Shown here piece by piece: positions 1-64,000 of a stretch of 64,000 nucleotides of DNA. A model generated the notes under the pieces. That model was given only the letters and a program-made list of their open reading frames with translations. It ran no database searches and was not told where the DNA came from. Origin of the DNA: Tridacna crocea (Eukaryota; Mollusca; Bivalvia; Cardiida; Cardiidae); assembly GCA_943736015.1 (NCBI GenBank), contig OX031060.1, positions 5,965,501-6,029,500 of the forward strand. Reading direction: 5' to 3'. The translations under genes were made by a program, and so were the position numbers. Numbering within the stretch: position 1 is the stretch's first letter; the number at the start of each line of letters is the position of its first letter.

Positions 1-152
1 AAAAATTGAAATTTGATTCCAGCAGTGTGGAAAACATTTTGGGAAAAGGAGAAAATGCTGGTTACCAGCATTTTCTACTTTTCCCACAATGTTTTCAAAA
101 GGCTTCTATCTCAGGGTTGTTAAAATCAAGGATTGTTTGGTAAAGGGTGAAC
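1..152 (+). mobile_element. PB-A MITE, cut by window start
   Basis: The central hairpin around GCTGGTTACCAGC (arms start near 32) and the 3' end TTTGGTAAAGGGTGAA are present. The 5' arm lies outside the window. Family described at 16127-16355. Confidence 0.85.
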
Positions 153-1211
153 TAAGCTATTCTAATTTCAAATACTTCCCACTACAACGCCGAAGATTTA
201 GCACGATACCCTATAATCTTGGTTTTTAACGACCTTGTAGTAGAGGGCTACTGAAAATCTCCTTGATAAAGTACAAAATACCAGTAGACAAAGTTTTTTT
301 ACCCTACTGCTGCATTTTTGGAATTATTAATTAGTTTTATGCAGAAACGTTCAACATTGATCAGTCTACCATTCGCTATAACGCCACAAAGTATAGAAGC
401 AAAGACGGCTTTTACACACGTCGTTGATAAATAAAATGCTGGTAACTATCGTTCTTTCTCGTGAGATTTTCTATTCTTTCAACGATAATTCAATCACCGG
501 AGCCACAATCGTCAGCAAATGCTTTCATGTTTCTTTTTAAACCAGTCTGAAGTGCTGTCTTCCATAGGACTGGTTTCTATGACTTTACGTTTCACAAATT
601 ACAGTTCTATTTCTGTATATCATAAATATTAGAAGCTTCGCAGCTGCCATGTTTTTAAGCAACGGAAGTTCATCCACTAGATTCACCGGTTCCCGAAAAG
701 TCGCATACTGAACGTCGCCATTTCCGGTTCCAGTGCTATGTCGGACTTTAAACTCTCTTGCTAACAGCTGTTTTTCCTCTATACCACATCTTATAAAGTA
801 TTTACTTTACAATTTCTATAAAGTGATTGGCGCATTTTCATGACCGTGGTACCCATTTTTGCAATGTAACGTAAACACAATCATGCAAACCAAGTGCGTA
901 TGTGTTGTCGGGTAACCAGTGAACATTAACCTCAGCTCGAGAGAGAGAGGGAGAGAATCAAAGCAGTGTTCTACTTTCCCAAAGGTAAGAAAAAAGTTCG
1001 TTACTATTTACCTACTCTCAAATGCCAGTTGACTGCTTCCGGGGAAAATACTCCGTCCAACTATTGTCCTCGAAATGTTTGAAATGTTGATATACACCAA
1101 GAGGTTGTTCTCCAGCACAAATTTCTCGTGAGTAATTCTCCGACACGACACGCACGTGCAGTAATAAAAGTCATGATGGTGTTTGTGACCCTTACACAAT
1201 TATCATAACTT
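153..1211. other. Spacer without recognisable gene
   Basis: Short open frames only, none with recognisable protein similarity. A short GA-rich tract lies near 938-956. Nothing else seen. Confidence 0.6.
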
Positions 1212-1327
1212 TTAACCCTTCCCTTTCCCAAACGACAAAATTTTAGATTGATCCAAATTGAAAGCACTTGCAGACGACAAAATAATCAATACTCAAATAT
1301 TGAAATTTTTTTCCAGCAGGAAAGGAT
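1212..1327 (+). mobile_element. PB-A 5' arm fragment
   Basis: TTTCCCAAACGACAAAATTT followed by GCAGACGACAAAATAA marks the left arm. The hairpin and right arm are missing after about 1327, so this is a truncated copy. Confidence 0.7.
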
Positions 1328-1479
1328 TAGTAATAGATGTCTACACACATGCAACAAAAAAAGCCTATTTAGACTATAAAACAGATGAAAAAATACATGT
1401 AGGTAGCTTAGTTCAAACATATTTATTTTACATCGATTGAGAAAACAAGTTCGTACAACTTATACTAATCTCTCTCGAT

Positions 1480-1612
1480 TCTGCTTCCTGGGAACTACAC
1501 CAGTACTAGTGCCGAATATGTGGGCCGATGAAAAGTCCTAAGGTTGACACCCGCTTCCGGATATCGAACTCAGGACCTTGTCGCTTACGAGACAACCAGT
1601 GACACCACATAG
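1480..1612 (-). mobile_element. tRNA-headed SINE fragment
   Basis: Read on the minus strand, 1612-1550 resembles a tRNA head: a box-A-like CACTGGTTGTCTCGTAAGCG and a box-B-like GAGTTCGATATCC. The body (CCAGTACTAGTG, 1500s) is like that at 8163-8417. Confidence 0.55.
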
Positions 1613-1659
1613 TTCGAAGATGGGAAAGGGAAAGGGGGAGGGGTGGGAGACAATTTTTC

Positions 1660-1864
1660 CCGCCGTCTCTATTCACCAATCATTATCAAGAAGACTATTT
1701 TTGTTTTGCCTTTTACTCCAAATTTTAATGTTGAAAATAACACAACATCTGATTGGCTAAACCAAATGGTTTAGCCAATCAGAAGTTGTGTTAATTTCAA
1801 ATTTAAATGTTCTTGAGAATATGACTTGAGTATGTTTTCTAAGAATGGTTGGTGAGTGCGGGCC
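1660..1864. mobile_element. N-family palindromic MITE, diverged
   Basis: A palindromic core GATTGGCTAAACC/GGTTTAGCCAATC (1751-1780) with outer arms TATTCACCAATCATT and AATGGTTGGTGAGTGCGGGC. Left terminus eroded. Best copy is 27081-27279. Confidence 0.75.
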
Positions 1865-1948
1865 CTGGTCCCTGATTTTATCTTCTTAGCACAACCGTAA
1901 AACACAATATCAATGTTGTAAATGTCATCTATTGGGATGATGGTAAAA

Positions 1949-1997
1949 ATGATGATGATAATGATGATGATGATGATGATGATGATTATGATGATTT
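1949..1997. repeat. (GAT)n microsatellite
   Basis: About 16 GAT/AAT triplets. Confidence 0.9.
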
Positions 1998-2194
1998 CAT
2001 TTAGCCCTTTATTTCACTACTTATATTAAGATTCTTATTCTTCAAATGTAAGCCTAATAATAGCTGATGGAAAACCTGGTGATACAGAATAGGTATCGAC
2101 CTTATGGCGTGAACCTGTCGAGATTCAAACAAACAACCCAAAAATTACCGACCCAATACTTTACTGGTGAAGTATATTTTTCAAGGGAGGAAGG

Positions 2195-2262
2195 ATGCAG
2201 CCAGGGACTTGAACCAGAGACCCATTGGCTAGGTCCAAGCAGTCCAATAATATCTAAATCAC
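2195..2262 (-). mobile_element. tRNA-like SINE head fragment
   Basis: On the minus strand it contains GGTTCAAGTCCCTGGC, a box-B-like motif, after a degenerate box A. No cloverleaf good enough for a functional tRNA. Confidence 0.4.
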
Positions 2263-2355
2263 CCCCTTCTCGCGATCTTCTTATCAAGATATTTAAAGGA
2301 TATGGATACACGATATATGAGTTAGGGGTCGTCGACCTTTATGAACTACAGAACA

Positions 2356-2358
<3 letters not shown>

Positions 2359-2394
<36 letters not shown>
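2359..2394. repeat. (GA)n microsatellite
   Basis: Near-perfect GA dinucleotide run of about 18 units. Confidence 0.95.
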
Positions 2395-2400
<6 letters not shown>

Positions 2401-2499
2401 GGGGTACCCAGGCTGTACGGATCCCCTCATAGGTATCGCAAGTACTCTTCCACTTGGTACCCGGACCGATCGATCAACATCCACGCAACCGATCTTCAC

Positions 2500-2823
2500 G
2501 ACACCGGCTGAGCATTTTTTCAGTGTTCAAATTCTAAACGGAGGGCCTTAAGGTTTAATTCTTCTTTCATTAGTCTGATGAGTTAATTACTTAATCCGGT
2601 CGAAGTTGACACAATAACAAGCCTAACAACGACGTGACGACAACACACGTGACTGCCATCCGAGAGTCACGTGACAGTGCCAGGAAAGAGTATTAGTTTT
2701 CCGGAGTTTTCCCGACTGGATCCGTATCGGGAAGTCGTCTGCTTCAAAAAATAGGCACGCGCGCGCGACATTTATTCCAATGGTTCTTGGAAGGGGTATT
2801 TATTGGCTCTCTGAATATTTAAC
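2500..2823. other. Spacer
   Basis: No open frame or repeat recognised, apart from a short (GC)n stretch near 2757-2768. Confidence 0.6.
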
Positions 2824-3035
2824 TTAATACCAAACGACAAAATTTTAGTTTTGCCCAAATTGAAAGCATTTGCAGACGACAAAATAAAAGTGACTGAAAA
2901 TTTGAAATTTGTTTTGTAAAGGGTAGAAAACAATGTGGGAAAAGGAGAAAAGCATTTTCTCCTTTTCCCACATTGTTTTCAAAAGGCTTCTCTTTCAAGG
3001 TCTTGAAAACCAGGGATTGTTTGGAAAAGGATTAA
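2824..3035 (+). mobile_element. PB-A MITE, shortened hairpin
   Basis: TTAA to TTAA copy with both arms. The hairpin lacks the GCTGGTTACC apex and closes on AGAAAAGCATTTTCT. Its right TTAA (3032-3035) is also the left TTAA of the next copy. Confidence 0.9.
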
Positions 3036-3245
3036 CTCTTTACCAAACGATAAAATGTTTCACTTGTCCAAATTCAAAGCTGGTGCAGACAACAAATTAA
3101 ACGTGGCTACATCTTACCCAAAAAGGGTTGAAAACATTTTGGGAAAAGGAGAAAATGCTGGTTACCAGCATTTTCTCTTTTTCTCCCACAATATTTTAAA
3201 AAGGCTACTTCAGCAGGGTCATTTAAACTCGTGATTTTGTGGTAC
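3032..3245 (+). mobile_element. PB-A MITE, tandem neighbour
   Basis: Starts TTAACTCTTTACCAAACGAT and has the hairpin at about 3130-3195. The right end is degenerate (TTTTGTGGTACAGATTTC). Confidence 0.85.
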
Positions 3246-3489
3246 AGATTTCATCCTTACAACTGCTATAAAACCTTGAATTACTTCCGGTCGGTGTGGA
3301 TCAAGATTAGACCACATAGAACGTCCATTCTGATTTTAAATGTATATATGTACATCTTCCGATACTTTGATAATGTGCTTATCGAAGCAAATTTGAACTA
3401 TCAATAATTGTATGTTGTATTTTTCATACCTGTCTTTGCCATACCCTTTTTGTAAATAGTAAAAGGCAAAATGTTTTGCCGATAACCAA

Positions 3490-3800
3490 TAAAATGTATT
3501 TATGTATGTATTTATGTATGTATGTATGTATGTATTTGTATGTACATGTATGTATATGGTATGTGTTTGTATGTATGTATGTATGTATTTGTATATACAT
3601 GTATGTATGTGGCATGTGTTTGTATGTATGTATGTACGTATGTATGTATGTATGTATTTGTGTATACATGTATGTATATGGTATGTGTATGTATATGGTA
3701 TGTATTTGTATGTACATCTATGTATATGGTATGTGTTTGTATATATGTATTTGTATGTACATGTATGTATATGGTATGTATGTATGTATGTTTGTATGTA
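3490..3800. repeat. (GTAT)n array with (GTATATGG) variants
   Basis: About 300 bp of GTAT tetranucleotides interrupted by TTTGTA, ACATGTATG and ATATGG units. Long M/Y/V/C-rich open frames across it are simple-repeat artefacts. Confidence 0.97.
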
Positions 3801-3865
3801 ATAATTCCGCTGTCTATTTTTCGTGATTGAGAAGGTCTATTTGACCAAGTCTTTCAGCGCCGAAT

Positions 3866-3942
3866 CGTAGGTTTACTTCAATAACTTCATAACTACAGCT
3901 TGAAACTAGCTGTAGTTACGAGGTTTTTAAAGTAAACCGACG
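3866..3942. mobile_element. P-family 77-bp palindrome
   Basis: CGTAGGTTTACTTC pairs with GAAGT-like AAAGTAAACCGACG, and CTACAGCTTG with the inner arm. Four copies in the window (also 49398, 51422, 63855); this one has a few mismatches. Confidence 0.85.
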
Positions 3943-4017
3943 AAATCGACCACTTTCGACGGCTCTACTGCAACCCATCCATTGAGACTTACAACAAATT
4001 TGATCGTATACGATTGA

Positions 4018-4028
4018 CCCCCCCCCCC
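4018..4028. repeat. Poly-C tract
   Basis: About eleven consecutive C bases directly left of a G-family hairpin. Confidence 0.9.
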
Positions 4029-4034
4029 ACCCAA

Positions 4035-4107
4035 GCGGACGGTATAGATCAAAGATCAGACTGCACGTTCTGTGAAGTCTGATCTTGATCTGTGCCGTCC
4101 GCAAAAA
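4035..4107. mobile_element. G-family hairpin core
   Basis: GCGGACGGTATAGATCAAAG pairs with GATCTGTGCCGTCCGC. The core is GATCAGACTGCAC. The full TTAA-bounded form is at 36908-37120. Confidence 0.8.
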
Positions 4108-4142
4108 TCAGTTTTCGCCTATGGCGGCGTAAGAGTTCATGT

Positions 4143-4320
4143 GTTAACAGACGACAAAATTTTAGACTACTCGAAATTCCAAACAATTTGCAGACGGCAA
4201 ATAAATATCACTTAAACCTTGAAATTGATTTCAGGAACGATAGGAAACATTATAGGAAAATGAGCTATTAATAGTTACACGCAACTGTTCTTTTTCCTGT
4301 CGTGTTTCCATCTATAAACA
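4143..4320 (+). mobile_element. PB-A MITE, degenerate
   Basis: Left arm CAGACGACAAAATTTTAGAC is clear. The hairpin is badly decayed (GGAAAATGAGC ... TCTTTTTCCTG) and the right end cannot be placed. Confidence 0.6.
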
Positions 4321-5657
4321 AAAATTTCACATTCCTTCAAATCAAGTTCCATATCATAAAAGATATATATTTCACAATTGAACTGATTTTTTTACGTCGT
4401 CGCAGAAGTAAAATAAGAAGATTCGAAAGACAGTGTCCTTTTTTTTATCTTTCAAAATAACGTTGTTGTAGAAAGCAAATCTACAGCGTATCCTGTTTAT
4501 CCCAAAGTAAAGCATTTTCGTAAACTTCAACCTAGGAGATACGGAAACTAAATTGTTACTGTCTTGATATTAAAAAAAAACCTCACGTAAAGAATTTTGG
4601 TAAAACGAAACCAGGTTCGCACCTTACATGGGCATAATTTTGCGGGATTTCTTTTGATAAAACTGTCTTTATTTTACAGGAAAAGATCAGAAATATCAAG
4701 GAAATCAATAAATATTTTCTGCAAACAAAATGTTCTTGAAACATGATCCGACCATGTAAATTATTTTCAAGTGAAAGTACTGTGGTTACAAAAGTTGCGT
4801 TTATGTTCTAGAGACCAAGTTCGTATTCAGACTTTAATTCTTGCCTAAGACTATAGATTATACAAAGGTTAAATCAAAGCGTTGAGAACGCTGGCGTGGT
4901 ATTTGTCAAGGAAACCCATTGTGTGGAATTAATAATTTGAAATAAATAGAAAAATATTATTCGATTATTGGCTTGGAAAGTCAACCTACTGAGCAAATGA
5001 ATACCTCTTTGGTTGAAGGGAGAGTACTCATGACAAAGTTTGGATTATTTGTGTATTTGTGGTCTCCCTTTGAACATTACGAGAAGTCGGGAGTAACGTC
5101 CCTGGATAGTAAGATGCATAATGGATAGAGAGAAAAACCATGTAAAATATGGAATAAAATTAACTTTGTACCTGAAAATTATGATTTTTGAAACGTCTTT
5201 AGCCTTAAACATTTAATTCCCAACATAACAATCAATTATTTAGATATATGAATATTAAAAATGAGCAATCAAATGGAGTAGAGCGCGTTCATAGGATGAA
5301 GAAGTCATGGGACGAATTGGTTTTGGAAAAAAAGCCCAGGACCAATCGGTAGACATGTTTTGTATCAATGCCCCAATAGAAGACTATGAGCGATTCAATA
5401 AAAACTAGTATTTCCACGGTCGATGTCTGCATCCAGAGTATTTTAACACCCCCAATTACATATCTGAGTGCTACCGATAGCTAATTTGCTCGAGAAAAAT
5501 AGAGTTTAACAGGGTTTATTTCCTTCGGCCCTGCACAAAATACGATACATGGTCTTCATAATTCAATATTCAACTCATAGTGGCATTGTCTTCGACAAAT
5601 ACCACAATGAGTAAAATGAAATATTCTGATTATTAAACCGATCACGAAGATAAAATT
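4321..5657. other. Spacer without recognisable gene
   Basis: AT-rich. No open frame with protein-like composition, and no copy of the window's repeat families recognised. Confidence 0.55.
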
Positions 5658-5697
5658 GTGCAGTCTGATCTTGATCTTTACCGTCCGCAAAAGTCCT
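5658..5697. mobile_element. G-family half hairpin
   Basis: GTGCAGTCTGATCTTGATCT followed by ACCGTCCGCAAAAG. Only the right half of the core remains. Confidence 0.65.
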
Positions 5698-5851
5698 CTT
5701 TTTTGCCTTGGCAAGGACAGAGATCAAAACACAGCCCAAGATGACAGAGACCAAAATCGACTTCAAGTAGATCTACGTGAAATATACTACTCAAACTTTG
5801 ATAGGGATCACTTACATATTTGTATATGTTACAACAGTTTTGCATAAACTC

Positions 5852-6067
5852 TTAACCATACTGTAAAATTCTAGATTTGTCCAAGTTGAAAGCATTTTCT
5901 GACAAAAAACTATATGCAACGTGCACTATGCTGTCTGTCATAGGGTAGAAACATCGTTGAAAAAGGAGAAAATGCTGGTATCCAGCATTTCTCCTTTTCC
6001 AACAATGTTTTCCAAAGGCTTCTTTCTCAGTGTCTTTAACAGTCGACATTTTGAGGTAAAGGCTTAA
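5852..6067 (+). mobile_element. PB-A MITE
   Basis: TTAA at both ends, hairpin GAGAAAATGCTGG/TATCCAGCATTTCTCC near 5965-6000. Internal left arm diverged. Confidence 0.85.
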
Positions 6068-6284
6068 AGATCCATTTCCACTGGTCATTTTATTGCTCAG
6101 TGTGGCAATGTAACATATTGTAAAACCATACACGATACATGCAACATATATATTTAAGCTGAATCTTTTAGGGTGATCCCTAGCAAATTTTGATTAGTAT
6201 ATAACACTGTAACGTTATAGCAAGTCAAATGAAATATTCTGATTCTTAAAACAAACATGACGATAACATTGTACACCGATCACG

Positions 6285-6474
6285 ATTCAGTGTTTGCAGA
6301 AGACCAGTTAAATGTGATTCAAATGACGGTATTTTTATTTGAGAAAGTTGAAAACAATGTGGGAAAAGGAGAAAATGCTGGTTACCAGCATTTTCTACTT
6401 TTCCCGCATTGTTTTCAAGAGGGCCCCTTTCTCAGGATTGTTAAAAATTCCGATTTTGTGGAGAAGGGTTTTAA
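6285..6474 (+). mobile_element. PB-A MITE, 5' truncated
   Basis: Perfect hairpin apex GCTGGTTACCAGC at 6377-6389 and right end GTGGAGAAGGGTTTTAA. The terminal left arm is missing. Confidence 0.8.
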
Positions 6475-6479
6475 CCGAT

Positions 6480-7009
6480 TCTGGCGATAAAAATCTCCTG
6501 GTATTCAGAAATTAAAAAAAAAAAAGGATCGTGGCGGAAGAACACCATTTCTTATAGTAATTAAGGAGTAATTTTCATTTCATTGACGGCCCTTCAATGT
6601 TTCGCTCTTCTTTGTTTTTTAACCTTCACGCGGAAACGCATTTAGAAATCATATGTCTCGTTCCCACGAGCATTTACAGATTGTTATTCCACCCTTGGCT
6701 TTGCTTTTTAATCCTTGATGCGTTATATATAACTTCATTTGCTCATTGTAAAAAAGGGTAGATCAAGATCAGACTCCACTAAAACGCGCAGTTGTATCCT
6801 GAATCTGTATTTTCTAATTATAATAATTATTTACATGTTCGTATTACAATAGCTATGCATTTGCATTACAGGAAATTTTTCGGATTGAAAATGTCAATTT
6901 TAGTCAATGCACCGCTCCTGGTTGATTATAAGATGTTTCACGCCGTTTTTAACATTATTTCAGTTATATCGCAGCGACCAGTGTACCTATCCATACCTTC
7001 CTGGACTCT
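6480..7009. other. Spacer
   Basis: Contains a half G-family core near 6760-6778 (GATCAAGATCAGACTCCAC) and a run of A. No gene seen. Confidence 0.5.
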
Positions 7010-7225
7010 CTTTTACCAATAATTCGCGCAATTTTCTTTCCGAGCCACTGGCTGCTTTCCCTCATAATCATCATTGAACCAGTGGTCTGTGGTGGGAGAG
7101 GAAGGATTCATGTCGCAATGACTATCATTAACCCTCGAAAAGAAATTGTTCGAGCCCCAATCGAACCGACGACCCCCTGTCCTCAGGTCCTGCACGCTAT
7201 CGACTGCGTGCATCACTCCAATCTG
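7010..7225 (-). mobile_element. tRNA-headed SINE (GCCACTGGCTGCTTTCC type)
   Basis: Minus-strand element: tRNA-like head at right (CGAACCGACGACCCCCTGTC), then the ATTCATGTCGCAATGACTAT block and GAGCCACTGGCTGCTTTCC body. Same family as 58635-58950. Confidence 0.7.
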
Positions 7226-7257
7226 CAATTCATTACCACGCAATCCCCACTGTTAGC

Positions 7258-7385
7258 GATCCTGACAAAGAAAGCCTTTGAAAACATTGTTGGAAAAGGA
7301 GAACATTCCGGTAAACGGCCTTTCTTCTTTTCCCACAGTGTTTTCTACTTTTTTTCTTTAATTAAAAAGCATAATTTCAGCCACA
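7258..7385 (-). mobile_element. PB-A MITE fragment
   Basis: Reverse-oriented hairpin GAAAACATTGTTGGAAAAGG ... CCCACAGTGTTTTC with a decayed apex. The distal arm is cut by the adjoining copy. Confidence 0.7.
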
Positions 7386-7614
7386 TTGAAACTCATTTGC
7401 AAGCAATCCCTGGTTTTACGACGCTGTGATAGAAGTTTTTTGAAAACATTGTAGGAAAAGGAGAAAATGCTGGTTAACAGCATTTTCTCCTTTTCCTACT
7501 ATGATTTCTACCCTGCTGGAAACAAATAACAATTTTGGGGTAACGTTTATTTGTCGTCTGCAAGTCCTTTCAATTTGTTCCAGTCTAAAGTTTTGTCGTT
7601 TGGTAACGAGTTAA
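7386..7614 (-). mobile_element. PB-A MITE, near full length
   Basis: Placing the right TTAA at 7611-7614 and the diverged left end (TTGAAACTC) at 7386 gives the family's standard 229 bp. Hairpin near 7441-7510. Confidence 0.85.
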
Positions 7615-8162
7615 AATATGGACAACTTCAATTTTTTTGTCGTTTGGTGAAAAGTTTTGAGAGTTAATACGTCTCATCATCGCACTCCCCTCAGTGATCA
7701 AGCTGAATTTTATTGGAACGAGTTCAACCGTTGGCCTGAATTTGGTCTTTCCTTAAAGGCCTAGCAGCAACCATTAGTAAACAGTAAAGATGTTCAAATG
7801 CAATTATGTTTAAGTCATACCATATAAAAGTATGTAAACAATTATGAAGATAACAATTTGTTGTCGTATCGTCAGTTCAAGTCACGGTTTGTCGATGGCA
7901 GAGAAATAAAATTAAATTCTAAAACCAACTCAAAAGTTGACAGGTTTCTCCGCGGTCTTTTGTTTACATTTGCCTGATTTTCGAATTGATAATTCTTGCA
8001 AGCGACTTATGCCTTGACCCACCGTGCAGTAACACTATCATTGCTACAATGTTTTCGTTAGTTCTAAATGGTATCATTTACTCGTAAATCTAAATGAACA
8101 TTAACACCTTCATAGCGTCCTTTTGGTCTCTGCTTGCTCTTTAGGAAGACTATTTCAGTTGG
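7615..8162. other. Spacer
   Basis: No gene or repeat family recognised. Confidence 0.5.
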
Positions 8163-8417
8163 TTGTTTTGGGGTTTAACGCCACTTTAACAGCTAAGGTC
8201 ATATCATGGCGGTCGGTGACGCACATGTGTTTTCTGGCTTCCTCATACCAGTACTAACACTACTTTCTTTCAAAAGCCACCGACTACTTTTCTCACATGC
8301 TTCTGCAGAGTTGAGAGGCGAAAATACGCCGGAAAGAAAGTTCGCCTCAACCGGGTATCGAACTCACTACCACCAGATCATGAGTCTGACACGCTCACCA
8401 CTGAGCCACCCGGGCGG
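8163..8417 (-). mobile_element. tRNA-derived SINE, apparently complete
   Basis: The minus strand begins with a tRNA head at 8417-8350: box A TGGCTCAGTGGTGAGCGTG and box B GAGTTCGATACCC. It continues through CCAGTACTGG-like body sequence to a 3' end at GGCGTTAAACCCC (near 8165-8180). Confidence 0.75.
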
Positions 8418-8579
8418 GCAAGACTATTTCAGACCTTCAGAAATAAGAGCATTCTGTCTGGAGGCTAAATGCGCGACTGTCCGTGTCTGTGTGCTGATGA
8501 TGACTAGGTTACTATCAAATTTACCGCAAAAATGTGTAATTGATTTATTGAATGTATGGTGTTTCAGTTTCATCGCTGT

Positions 8580-8754
8580 AGTTTATGGACCTTTTCATGT
8601 ATTCCAAGGTTTTCTAAATTTGTAAGTAACACAACTTCTGATTGGTTAAACCGAATGGTTCAGCCAATTAGAAGTTGTGTTACTTACAAACGTAGACAAT
8701 TATGGAGAATAAGACAAAGAACGTCCTTAAGAATGGTTACTGTTAGTACGGCCC
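8580..8754. mobile_element. N-family MITE, left arm eroded
   Basis: Inverted AGTAACACAACTTCTGATTG / CAATTAGAAGTTGTGTTACT around GGTTAAACCGAATGGTT. The right terminus reads TTAGTACGGCCCC. Confidence 0.8.
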
Positions 8755-8819
8755 CAGCTGAAGTTTCTGTCACCAGGCATACGTACAATATTCCCTCTAA
8801 AACGCACACATAACTCTCG

Positions 8820-8930
8820 TCAAAACAATGACCAGAGGTGAGAAAGGAATGAATCCTGTTGCAATGACTATCTCAGAAAGAAATGTGCTGAGTATGGGAT
8901 TCGAACTGGTCATCGACGCCCTGGTGTCAA
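8820..8930 (-). mobile_element. SINE head fragment
   Basis: Block AATCCTGTTGCAATGACTAT and tRNA-like GGGATTCGAACTGGTC match the heads at 45105-45225 and 7090-7225. Confidence 0.55.
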
Positions 8931-9145
8931 TTTTTGCATAACTATGGAATGCACTTCCGGGGCTTGGAGAAACTTGTATGAGAATAACAAAAAATCTTTA
9001 AATTTATAAACTTATACCACTGCATGTTTTGAACTGAAAAATTGTTCTACCTTGATAAACTATAGAGATGTTGGAACAATACTTTTCGACAGCCGTCATT
9101 TTTTTTTCAACAAACTTACAACCTCTCTTTGTAGATTTATACATA

Positions 9146-9400
9146 TTGTTACGGGAGACCACTCTTTCATGCATGGCTTTATCCCCGGCTTTATCCCCGA
9201 TTTAAATACAATACCTACCAACTGCATTTTGGAGAATTCTTTTTAGCTCAGTGGTCATGGTGTTGGCCTTTCGTCCGGGCTTTTTAAGTTTACATTCTGC
9301 ACGGTTCCCGGTCCCCTGTATTTCTGCTATGCACTTGTTCATTTGTTTTCTCCCTTTCAACCCCCCATCCCTTGACAGAAGGTCTTTAAAACAAAAAAAA
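9146..9400 (+). mobile_element. SINE S-b with empty TTAA site
   Basis: Flank TTACGGGAGACCACT and CAACTGC precede a tRNA-like head TAGCTCAGTGGTCATGGTG with GCCTTTCGTCCGGGC, then CCCTGTATTTCTGCTATGCA. The TTAA at 9202-9205 is intact here. The two other S-b copies (15925, 16490) carry a MITE at exactly this TTAA. Confidence 0.8.
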
Positions 9401-9739
9401 AAAACAAAAAAAAAGATCATGGTAAAGGCTTCAGCTGTCAAATTTCTTTTCCATATATCTGTATTATTTTATGTTTTGCCTAGTGTATTTTTTTCCTATT
9501 TTTAACCGAACTACATAAGTTATAATGCCCGAAGACTACAGATGTTCTATAATGCTTACCAAGAGGAAAGGTAACACCCGAATAAACCCGTATGTTGAAC
9601 ACTGTAAAAGCAAAAAGATTAACTGTTTCCAGCTTCATTTCATTGAAACAGTTTTGCGATTATGGTTTTTTACGGCCGATAAATGTATCATGAAAATGTA
9701 ATCAACCGCCAATTAGCGCAAGGATACATCTTCACAATC
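9401..9739. other. Upstream spacer of Prdm13
   Basis: A-rich tract at 9391-9415, otherwise nothing recognised. Confidence 0.5.
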
Positions 9740-9945
9740 TAAAGTCCTTGACGCATGCGCGTGTCGTCGATTGCTTCCGTCTGAATATCTGAATGGAACG
9801 CGTCGCTTAAATCGACGGAAAAACCAAATAGAAACACGTGCTTCGGATCACAGATGGGGGCTGATCCAAATTTTCTCACATTATTTGCTGAGGGCCCTAT
9901 ATAAACTTTGAAAGTGATTTCTTGGTGTCCAGAGTAATCCCTTTA
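9740..9945 (+). promoter_or_regulatory. Candidate Prdm13 core promoter
   Basis: TATATAAA lies at 9898-9905, in position to start transcription near 9928-9938 and leave a 5' UTR of about 210 bases. Upstream are an NRF1-like GCATGCGC (9753-9760) and two E-boxes, CACGTG (9835-9840) and CAGATG (9851-9856). This stretch is less AT-rich than its surroundings and free of the window's repeats. E-boxes are of interest because vertebrate Prdm13 is a target of the bHLH factor Ptf1a. That link here is inference only. Confidence 0.5.
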
Positions 9946-10146
9946 GAATACAAAAAGATATTGGCGGAGTTAATTCATACGAAGAAAAATGAATATGTAA
10001 CTTATTTGTATAAAAAAAAGCATATCGTAATTTTCATAGATAATTCTACAAAAAAAGAATAATTTAATATATAGTAACTCTGTAAGGACTTGACCGTCCC
10101 TTTTAGAACATTTATTTTGACCTTTATAAAACTATTTTGGAATCGT

Positions 10147-10299
10147 ATGATATCAATGGATTATGAGTCAGTTAACGTGGCGGTGGTTGCCGGTACGAAC
10201 CTCTCTAGAGGTACACTGTACGGCCCGCTGAAGCAGTTTGAATTCAGCCCGGTTTGGAGCAGTGAAGGTTTTCCAGGGAAGAACAGCAAAGTCATTGAG
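10147..10299 (+). CDS. prdm13: Prdm13 coding exon 1
   Basis: Encodes residues 1-51, the N-terminal strand region of the PR domain (SVNVAVVAGTNLSRGTLYGP). Donor GAG|GTAACA at 10300, phase 0. A weak acceptor-like CCCTTTTAG ends at 10106, so an upstream exon joined there cannot be excluded, though ATG 10147 gives a length like other PRDM13 N-termini. Confidence 0.82.
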
Positions 10300-10763
10300 G
10301 TAACACGTACTATCATCTTCCTTTCCCTCCTAATTCATTCTTTTTTTTCAGAACATGATTCTGTTTGTCCCATTGTTCTGTGATTGATTTTCCTATGTAT
10401 TCGGTTTTTTTTCATATATTCATTCAATATGCATAATTGTTTCTAATATTTTATGGTCATACGATCAAATTTTGTAATACAGTTAACACTTTCCCAAACG
10501 ATAAAATTTTAGCTTGTCTAAATTATAAACATTTGCACTTTTGCAAAAGACAATTTTAGTATGGCTCAAACGGTGAAGGCTTTCTTTGATAGAGTAGAAA
10601 ACATTGTGGGAAAAGTAGAAAATGCTCGTTACGAGCATTTTCTTCTTTTCCCACAATGTTTTCAAAAGGCTCCTTTTTTAGGAGCGTCAAAAGTCGGCAT
10701 TGTGTGGTAAAGGGTTAAAGAATCACATTGAGAGAGAGAGAGAGAGAGAGACAGAGAGAGACA

Positions 10764-10797
<34 letters not shown>

Positions 10798-11225
10798 CAG
10801 AGAGAGAGAGACAGAGAGAGAGAAACAGAGACAGAGAGGCAGACAGACAGACAGACAGACAGGGTATTTTATAGATCCATAATAATCATTATGTGATAAT
10901 TTGCTTCTTGTAATGCATTAGGGAAATGCATTAAGCCGAGCCCACCAGCTTAGTCAGAACGATTCAGGCTTGAACCAGTGGGTCGCTGGTTGGATTTCCA
11001 GCTCGGTAAACCTTTCTCCATGGATCAATATTAATAATTTTGCCGGATACTTCCTCTCCTACTGATAAGCATTGTTTCAGCAATGCTATTTGGGAGAGAT
11101 TGGAGCTCTTGTAAGAAAACTCAAGGAATGAGTGGAAAGGTCAACTGGCTGCTGTGGTATAACTGATGATATTGTAAATCATTGTAAGAATAGCAGCATC
11201 ACGCATGCTAGCAAGAAAGCGAGCA

Positions 11226-11273
<48 letters not shown>

Positions 11274-11290
11274 ATGAAAGAAGAAATGGA

Positions 11291-11322
<32 letters not shown>

Positions 11323-13743
11323 AACATACACACATACATACATACATACATACATACATAATTTTATGCATATACGCACGTACGTACGTATGTTGAAGAT
11401 AAATCAAGCCAGCAAGCGAGCGAACAAACAATCAAACAAACAAACAAACAAACATATATCCAGTAGCAAATTCACCAATAGCAACATGAATCGACTCAGA
11501 TCAGCCTGTGTGGAATGCACAGGCTGATCTGAGTCGATACATTTTGAAGATGCATTCAGTCCTTTTTTTCACATGGCATTACTTATATTTACTACTATGG
11601 TTAAGAAAAGGCATGTATTTCACAGGCAAGCAAATGCTGTTTTTCTCGCATTTTTTTACCTCTAACTTTCCAAAGCGGTAAGTTCATAGGTTCATAATTC
11701 TATACCACCATCGAAAAGAAAGTCTGTCGCACTTCAAACGGATCTGCATGTTTACATTCAATAGACAAATTAATTGTAACTTTACATGAATCTTTATCTG
11801 TAACAACAGTCTGCCGGTCATCAAATATTTAGACTGGTCACTGCTGTTTAAACAATGGTCAACAGAAAAAAGAGGTGACCATCGAAAATAACTCTTAGCT
11901 ATAAATCTATTATTGGACCAGGTAAATTTAGTACCTAAAATCCCAGTAGCGGCCAAAAGTAAACCGTTGAATGAGGTAGTAACTCGTTACCAAACGACAA
12001 TATGTTAGGCTTGTCCAAACCGAAAGCATAAATTATGCAGACAACAAAATAAAAGCGACTGAAAATTTGATTTTTTTTGTAAGGTGTAGAAAACATTGTA
12101 GGAAAAGGAGCAAGTGCTAGTTACCAGCATTTTCTCCTTTTCCCACAATGTTTTATAAAGGCTTTTTACTAAGGTTTGTCAAAAGTTGGGATTGTGTGGT
12201 AATGGGTTAACCTATATCCTGCTATAAATAACTAAAAGATATTTCTAATTCGATGGTAAAAATCCAAATATATCTATGTCTATTTAAAAGTTATGTTAGG
12301 GGGATAATTTTTTTTCGAATCGGACAGTGTAGAGGTCAGATTGCACTTTCTGTGCACTCTGATCTTGGTCTACATTATCCACAAAAGGTCATTGATTCGC
12401 GCTTAGAAGTCTAAGGGTTAAGATTTTTTGAATTAAACAAAAATGCTATTTATAAGTATGGATTTTTTGTGTGTAGATGATATGTTATTGTAGGGTTGGG
12501 CTAAGGCGCTTTCTTTAATATGTCGTCTACGAAATGTTTTCAGTTTGGTTGAGGGCAACATTTTTTTTTGTTATCTCTAGAGTTAAACTCGTGCTTATTC
12601 GTGTATGTGCCTAGCGTTTAGGAGCTTCTCTGCTGCAACCTTTTTCTTTTCTTTTCGAAACGATGTAGCGTTTGATTGTAATGTTTTGCAATGACATACC
12701 AGTAATTCACGGATTAGGATGTTGCAGAACAAACGAGAACTGTCGTTAAAAAGAAGTGTGGTGTTAACTTCCCAGCAAATAGGCATGATGAACATTTGTA
12801 TTTTCTTAACTAATCACAAATTTCTTCTCATTCTTTTATCTTAATCAGTACCAAAAAATTTGGTCAAAAGATAGCATTTTCAGCTATACCGAAAAAAGCA
12901 AACATACCATATTAAAATTAACCCTTTCCCAATCATGCCCTGGCTTTTACGTGTCTGCCGTAAAAGTCTTTTGAAAACACTGTGGGAAAAGGAGAAATTG
13001 CTCGTAACGACCAATTTCTCCTTTTCCCACAGTGTTTTCTGCCCTTTTCAAGGATTTTCTGCCATTTTCTCCAAATCTAAAATTGTCATCTGCAAAATCT
13101 TTCGGTTTGGAAGGGTCCAAAATTTATCGTTTGGGAAAGGGTGAACTAAATTTAGGTGTCCAAAAAAATCAAGACAATTATTGCATAATTATTATAACTT
13201 TGTCATTCCAGGTAACTGCGAAGAATGGACAACTGTGCACTAAAACAAAGCTATCATGGATACAGTTTATTCGGTCATCACGTGACATATACGAACAGAA
13301 TATCGAAGCTGTAAAGTCACGTGACGATGGTAGTGTCTTCCTCCGTGTGACAAGAAACTTAACAAGAGGGGAACTACTTTGTGGATGGTATGAAGAAAGC
13401 TATGCGAGAGAATTAAATGTTCCTTATTTGACCCTTGAAAATATCAAAGGTAAGTCAGTCCGCAAACCGTAAGAAAATATTCTTTGCCAAACTATCCCGT
13501 TGTCTGTGACACCGACGTAGGATGTTTTTGGAAGTATCAAGAAATCGGGTAAATGCAAGTTAAAGCATTTTCCTTCACATTCTTTTTATTTTTTCACAGA
13601 CAATGTTTACCAACAAACACACATTTAGCTCTGCCAAACGATACATTTTAGACTTCCCCGAATTGAGAGCGTCTGCAGACGACGGATTCGAAAGTAATAC
13701 AAATAAGCTGAAGTTCTTTGACAGGGTAGAAACTATTTAAGAC

Positions 13744-13798
<55 letters not shown>

Positions 13799-15445
13799 TC
13801 ACCAGCATTTTCTCCTTTTCCACACGTACTCTTGTTCAGTGTCGTTTAAACCGAGGTTTTGTTGTAAAACAGAGCATGACGCGTCTATATCACACTTTTA
13901 AAATCATCAATTTTTTTTTTTTAATATGAATGAAAATCGATTTATGTTCAGTGATGAGATTTGAATCAGCTAAACGAGCAAGCATAGTGTTATTTCGAGA
14001 GTGTATTGGCCATGATATTTCATACAATGGCGGACAGTCGAGGATCCAGTTGCACATTCTGAGCAGTATGATATATATCTAATGTCCGCAAAAGGCAGTC
14101 TTATCATGTTTGATCAACATTGTTTCAAATGATTTAATAAAGTAAACATGAAGCTATACATTTAAGTATGTATTTGATTTTTTGTATTTACTTGAAATAA
14201 TATAGAGGATAAACTGGTTTTGTGGGATAATAAACTGGTTTTGTGTGATAATAAAAGTCTGTCACTCGAATAGCGGGAGATGCGGCTTAAAAAAAAACCG
14301 AGTCTTTCAAAAGCATAAAACCACATTCTCGTGACAGATTTTCCATGTTACACACAACCAGTTAATTATCCTAATTATTATATATCTAATTCGACCTGTT
14401 TTATTCTAATAATTATCAAGAATGGTATAATATGAGCAATGTGGAAAAAAGTAGTTCCGGTAAATATTCTATAACTAGTGATCTTACCATATTTATCATC
14501 ACTAGTGATGTTATACACTGTGGACTCCCAGTAATTCAGTGATAGGAATGTAATAAAAATGATATTTCCAAATATGAAAAATCTGTTTCAGGATTACAAG
14601 ACTATCGCTGCCATCTATGTATCGAAAGGTTTGACTTTCCAAACCAACTGAAGGCACACATTATGTATAACTGCCCAGGAAACAGAACAGATCAGCTTGG
14701 AATCAAGTTTCAGTTTCCGTCCAGAATGTTTAGCCTTACTAAACAGACAGTTAATACATTTACTGAAAAGCCGAATATTGAACCAACTCTTTTCTCAGAA
14801 GGTATGTCAATGGCACCTGCTTTGACTCATACCAAGAAACAAGAGTACAGTGGTAACTGGATTGAACCGAACTACCCATATTTGACTTCCGTGAGTTGCA
14901 AATTATCATATAAAATTAATTCGAACGCTTTTTCTGACCCATGTCAATTTGGAGTGAGCCTTGCGCTACAGCCAAAGGTCGGAGTGATACACAAGCATAG
15001 ACACGTGACTTCGATGAAAGAAAATAGTCCGAAAGAAGTCCTTCCATATAAGAATGGAAAACAGGCGAAGAAAGATTCGGTAACACACGAAGCAGAACCG
15101 CTGGACATTTTACACAGATCGTTTATAGAATTCTCGACAAAACGAGGTCATTTGTGTGTTTATTGTGGAAAGTTCTATTCGAGAAAGTACGGTTTAAAAA
15201 TCCATTTACGGACACACACGGGATATAAGCCTCTGAAGTGTCGAATATGTTCTCGAGCTTTCGGGGACCCAAGCAATCTGAATAAACATATTCGACTGCA
15301 TGATGGCGGAGGCACGCCATATCGATGTCACCACTGTGGGAAACTTCTCGTTCGCAGACGAGATCTCGTCAGGCATTTGAAATCTCGTCATCCAAAAGAA
15401 AAAGAGCCATTCTGTGACAAAAAGGAGCTCAATACATCTAGGTGA
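10147..15445 (+). CDS. prdm13: PR/SET-domain zinc-finger protein, Prdm13 orthologue (spliced)
   Basis: Join of 10147-10299, 13212-13449 and 14592-15445; 414 residues. Seen: PR domain about residues 8-118, with W67-I68 and G109-W110-Y111 of the SET core; C2HC-like finger at C137, C140, H153, C158; a 155-residue low-similarity linker; C2H2 fingers at C319/C322/H335/H339, C347/C350/H363/H367 and C376/C379/H392/H397. The run SRKYGLKIH, THTGYKPLKC, GDPSNLNKHIRLH and LVRRRDL matches vertebrate PRDM13 as I remember it, and the one-plus-three finger layout is that family's. Known role in vertebrates: nuclear transcription regulator fixing inhibitory neuron fate in spinal cord and retina, interacting with bHLH factors. 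Vertebrate proteins are near 700 residues, so this one has a shorter linker. Both introns have GT-AG borders and keep frame (phases 0 and 1). Start at ATG 10147; ATG 10156 is an alternative. An in-frame TAA at 10075 closes the frame upstream. Confidence 0.9.
10483..10718 (+). mobile_element. PB-A MITE in Prdm13 intron 1
   Basis: TTAACACTTTCCCAAACGAT to GTGGTAAAGGGTTAA. The hairpin apex is GCTCGTTACGAGC instead of GCTGGTTACCAGC, a paired change in both arms. Confidence 0.93.
10728..10862. repeat. (GA)n/(GACA)n microsatellite
   Basis: GAGA units with interspersed CAGAGA, ending in (GACA)5. It begins ten bases after the PB-A copy, in intron 1. Confidence 0.95.
10936..11130 (+). mobile_element. 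tRNA-headed SINE in intron 1
   Basis: AGCCCACCAGCTTAGTCAG and GTCGCTGGTTGGATTTCCAG form a diverged tRNA-like head, followed by CTTTCTCCATGGATC body sequence. Confidence 0.5.
11220..11452. repeat. (AAAG)n, (ACAT)n, (ACGT)n and (CAAA)n compound array
   Basis: AAAG units to about 11321, then CATA repeats to 11360, three ACGT units near 11378-11390, and CAAA units to 11452. Open frames over it are artefacts. Confidence 0.95.
11486..11543. repeat. Fold-back TCGACTCAGATCAGCCTGTG
   Basis: A near-perfect 58-bp palindrome around GGAATGC, with the GATCAGCCTG motif shared with the R family at 22331 and 38553. Confidence 0.85.
11979..12210 (+). mobile_element. PB-A MITE in intron 1
   Basis: Left end AGTAACTCGTTACCAAACGA (first bases mutated), right end GTGGTAATGGGTTAA. 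The hairpin is imperfect (CAAGTGCTAG vs CCAGCATTTTC). The right TTAA is shared with the next element. Confidence 0.9.
12207..12421 (-). mobile_element. G-family MITE in intron 1
   Basis: TTAACCTATATCCTGC to AGTCTAAGGGTTAA. Hairpin core at about 12321-12392. Reverse copy of the element at 36908-37120. Shares TTAA 12207-12210 with the PB-A copy on its left. Confidence 0.85.
12422..12917. other. Intron 1 sequence
   Basis: No repeat family or conserved-looking block recognised. Confidence 0.5.
12918..13145 (-). mobile_element. PB-C MITE, 66 bp upstream of exon 2
   Basis: TTAACCCTTTCCCAATCATG to TTTGGGAAAGGGTGAA. Hairpin arms AAAACACTGTGGGAAAAGG with apex TTGCTCGTAACGACCAA. Its CATGCCCTGGCTTTTACGTG is the unoccupied version of the site filled by an N element at 34464. 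Confidence 0.93.
13212..13449 (+). CDS. prdm13: Prdm13 coding exon 2
   Basis: Encodes residues 52-130 plus one base: the SET core with LSWIQFIRSS and GELLCGWYEESYARELNVP. Acceptor TGTCATTCCAG|GT at 13211/13212 and a perfect donor G|GTAAGT at 13450 (phase 1). A copy of GTAAC starts both the intron 1 donor and this exon, so the splice point is defined by reading frame and AG position. Confidence 0.93.
13626..13873 (+). mobile_element. PB-A MITE with GA expansion in its hairpin (intron 2)
   Basis: Left arm CTGCCAAACGATACATTTTA and GTCTGCAGACGAC, right half ACCAGCATTTTCTCCTTTTC. The left hairpin arm is replaced by the GA run at 13746-13794. Confidence 0.8.
13746..13794. repeat. (GA)n microsatellite
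   Basis: About 24 GA units, sitting where the GGAGAAAATG arm of a PB-A hairpin should be. Confidence 0.95.
14031..14098. mobile_element. G-family hairpin core, decayed
   Basis: GGCGGACAGTCGAGGATCCA with CTAATGTCCGCAAAAGG at the other side. Many mismatches. Confidence 0.55.
14198..14380. repeat. Fold-back element in intron 2
   Basis: GAGGATAAACTGGTT at the left pairs with AACCAGTTAATTATCC at the right, and CTGTCACTCGA with TCTCGTGACAG inside. The ends resemble those of the hairpin at 63584-63737. Confidence 0.6.
14592..15445 (+). CDS. prdm13: Prdm13 coding exon 3 (terminal)
   Basis: Acceptor CTGTTTCAG|GA at 14591/14592; encodes residues 131-414 and the TGA at 15443. Holds all four zinc fingers. 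The post-PR finger (C137-C140-H153-C158) keeps an H-x4-C ending rather than H-x3-H. The last three fingers are spaced by TGYKPLK and DGGGTPYR linkers. Confidence 0.95.
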
Positions 15446-15815
15446 TCCATTATACCACGCGAGTCATCTCATAAACATAGATAAGTCAAGTCTATTTTGT
15501 TATACTGCAAAGAAATGTCTCCTGATATGATTGGATAATATGCCCCGAACATGTATATCAAGTACACTGGCAAAACCAACGTACAAGGAGTTTCCCTTTC
15601 GGGAGCCCCGTATACATGTACATGAATACACTTTCGACACAACATCCAAAATGGCGGCATCGATCAAGATTAAGATTCAGATTATGCAGGTTTTAGTACG
15701 TATTACCAAGTTTTCAGTGACGTTATTTTTTAAACCAAAAGACATGTTAGATTTGCTTAACAAACGTTGGAACTGTAAAATTTTGCCATAAAATAAATTC
15801 GTTGTACCATCAGGT
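15446..15815 (+). other. Probable Prdm13 3' UTR
   Basis: Repeat-free stretch from the stop to just past the AATAAA at 15792. The true end is not visible from sequence. Confidence 0.5.
15792..15797 (+). terminator. Polyadenylation signal AATAAA
   Basis: Canonical hexamer 347 bases after the stop codon, with GT-rich TTCGTTGTACC following. Confidence 0.5.
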
Positions 15816-15924
15816 GGCAGGGGACTTGGAAACTTATTCACGGCTGTGGTAAATCCTGTTGCCACGTCACCTTCGGCTCGGGGAGAGATAAAAAAAACCC
15901 TTTATATCTGTAGAGAAAGTAGTC

Positions 15925-16395
15925 ATGTTTGTCTAATCAACCAGACGGCCCCGCATCCCATACTCTTACAAATGAAGCCCGTACCAAAGAAATAAATGAA
16001 CAAATGCATAGCAGAAATACAGGGACTGGGTAGGATTCGAACCTAGAACGCCCGGACGAAAGGCCAACACCTTAACCACTGAGCTAAGGAGAATTCTCCC
16101 TCACGCAGTTGTTATAGGTATTTTATTTAACCCTTTCTCAAACGACAAACTTTTGGACTAGACCAAATTGGAAGCAATTGCAGACGACAATTCAACTCTT
16201 GCTGAAAAGATGATTTCTGTCTATGATAGGGTAGAAAACATTGTGGGAAAAGGAGAAAATGCTGGTTACCAGCATTTTCTCCTTTTCCCACAATGTTTTC
16301 CAAAGGCTACCATTCCAGACCCGTAAAAACCAGGGATTGTTTGGGAAAGGGTTAAACCGTGCTTGAAGCAGTGGTCTCCCGTAACACACTTCCTC
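15925..16395 (-). mobile_element. SINE S-b split by a PB-A MITE
   Basis: Minus-strand tRNA head at 16090-16030 (box A TAGCTCAGTGGTTAAGGTG, box B GGTTCGAATCCTACC), CAACTGCGTGAGG flank, and AGACCACTGC flank beyond 16356. The TTAA between these flanks is occupied by 16127-16355. Confidence 0.85.
16127..16355 (+). mobile_element. PB-A MITE, full-length reference copy (229 bp)
   Basis: TTAA at each end, then CCCTTTCTCAAACGAC and, inverted, TTTGGGAAAGGG. Left inner arm includes GCAGACGACAATTCAAC. The central 67-bp perfect hairpin is 16234-16300 with one-base apex in GCTGGTTACCAGC. The right arm has AGACCCGTAAAAACCAGGG. No open frame. TTAA duplication and CCC-starting ends are the hallmark of the piggyBac superfamily. 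Twelve copies in the window have exactly this length. A comparison of filled and empty sites is given under 9146-9400. Confidence 0.96.
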
Positions 16396-16489
16396 TTACA
16401 GTGATCATTTATTGAAGACTCAAATCCTTATTAGGCAGTAAGTCTATTATTAAGACAAGAAATGTCCGTTTTTTGTACAACAAATTGGA

Positions 16490-16945
16490 TTAATGATTCA
16501 ATGGCCAATTCCGAGCTCCAATCTTACGAACAAAGTCCGTCACAAGGAAACAAATGAACAAATGCATAGCAGAAATACAGGAACCGGGCAGGATTCAAAC
16601 CTAGAACGCCTTGACGAAAGGGCAACACCATAACTACTGCATAACGCAGTTGTTAGGCATTGTATTTAACCCTTTACCCCATAAGGCATTCCTATGGTAT
16701 CTCTAATTGACCCTAAATAATAGCAAAGATGAAGCCGTTTCTTATGTGTACATGACTCCTTTTGATAGCATAGAAAACATTGTGACAAAAGGTGAAATTG
16801 CTCGTCACGAGCAATTTCACCTTTTGCCACAATGTTTTGCAAAGGCTCCTACAAGCAATGTGTAGAAATGAGTATCTATGGAGTAAAGGGTTAAACCGGG
16901 CTGAACTGCAGCCGTGCATGAAGGAGTGGTCTCCCGTAACAAGAC
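16490..16945 (-). mobile_element. SINE S-b split by a PB-B MITE
   Basis: Same SINE as 15925-16395: ATGCATAGCAGAAATACAGG, head with GGATTCAAACCTAGAACGCC, CGCAGTTGTTAGGCATTG, and GGAGTGGTCTCCCGTAAC on the far side. The TTAA site is filled by 16666-16894. Confidence 0.85.
16666..16894 (+). mobile_element. PB-B MITE, full-length reference copy (229 bp)
   Basis: TTAACCCTTTACCCCATAAG to ATGGAGTAAAGGGTTAA. Inner arms differ from PB-A (GGTATCTCTAATTGACCC), but the hairpin plan is kept: AAAACATTGTGACAAAAGG with apex TTGCTCGTCACGAGCAA. Second copy at 31005-31233. Confidence 0.95.
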
Positions 16946-17086
16946 TCAGATGGAGAAGAATTGCTGGCGGCTTTGGTAGAACTTATTTAACTGCTGAAGT
17001 AACATATATTAAAAATCCGAAATTTGCAAATATCTTATGGACTTGACTAAACAAGAATGCGGTATAAATCCAGGGTCAGACAATGC

Positions 17087-17315
17087 TTAACCCATTACCA
17101 CACAATCCCTACTTTTGACGCCACTGAGAAAGAAGCCCTCAGAAAACATTGTGGAAAAAGGAGAAAATGCTGGTAACCAGCATTTTCTCCTTTTTCCATA
17201 ATGTTTTCTACCCTTTCCAAATCAAATTTCAATTCTTCAGTCACATTTATTTTGTCATCTGCAAATGCTTTCAATTTGAACCAGTCTAAAATTTTGTCGT
17301 GTGGTGAAGAGTTAC
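17087..17315 (-). mobile_element. PB-A MITE, full length
   Basis: TTAACCCATTACCACACAAT to GTGTGGTGAAGAGTTAC. Hairpin near 17140-17205 with one mismatch. Belongs to the variant with ATCCCTACTTTTGACGCC in its distal arm. Confidence 0.94.
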
Positions 17316-17475
17316 TTTATTAGTAGGAAATTGTGGATCGACTCCCCTGTTGGTATCAATGACTGAGAGAGAATGCCCTTGGGTAAGGCATTGTTCAGCC
17401 CCAACCTAGTACTGGTGAGTTTAGGAAAAGGTATAAATAAAGAGGCCAAAGTCATGTCTTTACTGAAATATGATA

Positions 17476-17585
17476 AAAAAAATTCTGGCCAAGTCCAAAT
17501 TGGCAGCTTTTGCAGACGAAGAAATAAATGTGACTCAAAAATTGGAATCTGGTTTTAGAAGAGTAGAAAACATTGTGGGAAAAGT
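17476..17585 (+). mobile_element. PB-A MITE, cut inside the hairpin
   Basis: Left arm AATTCTGGCCAAGTCCAAAT and the first hairpin arm up to GTGGGAAAAG, then abrupt change to unrelated TCGAGCCCGGCGG. Same sub-variant as 18469. Confidence 0.85.
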
Positions 17586-17699
17586 CGAGCCCGGCGGCAC
17601 AGTTGATATCCAACGGGAAGTACCTGGTTGGAATCTCCAGCTCGACGATTTTCTTTCCGGGAATTTATGATATTAAGGTATTACCATTTTAACGCTTCT

Positions 17700-18034
17700 A
17701 ATGCAACATGGAATAAAATTTCTTATGAGTTTAAAAATAAAGTTTTACACTGATATAATATTTTTGCTTATTTCTAATCGACCAGAAATTCATTCGTTGT
17801 CTATCTTGAAATTATTTGATGATATTTCTGTTAGTTTTTTTGAAAAGGGACGTAATTATTATCTCCCTTTAAAATAAGAATAGAGTGGCTTTTGATTTAT
17901 AAGGAAAAAATGGAAAAAAGTGGCTCGGTCAGTGAATTACAATAATTCTCATTATAAATCATAGCAAAATTTTTAGGACAATCTTTTTTGTGGAAATGCC
18001 CTTTTTTTTTTTACATCAGAATGGTACAACCTCA
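17700..18034. other. Spacer
   Basis: AT-rich; nothing recognised. Confidence 0.5.
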
Positions 18035-18207
18035 ATGTGGAGAGGTTTCTCTCACCGCTGATCGTTGTTCTGATGAAGGTTATGTGGGAATGTAGGCAGA
18101 GGTGTGGGAAGAATATTGCGTGAAATACTTGTAAAGGAAAACTACAGTAAAGCCTGGATAGGTGCACTGGCTGCCTCGGTATAACTGACGTCATGTTGAA
18201 TTGGTGT
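18035..18207 (+). mobile_element. SINE body fragment
   Basis: GTGGGAAGAATATTGCGTGA, ACTGTAGT-like and GGTGCACTGGCTGCC match the body of 58635-58950. The element is broken at its 3' GTTTAA motif by the MITE that starts at 18208. Confidence 0.65.
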
Positions 18208-18436
18208 TTAACTCTTTACCACACGAGAAAATTTTAGACTTGTCCAAATTGAAAGCATTTGCAGACGACAAAATAAAGGTGACTGAAAAATTGAAATTTG
18301 TTTTGTGAAGGGTAGAAAATATTGTGGGAAAAGGAGAAAATGCTGGTAACCAGCATTTTCTCCTTTTCCCACAATGTTTTCTAAAGGCTTCTTTCTCAGG
18401 GGCGTCAAAAGTAGGGATTGTGTGGTAATGGGTTAA
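18208..18436 (+). mobile_element. PB-A MITE, full length
   Basis: TTAACTCTTTACCACACGAG to GTGTGGTAATGGGTTAA, 229 bp, perfect hairpin near 18316-18381. Inserted at the TTAA of a SINE 3' end. Confidence 0.95.
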
Positions 18437-18468
18437 TGAACGAACGAAACGAAACAAACAAACTTGCA

Positions 18469-18691
18469 TCTTTACCAAACGAGAAAATTCTGGCCAAGTC
18501 CAAATTGACAGCTTTTGCTGACGAAGAAATAAATGTGACTCAAAAATTGAAATTTGTTTTTGGAAGAGTAGAAAACATTGTGGGAAAAGGAGAAAATGCT
18601 GGTTACCAGCATTTTCTCCTTTTCCTACAATGTTTCCAAAACTTTTCTTTCTCAGGTTCGTTAAAAGTCGGGAATGAGTAGTAAAGAGTAA
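18469..18691 (+). mobile_element. PB-A MITE
   Basis: CTTTACCAAACGAGAAAATT to GAGTAGTAAAGAGTAAA. Terminal TTAAs mutated. Hairpin intact except one mismatch. Confidence 0.92.
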
Positions 18692-18825
18692 AGGCACCAG
18701 GCGCAAGCTGAAAAAAAGGGAGACAAGTCCGGTATGCATTACAACGATAAAGTGTTTTCTCCCTTTGACAATTTACCCATGCATAGATTCGGTGCTTATT
18801 GTGACCAACTACATAACAATATCTA

Positions 18826-19070
18826 GCCTGGCCGGGTCGCTCAGTGGTAAGCGTACAGGTCTATATGTTGCAAGTTAGATACCTGCTTGCAGCAAATATT
18901 TTATTTTACGTCGATTATTTTTACCTGTGTCCTTAGATACACTTGAGAAAGTATTAACTGACTTGGAAAGAAACTAGAAAGTCATGTCGGCGCTTGTGTG
19001 TGAAAGCCAGTAAACATACGTAGGCGCACAGGCGGTCGTGATATGATCTATGCTATTAAAAAACAGCGTT
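18826..19070 (+). mobile_element. tRNA-headed SINE
   Basis: Head CGGGTCGCTCAGTGGTAAGC then a weak box B (AAGTTAGATACC); tail region GGCGGTCGTGATATGATC. Confidence 0.55.
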
Positions 19071-19078
19071 ACGCTCCA

Positions 19079-19196
19079 ATACAAAGGAAGGAAGGAAGGA
19101 AGGAAGGAAGGAAGGAAGGAAGGAAGGAAGGAAGGAATGAAGGAAGGTACGAACGAACTAACGAACGAACAACGAACGAACGAACGAACGAAAACG
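19079..19196. repeat. (GGAA)n then (AACG)n microsatellite
   Basis: About 14 GGAA units followed by imperfect GAACGAAC units. Confidence 0.95.
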
Positions 19197-19214
19197 ATTG
19201 CACGATAAGTTTAT

Positions 19215-19387
19215 GACTTATTGTTGGAAAAGGAGAAAATGCTGGTAACCAGCATTTTCTCCATTTCCCAAAATGTTTTCTACCCTTCTGGAAACACATT
19301 TTAGATTTCGAATTACGTTTACTTTGTCGTCTGCAAGTGGATTCAATGTGGACCAGTCTCAAATTTTGTCGTTTGGGAAAGAGTTAA
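19215..19387 (-). mobile_element. PB-A MITE, distal arm missing
   Basis: Hairpin from 19222, then GTCGTCTGCAAGTGG and TTTGGGAAAGAGTTAA. The other end has been lost next to the microsatellite. Confidence 0.85.
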
Positions 19388-19447
19388 AACATAGTCTCTC
19401 CTAAAACTCAGGCAGAGCTTTAGCTTATAGGTTTGGTCACACAAGTT

Positions 19448-19516
19448 GACTTTATAGATCGAAGATTAGACTGCTTGTTCTGTGCAGTCTTATCTTGATC
19501 TACACTGTCCGCAAAA
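19448..19516. mobile_element. G-family hairpin core
   Basis: TAGATCGAAGATTAGACTGC ... GATCTACACTGTCCGC. The left arm is the more diverged. Confidence 0.7.
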
Positions 19517-19519
19517 GTT

Positions 19520-20069
19520 TTTTTTTGCCCTTTTCGCTGAAAGGTTCTGGTCAAAATTTTATCCCCGATAGTCAGAAGTTAACCAGGCATATCTTTAGAG
19601 AAGTAGTAGTTGAGTTACATCCCTTGGACCATTGGATTCCATAGTTCTCAAACGAACCAGTTTGTAATGGATGGAAACAAATGGATATAGAATTCACTTG
19701 TAACACGGAATTCCTCTAGATGCTACGATGCTTATACAATGCTTTTTTTTTTTTCATTCAATATAATTTTAAACTTCCAAGAAATTACGAAAGGTACGAA
19801 TCAGAAGTTCTGTCTACATTCGGAAACAAGAGAAATTGCATGTAATAATGATAATTTTTTAAAAAAATTTATTTCTTGCGTATAGGAACGAAAACAGACC
19901 CTCAAAGATGGCATACGCTATGTAACTTTGGGGATAAGACACAAAGATCTAGCATCAACTGGCTTGAATCTGTTACCGAGTTTTACATATTACGGATATC
20001 ATTGGAAGGTTCTTTTTTCATAGAATTTTCTTTATACATCAGTTCAAGCAGTTATATGAGGTTTTTCTA
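19520..20069. other. Spacer
   Basis: No gene or known repeat recognised. Confidence 0.5.
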
Positions 20070-20291
20070 ACACTTATCCTGCCTTTCGGGACCATGGATA
20101 ACTTTTGCGGAGAGTGTAAAGCAAGATCAGACTGCACGTACGTGCAGTCTGATCTTGCTCTACACCCTCCGCTGATTTATCCGTAATTTGGGTCACACAA
20201 GCCCAAATATAAGCCCAAATATAATGCCCTTAAATTCAGCAATATTTTTGTGTATTATGGACAATTTTTTTTTTCGGCAGGATAAGGGAAA
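20070..20291. mobile_element. G-family relative with ACGTACGT apex
   Basis: Ends CACTTATCCTGCC and GGCAGGATAAGGG are inverted. The core hairpin 20106-20172 is GCGGAGAGTGTA ... TACACCCTCCGC around GATCAGACTGCACGTACG. Internal CAAGCCCAAATATAA is duplicated. Confidence 0.7.
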
Positions 20292-20650
20292 ATGCGGCCA
20301 AAAGACATAACTATGATATAAATTGAAAGTAATTTGCTAAAGTTGACAGATTTTACTGACAAAGTAAACACACATTTTTTATTAGATGTTCTGAAGTTAA
20401 CAATGTTATACCATTTGAAGTCAACAACTTGAAAAGGATGTCGGATAAACACCAGTGACGGCGGTAGGACCTATTTGAATAATTTTCAGATCTTTCATAA
20501 ATACACATAAAAATGATAAAACTGGGTTTAATACCGGACGTCACAATTTACCGTGACAAATGGAAAAATTAGCTCATAGAAATGACAAGGAGTGTAAGCC
20601 ATTAAGTAGAAAATTGAAAAAATAAACTATTGGTACAGAACAGATGAAAA
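20292..20650. other. Spacer
   Basis: Nothing recognised. Confidence 0.5.
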
Positions 20651-20662
20651 CGAAAATATGCC

Positions 20663-20905
20663 AACCTCAGTGTCTGTGTGTCTGTCTGTGTGTCTGTCCC
20701 TCAGCCAGTCCGTCCGTCTGTCTGTCTGTCCAAAGGACCGACCGACCGACCGTCCGTGCGTCCGTCTGTCCGTTCGTCCGTCTGACCGTCCGTCCGTCTG
20801 TCTCTCTGTCTCTCTCTCTTTTTCTCAGACTCTGTCTCACTGTTTCTCTCTCTCGTTCTCTCTTTCTCTGTCTCTCTCTGTATCTCTGTCTCTTTCAAGT
20901 TCGTC
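20663..20905. repeat. (TCTG)n/(CCGT)n/(TC)n compound array
   Basis: TGTCTG units, then CCGTCCGT/GACCGACC, then TC with TCTG. Open frames here are low-complexity artefacts. Confidence 0.95.
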
Positions 20906-21019
20906 TAAATACTCATGATAAGCAAGTATCTGTTTTAATCGTACAACAAATTTTGTTAACGACAAGATTGAAAGCTGTTGCAGATGATAAATTATTACAG
21001 AGGCCACTGCTCCCATCAA

Positions 21020-21160
21020 TGTTTTTACCGAACTTTCTTTTTCGCTTACTCTGCACAGTGCTCTTCCCTAAGCCACTGGCTGTTTTCCCACATAACCATC
21101 ATGGAAAGATGACCAGAGATGAGTGAGGGATGGATTCTTTCGCAGTGACGATCACCAGTT
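21020..21160 (-). mobile_element. SINE body fragment
   Basis: TAAGCCACTGGCTGTTTTCC and GGATTCTTTCGCAGTGACGA align with the body at 45025-45120. Confidence 0.65.
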
Positions 21161-21289
21161 ACGGTTTCAAATTTCTAATGTAACCAAAGTTCAGACTTAA
21201 TCTGCCGAGAAGAAATTAAACGTGGCAGGAATAGAATTCTGTACAAAGACTTCTTATATTAGTATATATGCTGAAGAGAAAAGCGGGGT

Positions 21290-21505
21290 TTAACTCTTTT
21301 AACCAAACAACAATATTTTAGGCTGGTCCAAAATGAAAGCACTTGCAGATGACAAATCAAACATAACTCAAAAATTGAAATTTGTTTCAAGCAGGAGAGA
21401 AAGCATTGTGGAAAAAGGAGAAAATGCTGGTTACCAGCATTTTCTCCTTTTCCCACAATGTTTTCAAAAGGCTTCTAGCCCAGGGATTGTTTGGTAAAGG
21501 ATTAA
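21290..21505 (+). mobile_element. PB-A MITE
   Basis: TTAACTCTTTTAACCAAACA to TTTGGTAAAGGATTAA. Small deletion in the right arm after GCTTCTAGCC. Confidence 0.93.
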
Positions 21506-21584
21506 TGAATCTCTGTGACGCGTCATGCCCTGCAAGTCTTGACATTTTTTTTTTTTCGGATCCATTAAAATCCACGTTGATTCA

Positions 21585-21950
21585 TTATCTCCCGCTAGAT
21601 GGCATTCTATAAATACTCATCTATCTCATATGGGCATCCTGGGTACAGAACCGAAGCACTTTCCTACGCGACAACCGTTGCTTTGAATTTAAAACTGAAA
21701 TAAAGGTTTACTCAGTAAAACGCTACCTCGTGCAATTCACTCAGCTATGATCAGCAGTTTAGAGAAATCTGGAGCCAATGCAGGTCGCATTTCTCCTCAA
21801 ACGTATTGATAAAATCTATATTTTAACATTGCTACTTTATAGAGCGTAATATTACAGTCAATCCGCTTTTGGGGCTAGTGATGCGTCATATAAGACAGTC
21901 GAATCTTCGAAGAATATGACATGCGCAGACAACGACGTTGATTAGCAACT
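21585..21950 (-). repeat. Dispersed repeat D1
   Basis: Reverse complement of 29526-29860: shared blocks include ATCTCCCGCTAGATGGCATT, CTGGGTACAGAACCG, GATCAGCAGTTTAGAGAAAT and GATGCGTCATATAAGACAG. Third partial copy at 45649-45840. Confidence 0.8.
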
Positions 21951-22067
21951 GACTGAACGTCAGTGTAAACTGGTTCTTTGACACGCAAAAATTGACCATC
22001 AGTAAAACCTTTTGACTCAAATTCGTTTGACCAAAGTGAGCAGGCTAATCTGTGTCGATACTTTTGC

Positions 22068-22296
22068 AGGACCCATTACCACACAATCCCTACTTTTGAC
22101 GCCCCTAAGAAAGAAGCCCTTTGAAAAAACTATGGGAAAAGGAGAAAATGCTGGTAACCAGCATTTTCTCCTTTTCCCATAGTGTTTTCTACCCTTCCCA
22201 GAACAAATTTCTATTTTTTAGTCACCTTTATTTTGTCGTCTGCAAATGCTTTCAATTTGGACCAGTCTAAAATTTTCTCGTGTGGTAAAGAGTTAG
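22068..22296 (-). mobile_element. PB-A MITE, full length
   Basis: Left TTAA mutated to AGGA, right to TTAG; 229 bp. Hairpin arms carry paired change ACTATGGG/CCCATAGT. Confidence 0.93.
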
Positions 22297-22330
22297 ACTC
22301 ACTTTTCAAAGAGCATGGTCCATATCGTAT

Positions 22331-22564
22331 GCAACACGTGAAAAGGGGCATTCGGACATTTGCGTAAAGTGTCGTCTCGGATCAGCCTACGCAGTTCGCG
22401 CAGGCTAATCCGGCAAAACTCTTTCCGTTTCTATGTAATTTTCTGTTTTGCGTTAGTCTACCGTAGCACAAAATCTAATGTGGTCGTAAAGTGCCGTCTC
22501 GGATTAGCCTGCGCGGACTGCGCAGGCTAATCCGAGACGACACTTTACGCAAATGTCCGAATGC
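22331..22564. mobile_element. R-family double fold-back element
   Basis: Outer inverted ends GCATTCGGACATTTGCGTAA and TTACGCAAATGTCCGAATGC. Each side holds its own hairpin around CCTGCGCGGACTGCGCAGG. Middle: TAATTTTCTGTTTTGCG. Confidence 0.88.
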
Positions 22565-22927
22565 AAGACAGTATATTATAAACTCTTTGCCGTTGGTGAA
22601 ATAAACATAAAGTGTGTCACGTGACTGGGATGATTAAATTATGACAGCCGTCGAAAAAATTTAATATGGGCAATTACTTGATTTAACAATACATTGAAAA
22701 AAAGTTGAAAAAAAAAAGAACGTAATTGGAGAAAGTTGGAGGAATTGAATTAAAATTATTTTACTCTTTGTGCACCCCCCCAAAAAAACTCGTTTTATAA
22801 TTTTCACGAAGGACTCTCTCAGTTTTTGGAGTATCTACAAAGCAGTACAAATCAAAAAGGAAAAATAAAAGAAATGTACATAAATTATGTTGAAAACGAA
22901 AGAAAAAACAACAACAACTGTCTTTAC

Positions 22928-23037
22928 GTGTTTTGAAAACATTAAGGGATAAGGAGTAATTATCTGATATAAGCAACTGCTCCTTTTTCATTAATGTTTT
23001 CAAACGCTGTTTACTTGTAATTGTAAGGTAAAAGATT
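22928..23037 (-). mobile_element. PB-A hairpin remnant
   Basis: TTTTGAAAACATTAAGGGAT and CATTAATGTTTTCAAACGC are inverted with a decayed apex. The end GGTAAAAGATTCA remains. Confidence 0.6.
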
Positions 23038-23149
23038 CACTACATTCTAAGCCAAAAATGATAGAAATGTAGATAGCGAAGAAAATAAATCCAAACTCAG
23101 TTTTGCGTCTGAAGTAATTTATTTTTGTGTGTGTTCACTGTTTTTGAAC

Positions 23150-23294
23150 TGTACTCTAGGAGAAAGGGGTTAAATGAATTGTAAAAAGTGATTCCAGGAA
23201 AGCATGGACAGGTGCACTGGTCGCCGCGATATAACTGAAATAATGTTGAAAATGGCGTTTAACACCATACAATCAATCAATCAATCAATCAATC
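23150..23294 (+). mobile_element. SINE 3' part with (AATC)6 tail
   Basis: GGACAGGTGCACTGGTCGCC, then GGCGTTTAACACCATACAAT and six AATC units. Shows the uninterrupted 3' end used for comparison with 18035-18207. Confidence 0.8.
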
Positions 23295-23450
23295 TTTTAT
23301 TTACTTACTCATACTGATGCCATCAGTAGTCATACACGTGTATTTCAAATATTGGCCCTGCTGCTGATGTCAATGGATCTAGCTATTTTAAAGAAAAGTA
23401 GCTAAGAACCAAAATAAAAGAAAGTAATCACTAGCTGAGTAAATATAAGT

Positions 23451-23679
23451 TTAACCCTTTCCCAAACGACAAAGTTTTGGACTAGACCAAATTGAAAGCA
23501 TTTGCAGACGACAAGTAAACTCTTGCTGAGAAGATGATTTCTGTCTATGATAGGGTTGAAAACATTGTGGGAAAAGGAGAAAATGCTGGTTACCAGCATT
23601 TTCTCCTTTTCCCACAATGTTTTCAAAAGGCTACTATTCCAGACCCGTAAAAACCAGGGATTGTTTGGGAAACGGTTAA
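23451..23679 (+). mobile_element. PB-A MITE, full length
   Basis: Nearly identical to 16127-16355 (same GGACTAGACC and AGACCCGTAAAAACC), 229 bp, perfect hairpin. Looks like a recent amplification group with 53440-53668. Confidence 0.96.
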
Positions 23680-23750
23680 AGTGATAATAACGCCAAAAAT
23701 TAAACAAAACGAGTGTTTAAATGTATATGAATTCATATCATACCATTTAC

Positions 23751-23833
23751 CTTTATACCACACGATCCCGACTTTTGACACCCCTTGGAAAAAAGCCATA
23801 TGAAAACATTGTGGGAAAATAAGAAATGTTGGT
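23751..23833 (-). mobile_element. PB-A MITE fragment
   Basis: TACCACACGATCCCGACTTT to GAAAACATTGTGGGAAAA, then cut before the hairpin apex. Confidence 0.8.
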
Positions 23834-23893
23834 GAGGTTTGTTTGTCAAAATATCAAGACTAAAAGGATAGCTGAAAAAAAACCAACTTCAAG

Positions 23894-24122
23894 TTAACCC
23901 TTTCCCAAATAATCCCTGGTTTTCACAACCCTGAAAATGAAGCCTTTTGAAAACATTGTGGGAAAAGGAGGAAATGCTGGTTACCAGCATTTTCTCCTTT
24001 TCCCAAAATGTTTTATACCCTGCTTGGTACAAATGTCAAATTTTGAGTCATTTTTATTTTGTCGTCTGCAAATGCTTTCAATTTGGACCAGTGTAAAATT
24101 TTGTCGTTCGGAAAAGAGTTAA
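23894..24122 (-). mobile_element. PB-A MITE, full length
   Basis: TTAACCCTTTCCCAAATAAT to TTCGGAAAAGAGTTAA, 229 bp. Apex is GGTTACC although the element is reversed, one central base different from other reversed copies. Confidence 0.95.
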
Positions 24123-24387
24123 TTCAGCCCGATCCTGGTTCACATCGTTTAAACAGTAAAAACGATTAGAACGTAACGGTACCGTTTTAACCATCAAGGA
24201 TCAGGCACAGGCAATATGTCTATATCATGGCAATAAATTATTAATTTTTCTAAAGCCATTTTTCTCGTGACAGACATACCCGCAATTTTGTCATTTCATT
24301 TTTTTTTTCCACAAAATAAAATTTCACTAAAACGTTTAGACGGATAATCTGTCCCAAATCGACGCATCACATCCATAGAAAATGTAC

Positions 24388-24628
24388 TTAAACCCTTCTG
24401 CTATACGACAAAAAAAGTTTAGGCGTGTCCAAATTGAAAGTATTTGCAGACGATAGGGTAAATATAACTCAAATGATTAGATTTCGTCTTTGAAAGGACA
24501 GAAAACATTGTAGGAAAAGGAGAAAATGCTGGGAACCAGCATTTTCTCCTTTTCCCACAATGTTTTCAAATGGTGTTTCCTGTTATGGTCGCCAAAACTT
24601 GGGTTGGTTTTGTAGTGTAAAGGGTTCA
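24388..24628 (+). mobile_element. PB-A MITE
   Basis: TTAAACCCTTCTGCTATACG to GTAGTGTAAAGGGTTCAA; hairpin apex GCTGGGAACCAGC. Confidence 0.9.
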
Positions 24629-24741
24629 ACATTTAAACTGTTTATTTGATAAAATTAAATTTTCGAGCCGCTAGTGAACACAAATATACACTATCAAGAG
24701 GTTCTTATCGCCAATAAGCCTTCGACCGTATAAGACAAGGC

Positions 24742-24800
24742 ATATCAAAGATCAGAATGTGCTATCTGTGCATACTTATCTTGATCTACACTTTTTACAT
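24742..24800. mobile_element. G-family core, decayed
   Basis: TATCAAAGATCAGAATGTGC ... TTATCTTGATCTACAC. Confidence 0.6.
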
Positions 24801-25059
24801 ACGTTCCTTTAGTCGCACTTATCAGCCGAGGGGTTAATTATATTAATAATTGTACTTGGCGCACAATAGAACACGACGACAACGATGTTATCATATATAT
24901 TTATTCGTGCCACTCAATACCATTGCCTCTCGTTTTTTTTAACAAATTCATGGTGTCTTACCGCTAAGTCGAGCCTACGGTGGCGTAGAACTGCCACCAC
25001 ATACCAGATAAATGGCCGGTAAATTCATAAAATATGGCGGATTTTTCACCTTATTATAA

Positions 25060-25690
25060 AGAGGCTATTCAGTTTCCATTCCGTAAATCAGAATTTCTTT
25101 TTTGAAAAAAAAAAAAAACCGATAAATATATATTAATTGGAGAGACCTCTCCAACAGTAGTGAGTTTAAAAAGGAGACTGCCAAAGAATTTGCTGTCTAA
25201 ATCTATTTTCTTGCGAAATTGTACTGATACACAGTCTGTTTCGTCATGGTTTTGTAAATAAAGCGAAATAAAAAAACCGAAACAGGAAATAGGGTTGTTT
25301 ATTTTCATATGACGAATATCAGAAAAAATTTTGTTAAACCAATTCGCCATGTCTGCAAATGACCCCTCAAATAATTGTAATATTTCAATAAGCAAATAAA
25401 TATACGCAGCACACACACACACACACAAAAAAGAGAAGAATTTCGTTAAAAAAGAGAAAGAAGACTGCTGGACAAGATCATGCGACTTGAAAAAGCGACA
25501 AGAAAGCCAAAAGACCGTCTTGTAAAGCATAATTATGAGGTTTCTACGCGGCGGCTTTTTTTTATTTGTTTGTTTACATGTACCAAAATGTATTGAAATT
25601 AAAAGCCAATAAACTATTTGAAAACATTGATGCTGACCTCCCCTGACTTCTTTTTTAAAGAAGCCAACTTGTTTCATTTGCAATCGTTTT
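25060..25690 (-). repeat. Dispersed repeat D2
   Basis: Shares, inverted, CCTCTCCAACAGTAGTGAGT, ATTTGCTGTCTAA, CTGTTTCGTCATG and AAAGCGAAATAAAAAAACCG with 53770-54180. A 204-codon minus-strand frame (25069-25683) runs through it, but is interrupted in the other copy and has no recognisable domain. A short (AC)n lies at 25410-25428. Confidence 0.7.
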
Positions 25691-27080
25691 CTCTGTAGGC
25701 CAATAACGATAAGCAGATGTAATTTAAAGCGTTTGAAACAGGCGTATAACGTACGTCAGTAAGACGTAATACTGATCATTCGGCATACCTCGGCTGATGG
25801 TAGCCATCGAATCCCTCTGTTGCATCTGGTTGCTTTATGTGCACATACACTCTTTATTTCATCGCCGGAAATAGGCCGTTACACCATTCTAAAAATTGTA
25901 AGGCTCCGCGTAAAAAAGAAAACTTTGAATTTAAATTTTCTAACGAAATCTTTCTAACTATATTTCAGTTGACAAACAGTTCGAACATTCATTTTTTTTA
26001 ACTTGGATTATCAAGTGCATTTGCCGTTTTCACCGACAGATAGATAGATGTAAGTTACTTCATCGAGGTTGTTTATGCCGTTTCTAAACGACCGACAGTG
26101 GCGCCGCCATGTATAAGATCAAGTAGTTGGCACCGACTGTTATACAGAACAGAACAGAACAGAACAGAATATTTTATTGACTTAAACTATACAAGTTTTT
26201 CGTCATCAACAAAAAATATATAAACAAATCTATTATACGGTATAGGTCAGCGACACATATACAAACAATGAAAGCATTGAAGATCATGCTGTTCTTTTAC
26301 ATTTTACAATAAAAGCGGAATAAAGAGAAAGAAGAGAAAAGGGGAAAGAAATCATAGAATACTTAGTAAACAGTCGAATAAGCTGTTTAAAGTGCATTAG
26401 GAGAAAGAACATAATGCCATTTTGAAAAACAATAAAGTGGTATTATTGATGAGAGATTGTCTTAGTTTAAAAGACTCATCTACGTATCATTACAATAAAA
26501 GCGGAGTAGAGAGAAAGAGGAGAAAGAGGGAAAGGAACCATGGAGATAGTAGAATAAGCTGTTTATTTAAGATGAACTTAAATGTACGTACGGAATCGGC
26601 CGAGTTGTGACGAGTGAAAACTGATATGAATAAGAATCCTAGTAATAGACATGTGATAATGATCAAGTGCCATTCCAACAACTCTATTCGAAACTCTGGC
26701 TCTAAATTAAAAAAAAAATACCCGTACCATGCTAAGCAGACAATTAGGGTATATCTCTGAGAAATATTTTTACTTACGTTGTCTTTCTTATTTACTGACA
26801 ATTTGTACGCTATCGCCTTCTAAAACTTTCTTTTTTTTAGTTTGGTGAGACGGCAAAAATCTGACAAGCTCAATTTACAACTGTCAGCACAGTTTTTTAT
26901 ATTATCAAAATAACTGATAAAAAAGTAATTATGTTTTTTCTTCTTCTAGAACTCTTGAACTATCGTCGCTCTTCAGTTAATTATAGTGTATATTTTTACA
27001 CGAAAGTAATAACAGATTTTGCATAAATCTTAAAAGTACCGTGTTAACTCAAAGCTAAATAGAAAATAGTTTAGAGACCA
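25691..27080. other. Spacer with (AGAAC)n
   Basis: (AGAAC)4-5 at 26146-26168 is followed by AGAATATTTTATTGAC, which could be the 3' end of a retroelement. No gene seen. AAAGCGGA(G/A)TAAAGAGAAAG is imperfectly duplicated at 26312 and 26499. Confidence 0.45.
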
Positions 27081-27279
27081 GGGCCTGTATTCACCAACCA
27101 TTCTTAAGAACGTTCTTGGTCTTATTCTCCAGAATTTTCTACATTTGTAAGTAACACAACTTCTGATTGGCTAAACCATTCGGTTTAGCCAATCAGAAGT
27201 TGTGTCACTTACAAATTTGGAAAACCGTGGAGAATAAGACTAAGAATATTCTCAAGAATGGTTGGTGAATACGGGCCCT
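27081..27279. mobile_element. N-family MITE, best copy
   Basis: Nearly the whole 199 bp is one inverted repeat: GGGCCTGTATTCACCAACC/GGTTGGTGAATACGGGCCC outside, AAGTAACACAACTTCTGATT inside, GGCTAAACCATTCGGTTTAG at the apex. No open frame. Confidence 0.92.
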
Positions 27280-27519
27280 GAAAGACCAATATCTCATACC
27301 AAAGTACGCCGCAACCATTCGTTACTCACTCGGCACACCTTAGTCGGTTTGTTCGAATTAGGTACTTGCATAGATCTAGTACTTTTTTGTTAAAGGTGAC
27401 CCAGGCATTCCGATGATTGTTACGGAAACTGGTAATATGTGCCAATTTAGAGTAGTAAAGGAAACAACATCAATTTAGAGTAGTATAGGAAACAACATCA
27501 GTTTCAACTATTTATATTT

Positions 27520-27699
27520 TATGGGATTATAAAAAACAATTATGACGATGCTGCTACCCAGCTTGTTCTCCTTTTCTCGAAGTGTTTTCCACTCTTTATA
27601 AGCCAAAAACTTTCGCTTGAGCCCTGCTTCATTTGTCGTCTGCATAATCCTTTTGATTTGGACCAGACTAACGTTGTGTCGTCTAGTAAAGCGTTTTAA
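27520..27699 (-). mobile_element. PB-A MITE, degenerate
   Basis: TTGTCGTCTGCATAATCC and TCGTCTAGTAAAGCGTTTTAA remain. Hairpin decayed. Right TTAA shared with the next copy. Confidence 0.7.
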
Positions 27700-27924
27700 C
27701 TCATTACCAAACGACAAAATTTTGGACTCGTCCAAATTGAAAGCATTTGCAGACGACAACATAAATGTGATTGAAAATTTGAAACTTGTTTTGTGAAGGG
27801 TAGAAAACATTGTGGGAAAAGGAGAAAATGCTGGTTACCAGCATTTTCTCCTTTTTCCACAATGTTTTCTAAAGGCTTCTCTCTCAGGGTCGTCAAAAGT
27901 AGGGATTGTGTGCTAATGGGTTAT
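27696..27924 (+). mobile_element. PB-A MITE, full length
   Basis: TTAACTCATTACCAAACGAC to GTGTGCTAATGGGTTAT, 229 bp, hairpin near 27806-27872 with one mismatch. Confidence 0.95.
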
Positions 27925-27971
27925 ACAGACGTCGAAGGAGGTAATCAGCCAACTCTGAATCAGACGACATG

Positions 27972-28178
27972 GTCTTTGACCAGTCCAATTTAAAAGCTTT
28001 TGCAAACGACGTATTGGATGTAGTTCAAATGACGGGATTTGTCTCCGAATGAGGAGAAAACATTGTGCGAAAAAGAGAAAATGCTGGTTACCAGCATTTT
28101 CTCCTTTTCTCACAATGTTTTCAAATACCTACTTCATAAAAATTACTTTAAGTCTTCAAAGTTTGGTAAAGTGTCAAA
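27972..28178 (+). mobile_element. PB-A MITE, ends eroded
   Basis: AAGCTTTTGCAAACGACG, hairpin near 28058-28123, right end TTTGGTAAAGTGTCAAAA. Confidence 0.85.
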
Positions 28179-28179
28179 A

Positions 28180-29206
28180 GTAGTCACAAATTAGTTCCTT
28201 TCATCATTAAATCAAATTGGTTTTTAAGTAAAATAGATCTTTGATATAGACAAGGAGTATATGTAATTTAATGGTTTATAATCGGGTCAACCACCTCCAT
28301 AGTTGAAACATAGTTCTGTTAAAGATACCTATATTTTTTTTTTTGTTATTTTATTTTTTAGCCGAAAGTAAAAATGTGTTTAAATCAATAAATGGGAAAT
28401 ATCTATGACCCCAAAGAATCAGGGATATAATGATTCCTGTAAGAATGAAACGAAGTTTCAAATTTGTTATTTAGCATGACAAGATTACGTCAGATCAAAA
28501 CTGTAAACAATGGAAATATGTATCACTAGAGTCATTTACACACCCCTAAATAGAAAACTTGGGCTAAGCCTACTTTTGTTTCAACACGGGAAATGCTGCA
28601 CTTGTCTGTTTGTAGGATCATGGGTTCTATCGTTCTTTCTGCAGTCCAAGAACGCTAAATATTAATGTGCACATATGAAATTTACATTTCTACTATCTTT
28701 AAAATCATTCCACTACACTCTCGATATAAAATCCTGGCATCTTCGAGTAAATTGCTGTTGGATTCTTGTAACATAGATTAATGCAACGGTAGACAGGTAG
28801 TGTATCGAGGCTGGACTTGATTGCTAGAGCTCAACATGAATATGCAAGGTGAAGGTTGTACACAGTCACGTGACAAGCATCATGCAGTATCCTCGATTGA
28901 ACAGTGGGTAGGAGCCAAGTCCACATTTTTTATGCGTCGTAATCCTGTGCAGTCTCGCAATCAGCGGCTAGGTTTAGTATTTGTCATGAAGCCATAAAAA
29001 TGACTATCAATATAGTTAGATAAAGACGAATTGTTATATTGGACTAAAAATGAGTAAACGTGTCTCTTTAATTAAGGCCGGTACACAGAATAATAGAATA
29101 ATGTACTCGTAGTCTACGACACTCTCATATATTCAATAGGGGCACGCAGCAAGCTCTCGTGAGTAGTGACCCTTTGTCAAAGCATCCCGTATTTCATCAA
29201 AGTTCG
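28180..29206. other. Spacer
   Basis: No gene or repeat family recognised. Confidence 0.5.
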
Positions 29207-29308
29207 CAAGTAACCAGCATTTTCTCCTTTGCCACGGTTTTTCTATCCTTTCAAAGGCAATCCCTATCATATGTGACACTTTGTTCTCTGCATTAGCTTT
29301 CAAAATTC
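29207..29308 (-). mobile_element. PB-A MITE fragment
   Basis: Begins mid-hairpin at AGTAACCAGCATTTTCTCC. One hairpin arm and part of the proximal arm remain. Confidence 0.7.
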
Positions 29309-29316
29309 ATTGCGAA

Positions 29317-29365
29317 AGTATAAGACCGAACGTTCTGCGCAGTCTTATGTTGATCTATGCCGTCC
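29317..29365. mobile_element. G-family partial core
   Basis: GCGCAGTCTTATGTTGATCT and GCCGTCCTGTAAGACC. Confidence 0.55.
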
Positions 29366-29455
29366 TGTAAGACCTGTTTTCACCTGGGCCCCGTTTCACT
29401 GAGGTAATTACGAAAAAAAAAAAAATATTAAGCTTTACGTAATTATAATATAGTT

Positions 29456-29524
29456 GCATTAATGTGCCACGAGACACATGAAAACTATCATGATCGTTTC
29501 CATGTGTCTCGTGGCACATTAATG
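29456..29524. repeat. 69-bp near-perfect palindrome
   Basis: GCATTAATGTGCCACGAGAC pairs with GTCTCGTGGCACATTAATGC; centre ATCATGAT. Confidence 0.93.
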
Positions 29525-29525
29525 C

Positions 29526-29860
29526 CACCATACTACGTTGTCTCCGCATGTCATATTTTTCGAAGAGTCGACCTGTCTTATATGACGCATCACTCTCCCC
29601 GATATAGGGGAGATTTGTAGTAATACGCGCTATGTAAAGTAGCAATGGAGAAAATGGCTTTTATCAATACATTTGAGGAAAAATCAGGACTGTTTTAGCT
29701 CCAGATTCCTCTAAACTGCTGATTATAGTAAACATTTATTTTAGTATGAAATTCAGAGTAACGCTTGTCGCGTAGAAAAGAAGTCCGGTTCTGTACCCAG
29801 GATGCCAAAATTAGATCGATAAGTATTTGTAGAATGCCATCTACCGGGAGATAATACACT
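29526..29860 (+). repeat. Dispersed repeat D1
   Basis: Forward copy of the 21585-21950 repeat, inside the element with inverted ends. Confidence 0.8.
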
Positions 29861-29929
29861 ATACAAAAGTTACGTAAAACTTACGCAAATTTTGTTCGTA
29901 ATTACCTTGGTGAAACTCGGCCCTGTTGC

Positions 29930-30504
29930 GCCGGATGGGTAAAAAGTAAAAAGTGACACACTTGAATTTCAGATACGATTTGCTGTTTTTCTATTGACAC
30001 AGAGGGATAATTTATTCTCTTTAGAAGAAATTAAATTTTTGTGTAAAATTAAACTTTTTCAATTGTGAGCTAATGGATGCGGGTAATTAGACACTAACTA
30101 CACAAGTCGGTAAATATTGGAACCCAGTCAGAGCCACGTGTTGAAAACCCTTCATTTGTTCATTTTTCACAATGACCCCTCGACCTGTCAAACACTTGTC
30201 CTTTTTAAAATTGAAAAAAAAAAACCAACTTCCAAATTAGAAAAATTGTGCACTTAGTTTTTACCCCTTACTCTGCTTACTGGCAGTCACATATGTTGTC
30301 TTTTAACTTTACTGTGTTTTTCGTAAGCTGATCACTTTCGTGTTAGATCTATTGCAGAAATAAGCCAAAAAGTTTCATGCAGAGGACGCTTTTGGAAAAC
30401 GAAATGAGCAATTTTCCTCTCTTTTGGTCTGATAATGAAACTGTCTTAATATGTCTCCTTTGTGTTGCGTTTACTAATTGGTGGTCTGGGTTTCTTGTTG
30501 GAAT
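29930..30504. other. Spacer
   Basis: Nothing recognised. Confidence 0.5.
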
Positions 30505-30635
30505 GTCACCGTGGAAGACCGCCCAGAGTCCCAGCATAGAGCTGGTGAAACTTAGGACATACTGGAATACATTAAGTGAGCTGTCGCCGTGATATAAATG
30601 AAATAATTTTGAAAGCAGCTTAAAATACCGTTTAG
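30505..30635 (+). mobile_element. SINE body fragment, decayed
   Basis: GAGCTGTCGCCGTGATATAA and the preceding blocks resemble GGCCGCCGCGATATAACTG of the other copies. Confidence 0.4.
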
Positions 30636-31004
30636 TAACAGCGATAACGAACTGGTTGTATAACAGGAGGTTTATTAATGACAGTCGATGCAAATGTAGG
30701 AAGGTTATTATAGGAAGCAGAAGTGTGGCAGACAGTTGACGAAAGGCTACCGATCCATATAGCTGTGATGTTGGTGGGGCTGTGTGAACCGTACTGTTAT
30801 CGCCGAGTGCCATGGGTGAGGTCTGAACGGTATGGTGTACATGTCAGGTGGCATGGTCCATGCACAGACAGGACATCCTCTTCGGCTGTAAACAGTCCTT
30901 CTGATCATCATGGCTACCGGGAACCGTTTTGCAACAATACCTGCCTGACCTTCCTAATATTCAGCCATACCCAATTATCATCGAACTTTTGGCAAACATC
31001 ACTT

Positions 31005-31233
31005 TTAACCCTTTACCCCATAAGGCATTTCTATGGTATCTCTAATTGACCCTAAATAACAGCAAGGATGAAGCTGTTTCTTATGTGTATATGACACCTT
31101 TTGATAGCATAGAAAACATTGTGACAAAAGGTGAAATTGCTCGTCACGAGCAATTTCACCTTTTGCCACAATGTTTTCCTAAGGCTCCTACTAGCGATGC
31201 GTAGAAATGAGTATCTATGGAGTAAAGGGTCAA
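31005..31233 (+). mobile_element. PB-B MITE, full length
   Basis: TTAACCCTTTACCCCATAAG to ATGGAGTAAAGGGTCAA, 229 bp, very close to 16666-16894 with scattered substitutions. Confidence 0.95.
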
Positions 31234-31329
31234 AAGAAAATTCGATTTTCAGCTACATATTTATTTGTATGCTTGGCCGATTTTACCTTGCCTTTTGCTT
31301 GTCCTGCCTGTGCCATTACCAATGTCGTG

Positions 31330-31520
31330 TTTTATCAAGCCTGGGAAAAGGACCTTTGAAAACTTTGTGGAAAATGGAGAAAATTCTCGTAACTAGCATT
31401 TTTTCCATTTCCCACAGTGTTTCCTACCCTATCACAGGCAACTCCTATAATTTTCAGACATATTTGATGTGAATCTTTTTCAGCTTGGGAAAGTCTAAAA
31501 TTGTGTCAGTGAAGAGTTAA
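31330..31520 (-). mobile_element. PB-A MITE, diverged
   Basis: Hairpin AAAACTTTGTGGAAAATGG with apex TCGTAACTAGC, right end GTCAGTGAAGAGTTAA. Confidence 0.8.
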
Positions 31521-31529
31521 AGATAGCTT

Positions 31530-32417
31530 CAAAGGTTTATTTTAAGGGTCAACGTATTTTAGATCCTGCGCATCCAACTTTCACTGCACAGACAGTTCAT
31601 CATGGCTTTCGATCAGTCTTTAGTTAACCCTGTAGTACCCAAACATTTGTCATATAGTTATAAACTCTACTGCACAAGCATAATGTTACAGTCTTTTTGA
31701 TCGAACAGGTTTACTGGCCTGCAGTCTTTGGTCTCAACTGATACCTTCCATTGCCATAGGTGATATTCAATGCTCGAACATATATATCTTGCTAGTTTTG
31801 AACTTGGCAATGGAACATCTGACGAGACAAGCCATAAGAGCTAATTTAGACACTTTGGTAATACAATTGTTCATATGTGTATGGCTTTGCCTCTCACAAC
31901 AAAGGTTAAGGATTTAAATCTTGCGATGAGCGCCGTCAAACATAAGAACCACCCATATCACGGGGCTAGTACTGGCCCAGATTCCTTGGAAGGAACCGCA
32001 GAGAGTGACTAAAACATGATTGTAAGAACTTGTTTCACAACTGATGAAAAATGAATACGATTAAACTAAGATATCTTTAGAATATACATTTTTTTCGGAG
32101 GATGGGGTCGCTTAAGATAAAAAAGGGTTATTTTTGACCCAGATGAAGACCTTCAAGGTGACCCAATTCAGTATGAAAGTGGAATTTTTTAAATTAAGTA
32201 CAACTTGAGACGTTTAAAGAAATCCAAAGACATAACAATTTCAAAAGTAGCCTTTAGGCCCCCGTCCTTAAAGAGGGGAGCGGGCACGCCACAAGTAAAT
32301 AATACGTCTGAGTGAAAATTACGTCTGGATCGCCGATGAATGGTTTTTGTACGGAAGATATTAATTTGTAATTATCAAACTCCATTGCAATGGTATTTGT
32401 TGATTTTTGTGGACTAT
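31530..32417. other. Spacer
   Basis: A SINE-like block (GGGGCTAGTACTGGCCC) lies near 31958-31982. Otherwise nothing recognised. Confidence 0.45.
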
Positions 32418-32475
32418 TTAGATCAAGATCAGACTGTACAGAAAGTGAAGTGTTATCTTAATCTTTAGTGCATTT
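32418..32475. mobile_element. G-family core, decayed
   Basis: TAGATCAAGATCAGACTGTA with TTATCTTAATC on the other side. Confidence 0.6.
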
Positions 32476-32564
32476 TGTGACATTTTCTTTATTATTCTTA
32501 AAAAATAAAAAAAATAAAAAAGAATAAAAAGATGAAATCAAGAACGTAGATCTGTGTCTTCACT

Positions 32565-32753
32565 CTTTACTTGATGAAAAAATTAGACCAAACAGAATGC
32601 AGACAACGAATCAAATGTAGCTAAAATGATTATTCCTGTCTCTGACGATTCAAACATTGTGGAAAAAGGACAAAATGGTGGTTGCCACAGTGATGTCAAA
32701 ATTCTTGATTTCAGGGTCGTTAAAACTCCGGACCGTGCTGCAAAGGGTTTAAA
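32565..32753 (+). mobile_element. PB-A MITE, degenerate
   Basis: AATGCAGACAACGAATCAAA, CATTGTGGAAAAAGG and the right end CTGCAAAGGGTTTAA. Right hairpin arm lost. Confidence 0.65.
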
Positions 32754-33257
32754 CGACTGAATGAGCGAGTACATACATTTCATTTTCGTATTTGCCGCTG
32801 TAGATGCAGAAATATATATAACTGATCAATTTTAAGATCGTCATTAGTCTTGCCATTATTTTACAACACCATCATTTTTTTTCTTTAATCCATGCAGGAA
32901 ACTGAAACAATTGCTATCTGAAGGAACCCTTTTCGTCGTAGATAAATGTGCTGGATTTGACCTACTTTTTGATACTGATAACAAATAAATAAATAGTGAT
33001 TTATGATTGGTCAAATATGTAGACATATTAGTTTTAAAGGCCCTACCCAATCTGCTGGAAAATTTACGCTGTGTATATTTCTTTTTAAAGATATTTCTTA
33101 TGCCCGATTTTCTCAAAGATATTGAAAAGAAAATGGTGAAAAAATATCACCATTTTTGGTCATGACGCAAGCGAGCTCTTATCGACCCCATTCTTTTTCG
33201 AACAAAAGTAACGCCCCTTCCCGAGTGAAATGAATGGCCGAGGACAGATTCCCCGCC

Positions 33258-33467
33258 TTAAACTCTTTACCAGACGACAACATTTTGGACTCGGCCAATT
33301 TGAAAGCATTTGCAGACGACAAATTGAAATACGACTAAAATGGTAGAAAACATGGTGGGAAAAGGAGAAAATGCTGGTTACCAGCATTTTCTCCTTTTCC
33401 CACCATGTTTTCAAAGATCTATTTCCTCAGTGTCTTAGATAATTAGATTTTTTTTGGTAAAGTGTTC
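33258..33467 (+). mobile_element. PB-A MITE
   Basis: TTAAACTCTTTACCAGACGA to TTTTGGTAAAGTGTTC. Hairpin carries paired change CATGGTGGG/CCCACCATG. Confidence 0.9.
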
Positions 33468-33691
33468 CTTGCGACCCGTTGCGTCCTTATTGAAATGAGA
33501 TACGCTATGATCTTTTAACAAGAACTCGTCAATTCGCCCGACATCGTCAAAACATGCCCTTTGACCTTGGCGTGCTTCCGAAGCCCGCACTGGGGCTTAT
33601 AAATATGTAACAGGGGCGGTTGCCATAGATATTTTCTAAATCTAGGACACATACATAGAATTTTTATCCTTTCATCTTTTTTTTTAGAGTA

Positions 33692-33904
33692 TTTGACTCT
33701 TTTCCAAATGACTAAATTTTAGACTTCGCTAATCTGAAAGCTTTGGCATACAACAAAATTAACTGTGGGTCAGATGAAGAAGATAGCCTTTGGACAGGGA
33801 GAAAACATTGTGCGAAATGGAAAGAATACTAACGTTAGTCTCCAGCTTTTTCACCTTTTCCCAAAATGTACACGAGAGCTTCTGTTTTCAGGGTCGTTCA
33901 AACT
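33692..33904 (+). mobile_element. PB-A MITE, degenerate
   Basis: TCTTTTCCAAATGACTAAAT, GAGAAAACATTGTGCG and CACCTTTTCCCAAAATG mark it. The right end fades into the SINE that follows. Confidence 0.65.
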
Positions 33905-34190
33905 CAAGAGGTGTCCTGCATGGCTCTATGGTAAAGTGTAAGACTCATAACCTGAAGGTCCTGGGTCCTGGGTTCAAGCATGAGAGGAGGCACTGAGCTT
34001 TCGTGGGAGTGTGGGGGTTGTTAGGCCTCTATTTAGCAGCCAGTTTCTTGAAAACAATGCTGTATATAATTGTACCGAGAAAAGAAACACGACAAAAGCG
34101 TCCATAGATGTACAGGCCGTCGTGATAGAAACCAAATTACTGTAAGACACCCATTAGGGAAATGGGAAAACATAACCCAAATCAAACCAA
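33905..34190 (+). mobile_element. tRNA-headed SINE
   Basis: GGCTCTATGGTAAAGTGTAA and GGGTTCAAGCATGAGAG form the head. The 3' half has GGCCGTCGTGATAGAAACC. Confidence 0.5.
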
Positions 34191-34437
34191 ACAGACATGC
34201 CAAAAGAACGAAAACTTATGCAATCACATACAACAAAGGGTAATGAGACATAGACCGACATTTTTGTCTGTCGTGTTCGAATGAGGTCGAGACATGACCT
34301 CGTATAACAATTCAACTTAAAGTATCTCATTTACATGTTGTGGAGACTGACAAATATTTATGTTGAATGGTACCCTGTTCCAAATTTGGTACACGGTCGC
34401 AATTTGAAGTAATTCTGGTGAAGGCTTTTTTTAGGCT

Positions 34438-34864
34438 TTAACTCTTTCCCAAACAAGCCCTGGGCCCGTATTCACCAACAATTCTTGAGAATATTCTTAG
34501 TCTTATTCTCCAAGGTTTTCCAAATTTGTAATTAACACAACTTCTGATTGGCTAAACCGAATGGTTTAGCCAATCAGAAGTTGCGTTACTTACAAATGTA
34601 GAAAATTCTGGAGAATAAGACCAAGAACGTTCTTAAGAATGGTTGGTGAATACGGGCCCTGGTTTTTACGTGTCTGCAGTAAAAGTCTTTTGAAAACACT
34701 GTGGGAAAAGGAGAAATTGCTCGTAACGAGCAATTTCTCCTTTTCCCACAGAGTTTTCTACCCTTTTTGAGAACTTTCTGCCATTTTCTCAAAATCTAAA
34801 ATTGTCGTCTGCAAACTCTTTCAGTTTTGAAGAGTCCAAAATTTGTCGTTTGGGAAAGGGTTAA
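34438..34864 (-). mobile_element. PB-C MITE carrying a nested N element
   Basis: TTAACTCTTTCCCAAACAAG to TTTGGGAAAGGGTTAA. Without the 34464-34657 insert and one CCTGG, about 228 bp remain, the usual length. Hairpin AAAACACTGTGGGAAAAGG with apex TTGCTCGTAACGAGCAA. Confidence 0.95.
34464..34657. mobile_element. N-family MITE nested in PB-C
   Basis: GCCCGTATTCACCAAC to GTTGGTGAATACGGGC, flanked by CCTGG on both sides (34459-34463 and 34658-34662). The PB-C copy at 12918 has a single CCTGG at this point. Confidence 0.95.
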
Positions 34865-35089
34865 ATCTATCGTTATGTATTGTTTTTGTTTTCTTTCGTG
34901 AGGTTTTTAGCCATATCGCGGCGTCAGCTCAAATAACTGAGAGTCGTCCTCTTCCCATGTCAGTCTGGCTTATGTATGCTTTGCTTTTGGTAAATTTTCT
35001 GCTGAATGCAAGGGCCATTCTACTACAAGATTTGGGCAGTTGTTTGACAAATTTGACTTTATGGATCAATAATTACGGGATGATTTGCA

Positions 35090-35318
35090 TTAATCCATTG
35101 TCACACAATCCCTACTTTTGACGACCCCGAATAAGAAGCCTCTAGAAAACATCGTGGGAAGAGGAGAAAATGCTGGTAACCAGCATTTTCTCCTTTTCCC
35201 ACAAAGTTTTCTACTTTTCTCAAAACAAATTTCAAATTTTCAATCACTTTTATTTTGACGTCTGCGATGCTTTCGATTTGGACGAGCCTAAAATATTGTC
35301 GTTTGGTAATGCGTTTAA
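35090..35318 (-). mobile_element. PB-A MITE, full length
   Basis: TTAATCCATTGTCACACAAT to GTTTGGTAATGCGTTTAA, 229 bp, hairpin with two mismatches. Confidence 0.95.
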
Positions 35319-35444
35319 CCGCCTTTTTCCGGATCTCATTCAAATACGTTGACATGATATTTGTATGATAGTTGTCAATAAATCTCTTTGCGCTTTTATA
35401 TGAAATAACAGCATAAAAGTTTAAAACTAAACTTTACTAACAGT

Positions 35445-35960
35445 TTTAGCGATGGCTGTTACAGGATTCCGTAGACTTTGCATAAATTTCAATATTATCA
35501 CTGCTTTTAAGAAGAGATAGAGGATATTTGTTGTTGTTTTTTTCGGTAAAAGATCGAAATTTATTTCATTGAGTGAATATCTTTTGAAATATTTTTACGA
35601 GTGGGGCAGTCGCGAGTGGTGTTCAAAAGATGAAATAAACGATCTTTAATCGAAAAAAAAAAATCTATTTATTTCATGCTTTAAACCCTTTCTGGGAGAA
35701 ACTTTATCAAAATCCAGTACAGTTCTTTTTAGCTATTACCCGTGGCTTTCGCCTTTCGCATAGCAACGCAATCAATATTAAATTAGTCAAACGCGAGAAA
35801 TGCAAGGTAAATGACGTCATATTTCCATCTAGTTGTGAGTCACACGCATTTTACCTAGGTAACTAGAATATAAAAAATTGGTCTTCAAAGTGGTGGTAAC
35901 CATGAAATATCGAAAAATATTTCACCGATATTTCTCGATAATCTACCGGAAAGCTTGAAA
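35445..35960 (+). repeat. Dispersed repeat D3
   Basis: Pairs with 51855-52280: GAGAAACTTTATCAAAATCC-like, TCCAGTACAGTTCTTTT, TATTACCCGTGGC, ATATTTCCATCT and ACCTAGGTAACTAGAATATA. Outer parts can fold back (GAAATTTATTTCATTGAGTG with the TATTTCATGC side). Confidence 0.75.
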
Positions 35961-36054
35961 TAAAGCAAGGTTTTATTCTGATTTAATTGGTGTAAGGAGT
36001 TCACTGAAATCATCGACAAATATACGCATAAAATTCAGCTTATATTGCATTTTT

Positions 36055-36310
36055 ATAGGGGTTCCGTGTTCGAGTGCTCAGCTCGCTCAATTTTTCTCCA
36101 AGGATTGATGATAGTCATTGCGATAGGGTCCATCCCTCTCTCAATGCTCATCATTGTTTGGGTGATTGTTTTCGTGGGAAAGCAGCCAGTGGCTTGGGAA
36201 GCATATCGTGCGAAATACTGGTAAACAGAAACCCCGATAAAAAACATGGACAGGTGGCTGCAGAAATGTAACATCAGTTATGTTGAAACGGACTTTTAAA
36301 AACACTAGAA
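36055..36310 (+). mobile_element. tRNA-headed SINE
   Basis: Body AAGGATTGATGATAGTCATT, GGGAAAGCAGCCAGTGGCTT and GGACAGGTGGCTGC matches 58730-58900. Confidence 0.7.
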
Positions 36311-36621
36311 CAGAGCAGAAATTTATTACATGACAAATACACAGCTGTACACAGTCACAGAAAACATTTCCAACGGAAAAAAGGAAAAAAAAAACCAACA
36401 TAAACTTTTAAAAACACCATACCATCAACAAGTCAAATTAATCAATTCCGAAAACATTCAGAACATTTATGCATTGTTTGACAAAAAAGCATTGCACTTC
36501 TCTTGACAGACCCCTAAATGTTTAGAAGAAATCGTTTTTTTTCCTTGATCAAAATCCGATTCCAAGGGAGATAACGAGATATGCAAATTATGAGATAATC
36601 ATCACAGATGTGTTTTGTAGA
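36311..36621. other. Spacer
   Basis: Nothing recognised. Confidence 0.5.
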
Positions 36622-36849
36622 TTAATCCTTTTGTCAAGGAATCCCATTTTTAGCGACCATAAGGACAATGGCTTTGAAAACATTGTGGGAAAAGGAGAAA
36701 ATGCTGGTAACCAGCATTTTCTCCTTTTCCCACAATGTTTTCTATCCTTTGAAAGGCAGACCACAATTGTGTGTCCTCTATGAATTTGTCGTCTGCATAT
36801 GTTTTCAAATTGGATTATTTTAAACTTTTTGTTGTCTAGTAAAGAGTAA
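36622..36849 (-). mobile_element. PB-A MITE
   Basis: TTAATCCTTTTGTCAAGGAA to GTCTAGTAAAGAGTAAA. Perfect hairpin near 36673-36741, arms otherwise diverged. Confidence 0.92.
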
Positions 36850-36907
36850 ACACTTTACCTTCTGACGACATTGAAAGAAAAATGCTTGTAAAATAAATCT
36901 ATCAACC

Positions 36908-37120
36908 TTAACCCTTAGGCGGCTATGCGCGACTCATTGACCTTTTGCGGACAGCGTAGATCAAGATCAGACTGCACAGAACGTGCAGTCTGATCTTGGA
37001 TCTACACTGTCCGATTAAGAGATATCATTCCCCGAAGCATTCCTTTTTGAAATAACAATATTTGGGTTTTAACTATCGAATGAAAACATAATTTTAGCTA
37101 TTTAGCCGGATAAGGGTTAA
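36908..37120 (+). mobile_element. G-family MITE, reference copy (213 bp)
   Basis: TTAACCCTTAGGCGGC to GCCGGATAAGGGTTAA. Asymmetric plan: a hairpin near the left third (36948-37013, GCGGACAGCGTAGATCAAGA ... CTACACTGTCCG), then an AT-rich arm with ATATCATTCCCCGAAGC and CAATATTTGGG. TTAA ends and CCC start again suggest piggyBac-type mobilisation. No open frame. Confidence 0.88.
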
Positions 37121-37895
37121 TTCGTGTTAGATTATTTGGTGTTTAGCGCCTTTTTCAATATTATGCATAAAATGTGCCTTTTCGGGCCGTTATAAGCATG
37201 TATTGACCGATAAAAAACCGGGGGTTAACGGGAAAAAACGTGTATTAATCAGTAAATTCACGCGCCCTAAACGCCCGGCTTTGTTTTATCAATATCCTCG
37301 ATTCGGGCCTACCTTGTAAACAACATTTATTCTTGTCAGATTTTCCCTAGACTCCGACCATCAAACTGTAGGAACTTGTACCGTCGTGTTAGATCCTTTT
37401 CATGGCATATTTTTGATGATAACAGTACACAACAAACAAAATTTTGCACATGATCTCAGTTTAATCGAGATCTGGACAAAAAATCACCTGTGAAATGTAC
37501 TCTAAACCAGTTACATCCCACCCACTTTTTAACGTGATCGACAGGCCTAATTCCCTCGCTTGATGTAGACCGAACCCTGTTACGTCTTTCATTTACAGAA
37601 AATCATATCAATTCATTCATCCTAGTTGTAATCGTTCAAACTTGTGCAAGTTTATCCACATAAGACCACATTGTATAAAAAATCATTAGAAGTGAATTTA
37701 CACCGAGAGAATCAAAACTGGCATACAGGACTAACGGCCCTTCACTGCTCGTAACAAAAACTTTTTCGCCGACTTCCGGTTTTGACCTATTTAGGTACAG
37801 TATATTTGAAGTTCGCTATTTGCATTTCCATGGAAATATTTTTGCTATCTTTGCAAATTGTTATTAAAATACCTTTACTGTATGCAATGATGGCA
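37121..37895. other. Spacer
   Basis: No gene or repeat family recognised. Confidence 0.5.
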
Positions 37896-38036
37896 TTAAT
37901 TCGCGGTTTTATTTCGGTCGTTAACATTCGCAGGGGCCCTAAAAATACTTTAACGCCCTCGTGCTTCGCACGCAGGCGTTAAAGCATTTTTCAGGCCGCT
38001 GCGAATGTTAACGACCGAAACAAAACCGCGAATTAA
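37896..38036. repeat. 141-bp fold-back
   Basis: TTAATTCGCGGTTTTATTTC pairs with AAACAAAACCGCGAATTAA, GTCGTTAACATTCGCAG with CTGCGAATGTTAACGAC, and AACGCC ... GGCGTT near the apex. Confidence 0.9.
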
Positions 38037-38165
38037 CCCTGTATACAAAAACACACGTGAAAACATTTGTAGAAAAGGATAAAGATCGCATAGTTGATGT
38101 TTTTCCTTTTCCTTTTGCTTCAATGCTTTTGAAATAGGTCTTCTGAGCGTCTGTAAAACTCCTGC
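38037..38165 (-). mobile_element. PB-A hairpin remnant
   Basis: GTGAAAACATTTGTAGAAAA with TTTTCCTTTTCCTTTTGC; abuts the fold-back on its left. Confidence 0.45.
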
Positions 38166-38429
38166 GGATGGTAACATGATAACTGGAAAAATAATAATGC
38201 ATGGAAAATGTTAATTTATAATATCTATATCAGATTTGAATATTATTTTATATTTTTGACATGCTCTGGCAAATGGCAGCCAAATGTCATGGTGGACTGT
38301 TAAAATAGAATAGTAGTGAAAGTTAAGTGTTTTTTTTCTTGAAAAAGGCCGAAATTTTGAAATAGAGTTAAAATGAGAATATGCGCAACTCTAGATAAGA
38401 AAGGGAGACAATTCTCAGAAATTTCTTGG

Positions 38430-38500
38430 AATAAAAACGAAATGTTGGTAACCAGCATTTTCTCCTTTTCCACAAATAGTTTATTTTCTCCGTTTTCCAA
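38430..38500. mobile_element. PB-A hairpin fragment
   Basis: ATGTTGGTAACCAGCATTTT and CTCCTTTTCCACAAAT; one arm only. Confidence 0.5.
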
Positions 38501-38552
38501 AATATATTCATTTTCTCCTTTTCAAAATTATTTCTATAGTCTTTATTATATG

Positions 38553-38806
38553 GCTTGCAAATGGACATTAAGACATTTGCGTAAAGTGTCGTCTCGGATC
38601 AGCCTGCGCAGTCCGCGCAGGCTAATCCGAGACGACACTTTACGACTACGTTATACTTAATGCTACTGCAGAGTTTTGCAAAACAGAAAATTATATAAAA
38701 ACGGAAAGTGTCGTCTCGGATTAGCCTGCGCGGACTGCGCAGGCTGATCCGAAACGACACTTTACGCAAATGTCGGAATGTCCCTTTTTGCGTGTTGCAG
38801 TCTATT
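38553..38806. mobile_element. R-family double fold-back element
   Basis: Two hairpins (38581-38644 and 38705-38768), each close to perfect around GCCTGCGCAGTCCGCGCAGG, joined by TTTTGCAAAACAGAAAA-type linker. Outer ends ACATTTGCGTAA/TTACGCAAATGT. Confidence 0.9.
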
Positions 38807-38825
38807 TCGGACTGTTCCAACTCGT

Positions 38826-39014
38826 TTAACGCTGACCTTTTGCGGACAGCGTAGATCAAGATCAGACTGCACAGAACGTGCAGTCTGATCTTTGATCTAC
38901 ACTGTCCGATAAAGAGATATCATTCCCCAAAATATAACTTTGAAACAGCAATATTTGGGTTATAAGAGTCAAATTGAAAATTTATTTTTAGTTTTTCAGC
39001 TGGAGAAGGGTTAA
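38826..39014 (+). mobile_element. G-family MITE
   Basis: TTAACGCTGACCTTTTGCGG to GGAGAAGGGTTAA. Hairpin 38836-38908, followed by ATATCATTCCCCAAAATAT. Left arm shorter than in the reference copy. Confidence 0.9.
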
Positions 39015-39095
39015 AAGCGAATCCCTCAATTCGAGCCAAATTTTGTTTTTCGTCTGCAATATGGAGTAGAGTAACATTTTGTCGTCTGACAATAA
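39015..39095 (-). mobile_element. PB-A arm fragment
   Basis: GAGCCAAATTTTG, TTCGTCTGCAATATGG and AACATTTTGTCGTCTG; hairpin absent. Confidence 0.55.
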
Positions 39096-39247
39096 GGTGA
39101 AGATGACATTTGAGATAAATCTAAGATAAGCCGAGATTATCAGCTAGATCGTCATGCTTTCTGCGTCTTTTGAGATTCAAATAAGAATTATCATATTTAA
39201 TGTTAATGTTCGGTTTAAATCATAGTCTTCAACCCTTGATAAATCTG

Positions 39248-39482
39248 ATAATGATGATGGGGATTTGATGATGATGATGATGATGACGATGATATTGATG
39301 GTGGTGATGATGATGATGATGATGACGATGATGATGACGACAAAGACCACGACCACGACAATGACAATGATGACGACGACGACGACGATGATGATGATGA
39401 TATTGATGGTGGTGATGATGATGATGATGATGACGACGATGATTATGATGATGATGATGACGACGACGACGACGACGACGAC

Positions 39483-39515
<33 letters not shown>
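39248..39515. repeat. (GAT)n/(GAC)n array
   Basis: Mixed GAT, GAC, GGT triplets. A 60-bp segment around GATATTGATGGTGGTGATG is duplicated (39291 and 39399). Confidence 0.95.
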
Positions 39516-39516
<1 letters not shown>

Positions 39517-39547
39517 GTTGCCTTCAAATGACTATTTCAGTTGATTA

Positions 39548-39762
39548 TTTACTAAAATTTTAGACTCAATCACACTGAAAGCACTTGAAGACGACAAATC
39601 AAATCAAGCTCAAATGATTATTTCTATCTTTGATAGGATAGAAAACATTGTGGGAAAAGGAGAAAATGCTGGTTACCAGCATTTTCTCCTTTTCCCTCAA
39701 TGTTTTCAAAAGCCAGCTCTTTCATTGTCGTCAAAAGTCGTCATATTGTTGTAAAGGGTTAG
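39548..39762 (+). mobile_element. PB-A MITE, left end eroded
   Basis: TACTAAAATTTTAGACTCAA, hairpin near 39641-39707, right end GTTGTAAAGGGTTAG. Confidence 0.9.
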
Positions 39763-40365
39763 AAAGAAAGTACCAAACTGCTATAATTTTTTACAAATGC
39801 ATTTTAACTCGAAATCATCGTCAACAGCATCAAACACGTCATCATCATTTTTATCGTCATCATTCTATAACAGTCCTAATTTCTGTCTCTACTGCGCATT
39901 CTGACTGGTATTTTTTGCAATCACGATTGAGTCGGCCTACATTGTCGGTTTTAATAATACTGTACTAGTGGAAATTTTTGCGACTTGGGAATTTTTGCAA
40001 TTTCATGAATCTGCAAAATTCGCAAACTTTTCTGTTGGCGAATTTTACTGGTGGCAAATAACAAGTGGCTTGAATTCGAAGTTTTTTCCCTATGCAAAAT
40101 GCCCGTAATCGGTATTCGCAAATTTTTCGACACGCGCATTATATTCACGTATACAGTATCTTAGTTATATATAGACATTTATATACCCAGGGCTACTATT
40201 GTTGCATTTAACACGGTGGTTTTCACTTCGAGGCAAGATAAGAATGATATAAAAGTGATAATAATAAATTACACAAAAGCCTTTTTTTTGGGAATGAAAT
40301 ATGGTTCTTTTTACATGATTTACATTTTTATTTTATTTCAAAAGTCGCCAGCGATCTATTTGATT

Positions 40366-40642
40366 GTCTGTGTGTCTTTGTGTCTATCTGTGTGTCTGTG
40401 TGTCTGTCTGGTCGTGTTTCTGAGAGGTTCTCTCTTGGTGTTAAAGTCTCTTTGTCTTTTTCTCTGTTACGATTTGCCTCTTTCTCTCTCTCTCTCTCTC
40501 TCTCTGTCGCTGTCTCTGTCTGTCTGTCTCTCAATCTGTCTGTCTGTCTGTCTCTCTCTCCTTGATTCTCTCTATCTCTGTCTATGTCTCTTTGTCTTTC
40601 TGTTTCTGTCTCTCTCTGTGTGTGTCTGTCTCTCTCTCTCTG
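40366..40642. repeat. (TCTG)n/(TC)n array
   Basis: TGTGTCT, TCTCTC and TGTCTG units. Long open frames in both directions are artefacts. Confidence 0.95.
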
Positions 40643-40695
40643 ATGTCCCAACGCCCTTTTCTCACCAAGTTGTCGCAAGCCGTTTATACAGCAGT

Positions 40696-40909
40696 TTAAT
40701 CCACTGCCAAATAGTTCTAGAGAAAGGTGGCATCTGAAAACCTTGTGGGTGGAGAAAAGAATGCCGGTGGCCGGTATTTTCTCCTTTTCCCACCATCATG
40801 TCTATCTTTTGAAGACAAAATTTACCATCTGAACCACGTCTAATTTGTCTTCTGCAAATGCTTTCAAATTTTGAGAGATCTACTATTTCATCATTAGGTA
40901 AAAGCGTTA
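40696..40909 (-). mobile_element. PB-A MITE, diverged
   Basis: TTAATCCACTGCCAAATAGT, hairpin apex GCCGGTGGCCGGT (the apex is changed on both arms), right end TTAGGTAAAAGCGTTA. Confidence 0.8.
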
Positions 40910-41095
40910 CCGACTTTTAAGGACCCCCTCTCAAAGAAAAGCACTTTAAAAACATTGTGGGAGAAGGATAATATGGTCATCATCAGTTTTTCTGTTTTCC
41001 CACGATATTTTATAATTTAAACCACATCAGACCTTCCTTCAGCTCTTGCTTTCAATTTGGACACGTGCTAATTCTAGTGTTTTGGTGAAGGGTTT
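40908..41095 (-). mobile_element. PB-A MITE, diverged, adjoining
   Basis: ACCGACTTTTAAGGACCCCC, AAAAACATTGTGGGAGAAGG, and end TTTTGGTGAAGGGTTTG. Confidence 0.7.
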
Positions 41096-41327
41096 GGGGC
41101 AAAAATTTGAAAAGAAAGAAACCTCATCGTTATTATTTTTGAAATATCCATCATCAGTATTTTGACGTTTAGAATGATAAATCACCAGTCTTTAGGTTAC
41201 TGTTTCAATCGGACCTTTTTCCCTTTTCTCGGCCCCGACCCCTTGAATACCGTTTGCAAGCTTCCTAAAAAAGAGAACTCTTGAAGGGGATGCAAAGAGG
41301 CGATTCTGAATTCGTTTCCAGATGCAC

Positions 41328-41494
41328 TAAGTTTAATTTTAGATAGGGAAAGTAACGCAATTTCTGATTGGCTAAACCAAATTAATTTTTGGATAAACTA
41401 TCTGGTTTAGCCAATCAAAAACTGTGTTACACCCAAATTTAGAAATTCTTACAAATAAGACTGAGAGTGTTCCTAATCCTTTTCTTGGTAAATA
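41328..41494. mobile_element. N-family MITE, decayed
   Basis: AAAGTAACGCAATTTCTGAT, GGCTAAACC and GGTTTAGCCAATCAAAAACT with a longer unpaired apex. Confidence 0.75.
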
Positions 41495-41497
41495 AAC

Positions 41498-41690
41498 TAA
41501 AACGAAATTTTTAATACGATAGTAAAACCCAAAACACGGTCATTTCAAAGTTATGTTTTTGGGAATAATTTCTCCTAATCGGACAGTGTAGATCCAAGAT
41601 CAGACTGCACGTTCTGTGCAGTCTGATCTTGATCTACACTGTCCGCAAAAGGTCAGTGGAGCCCAAGTAGCAGTCTGGGGCTACGTTATA
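41498..41690 (-). mobile_element. G-family MITE, ends eroded
   Basis: Reverse copy; hairpin 41579-41648 is CGGACAGTGTAGATCCAAG ... GATCTACACTGTCCG around GCACGTTCTGTGC. Confidence 0.85.
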
Positions 41691-41769
41691 AAAAAAAACA
41701 ATACATTTATTCGGCATCCCCGGGAATCGAAGCTAGGATATTCAACTAGGATGAATTCGACTAGAGTAG

Positions 41770-41845
41770 TTTGACCCTTTACCATGCAACAAAATTTTAG
41801 ATTTCTTTGAATTGTGAAACATTTACAGAAGATAAATTGAATAAA
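41770..41845 (+). mobile_element. PB-A 5' arm fragment
   Basis: TTTGACCCTTTACCATGCAA and ACATTTACAGAAGATAAATT. Confidence 0.65.
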
Positions 41846-42074
41846 CGGCTGCATGGTCAAGTAATAGTATATACTTACATAACGGTTATAATGATCGATT
41901 GATTTTTTTATTGTTTTTAACATTATTCATCCCCAACTTTCAGCTGCAGGTCGAGCAAGAGTTACTCTCCTTGGAACTTATCGATTATCTGGTCCGAAAG
42001 GATTTCCGATAACGGCCTGTCATATAGGATTTAGAAGGGAAAATTTTTTGATCGACTAAAACACATTTTTCTTC

Positions 42075-42480
42075 TCAAATGATTAAAATCTATAACGTCT
42101 TGAAGTATTCTGTAATATCTCTACTTTACTTCAATATAATTTTAATTCCTGTAGCAAAATGGGAAGTTGCGTCCATTTTGATTTAAAGTTACTGACCCAT
42201 TCTCCTTCTTATTTCTATAGAAAGGTTTAAGAAATTTGCTCCTGCGCCGTTTTTGACGTTAAATAACATAAAAATGAATTGCAAGAAAAAAATCTATAAC
42301 GTCTTGAAGTATTCTATGTTTTGTTGTGATTATGATCAAAATATTCGTTTACATTTGTTAAATTGGGATCTTGCGTCCATTTTAGTTTAAAAACGACACT
42401 ATCGTTAATTTTTGTATAAAAAATGCTGTATCGAGCAAAGTGAGATTTTAAGACTGGGTGAAAAGATTTAGCAACGGATA
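42075..42480 (+). repeat. Two-copy tandem repeat, about 205-bp unit
   Basis: AATCTATAACGTCTTGAAGT occurs near 42088 and 42291; GTTGCGTCCATTTT-like blocks occur near 42165 and 42372 in the same order. The copies are diverged. Confidence 0.75.
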
Positions 42481-42539
42481 AAGGGAAGATAAGAACTGAT
42501 GACATGATAACCTTGTCTGTATTGTTTTGTTAAACCTGG

Positions 42540-42999
42540 ATCCTGTCCAAATATATAATGATTGTATTTATCAGTTTTATACATGTACATGTATATTATT
42601 ATATTATTTGCATCAGTGAAAACTTTTAAGAGATTTGTAAAAACCATTATCTTCCCAGTATCGTCTTTTTTAATTCTTTTTGGAAAATAATTTCAATTTA
42701 GTTAGCATAAATTTCTTTAAATTGCATTTTTATTTATTTATTTTTTTTCTTTCTTTATTTCTAAAGAAGATTGAATTTGTTGTACTATTGGATCATTATA
42801 ATAATTATGCAGTCAATAGACCAGTAACAAACTGTACAAAACAAGCAGTCTGATCCTGGGCCGAATCGGTTTTACTCTATGTGTCGAAATTCTTTTGGCT
42901 TAAAAAAATTGACGTATCAACATCAATATATGACTGAAATCAGCAGAAAACAATTTGCGTTTTGGGAGTATTGATGTGACCCGTACAGGACACTCCCGA
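42540..42999. other. Spacer
   Basis: AT-rich. A half G-family core (AAGCAGTCTGATCCTGG) lies near 42843. Confidence 0.45.
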
Positions 43000-43207
43000 A
43001 TTTCAACGGTCCTGCATAAAACCTTTTGTAAACAATGTGGGAAAAGGAGAAATACCAATATCCAGTATTGATTCCTTTTCCTACAATGTTTTCTACTATT
43101 TTAAAGTGAAGAATATCAATTTAGCTACATTTGATTTATTTTCTGAAATTGCTTTTTTTTTTAAGTTGGTGAGGCCAAACAGTTCTCCATATGGGAAAAG
43201 GTTTTAA
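43000..43207 (-). mobile_element. PB-A MITE, diverged
   Basis: AAACAATGTGGGAAAAGG, apex AATATCCAGTATT, TCCTACAATGTTTTCTAC, right end ATGGGAAAAGGTTTTAA. Confidence 0.75.
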
Positions 43208-43209
43208 AT

Positions 43210-44468
43210 TATTGACTTTTGAAAACACATGAGAGGGAGAAAATACATGTGATCAGATTGAAAATAGCGAGGAAATTTGAATATGTGAGCTGTCGCTATA
43301 AGATACTTTTGAAAATGCATTAATCATCACACATTTGCAAGTAAAGAGCTAAAGAGAGAAGGCGGCAAATTAGACTTCCATATACAAGATCTTGTTAAAC
43401 TTTACTTTAAATCCTTATAAATAATCTCGTAAAAAAAATCTGATCTTAGTTTAAACATTTAGTTATTCAATATACTAACATCATTCATTTACAACAACAT
43501 ATTGCGAAAAGGATTGAAACGAAAGCATCAAAGCTTATATAGTTCCTCTCCCTAAAGAAGTCTGATTTTTTTCCTGATACATGTACTTTCTTTCCGATTA
43601 CCCCGTATCAATGTATCAATGTATACCATTACGTAACATCAATCAAGATACCCGATAGGCGTCTTATCTAACAGTGAGACTCGGTCATCATCGGAGAACT
43701 CTAGCACAATGCAAACAATCAGGAAAAGAAAAAAAAAAATACGATAGTTGCTTTAAAAAAGTGTAAAAAGGGCTAAAAATGTATTTGCTAAATGACTGAA
43801 AACTAGGCCATATTAAAGATCAATAAATAAGCTTTCTGACTTCCCTGAAGATAATTTTGATTTTCCAACAATATTGTGCAGGCTGATTTATGTTTACCGT
43901 GTGCTCACAAAACCACTGACTTCTTTTAAAAAATGACGAAATTATTTTAAAAAGAATTGACCTATTGAACATCAAGGTTAAAAAATATAATTTGTATACG
44001 GTTGGTTTGTTTATGATAGATCAGACGATACCAGTGTGGTCTGATCTACCAACACACTTTCTCCAGCCTAATATACATGTACGTACATGTATTTGTGACG
44101 ACACTATACAAAACAATTACAATAAAATGCCGTCTGCTTACTATGTAATAGCTCTATGCTACAGGTTGGAAATTAATGTTTTCAAAAACATTGTAACAAG
44201 AGAAGCCTCTTCATAATATTCTTAACTTTGTGGGTAGCTATTCAGAAATATATCCAACCGTTGATTTTTAATATTGTACTATTGTTGATAAATCAATAAA
44301 AAATATCAGAGATTGAATTTAAAATTATGATGAAAAAATCAGAGATAAAATTCCAAAGATGCAGTAAACATATGTGCTGTTACATTTCGAGCGTTCGTGT
44401 CGCGCTCCTCCCCCGGCTTTATTCTCATCATAAGAAACTTGTACTGGGGATATTTTTCTTTTTTTTTT
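43210..44468. other. Spacer without recognisable gene
   Basis: A short inverted repeat GATCAGACGATACC ... TGGTCTGATC sits at 44019-44045. Nothing else stands out. Confidence 0.5.
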
Positions 44469-44650
44469 TTAACTCTTCAGGAACTGGCAATGTATGACTG
44501 CCCCAATATTTAAAGCAGTTGTAGACAACACAATAAATATGGCTCAAATTATTCAATTTGTATCAATTAAGGCATGACAACATTGCTTGAAAAAGAGCAA
44601 ATGCTGGTCAAAAGCATTTCTATAGCTGACCGTAATTTTTCAAACGCGTG
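44469..44650 (+). mobile_element. PB-A MITE, degenerate
   Basis: TTAACTCTTCAGGAACTGG, AGCAGTTGTAGACAACAC, and GCAAATGCTGGTCAAAAGCA. Confidence 0.55.
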
Positions 44651-44954
44651 CTTTCGGTAAAATTTGAGGTAGATCAAATTGTAAGACCTGAAAGGAAAAC
44701 AAATCCTACAAGTTTTGGTACCCCAGTAATTTACAACCCCAGATATCCCGCAGAGTTGTTTTCCAATAAATTGAAACCCTCTACACTCGAAGCGCGAAAT
44801 TCGGGTTATAAGTGCAAAGGGTTTGCTCAGATCGCCAGTCAATATATAATTCCGTATGTGATCGATTTCACGGCCAAAAGGGATCAAACTCTCATAATTT
44901 AATTGGCTTACATAGCGGTCAAATAACAGTTACCGGGTTTGATTTGCATGATAA

Positions 44955-45225
44955 AGTTGGCCATGCAGTTATATCGCGGCAGTCAGTGGACTCATCCATA
45001 CTTTCTTTTACCAGTACTACACAAAATATTTTTTCCAAGCCACTGGCTACTTTTCCATATAAGGACAGTGGAAACAACGCCGGGTTAACGGTGAGAAAGG
45101 AATGAATCCTGTTACAATGACAAACATCAATCTTTGGACAGAAATTGGCCGTGCCTGGGATCGAACCACCGACTTCCTGTTCTGAAGTCTTGTACGACAC
45201 CGACTGAACCTCCGGAGCTCGGCAC
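44955..45225 (-). mobile_element. tRNA-headed SINE, near complete
   Basis: Minus strand: head 45225-45150 with box-B-like GGTTCGATCCCAGGC, then CATTGTAACAGGATTCATTC, AAGTAGCCAGTGGCTTGG, and CCGCGATATAACTGC at its far end. Confidence 0.75.
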
Positions 45226-45227
45226 AA

Positions 45228-45290
45228 AAGGGTCATAAACATTGTATGAAAAGGAGACAATGCTAGTATTGTTTGGTAAAAGGATACATT
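45228..45290 (+). mobile_element. PB-A fragment with internal deletion
   Basis: AAACATTGTATGAAAAGGAG, AATGCTAGT, then directly ATTGTTTGGTAAAAGG. The right hairpin arm is missing. Confidence 0.6.
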
Positions 45291-45534
45291 GTTAACTTTG
45301 CGAGATAACAAGAGGGAAAAAATACTGTCAGTTTTTTTGTCTAAATAACAAAATAAGTTAAGATCAATCTAGTATTATTCTTTATGCGATTTTAATAGCC
45401 TTCCCTCTGTCTGTCCCTCGCCTCATTAATATTCATAAGATACCGTGAATCTCTTAAGTATTTTCTTATAATATTCTAAAGGACAGTGCTCGATCAAAAA
45501 TCTTCACAAGTACATGTACTGGTGTTTTTAATCT

Positions 45535-45648
45535 TTAAATCTTTACCAAACGACGAACTTTTTTGGCTTGTCCAAATCGAAAGCATTTGCATACGACAAA
45601 ATAAAAGAGACTGAACATTTGATAATTGTTTTGTGAAGGGTAGAAATA
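45535..45648 (+). mobile_element. PB-A 5' half, joined to D1
   Basis: CTTTACCAAACGACGAACTT, GCATACGACAAAATAAAAG and GTGAAGGGTAGAAATA. The hairpin is cut and the sequence passes straight into D1. Confidence 0.85.
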
Positions 45649-45840
45649 TTTCTCCAAACTGCTGATCATAGCTGAATGAATCGCGCCAGGTAGCGTTTTA
45701 TTGAGTAAAAATTATTTTCGTTTGAAATTCAAAGTAACGGTTGTCACGTAGAAAAGCAGTCCGGTTCTGTACCCAGTATGCCCACATTAGACAAATGTAT
45801 ATTAGCAGAATGCCATCTAGCGGAAGATAATGACGTTGTA
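45649..45840 (+). repeat. Dispersed repeat D1, partial
   Basis: CTCCAAACTGCTGATCATAG, CGGTTCTGTACCCAG and GAATGCCATCTAGCGGAAG match 29695-29855 and, inverted, 21590-21770. Confidence 0.8.
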
Positions 45841-45844
45841 CTTA

Positions 45845-46145
45845 GGTGAGCCTAACCCTGGAAGCGCCGTCGGTGGCATACAGGAGTTGAGAATACAGGG
45901 TCGGTATAGTTCGAATCTCCCTGAGTTCGGCTAATTTCTTTCAATAGATTAATGACAGTTAATGCAAAAAGATTTATTCCCCTCCAACCACTCTTAATTA
46001 AATCGACGATGTTTACGTGGGAAAGAAGCCAGTGGCCTGGCAGGTAAAAGAAACCAAGTAAAAAGCATAAAGGATAAATGCACTGGCCGCCGCAGTTTAA
46101 CTGCAATAAGGTAGTAAACGGCATTAAACACCATATATTCAACCA
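45845..46145 (+). mobile_element. tRNA-headed SINE
   Basis: Head with GTCGGTGGCATACAGG and AGTTCGAATCTCCC, body GTGGGAAAGAAGCCAGTGGC and GCACTGGCCGCCGCAG, 3' end GGCATTAAACACCATAT. Confidence 0.75.
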
Positions 46146-46373
46146 GTAAAATTGTAGAAGTCGAAGTGTTTTACTTGAGATAAGCGTTTCTTTTTTTTAT
46201 CTATTTTTTCAAAGAATGAAAACAAAATCTTGTATAATGAATAGACCACCTATTATGATTGCCATAGCAACCAGATGTTACAATTTCAAAGAAACAAAAA
46301 ATAAACTAATAATAGTGTCATTTACATGAATTTTGTAATAAATACATTTATGTGCGTGTAATACACAAATACG

Positions 46374-46613
46374 TCAACTCTTTATCTCACCATCCCGAAT
46401 TAAAACGACCTTGAAATAGATCGCATTTGAAAACATTGTGGGAAAAGGAGAAAATGCTGGTAACCAGCATTTTCTCCTTTTCCCGCAATGTTTTCTACCT
46501 TTTCTAAGAAACTGGAATTCGTCCAGTTCTCCTATCCGAATTACTTTGCAAAAACTGTAAATACTTTTAAATTAAAAGATTCTGTCGATTTTGTCGTCTG
46601 GTCAAAGTATTAA
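46374..46613 (-). mobile_element. PB-A MITE
   Basis: TCAACTCTTTATCTCACC, perfect-type hairpin near 46428-46494 with one mismatch, end CTGGTCAAAGTATTAA. Confidence 0.88.
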
Positions 46614-46624
46614 ACGACACTCTT

Positions 46625-46731
46625 ATCTCTTTACCAGACGACAAAATTTTAAACTTGTCCAAATTGAAAGCATTTGCAGACGACAAATTAATTGTAACTC
46701 AAATGAACGAGTTCTGCATTGAAAGGTTAGG
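46625..46731 (+). mobile_element. PB-A 5' arm fragment
   Basis: ATCTCTTTACCAGACGACAA to GAAAGGTTAGGG. It stops before the hairpin. Confidence 0.8.
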
Positions 46732-46804
46732 GAATTTCTTTGAAATCCATCTCTCTCTCATAGTAAACAAAACATAGAATTGTTTAGTTATTTCGTTACA
46801 AGAA

Positions 46805-47020
46805 AGATAAAAGTTTGAAATCTCCCAATTGAAAACATTTGCAGACGACAAATTCAAGTTGTTCACATGACAAATCTAGTCGTTAATAGGATAGAAAAAG
46901 AAATGTTGGTAAAAGGAGAAAATGCTGATTTTCCATCATTTTCTCCTTTTCAAACAATGTTTTGAAAGACCTTCTTCTTCAGAGTCGTTAGAATTCGCGA
47001 GCGTTTTGGTAAGGGTATTA
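46805..47020 (+). mobile_element. PB-A MITE, left end missing
   Basis: CATTTGCAGACGACAAATTC, hairpin with diverged apex GCTGATTTTCCATC, end TTTTGGTAAGGGTATTAA. Confidence 0.78.
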
Positions 47021-47053
47021 AGAGGTCTTGCCTTTGAAAGCTATCAACTAGGA

Positions 47054-47233
47054 ATCTTTACCCTGATCAAATTGAGAGCATTTGCGGACAACAAAATTAA
47101 CAAAATATAGCTGAAACGATTCTTTCTATCCTTGACAGGATAGAAAAAAAAAAATATGTGAAAACGCGAAACTGCCGGTTAGCATCCATTCTTGATAATG
47201 TTTTCAAAAGCCTTTTCTCTCGGGGTCGTTTTA
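47054..47233 (+). mobile_element. PB-A MITE, degenerate
   Basis: GCATTTGCGGACAACAAAAT, ATCCTTGACAGGATAGAAA, AATGTTTTCAAAAGCC. Confidence 0.65.
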
Positions 47234-47321
47234 CCGTCTATCTTGCTGAATAAGTAATTGTAGCTTGTAAGCCGGAAGTATAAACCAAAACTACAAGCGC
47301 AGATCCAGATATCTTTCTCGT

Positions 47322-47343
47322 GGGGGGGGGGGGGGGGGGGGGG
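47322..47343. repeat. Poly-G tract
   Basis: 22 consecutive G bases on the plus strand. Confidence 0.97.
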
Positions 47344-47631
47344 GTGTCCCACCGAAAACGCATGAGTTCGTCGTATTATACGATACTTTGATTTCCGGAT
47401 TTCAGTGGATGTAAGCTGCTTACAAAAAAAAAGCCAATGTTTTTGAGTTCTAACCATGAGGAGGTCTCCACATTTAGAACTCTTTTTAAATTTATGACTG
47501 TATTTTACATAAATGCTGTGCAATATCAAACCAGTCCCATTCACGAATCCGATAACCATATTTTGCCAAAATTCCAGGGGAGGGGGGGGGGTCCGGACCC
47601 CCGGTCCCCCCCCTCTGGATCCGCCCATGAA
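47322..47631. mobile_element. Repeat element with G/C-run ends
   Basis: Poly-G at the left and GGTCCGGACCCCC ... CTCTGGATCCGCCC at the right. The style is common in dispersed invertebrate DNA elements. No second copy in the window, so the assignment is tentative. Confidence 0.4.
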
Positions 47632-47689
47632 AACTATATTCTATTTCAGATGTATTTTTGTGGAGATTTATCTGCTTATAGGGTAGGGT

Positions 47690-47742
47690 AGATCCAAGAT
47701 CAGACTGTAAGTTCTATGCAGTCTGACCTTCCTCTATACAGC
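47690..47742. mobile_element. G-family core, partial
   Basis: GTAGATCCAAGATCAGACTG with GCAGTCTGACCTTCC. Confidence 0.65.
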
Positions 47743-47788
47743 TGCACTAAGCAGCCTTTAGGTCACGTGGTAAAGAGCAAGTCTTTCC

Positions 47789-48017
47789 TTAACTCTTTAC
47801 CACACGACAAAATTTTAGACTGGTTCAAAATGAAAGCATCTGCAGATGACAAAATAAAGGTGGCTGAAAAACTGAAATTTGATCTGAAATGGGTAGAAAA
47901 CACTGTGGGAAAAGGAGACAATGCTGGTTACCAGCATTTTCTCCTTTTCCTACAGTGTTTTCAAAAGGCTTTTTTCTCAGGGGCGTTAAAAGTAGGGATT
48001 GTGTGGTAATGGGTTAA
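47789..48017 (+). mobile_element. PB-A MITE, full length
   Basis: TTAACTCTTTACCACACGAC to GTGTGGTAATGGGTTAA, 229 bp. Hairpin has the paired change CACTGTGGG/CCTACAGTG except one base. Confidence 0.95.
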
Positions 48018-48136
48018 ATGTACTTCTTCAAACGGATAAACGGACCAAAACATTGCAATATCTTTTTTTTACCATTAACAATTTATCTAAAAAGTAAGCA
48101 AACATTATAGAATTCAAAATCATACAACATATTCAG

Positions 48137-48193
48137 CCTATCAACCGACCGACTGACAAATCGACAAACCAACCAACTTACCGGCAAGCCGGT
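48137..48193. repeat. (CCAA)/(CCGA) array, left part
   Basis: CGACCGACTGACAAATCGAC-type units, cut off by the palindrome at 48194. Confidence 0.85.
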
Positions 48194-48397
48194 GTAATGC
48201 AGAAAAATGACCCTCCACTACAAAATCACCCATGGGTCATTTCACTACTTAGAGGAAAGACCCGGGTCATTATTCTACGTAGAGAAATAACCCCAGAGGG
48301 TCATTTCTCTACGTAGAATAATGACCCGGGTCATTCCTCTACGTAGTGATATGACCCATGGATCATTTTGTAGTGGAGGGTCATTTCACTGCATTAC
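48194..48397. repeat. 204-bp imperfect palindrome
   Basis: GTAATGCAGAAAAATGACCC pairs with GGGTCATTTCACTGCATTAC. Inside, GACCCGGGTCATTATTCTAC pairs with GTAGAATAATGACCCGGGTC, and each arm holds its own CCATGG- or CCCGGG-type sub-palindrome. Confidence 0.92.
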
Positions 48398-48399
48398 AT

Positions 48400-48804
48400 C
48401 GACCAACCAGCCAGCAAACCAACCAACCAACCAACCAGCCAAACCAGCCAACCAGCAAGCCGGACCACCAGTCGGCAAGCCAACCAACCAACCGACCAAC
48501 CGACCGACCGATCGATCGACCGACCGACCGACTGACTAACCAAACCAATCCAAATCAAACCAAACCAAACTAAACCAAACCAACTAACCAAACAATCAAT
48601 CAACCAACCAGCCAACCAAACCAACCAGCCAACCAGCAAGCCGGCCCACCAGTCAGCAAGCCAACCAACCAATTAACAAACTAGTCAACCAACCAACCGA
48701 CCGACCGACCCATCGACCAACCAACCAACCAACCAACCATATCAACCAACCAAACCAACTAACCAACCAAACCCAACCAACCAACCATCCAACCAACCAG
48801 TGTT
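48400..48804. repeat. (CCAA)n/(CCGA)n array
   Basis: About 400 bp of ACCA-type tetramers with a duplicated segment (CCAGCAAGCCGG at 48452 and 48632). Confidence 0.95.
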
Positions 48805-48973
48805 ATGTGTCAAGCATCAAGATGGAAAACACAAGAATTGAGCCTTTTAACACTGTTATTGTTGTTTATTACAAAACTCTAATAAAATGTTGCCGGGAAA
48901 CAATAAATGACGAAATGTATTCTGGGACAGCCAGGTGACGCTGAGATATGGCTGATGAAAAATCGATACGTAA

Positions 48974-49201
48974 TTAACTCTTTACTGAACAGTACCTTGT
49001 TTTTCACCCTGAGGAAAAAGCCCTTTTGAAAACATTGTGGGAAAAGGAGAAAATGCTGGTAACCAGCATTTTCTCCTTTTCCCACAATGTTTTCTACCCT
49101 TATGAAGATAATTTCCATTACGCAAGCATTATTCAGTTTGTCGTCTGCAGTGTTCTCAGTTTTGGACCGGTCTAGGATTTTGTCGTTTGGTAAAGAGTTA
49201 A
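48974..49201 (-). mobile_element. PB-A MITE, near full length
   Basis: TTAACTCTTTACTGAACAGT to GTTTGGTAAAGAGTTAA, 228 bp, perfect hairpin near 49029-49095. Confidence 0.95.
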
Positions 49202-49397
49202 CGCCATATCTAGAAACTTAACGAATTCTGTTTTCTCCGTATCCCAATTAGGTCATTTTTTTATGATAATGTTATGCAAAGTTTTAGCAACTTTGATGCG
49301 GACAGAGCATTTTGAACTTGATCTACGCCATTCACAAAAGACGTTTATTAATGAGCTACTCGTATTGGTACCAAAAGAGATAAATAATTTTTCATAT

Positions 49398-49473
49398 CGT
49401 CGGTTTACTTCGAAAACCTCGTAACTACAGCTTGTTACAAGCTGTAGTTACGAGGTTTTTGAGGTACACCGAC
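49398..49473. mobile_element. P-family palindrome
   Basis: CGTCGGTTTACTTCGAAAAC pairs with GTTTTTGAGGTACACCGAC; the apex is AGCTTGTTACAAGCT. Confidence 0.93.
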
Positions 49474-49949
49474 CATATAATACATCCAAATTTCTTTTCC
49501 GAATGACAAAGTTCTGCAGATTTTATAGACAAACACATAGCACAGCCATATTGCCAGTGTTTGACACTGAGATAGTGTTTTCGTAGACTTAATTACAACT
49601 GAACCGTTCGTAATGAAATACATGCATTTAATATTTCAAAGATACAGCAGGGTCACTGTTTGGCGTCCCCTCACCCAACTCCGGCTCCCCTTATTGTTGT
49701 TATTTTTACCTGTTCACGTGACCTTTTGTCAACTATTTTGCTGTCAAAGGATGGAAGGGTTGAAAATAATTACATTCAATTAAGTGGAGAGATTTATGTA
49801 GCAACAAGTCATTAGTGATGACTGGGTCGATATTCTGAAATAATTACAACAAACACAATAGACTGGAAACAGATTATTTGAGTTATCTCCCTTTACATTT
49901 CGAAGGAAGTGTTAGGAAAGAAAAACCGTGGGAAGAGGTGAAAAGCTAG
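49474..49949. other. Spacer
   Basis: Nothing recognised. Confidence 0.5.
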
Positions 49950-50175
49950 TTAACCCTTTAACAGACAATTCCAGGTTTTCACTATCCAGAGAAAGAAGCC
50001 TTCTTAAAAAAAATTGTTGGAAAAGGAGAAAATGCTGGTAACAAGCAATTTCTCCTTTTCCCACAATGCTTTTTACCCTTCCCAAAACAAATTTTTGAAT
50101 CACTTGAATATTTGTTGTCTGCAAAATCTTTCAATTTGGACCAGCCTAAAATTATGTGGTTAGGTGAAGAGTTAA
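49950..50175 (-). mobile_element. PB-A MITE
   Basis: TTAACCCTTTAACAGACAAT to GGTTAGGTGAAGAGTTAA. The hairpin is asymmetric: ATGCTGGTAACAAGCAAT. Confidence 0.92.
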
Positions 50176-50919
50176 CCATTGGTTAATTTTCTGCATATTA
50201 AAGGACCAGTCTATTTCATGATTCATTCGGTTTCTAGACAAAATTAATTCATTCGATCCATGATTATGTGGCGACTTGCCAGGTACGGTGCATCACGTAC
50301 ATGTATTAAACCCCTTTCGCCAAGACGTGGTCCATTTACATGTGACCCATCACCCAAAAAGCATCTTCGCAAGCCAAGGCTGACGACTCACTACGCTACT
50401 CTACCCTTGGCGGATCGAGCTTGATTTTTACATTCCTCTGATACGCTTTTTCATTGGATGCAGCCAGCTCTATTTGCAACGAATGAAATCGCTCGTAGCA
50501 TTTCATCTTTGATAAAAATAGAATAAGGTCGCAACCTTTCGAATAGAAGGCAAACATGGAAACCCACGTGCATGTCTGCTTATCGCTTCACGTGTATTCG
50601 TAAGCGGTTTGTGAAATGATATTTCATTGGCTTTTTGAAATATGATGTAAAGGGGGGGGGTTAATAACCAGCATCCAATAGAGGGCGCGTCGCAGGAATC
50701 TTGAAATCGGGCTCAATCAGCCAAGGTAAGATCCACGTAGTGATCGTAACCTTGGCTCACGAAGATGAGCAAAGAGGGACATCTGGGAATTCTGTACATA
50801 AATTAGATGAAAACAGATCAACGATAGTGCAGGTCAGTTTTAATTGATAATTCAAAAATGATAGTATAACAAGGTACAATGACCACTTTTCATACAGAAA
50901 ATGTCATTCAAGCAAAAAC
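50176..50919. other. Spacer
   Basis: Two segments around CCAAGGCTGACGACT (50374) and CCAAGGTTACGATCACTACG (inverted, 50721) hint at an old repeat. No gene seen. Confidence 0.4.
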
Positions 50920-50990
50920 TGTCAAACCTGGTCAGCCTGTGCAATTAGCGCAGTCTTACCAGGGTTGACACTTTTCGCAGTTCTCTTATG
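50920..50990. repeat. R-like fold-back remnant
   Basis: CTGGTCAGCCTGTGCAATTA with GCGCAGTCTTACCAGG; imperfect. Confidence 0.55.
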
Positions 50991-51186
50991 CAATTCTGTA
51001 ACATGTATTGTTTATAAACCATCCCCTGGAGAACTGGGGCTTCATGCATGTCTGTAATCCATAGCACCAAGATAGCCATCACATACTTACGAATCTATAA
51101 CAGCTACTTTTTTTAAACAACCAACATAATCATGCGACAGAACGGTCCTTGGACAGACAGAAAATTGACCAGTAACAAAAATTTTC

Positions 51187-51260
51187 GGCCCAGGGTCAGC
51201 CTGCACAGACCATATAGGCTGACCTGGGTCGATCCTTTTCGCAGATGCGTTAAGCGCGAT
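51187..51260. repeat. R-like fold-back
   Basis: CAGGGTCAGCCTGCACAGAC pairs with ATAGGCTGACCTGG; followed by TTTTCGCAGATGCG. Confidence 0.7.
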
Positions 51261-51300
51261 TTTCACAGACCATAGCTCATACTTGAATAGAAAAGCATTC

Positions 51301-51368
51301 GATCGAGATCCATGATCAGACCGCACATTCTGTGCGATCTGATCTTGATCTATTCCGTCCTCTAAAGC
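51301..51368. mobile_element. G-family hairpin core
   Basis: GAGATCCATGATCAGACCGC ... GATCTGATCTTGATCT. Paired change GACCGCAC/GTGCGATC keeps most of the stem. Confidence 0.75.
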
Positions 51369-51421
51369 TCCTAGTTTCGCCCACTTGAGGTCGAAAGGAC
51401 CAGTCAGCCATAAAGGGATAA

Positions 51422-51498
51422 CGTCGGTTTTCTTCAAAAACTTCGTAACTACAGCTTGTAACAAGCTGTAGTTACGACGTTTTTGAAGTAAACCGACG
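51422..51498. mobile_element. P-family palindrome, best copy
   Basis: 77 bp: CGTCGGTTTTCTTCAAAAAC pairs with GTTTTTGAAGTAAACCGACG and the apex is GCTTGTAACAAGC. Only a couple of mismatches. Confidence 0.95.
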
Positions 51499-51644
51499 AT
51501 AACCATCTTCCGAACATTTGTTAAAATATCCCTCAATGTACACTTCGCCTTCTAAATACTTTTTAATTAAAGGTAAAAAAAAAAAACTAGTTTAATTTCT
51601 ACCGCCTTTATAGCGTTTTTTAGCCGGATTTCTTCAACTAAACA

Positions 51645-51716
51645 TCTGACAGTGTAGATCCAAGATCAAACTGCACATTTTGTGAGGTCTGATCTTGATT
51701 TACACCGTTTGCAAAA
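51645..51716. mobile_element. G-family hairpin core
   Basis: CAGTGTAGATCCAAGATCAA ... GATCTTGATTTACACCGTTT. Confidence 0.72.
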
Positions 51717-51854
51717 GCATTAAAAGCTCTACGCAAGCATCTCGAAGGGAAAAATTTTTGGTGTGACAATCCTCATTTAGTGTTGAGATTCATAATTCCT
51801 TAACACTCAAGCTTGCCGCGTCACGGTACAAGGAATCCTTCAAATTGAGGATTT

Positions 51855-52280
51855 TGTTTTTTTCTTTTCGGCGAAAGATAGAAATTCATTTCATCGAGTG
51901 AACATCATCGGTAATATTTTCTCGAGTGGCAAAGCAACGAGTGAAAATATCACCGATGGTGTTTACGAGAAACAAATATCCTCTATTTATTTCATGCTTT
52001 TAACCCTTTCTCGTAGGAACTTTATCAAAATCCAGTACAGTTCTTTTCAGTTATTACCCGTGGCGTATCCCTCTGCATTGCAACGCATTGCAATATTATA
52101 TTAAGCGAGGGAAATGTAAGGTAAATGTCATCATATTTCCATCTGGTTGTGATTCACGCGCATTTTTACCTAGGCAACTAGAATATAAAAATCGATATTT
52201 TCACTAGTCGTACTCGTGGAATATCGAAAAATATTTTCACTGCTATTTCTCAAAACCCTTCCGGAAAGCATGACATGATA
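51855..52280 (+). repeat. Dispersed repeat D3
   Basis: Second copy of 35445-35960. Here AACATCATCGGTAATATTTT and AAAATATCACCGATGGTGTT form a clear internal fold-back around CGAGTGGCAAAGCAACGAG. Confidence 0.78.
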
Positions 52281-52912
52281 CGTTTTAACTAGATATATCT
52301 GAGTTAGAAGGGAAAATTTCTTTTAAACCATGAAGTCCGTCCTTTTTCACAATAATATTTTGTAGCACTGGAAAATTGCTGCAATGATTTCGCTGACTTT
52401 CGAAAATGATAATAAAAAAAATCTGAATGTGAAAGGACCTAGAAATGAGCAACATATTTTCAATGACCCGGCCCGCGCTTATTAAAGAAATGGAGTCATA
52501 AGGCGCGACCTCCGATCTCCATATTCTGTGTTTTAATCATGCGCTGGCGGGGAGCGACATTCAACACGATTTAATATTGATAAACTAATTGTTCTTCCAT
52601 CTTTGATGAGGGAACAGACCTAGAATTAAACCTCGACTGAACAGATGGGACGCCCCCTAGTTCCAGAATACAGCGCCATCTGTTAAAAAATCGGGGATAA
52701 TACCCTTTTCTCCGTAAAATGTTTTTCGGTTTCATATTTCAGTTATATTTTTCATTTATGAATATATTTTCTTGGCAAGATTTAAGTTAAATGGGGGTAG
52801 GAAAATATTTAATATTACGAAAAGATTTCCGTTGATTCTATAGGTATCTTTCGGGTCTTTTCGACGTTAGAAAGACAAGTTTCATTGATGTTAAGTGTTC
52901 AAACTGACTAAT
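52281..52912. other. Spacer
   Basis: Nothing recognised. Confidence 0.5.
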
Positions 52913-53141
52913 TTAAAACTTTCCCTAACAACCCCATATGATCACGACCCTTAGAAAGAAACTTTTGAAAATATTGTGAGAAAAGGAAAAAATGCTGGTG
53001 ACCAGCATTTTCTCCTTTTCCCACAATATTTTCTACACTTTCCAGGCAAAAAACTTAGTATTTGAGGCACATTTCATATGTCGTCTGCAAATGCTTTCAA
53101 TTTGGCGACACGTGCAATTTTGTCGTTTGGTAAAGCGTTAA
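52913..53141 (-). mobile_element. PB-A MITE, full length
   Basis: TTAAAACTTTCCCTAACAAC to GTTTGGTAAAGCGTTAA, 229 bp; apex GGTGACCAGC. Confidence 0.94.
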
Positions 53142-53246
53142 GGACAAGGGTCAAAAGTCAACAAATGACATCTTGGGTTTCAGAGACAGACTGCGTCGCA
53201 ATTCGAGAACATGTGAGGGAATTTTCTTGTAACTTTTTTTCCCGTC

Positions 53247-53400
53247 TTAAACCCTTACCCGTCTAAATAACTAAATTGAAATTTTCAATTTGATAGTGAA
53301 AACCGAAAAATTGTTATTTCAAAGATATGTTTTTGGAAATGATATCGCCTTATCGGAAAGTGTAGATCCAAGATCAGACTGCATCTTCTGTGCAGATTGG
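53247..53400 (-). mobile_element. G-family MITE, cut in hairpin
   Basis: TTAAACCCTTACCCGTCTAA, GGAAATGATATCGCCTTATC and CAAGATCAGACTGCATC; lost after CTGTGCAGATTGG. Confidence 0.82.
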
Positions 53401-53439
53401 AGAACCAGATTGGTCATAATTTAGAACAAGTTGGCTTCT

Positions 53440-53668
53440 TTAACCTTTTCCCAAACGACAAACTCTTGGACTAGACCAAATTGAAAGCATTTGCAGACGA
53501 CAATTCAACTCTTGCTGAAAAGATGATTTCTGTCTATGATAGGGTAGAAAACATTGTGGGAAAAGGAGAAAATGCTGGTTACCAGCATTTTCTCCTTTTC
53601 CCACAATGTTTTCAAAAGGCTACTATTCCAGACCCGTAAAAACCAGGGATTGTTTGGGAAAGGGTTAA
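53440..53668 (+). mobile_element. PB-A MITE, full length
   Basis: TTAACCTTTTCCCAAACGAC to TTTGGGAAAGGGTTAA, 229 bp; nearly identical to 16127 and 23451 copies. Confidence 0.96.
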
Positions 53669-53769
53669 AAAAGAAGCCAGGAGAGCTAAGCATCAATGTT
53701 TTCAGATAGGTTATTGGCTTTCAATTTCAATATATTTCAATACATGTAAACAAAAGATTAAGAAAGCCG

Positions 53770-54180
53770 CTGCCGAGAAACTTCGTATACTTCACATGAC
53801 GATAATTTGACCTTGTCGCGTTTTCAAGTTGCATGTTCTTGTCCAGCGGTTTTCTTTCCCTTTTCTAACGAAATTCTTCTTATTTTTTCTTCTGCTTGGA
53901 ATATTTGCTTAACAAAAAAAAAAAATATTTGAGAGGATATTTGCAGTCATGGCAAATTACTAACTTAAATCTTTTTCTGAAATTTGTCATTTATAAAAAT
54001 AAACTACGTCTATTTCCTGTTTCGTTTTTTTTTATTTCGCTTTATTTACAAAATCATGACGAAACAGGCTGTGTATCAGAACAATTACGCTAGACGAAAA
54101 AGAATTAGACAGCAAATTCTGTGGCAGTCTGCGTTTTAAACTCACCACTGTTGGAGAGATCTGATGACCTCTCCAACGAA
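53770..54180 (+). repeat. Dispersed repeat D2
   Basis: Inverted relative to 25060-25690; ends at the same CTCTCCAAC block. Confidence 0.7.
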
Positions 54181-54213
54181 AAGCTTCTTGGGTCGTCTAA
54201 AGAAAAGGAAGGA

Positions 54214-54442
54214 GTTACCTCATTACCAAACGACAATATTTTAGACTTGTCCAAACTGAAAGCATTTGCAGACGACAAAATATAACTGACTGAAAATTTG
54301 AAATTTGTTTTGTGAAGGGTAGAAAACATTGTGGAAAAAGGAGAAAATGCTGGTAATTACACTATTTGAGCCACACTGAAATTGTCAGCAAATGCTTTCA
54401 ATTTGGACACGGCTAAAATTTTGTCATCAGGTAAAGGGTTAA
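54214..54442. mobile_element. PB-A chimera with two like ends
   Basis: Left: ACCAAACGACAATATTTTAG and AGCATTTGCAGACGAC. Right, inverted: GTCAGCAAATGCTTTCAATT and AAATTTTGTCATCAGGTAAA, then GGGTTAA. Both outer arms are the 5' arm. The central hairpin stops after GCTGGTAA. Total is again 229 bp. Confidence 0.88.
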
Positions 54443-54515
54443 GTTCGAACCAGAGATCCCCAGTTCTTATGCTCTGTAAGGCCTACGTTACAACTGAGCT
54501 ACATGTATATTGAGC
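54443..54515 (-). mobile_element. tRNA-like SINE head
   Basis: Minus strand: GTAGCTCAGTTGTAACGTAG and GGGGATCTCTGGTTCGAAC. Good box A and B, but weak stems, so not called a tRNA gene. Confidence 0.55.
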
Positions 54516-54611
54516 CCCCATCATGACTGTATCTTGGTCGTGTGAGGTCTAACTTTAGCCTTTGCGACAACAGGTTTGGGGGTGGCAAAAAAAGGAAAGC
54601 ATAAAAATTAA

Positions 54612-54854
54612 ACTTACAATCCTTTTCCACACAAAATCATGTAATGTCAAACCTGATAATAAAAGCTTTTAAAAACATTGTTGGAAAAAGGAGAAAATGC
54701 TGGTTACCAGCATTTTCTCCTTTTTCCCACAATGTTTTCCACCTATCACAGACAAATCCCCTTCCTAGCCACATTTTCTTTTTTGTTTTCAAATACTTTT
54801 CAATCTGAATAAGTCCAGATTTTTTTTCCTGTCTGGTAAAATGGTAAAGGGTTG
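54612..54854 (-). mobile_element. PB-A MITE, diverged
   Basis: AAAACATTGTTGGAAAAAGG, apex GCTGGTTACCAGC, end CTGTCTGGTAAAATGGTAAA. Confidence 0.82.
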
Positions 54855-55189
54855 TTTTAAAAGTTTTGGGCAACATCTGTTGACAATTTTACATCAATAG
54901 ATCAAATAACGTTAAACAAAAGGGGACCTCGTAGTTTTTATTGCAAGAAGTTAATTTATGACAATATTATTACGTTTTATATCGAATCTTATCTTCTGGG
55001 ATTATTTTCGATCGGATCTGGACATGTTTCAGCTGAATAGAAAAACTTGTTACATGTTTATTTCACTGTTAAAAAAGAAATCAAAAGAATTGACTTTTTT
55101 TTTTCAAACAAACCTGGGTTTTAAAGATACTTAGGCAAAAGACATTTTTGGGGCGGACAAATTTCAGGAGCTAAGATAATGTTCTATGT
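54855..55189. other. Spacer
   Basis: Nothing recognised. Confidence 0.5.
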
Positions 55190-55386
55190 ATTATTATAAA
55201 TGGTAGCAAACCTCGTTTTGAAAAGGAAAAAGTGCTGGTAACTAGTATTTTTTCCTTTTCCCACCGTGTTTACTATTCTAATGGAAACAAAATTCAGTAT
55301 TTGAGTTACATGTACTTTTATTTCGTCGTCTGCAAATGCTTTCAATTTAGACCAATCTAAAATTTTGTAGTTTGGTAAAGGGTTAA
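55190..55386 (-). mobile_element. PB-A MITE, distal end missing
   Basis: GAAAAGGAAAAAGTGCTGGT, GTCGTCTGCAAATGC, end GTTTGGTAAAGGGTTAA. Confidence 0.85.
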
Positions 55387-55464
55387 AAGGTTTGTAAATG
55401 GCTGAGTTTACCTACTTATCATTCTATTTTTTTCTGTTTCTTATCTTACAATTAAGATCTACTG

Positions 55465-55865
55465 CCCTCTAACTTTCTTGTTACAAGAAGAAAGCTGCCG
55501 TGATTGGCCAAATAGCCTATACGAAAACGTCGATGTTATAGGATATTTTACCGAAAAGTTAGTGAGTCTTCGGCTCCTAACTCTCATATCAAAAGATGGA
55601 AGATGCCGAGATAGGCCGAATATCCTTCACGAAAACGTCCATTTTACACCGGATATATTACCGATGAGTCATTGAGTCTAGGACTCCTAACAGTCATATT
55701 ACAAGACGGAAACTGCCGAGATTGGCCGAATGGCCTTTACAAAAACGTCGATCTTATACGATATTACCGATAAGTCAGTGAGTCTAGGGCCCTAACAGTC
55801 AGCATAAGACGGAAGCTGCCGAGAACGGCCGAAAACCTTTTACGAAAACGTCAATGTTTTACTTA
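55465..55865. repeat. Minisatellite, unit 103-110 bp, about 3.7 copies
   Basis: The blocks CTGCCGAGATTGGCCGAAT, ACGAAAACGTCGATGTTAT and AGTCAGTGAGTCTAGG recur in order. CTGCCG landmarks lie at about 55495, 55603, 55713 and 55816. Confidence 0.93.
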
Positions 55866-55867
55866 TG

Positions 55868-55935
55868 TAAGGACAATTTACGCAAATGTTTGAAAGTCCA
55901 TTTTCGTGTGTTGCAGGCCATATAATATGGCCTGC
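55868..55935. mobile_element. R-family end fragment
   Basis: TTACGCAAATGTTTGAAAGT and GTGTTGCAGGCCATATAATA; palindromic junction with the next copy. Confidence 0.65.
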
Positions 55936-56190
55936 AACACGTGAAATGGGACATTCGGACATCTGCGTAAAGTGTCGTCTCGGATCAGCCTGCGCAGTCC
56001 GCGCAGGCTAATCCGAGACGACACTTTCCGTTGTAATGCCATTTTCTGTTTTGTGCATGTCTACTGTAGCTCAAAATCTACTGTAGTCGTAAAGTGCCGT
56101 CTCGGATTAGCCTGCGCGGACTGCGCAGGCTAATCCGGGACGACACTTTACGCAGATGTCCGAATGACCCTTTTGGCGTGTTGCACTTCA
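55936..56190. mobile_element. R-family double fold-back element
   Basis: GCAACACGTGAAATGGGACA to CCCTTTTGGCGTGTTGC. Hairpins at 55970-56028 and 56089-56152, both near perfect. Confidence 0.92.
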
Positions 56191-57654
56191 TATCATGCAA
56201 GTTACTGGAAATATGCGATGAAGGATACATACATGCATTGTATCAGGAATACTCTTACCGAAGTTCTTAAAGAAAAAACCCAACCCTCATCCTGACACCA
56301 CAAAAAGTCAAATACAAGTGCACAAACCCAAAAATGTCCTTCGTGCTTTCGATTGAGAAAAGAAAAACAAATGAAAATTTGATCAGGAATGGCGCTGAAA
56401 TCTAAAATTGATACACGTTCGGGAACAATAGATGTCATTATCTCGATGGCCAAATTAAAATTGACCCCTGACCGGTCACTTGTTCTGAGGTCATCCTGAG
56501 AGTTTGGTTTTCAGGACCTGTCGCGTTTGGGGCCGCATTTAGAACTCGGGTCATGTTTGGTTTCCCATAACTTGGTGGCCCTTATTTTTGTCGAGTTCGA
56601 CGATAACTCATGCCTGTCACCTTTACTATAGTTATAACTTTTGACAGGTACAAGTGTGAGTGGTCCAAGAACTTATTCGAACTCATCTGGGGGTAGATGT
56701 CGATTGTTACCCTAAAGTCAGGGACCTACGGGCCACTGGCAGACGGCGTAAAATTGCGAAAGGGGGGGGGGGGCAAGAATAGCTTGCACATCTGTGCTGC
56801 CTGATCTTGTGTTATATTCTTAGACTCTTCGATTAATTTGGTTATAGTAACTCTTGATACCAAGTTTGCAATAAATAACATGTTCTGTAGAATGGAGGCA
56901 ATCAACAAACACAGTTCAATACAGTAAGTGGAACATTGTTGCAACGGAAGAATTTGTTCTATTCGAGTAAATTCTACTTGAATTATATTGTTTTCAACAT
57001 AGGTTCTTTTTAAAAATCGCCTTCGGGACGTAAAGATATAGGACAGTGGGATGAATGTTACAGACATTTCTGCAAGCCGCCAATGAAAGCTCAGAATAAC
57101 TAACATGTATACACAACAGGATTATTCTCAAAGTTTCTGTAATATAAAAAGTAAATGCAAAAAGTACGTAGTAGGTCTATTATACAAATATATCAATGTC
57201 TTTAAATCGTAGAAATGGATATACTCACCTTGTTGAAATAAAGGTTCTTCGGGTTCAAGGTAAAAAGGGTTGGAATAAAAAAACCGCCATCAAAAAGCCA
57301 TGACAAACTATGTCCTGTTTAAATATAACCCTGGACGAATTAATCTTTATGCTGATATCTTTGTCGTCGCGTATTATTTGCTATAATTAACGAGGTATTG
57401 ACCAGTAATAAAAAACAGTAGATCATTTGAATATGTAAATAGATTATTTGAATATGTAAATAAAGACGTCTTGTGGCCGCAATAGGGTGGGGTACCCGTA
57501 TCAATAGCAACCATTAAAAGTTGACATTTTCGATAATTGAACTTCTTGTCTTTTGGAATTTGCTTCTTGAGAATTCCGTTAGGCTTTTGTTTCACATGTC
57601 AACGTGGGGACCATGCTGGCATTGAGTTATAGTTTTCTTTTTTTCCTCTTTTTG
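56191..57654. other. Spacer without recognisable gene
   Basis: A poly-G of about 12 at 56761-56772 and a direct repeat TTTGAATATGTAAATA (57426, 57446). No gene seen. Confidence 0.5.
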
Positions 57655-57891
57655 TAAATCCTTTTCTAAACCACACTGTATTTTTAAGGAACCTGAAGAA
57701 AAGACCTTAGGAAACATTGTAGGAAAAGGAGAAAATGCTGGTTACCAGCATTTCCTCCTTTTCCTACAACGTTTTTATTGCTTTCAAAGCCAAATTCCGT
57801 CATTTAAGCTGTGTTTGATATTTGTTCTGAAAATAAAAAAAAAGTTTTTCATTTTTAGTAATCTACAATTTTGTCTTCTGGTAAAAAGTTG
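57655..57891 (-). mobile_element. PB-A MITE, diverged
   Basis: GGAAACATTGTAGGAAAAGG, apex GCTGGTTACCAGC, end GTCTTCTGGTAAAAAGTTG. Confidence 0.8.
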
Positions 57892-57905
57892 GATGGCCAA
57901 ATAAA

Positions 57906-58045
57906 TTTCAAACAAAATCCCATGTCTTAAACACCCTGAGACATTAGGTTGTTTTTCCAAACATTGTGGGAAAAGGAGAAAATGCTGGTAACCAGCATTT
58001 TCTGCTCCTATAGTATTTTCTGTTTCTTTAAAAGACTGACCCCGC
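57906..58045 (-). mobile_element. PB-A MITE, proximal arm missing
   Basis: CAAACATTGTGGGAAAAGG and GCTGGTAACCAGC; right arm cut after GTATTTTCTG. Confidence 0.75.
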
Positions 58046-58151
58046 TTTCGAATTGGGAAATTATAATATCTTTGCCCGCTGGCAAGATTGCCAAAGACTT
58101 GTAAATGTGATTATTAATGTGGTGGGGCTACATATTCCTATAATGTATAAT

Positions 58152-58312
58152 TATAACCCTATTCCGCACACTGCCGTATTTTAACGTGCAAGACGTAGAA
58201 TCATTTTGAAAACATCGTGGGAAGAAGAAAACACTGGCAACCAGCATTTTCTCCTTTTCTCACAAAGTTTTCTACACTGTCAAGAACAAAGTCCATGATT
58301 TGGAGTAGATTA
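58152..58312 (-). mobile_element. PB-A MITE fragment
   Basis: AACCCTATTCCGCACACTGC, GAAAACATCGTGGG, CTGGCAACCAGCATTTTCTC. Confidence 0.72.
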
Positions 58313-58378
58313 CAGAACGACTCTATGTAGTGTGGAATTATAAAATGAGCCATGCTCTGTGAAAAGGGGGCTTAATAC

Positions 58379-58453
58379 ATCTGCGAAAAGTGTCGGCCAA
58401 GGTCAGCCTGCGCAGTCCGCGCAGGCTGACCTTGGCCGACACTTTTCGCCATT
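58379..58453. repeat. Perfect R-like palindrome
   Basis: GCGAAAAGTGTCGGCCAAGG pairs with CCTTGGCCGACACTTTTCGC around GCCTGCGCAGTCCGCGCAGGC. The sequence between apex and ends differs from R (GGCCAAGGTCA instead of TCTCGGATCA) in both arms. Confidence 0.95.
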
Positions 58454-58634
58454 GGTCAATTTTTCGTATGTCCAAGGACCATTTTACCTCATGCTCCAGT
58501 CTGTGGTTGAACCAAATAGATTCTATGGACCCATAATTATGTGATGACACGTTTATGTGATGAATCACGGAGATGCATTAAGCCTCCTTTTGCCAGAGCA
58601 TGGTTCAAATGATTTTGCAAGATGTTTTGGGATC

Positions 58635-58950
58635 GTCTGCCGAGCCCTGGTCGCTCAGTCGGTAGCGAACAGAGCTCAAGAACACGGGTGTCGGCTTTGA
58701 TCCCTGGCTAGGACAATTTCTTTTTCCGAGGATCGATGATGGTCATTGCGACAGGATCTATTCCTCTGTATACTGCTAATTGTTTAGACATGTGTTATGT
58801 GGGAAAGCAGCCAGTGGCTCGGGAATAATAAAGTTTCTAGTACTGGTAAAAGGAACTCCAGGAAAGTATGTATCGGTACACTGGCCTCCGCTATATAACT
58901 CATATAATGTTGAAAGCGACGTTAAATGCCATACAATAAAACAAACAATT
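58635..58950 (+). mobile_element. tRNA-headed SINE, best complete copy
   Basis: Head 58640-58715: GGTCGCTCAGTCGGTAGCG (box A) and GGCTTTGATCCCTGGC (box B). Body: GAGGATCGATGATGGTCATT, GTGGGAAAGCAGCCAGTGGC. 3' end: GCGACGTTAAATGCCATACA with an A-rich AAACAAAC tail. Confidence 0.82.
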
Positions 58951-58975
58951 TCGAATCGACTGCTAGAATACATTA

Positions 58976-59206
58976 TTAACCCATTACCATACAATCCCTA
59001 CTTTTTAACTACACCGAGAATAAAAGCCTTTAGAAAACATTGTGGGAAAAGGAGAAAATGCTGGTAACCAGCATTTTCTCCTTTTCCCACAATGTTTTCT
59101 ACCCTTCACAAAACAAATTTCAAATTTTCAGTCATTTTTATATTGTCGTCTGTAAATGCTTTCGATTTGGACAAGCCAAAAATTTTGTCGTTTGGTAATG
59201 TATTGA
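58976..59206 (-). mobile_element. PB-A MITE, near full length
   Basis: TTAACCCATTACCATACAAT to GTTTGGTAATGTATTGA; perfect hairpin near 59034-59100. Confidence 0.94.
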
Positions 59207-59560
59207 ATCTGTACCTGTCACACAGAAAGGGATCTTCTGGGAACAGTAAATAATATCAACCCTTGTCAGACTGCTGCACAATTGGGCAGTCTGAACAGGA
59301 TTGGCACTTCTCACTTTTTATGATATTTTCTGTATGACAAGTGGTCATTCTACCTTGTTATACAATCATTTTTGAACTATCACCTTAAATTGACCTTCAC
59401 CGTCGTTGACCTGTTTTCATCTATTTGATGTGCGGAATCCCCAGATAGTCCCATTTTCCATGACAGGTCAGATTGTGTTTTACATAAATTCTGCTTTAAT
59501 GCTCACTCCCATCTAATCGCATTCTCACGTACAAAACTAAAAAGTCAGCATCGAACAAAA
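59207..59560. other. Spacer
   Basis: Only a weak fold-back GTCAGACTGCTGCACAATTG ... GCAGTCTGAAC near 59267-59300. Confidence 0.5.
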
Positions 59561-59813
59561 TTAATAATTCATTACAAAATGACTAAATTTTGGGCTGAAC
59601 CAAAAATTAAAAGCATTACTTTATTTGCAGTGGACAAGATAAATCACTGTAGCTCAAACAACGGTTTCTGTCTTTGATAGGAGAGAAACCATTGTGGGAA
59701 AAGGAGAAAATGCTGGTTACCAGCATTTTCTCCTTTTCCCACAATGTTTTTTTCCAAAGCCTTCTTCTACTTCATGGTCGTTAAAACTCGGAATCGTACG
59801 ATAGAAGGATAAA
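59561..59813 (+). mobile_element. PB-A MITE, diverged
   Basis: TTCATTACAAAATGACTAAA, hairpin near 59686-59750, right end GATAGAAGGATAAA. Confidence 0.82.
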
Positions 59814-60210
59814 TGACATGGAGCGAAATTAAAAGTCAAGAACTGAAAAGTTTCCTCTAAATCTATGCATGCGGTTTGGAGCAGAGATAATTTTCGGCGC
59901 AAACGAGGCGGAAAACACCGTCTGACATCCGGGTAACTCGATTCCTATGTCGTCTGCCGGCTTTCGTTTGCGGAGAGGTAAATCACACGGTTTTCTATTA
60001 TTTATGGACTCGTGGGCTATATTTACATGGAGCCCAAATTACCCGTTTCTGTCCCCGGCTACGATTTTTTACAACTCGACAGAAAACAACCCAATGTCCC
60101 AATAAAAAGCTAGCTTTGATGCTGTGGAGGCTTACATTCGTATTATGTTTCACTGATTTTCTTTTTATCCTATATTCCTACCGCTGTTTTTGATGTTACA
60201 TTCGTCAATT

Positions 60211-60426
60211 TTAACTCTTTCCCAAGCGATAGAATTTTAGACTTGTCCAAATTTAAAGCGTCTGCAGACGGCAAACAAAATAACCAAAATGATTTGAAAC
60301 AGTACGAGTTATGATTGCAGAAGTAGAAGACATAACTGGTTACCAGTATTTTTCTCCTTTTCTCACAATGTTTACAAAATACATCATTTTCAAAGAAGTG
60401 AAATATTGTAAATAGTAAAGGATTAA
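60211..60426 (+). mobile_element. PB-A MITE, left hairpin arm lost
   Basis: TTAACTCTTTCCCAAGCGAT to AATAGTAAAGGATTAA; ACTGGTTACCAGT then TTTCTCCTTTTCTC. Confidence 0.85.
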
Positions 60427-60527
60427 ATGTGAGTCTGGTCTATTATTAGAATTTATCCCGCTGAAAATTGAAATCGTAGCGAAACCAAAACTTGTGTAGG
60501 GTCCACTTTGCACATTATAAATGGCTT

Positions 60528-60972
60528 TTAACACGCCGAAAGGGACATTCGGACATTTACGTAAAGTGTCGTCTCGGATCAGCCTGCGCAGTCCGAAACC
60601 ACAATTTAAGTTTTTATGTAATTTTCTGTTTTGCACAAGTCTAGTGTAGCACAAAATCTAATGTGGTCGTAAAGTACCGTCTCGGATAAGCCTGTGGGGA
60701 CTGCGCAGGTTGATCCGAGACGACACAACTCTTTACCAAACGACAATATTTTAGACTGGTCCAAATTGAAAACATTTGCAGACGACAAAATAAAAGTGAC
60801 TGAAAATTTGAAATTTGTTTTGTGAAGGGTAGAAAACATTGTGGGAAAAGGAGAAAATGCTGGTTACCAGCATTTTCTCCTTTTCCCACAATGTTTTCTA
60901 AAGGCTTCTTTCTCAGGGGCGTCAAAAGTATGGATTGTGTGGTAATGGGTTTAAGCAAATGTCCAAATAGTT
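60528..60972. mobile_element. R-family element split by a PB-A MITE
   Basis: 60528-60725 has ACATTCGGACATTTACGTAA, one broken and one complete GCCTG hairpin and CCGAGACGACAC. The expected continuation GCAAATGTCC resumes at 60954, after the MITE. Confidence 0.85.
60726..60953 (+). mobile_element. PB-A MITE nested in R element
   Basis: AACTCTTTACCAAACGACAA to GTGTGGTAATGGGTTTAA; perfect hairpin near 60832-60898. Confidence 0.94.
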
Positions 60973-61006
60973 ATGTTTTGAGGAAAAATATCTCGTCGGA
61001 GAGTGT

Positions 61007-61180
61007 CGAAATAATCTTCTTTCTTTCGCGGTTTATCTTTTAATAAACCACGTTGTGAGTTATGAGACCCAATTTAAAAACCACCAGGGCTATTGCCCTC
61101 GTGGAGTATTTATTGTGCCTCATAACTGACAACTGTGGTTTATTGAACGATAAACAACGATAGAAAGAAGATTATTTCTT
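61007..61180. repeat. Long hairpin H1
   Basis: CGAAATAATCTTCTTTCTTT pairs with GATAGAAAGAAGATTATTTC, AATAAACCACGTTGTGAG with the inner arm, apex around GGGCTATTGCCC. Confidence 0.92.
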
Positions 61181-61560
61181 AACTGACTAACTTACTTTAT
61201 ACAGAATGACGTTACTTTATATTGAATGACGTCATTCTACATCGAGCGATTTAAGAAATAATCTTCTTTCTATCGTGGTATATCGTTCAATAAACCACAG
61301 TTGTGAGTTATGAGGCGCAATAAATAATCCACGAGGGCGATAGCCCGAGTGGGTTATTCATTGCGCCTCATAACTCACAACGTGGTTTATTGAACGATAT
61401 ACCATGATAGAAAGAAGATTATTTCGATTCTAACATGGCCAGTTTTTAGTGAAAGGAAAACAGGTTCAAAGTTAGAGTAAAAACGCGGATGAAGATTATG
61501 TTCCATTGAATAACTCACTCATTGAATGACGTCACTCGATATAGAATGACGTCACTCTAC
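61181..61560. promoter_or_regulatory. Three CRE-like palindromes near H1/H2
   Basis: TGACGTCA occurs at 61227, 61527 and 61547, each inside GAATGACGTCA(T/C)TC. No gene lies nearby, so these may simply be part of the repeat. Confidence 0.35.
61252..61427. repeat. Long hairpin H2, relative of H1
   Basis: AAGAAATAATCTTCTTTCTA to TAGAAAGAAGATTATTTCG; apex GGGCGATAGCCC. Better paired than H1 and about 85% alike by eye. Confidence 0.93.
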
Positions 61561-62050
61561 ATGGATTGTCGCAGATTTTACCACTTTTTCCTTGCACTGT
61601 GTTTTGGCCATAGAGCCGAATTCGCGTGTCATGTTAGAATGCAGATTTCACAACGATTTCGTTGCACTGTGTTTATGCAGCCGAATTCACGTGTCATGCT
61701 AGAATTGGCTTTCTTACCATAGAACTGAAAATGTCATTTCTTTAGCAGGATAAAGTTTAAACCCCTTTACACACAACAAGCCTCATGCATTAGTTACTTT
61801 GAAGTCGGATATATTGCCCTACCTAGGCATTTTCAACTCCTTATTAGCCAAACGTTTGCTGGCTCTTGTTACAGTGATTCGCCGGAAGCAACGGGTTCAT
61901 TACCGCCATGAAAAATATAGTACTGCTATAAAAAACATAAACCCCTGTTTTAAATCCTTCTTGTTCAATCCAACTTTTTGCCAGCGAATTTACCGCGCAC
62001 GGTACTGAATATCCTGGTAAGATATCGTGTGGATGATAAATATTAATTAA
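61560..62050. other. Spacer with a short direct repeat
   Basis: GAATTCGCGTGTCATGTTAGAAT at 61618 recurs as GAATTCACGTGTCATGCTAGAAT near 61683, within a 65-bp duplicated unit. Confidence 0.6.
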
Positions 62051-62051
62051 A

Positions 62052-62245
62052 AGTATATTGAAAGTATTAGCAGACGACAAAATAAAAGTGACTGAAAATT
62101 TGAAAATTGTTTTGTGACGAGTAGAAAACATTGTGGGAAAAGGAGAAAATGCTGGTTACCAGCATTTTCTCCTTTTCCAACAATGTTTTCTAAAGGCTTC
62201 TTTCTCATGGGCGTTAAAAGTAGGGATTGTGTGGTAATGGGTTAA
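62052..62245 (+). mobile_element. PB-A MITE, left end missing
   Basis: TATTAGCAGACGACAAAATA to GTGTGGTAATGGGTTAA; hairpin with one mismatch. Confidence 0.9.
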
Positions 62246-62329
62246 ATGAAATAACGTTTTTTTTTTTCATTTTTATAACAGACTTCCCTTATTTCAGTTT
62301 GTCTGCATTTCAAATGCGACATCACAAAA

Positions 62330-62600
62330 CTTGAACAGTTAAAAAAATTGAACTGAAAAAGTTGTGTTTATTTGGGCAATTTTTTTTTTTTAAAATCAAA
62401 TCTTTAACATTTAAATGTAAAACCTGTATGTATACAAAGCCTATTTTCTAGGAGAAGCTTATTTGCACAAAACTTGAACAGCTCAAAAAAAAATTAACTG
62501 AAAAAGTTGTTTATTTGGGCAAGTTTTTTTTTCTTTTTAATCAAATCTTTAACATTCAAATGTAAAACCTGTATACAAAGCCTATTTTCTAAGAGAAGAA
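62330..62600 (+). repeat. Two-copy tandem repeat, about 135-bp unit
   Basis: AACTTGAACAG, CTGAAAAAGTTGT, TTTATTTGGGCAA, AATCAAATCTTTAACATT and AAAGCCTATTTTCTA recur from 62329 and 62469. Confidence 0.93.
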
Positions 62601-62892
62601 GTTGAAAATAGAAACCACCCGCTCTGATACGGACGCGGGCTAAACATGCGTATCTGTTACGGAATGAATTACGCGCGTTCCGCTCGGGTCTTTAATTAAG
62701 GGATTTACATGGCCCCGAAAACGGATCTAGTATCATGGGAAAAAAGGGAGTTGTTTATGACGCAAAGAGTGTATTCACTTCAGACAGGGTAGAAAAAGGC
62801 GGCAAATGGAAATGCATGAGAATGGTGACCCCAGGAATTTTCCTGCTATAATAAATACGTTCGTTCGATGTATGGATGAGTGAAAAAATGAA

Positions 62893-63121
62893 TTAAGTCT
62901 TTACCAAACAATCCCAGGTTTTTACGACCCTGAGATAGAAGCCTTTTGAAAACATTGTGGGAAAAGGAGAAAATGCTGGTCACCAGCATTTTCTCCTTTT
63001 CCCACAACGTTTTCTACCCTGCTGGAAACAAATTTCAATTTTTGAGTTACGTTTATTTTGTTGTCTGCAAATGCTTTCAATTTGGACCAGAGTAAAGCTT
63101 TGTCGTTTGGTAAAGAGCTAA
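62893..63121 (-). mobile_element. PB-A MITE, full length
   Basis: TTAAGTCTTTACCAAACAAT to GTTTGGTAAAGAGCTAA, 229 bp; apex GGTCACCAGC. Confidence 0.95.
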
Positions 63122-63179
63122 AAGTGTTTCCTTGACTCATGTTTTATTTCTTATTCAACTCTGTGCCACGCGACAAAAG

Positions 63180-63371
63180 CGCGACCCAAAGATCTCTTGC
63201 GGACAGTCTAGATCAAGATCAGACTGCACAGAACCTGCAGTCTGATCTTAGATCTACACTGGAGATAATTTTCTTCCAAAAAGTAATATTACTTTTAAAA
63301 TAGCAACAAAGGAGTTTTTCCGCAATAGGCTTGGAGGTTTCATGATAGTGATTGAGCAAGATAAGTGTTAA
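63180..63371 (+). mobile_element. G-family MITE, left end unclear
   Basis: TTGCGGACAGTCTAGATCAA, GATCTTAGATCTACACTGG, and right end AGCAAGATAAGTGTTAA. Confidence 0.8.
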
Positions 63372-63583
63372 AACGTTTTATTATATACCTAGCAGTGAAA
63401 TCCTGGAATTTCACAATGTAATAAATTTTGATATCATCACTAGTGACGATATCAACTTTCACTTTCACTTCCTGCCATAATTTAGGAACTACTTTTTTTT
63501 AATTAAGCCCTTATAGATAGTTTTTGTTGTTTTTCAAACGAAAAATTAAAAATAATAATGTTAATAAGGTATATAATAAATAG

Positions 63584-63737
63584 AATAATCAACTGGTTAT
63601 TTTTGATATGAAAACTATCTAACTCGGATGCGTCGTAAGGCGTTAAAAAAACTCGTGCTGCGCACTCGTTTTTTCAACGCCTAACAACGCATCCTCGTGA
63701 GATAATTTTCATATCAAAAATAACCAGCTGATTATCC
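63584..63737. repeat. 154-bp fold-back
   Basis: AATCAACTGGTTATTTTTGA pairs with TCAAAAATAACCAGCTGATT, GATGCGTCGTAAGGCGTT with AACGCCTAACAACGCATC; apex ACTCGTGCTGCGCACTCGT. Confidence 0.94.
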
Positions 63738-63761
63738 TCTATGTATCAACTTGCATTGACA

Positions 63762-64000
63762 ACGTTACTTTGGTCAAATCGAAAGCATTTGCCGACGACA
63801 AAATAAATATAGATCATGCCTTGCCTAAAGAGATCAAATGGTTGACCTGCATTTCGTTGGTTTACTTCGAAAATCTCGTAACTACAGCTTGTAACAAGCT
63901 GTAGTTAAGAGATTTTTTAAGGAAACCGACAATGTTCTCCTTTTTTCCAGCATTTTTTTTTCTAAAGGTCTCTCTTTCAGAGTCGTTAGAGTCCGGATTG
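63762..64000 (+). mobile_element. PB-A MITE split by a P palindrome, cut by window end
   Basis: GAAAGCATTTGCCGACGACA at the left, TTCTCCTTTTTTCCAGCA and AGAGTCGTTAGAGTCCGGAT at the right, with the P element at 63855-63930 between. Confidence 0.82.
63855..63930. mobile_element. P-family palindrome nested in PB-A
   Basis: CGTTGGTTTACTTCGAAAAT pairs with GATTTTTTAAGGAAACCGAC; apex GCTTGTAACAAGC. Confidence 0.92.

What the first reader, a model, noticed from the sequence alone, without database searches (positions are those of the whole stretch)
9146..16945. Filled and empty sites in one window show TTAA duplication by the PB MITEs
Three copies of SINE S-b are comparable. At 9146 the TTAA (9202-9205) is intact between the CCGATT and ATACAATACC flanks. 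In the copies at 15925 and 16490 the same point holds a PB-A (16127-16355) and a PB-B (16666-16894) element, each with TTAA on both sides. The two inserts are different subfamilies, so this TTAA was hit twice or one insert was replaced. TTAA duplication plus CCC-starting ends is the piggyBac signature (established); assignment to that superfamily is inference.
Basis: partly seen in the sequence, partly recalled or inferred. Interest (0 to 1): 0.8.

Follow-up and report, generated by a model that had tools for sequence, protein, structure and literature searches.

The report
piggyBac mini-transposons caught in a repeat
Comparing occupied and unoccupied copies of one repeat shows that small, palindrome-centred DNA transposons of a very abundant kind in this animal genome insert at TTAA and duplicate it, as piggyBac transposons do, and a piggyBac element with a related end is present in the same genome.

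Summary
Observation confirmed. The three S-b copies align on both sides of the point: copy 9146 has one TTAA; the other two hold 221-bp inserts of two subfamilies with TTAA on both sides. Of 18 further filled S-b sites fetched, 16 have both S-b halves, 15 with TTAA on both sides; 26 of 26 unfilled sites fetched have one TTAA.

"Hit twice or replaced": the two filled copies are neighbouring units of one tandem S-b pair, each hit once. Of 100 exact S-b sites listed, 11 are filled (95% interval 6-19%), against a rough 4-8% for any TTAA: no strong hotspot.

Superfamily: piggyBac is supported. A 7.2-kb element with an open piggyBac transposase frame, TTAA flanks and C(C/T)CATTACC ends shares subterminal sequence with one MITE end. 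No element with exact PB-A or PB-B ends was found.

Less ordinary: the MITE core is a 71-bp palindrome; its centre occurs at 342,056 genomic sites. It is identical between subfamilies whose left frames differ by 25%, and stem changes between subfamily consensuses are mirrored on both arms. Coral CMITEs are the nearest published parallel seen. "SINE" for S-b is unproven.

The parts
9146..9400 (+). S-b repeat copy, unfilled: leader, TTAA point, tRNA-like part, A-rich end
   Evidence: Profile match 9147-9342, E 3.5e-43; alignment
9202..9205 (+). single TTAA of the empty site
   Evidence: Sequence; aligned to both filled sites
15925..16400 (-). S-b copy (3' unit of the tandem pair) carrying PB-A
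   Evidence: Profile halves 15989-16130 and 16349-16387 on the minus strand
16127..16355 (+). PB-A MITE, 221 bp plus TTAA on both sides; TIR CCCTTTCYCAAAC
   Evidence: the 40 places scored, this copy included, are 96-100% identical
16232..16302 (.). palindromic core of PB-A
   Evidence: single-strand DNA fold -38 kcal/mol, z -14.9
16364..16537 (-). S-b spacer joining the two tandem units
   Evidence: Spacer profile match, E 2e-31
16490..16945 (-). S-b copy (5' unit of the tandem pair) carrying PB-B
   Evidence: Profile halves 16546-16669 and 16891-16941 on the minus strand
16666..16894 (+). PB-B MITE, 221 bp plus TTAA on both sides; TIR CCCTTTACYCCAT
   Evidence: B-type core centre at 28,481 genomic sites
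16771..16841 (.). palindromic core of PB-B (this copy has one unpaired stem position)
   Evidence: consensus comparison
23451..23679 (+). another complete PB-A copy in the window
53440..53668 (+). another complete PB-A copy in the window
31005..31233 (+). second PB-B copy (right flank TCAA)
18208..18436 (+). complete copy of the C/D MITE subfamily, CTCTTTACC..GGTAATGGG

Best explanation
PB-A and PB-B are non-autonomous piggyBac-superfamily MITEs of 221 bp. A piggyBac transposase made elsewhere in the genome cuts them out and pastes them into TTAA, which ends up on both sides. The S-b repeat carries a TTAA in its leader, and that TTAA is an ordinary target. In this window two neighbouring units of a tandem S-b pair were each hit once, by different subfamilies; a third, separate copy was not hit. 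Steps shown: TTAA duplication, hits at many loci by several subfamilies in both orientations, piggyBac transposases in the genome, one of them in an element whose right end resembles the C/D (clearly) and A (weakly) MITE right ends. Steps inferred: that this transposase family or a lost relative moved PB-A and PB-B, and that the shared palindromic core helps amplification.
For: Three-copy alignment. 16 of 18 further filled S-b sites with both S-b halves, 15 with TTAA on both sides; 26 of 26 unfilled sites with one TTAA. Scored against A, B and D consensuses, inserts of 14 filled sites (12 fetched plus the window's two) fall as A+ 4, A- 3, B+ 2, B- 3, D+ 2; margins are weak for L063 and L070 and small for L061, L071, L072. 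PB-A: 26 of 30 copies have TTAA on both sides, the other 4 differ by one base on one side; L006/L021 share a flank and L014/L025 have partly similar ones. 118 PF13843 matches. L047-type element: 7.2 kb, 99.96% identical between two copies; TTAA-CTCATTACC..GGTAATGGG-TTAA complete in 4 of 7 copies examined. Its 486-aa protein matches piggyBat 9c0f E 5.8e-40 and piggyBac 6x67 E 4.8e-36. C right end vs its right end: 19 of 26 positions beyond the first ten, 0 of 5,000 shuffles; A right end 14 of 26, P 0.0012; best of 12 autonomous ends for both.
Against: No autonomous element with the exact PB-A or PB-B TIR was found: at most 8 of 13 positions; four further transposase loci gave none, and most of the 118 matches were not followed to their ends. 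The A right-end match would not survive correction for 72 comparisons alone; PB-B ends match no autonomous end clearly, nor do the MITE left ends. MITE-frame matches inside L094 are nested copies, not its ends. Of 7 L047-type copies two have TTAA on one side only, and in one the left end was not found in the stretch taken. L064 and L114 lack a visible S-b 5' half.
Confidence: 0.93

Rival explanations
1. Kolobok-superfamily MITEs: same TTAA duplication, different transposase.
For: Kolobok also makes TTAA duplications and occurs in many animals including molluscs (passages of PMC9587614).
Against: Kolobok ends are 5'-RR..YY-3'; the subfamilies here have CC..GG or CT..AG ends. The autonomous element with matching subterminal sequence encodes a piggyBac transposase. 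Kolobok transposases were not searched in this genome.
Confidence: 0.03
2. A composite repeat: one S-b copy took a MITE once and the pair was then copied together, so the filled sites are not independent insertions. For the window: the tandem pair duplicated with an insert and one insert was later exchanged.
For: The two filled units are adjacent in a tandem pair; S-b units do occur in tandem.
Against: Filled sites on many contigs carry several subfamilies in both orientations. Most S-b copies are unfilled (89 of 100 listed, 63 of them judged only by the base before TTAA). PB-A and PB-B are only distantly related: left frame 39 of 88 positions, shuffle mean 23.6 and best 38, far beyond decay of one insert in place.
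Confidence: 0.03
3. The S-b TTAA is a preferred hotspot, so the double hit is more than chance.
For: Two of three S-b copies in the window are filled. Of 100 listed exact sites 11 are filled, somewhat above the background estimate.
Against: The 95% interval of 11 of 100 is 6-19% and overlaps the estimate of 4.4-8.5% for any TTAA, which counts only MITEs with a recognisable core and scales from this window. At most a mild preference, about one and a half to three times, is suggested.
Confidence: 0.12

Closest known systems
CMITEs of Acropora corals (PMC2872659; outline and abstract, Results part 1 of 2, and Discussion read)
   Same: piggyBac-type MITEs with TTAA duplication, TIRs such as CCCTTTCCC, several TIR families sharing an internal region more conserved than the ends, an empty/filled allele pair, autonomous piggyBac elements in the same genome.
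   Different: CMITEs are ~100 bp and estimated at ~1,600 copies; here 221 bp and 342,056 sites of the core centre. Here the conserved core is a near-perfect palindrome with mirrored changes. Whether the CMITE core is palindromic was not seen (figures are not held), and no sequence comparison was made.
piggyBac superfamily autonomous elements (solved transposases piggyBac 6x67, piggyBat 9c0f)
   Same: Homologous transposase in an element with TTAA flanks and C(C/T)C ends.
   Different: The MITEs encode nothing that was seen; the 7.2-kb partner has four subterminal copies of a CTTTTGACGCC-like motif, seen by eye, and carries nested MITEs.
Kolobok T2-MITEs (PMC6004289, listing only) and KolobokP (PMC9587614, passages)
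   Same: TTAA duplications in Kolobok; MITEs.
   Different: Ends RR..YY, other transposase.

Membership tests
piggyBac-superfamily MITE | TTAA target, duplicated on insertion | tested here: met
   Empty/filled comparison; 26 of 30 PB-A copies with TTAA on both sides
piggyBac-superfamily MITE | CC[C/T]T terminal motif in a short TIR | tested here: met
   PB-A CCCTTTCCCAAAC and PB-B CCCTTTACYCCAT; motif as given in PMC2872659. The sister C/D subfamily departs from it: right end CCCA, left end CTCT
piggyBac-superfamily MITE | autonomous piggyBac with matching ends in the genome | tested here: inconclusive
   Right-end match of C (weaker of A) to the L047-type element; no exact PB-A or PB-B partner
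piggyBac-superfamily MITE | small, homogeneous size | tested here: met
   65 of 106 core-bearing elements with TTAA flanks (one mismatch allowed in all) are exactly 221 bp
piggyBac-superfamily MITE | seamless excision by a piggyBac transposase | not testable with these tools
   Needs an excision assay
Kolobok | 5'-RR..YY-3' termini | tested here: not met
   Termini are CC..GG for PB-A and PB-B; rule from PMC9587614
tRNA-derived SINE (for S-b) | recognisable tRNA-related head | tested here: inconclusive
   Box A- and B-like stretches seen by eye; no ARAGORN hit in 33 loci, no Rfam tRNA match at E<=1 in the window stretch or 7 loci
tRNA-derived SINE (for S-b) | dispersed single copies with 3' tail and target duplications | tested here: inconclusive
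   Copies on many contigs, but a spacer joins units in the window and precedes or follows units in several loci; target duplications not tested

The most novel reading that the evidence does not exclude
The 71-bp palindrome is a working cis module of the MITE: source elements that keep its two arms complementary outbreed others, for example because the hairpin provokes copying of the donor site during excision repair and so turns cut-and-paste into net gain. The core, not the ends, is then what the subfamilies have in common and what carried the family to several hundred thousand copies.
Probability: 0.3. Interest if true: 0.72.

Novelty: new variant of a known kind. Interest (0 to 1): 0.45.

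Why it matters
The case gives within-genome proof of the insertion mechanism for a MITE group that, if each of the 342,056 core sites marks a 221-bp element, makes up about 7% of a 1.05-Gb animal genome. It offers a natural assay: one dispersed repeat with a fixed TTAA, filled or not. It also poses a testable question that coral CMITEs raised and left open: why is the inside of some piggyBac MITEs more conserved than their ends? Here the inside is a palindrome whose changes between subfamily consensuses are mirrored on both arms, while private changes in single copies accumulate about as fast in the core as in the frames.

Tried and rejected
Rfam at gathering score: nothing; at E<=1 mostly sub-threshold microRNA-type hairpin matches to the palindromes, on both strands, taken as a by-product of perfect pairing. 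Four more transposase loci searched for PB-A/PB-B ends: none; L109 belongs to the CCCTTTCAG family. Idea that L047-type elements carry MITEs as their ends: rejected, the MITE-frame matches inside L094 are nested. Idea that a tRNA-arm palindrome core (L105) is a second core family: rejected, the pattern occurs once in the genome. Molluscan haemocyanin domain as a test of the host's phylum: no match, and no control rang, so it says nothing. A first occupancy figure of 14 of 225 counted only two kinds of junction; reading the 11 sites with neither in the listed 100 raised it to 11 of 100, and I raised the odds of the hotspot rival for that. Papers: six searches listed, by title and start of abstract, no piggyBac MITE with a palindromic core; this speaks of those searches and that library only.
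Full report
What was checked. The three S-b copies were read and aligned. The unfilled copy at 9146 has one TTAA at 9202-9205. The other two carry 221-bp inserts with TTAA on both sides, 16127-16355 and 16666-16894. The halves on either side of the point are homologous in all three copies: upstream 60-bp alignment scores 47, 61 and 52 against best-of-500 shuffle scores of 24, 33 and 22.

Extension to the genome. The window lies in contig 5 of a 1.05-Gb assembly in 31 contigs. The S-b point with its TTAA occurs 1,540 times at <=1 mismatch, 0 in the backwards control. With exact matching, 211 sites have T before the TTAA and 14 have RGGG. The 100 exact sites printed divide into 83 with T, 6 with RGGG and 11 with neither, by comparing the lists. 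Fetched were all 13 RGGG sites other than the window's, 20 T sites picked by hand at roughly even steps from the printed list, and the 11 'neither' sites.

Filled sites. The 13 RGGG sites: 12 have the S-b leader on the far side of a 176-222-bp insert; L064 has none within 404 bp. Profile halves meet exactly at model positions 45-48, the TTAA, in 9 of these 12; L061 (47|45) and L071 (50|43) differ by a few positions, and the left match of L067 runs on to 58 although TTAA stands in place. The 11 'neither' sites: 5 are filled (L112-L116), 4 of them with leader, TTAA, a B or C/D MITE, and TTAA; L114 has no leader within 451 bp. Six are unfilled. In sum 16 of 18 fetched filled sites have both S-b halves, and 15 have TTAA on both sides (one, L066, with an extra base; L061 has TAAA on one side).

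Unfilled sites. All 20 fetched T sites and the 6 others show a single TTAA; 18 of the 20 T sites have the S-b leader, two (L078, L085) another sequence. The refuting case of two TTAA in an empty site did not occur. 'No TTAA' could not be tested because the pattern contains it.

Hit twice or replaced. S-b units are often joined by a spacer of about 150 bp. The spacer profile, built from L074, L075, L079 and L090, also matches nearly in full in L083, L087, L091 and L093 of the 33 S-b loci given, and in the window at 16364-16537 (E 2e-31). The two filled copies are therefore adjacent units of one tandem pair, and the simplest account is one hit in each. PB-A and PB-B are distantly related: left frame 39 of 88 positions identical, shuffle mean 23.6, best of 1,000 38; right 18 of 36, best 17. 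Neither is a decayed form of the other. Of the 100 listed sites 11 are filled (95% interval 5.6-18.8%), counting 63 unfetched T sites as unfilled. TTAA occurs 7.48 times per kb in the window, so about 7.85 million times genome-wide; 342,056 core sites give 4.4% occupancy, or 8.5% if scaled by the ratio of detectable to near-exact cores in the window, 64 to 33. The estimate is rough and counts only core-bearing MITEs. The S-b TTAA is thus an ordinary target or at most mildly preferred. Inserts of 14 filled sites, scored against A, B and D consensuses only, classify as A+ 4, A- 3, B+ 2, B- 3, D+ 2, with weak margins for L063 and L070 and small ones for L061, L071 and L072.

Superfamily. TTAA duplication is shared by piggyBac and Kolobok; Kolobok ends are RR..YY (passages read in PMC9587614). 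PB-A and PB-B have CC..GG ends. PB-A: 26 of 30 copies have TTAA on both sides, the other four differ by one base on one side. PF13843 (piggyBac transposase) gives 118 matches, many of them fragments. Autonomous elements with TTAA and matching TIRs were delimited for CCCTTTATATAC, CCCTAGTCATGC, CCCTTTCAG, CCCATTTATGCC and CCCTCTAGA families. A further family, L047-type, is 7.2 kb; two copies are 99.96% identical. Of seven copies examined, four have TTAA on both sides, two on one side only, and in one the left end was not found in the 401 bases taken. Its 486-aa protein matches PF13843 at 297 bits and the solved piggyBat and piggyBac transposases. Its right end matches the C-subfamily MITE right end at 19 of 26 positions beyond the first ten, 0 of 5,000 shuffles, and the A right end at 14 of 26 (P 0.0012). 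It is the best of 12 autonomous ends for both, but 72 comparisons were made, so the A match alone is not decisive. The MITE left ends and both PB-B ends match no autonomous end clearly. So the superfamily is well supported, a related autonomous element exists, and the direct driver of PB-A and PB-B is not identified.

The palindromic core. 106 TTAA-flanked elements (one mismatch allowed in all) were collected through the core; 65 are exactly 221 bp. Subfamily A is over-represented because 30 loci had been fetched by similarity to PB-A. The core is a 71-bp palindrome with arms of about 35 bp. Its 29-bp centre (<=1 mismatch) occurs at 342,056 sites, the B-type centre at 28,481, controls 0. The first number times 221 bp is 7.2% of the genome; not every site need be a whole element. 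The core consensus of A is identical to that of D/C (71 of 71) while left frames agree at 66 of 88. Between A and B, 8 of 10 core differences form 4 mirrored pairs, the rest being the centre base and one base outside the stem. Between A and a further subfamily (A2, 7 elements), 6 of 6 form 3 mirrored pairs; the A2 core was read by eye from the alignment.

Copy-level data. Across 48 window cores there are 48 mirrored double changes against about 7 expected by independence, 7 unmatched doubles and 179 one-sided changes. Across 146 cores from loci the figures are 119 against about 35, 58 and 809. Shared descent inflates the doubles, and frame-shifted copies add noise. Private changes per site in 23 C/D elements are 0.034 in the core and 0.030 and 0.028 in the frames. 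Mean divergence from consensus is lower in the core (0.068, frames 0.116 and 0.098; lower in 18 of 23, P 0.003). So recent private decay is alike in all parts and the conservation belongs mainly to older, shared differences, that is to source elements; choosing elements by core match biases against decayed cores. Possible causes: function of the dyad in transposition or amplification; hairpin-templated correction of arms; exchange of cores between frames. The data do not separate them.

Nearest known. Coral CMITEs have TTAA duplications, CCCTTTCCC-type ends, several TIR families around one conserved internal region, and an empty/filled allele pair (PMC2872659, outline and abstract, Results part 1, Discussion). 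The present group looks like the same phenomenon in another animal, on a far larger scale and with a palindromic core. A sequence relation to CMITEs was not tested. Six paper searches listed no palindrome-cored piggyBac MITE. Of two bivalve papers queried by term, PMC8905726 holds one piggyBac table row and no MITE or palindrom- term; PMC10294476 names piggyBac and MITEs in the passages shown, and palindromes were not asked there.

Verdict. The finding is real and the mechanism reading is right; as evidence of TTAA insertion it is textbook. The abundance and the mirrored core raise the interest moderately.

Noticed in passing
L105:132-313 (G000:C17, about 34143452-34143633): A PB-type MITE with D-subfamily ends whose inside is a different, near-perfect palindrome of about 102 bp centred on a tRNA T-arm-like GGTTCGAATCC (tRNA likeness by eye); the centre occurs once in the genome. 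Possibly a freshly made palindrome.
   Followed up: partly
window 22485-22549, 38580-38644, 55966-56030, 58378-58454; 1724-1807, 27135-27224, 34516-34605; 49392-49480, 51414-51506, 63865-63921: Other repeats in the window also centre on long palindromes of at least three sequence kinds, two of them apparently nested in PB MITEs (34516, 63865).
   Followed up: partly
window 48183-48408: A palindrome with arms of about 111 bp built of short repeats such as GGGTCATT and CTACGTAG; a similar array follows an S-b copy in L083.
   Followed up: no
window 13032-13472 and 14663-15445 (+): Exons of a PR-domain and C2H2 zinc-finger protein.
   Followed up: no
L094:2578-9771, L095: piggyBac element of 7.2 kb, 99.96% identical between two contigs, with MITEs nested inside that now travel with it, and four copies by eye of a CTTTTGACGCC-like motif at one end.
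   Followed up: partly
L074, L083, L091, L093 and window 16400-16420: A sequence like TCAATAAATGATGACTTTAA recurs just before the S-b leader; it is the end of the S-b spacer.
   Followed up: partly
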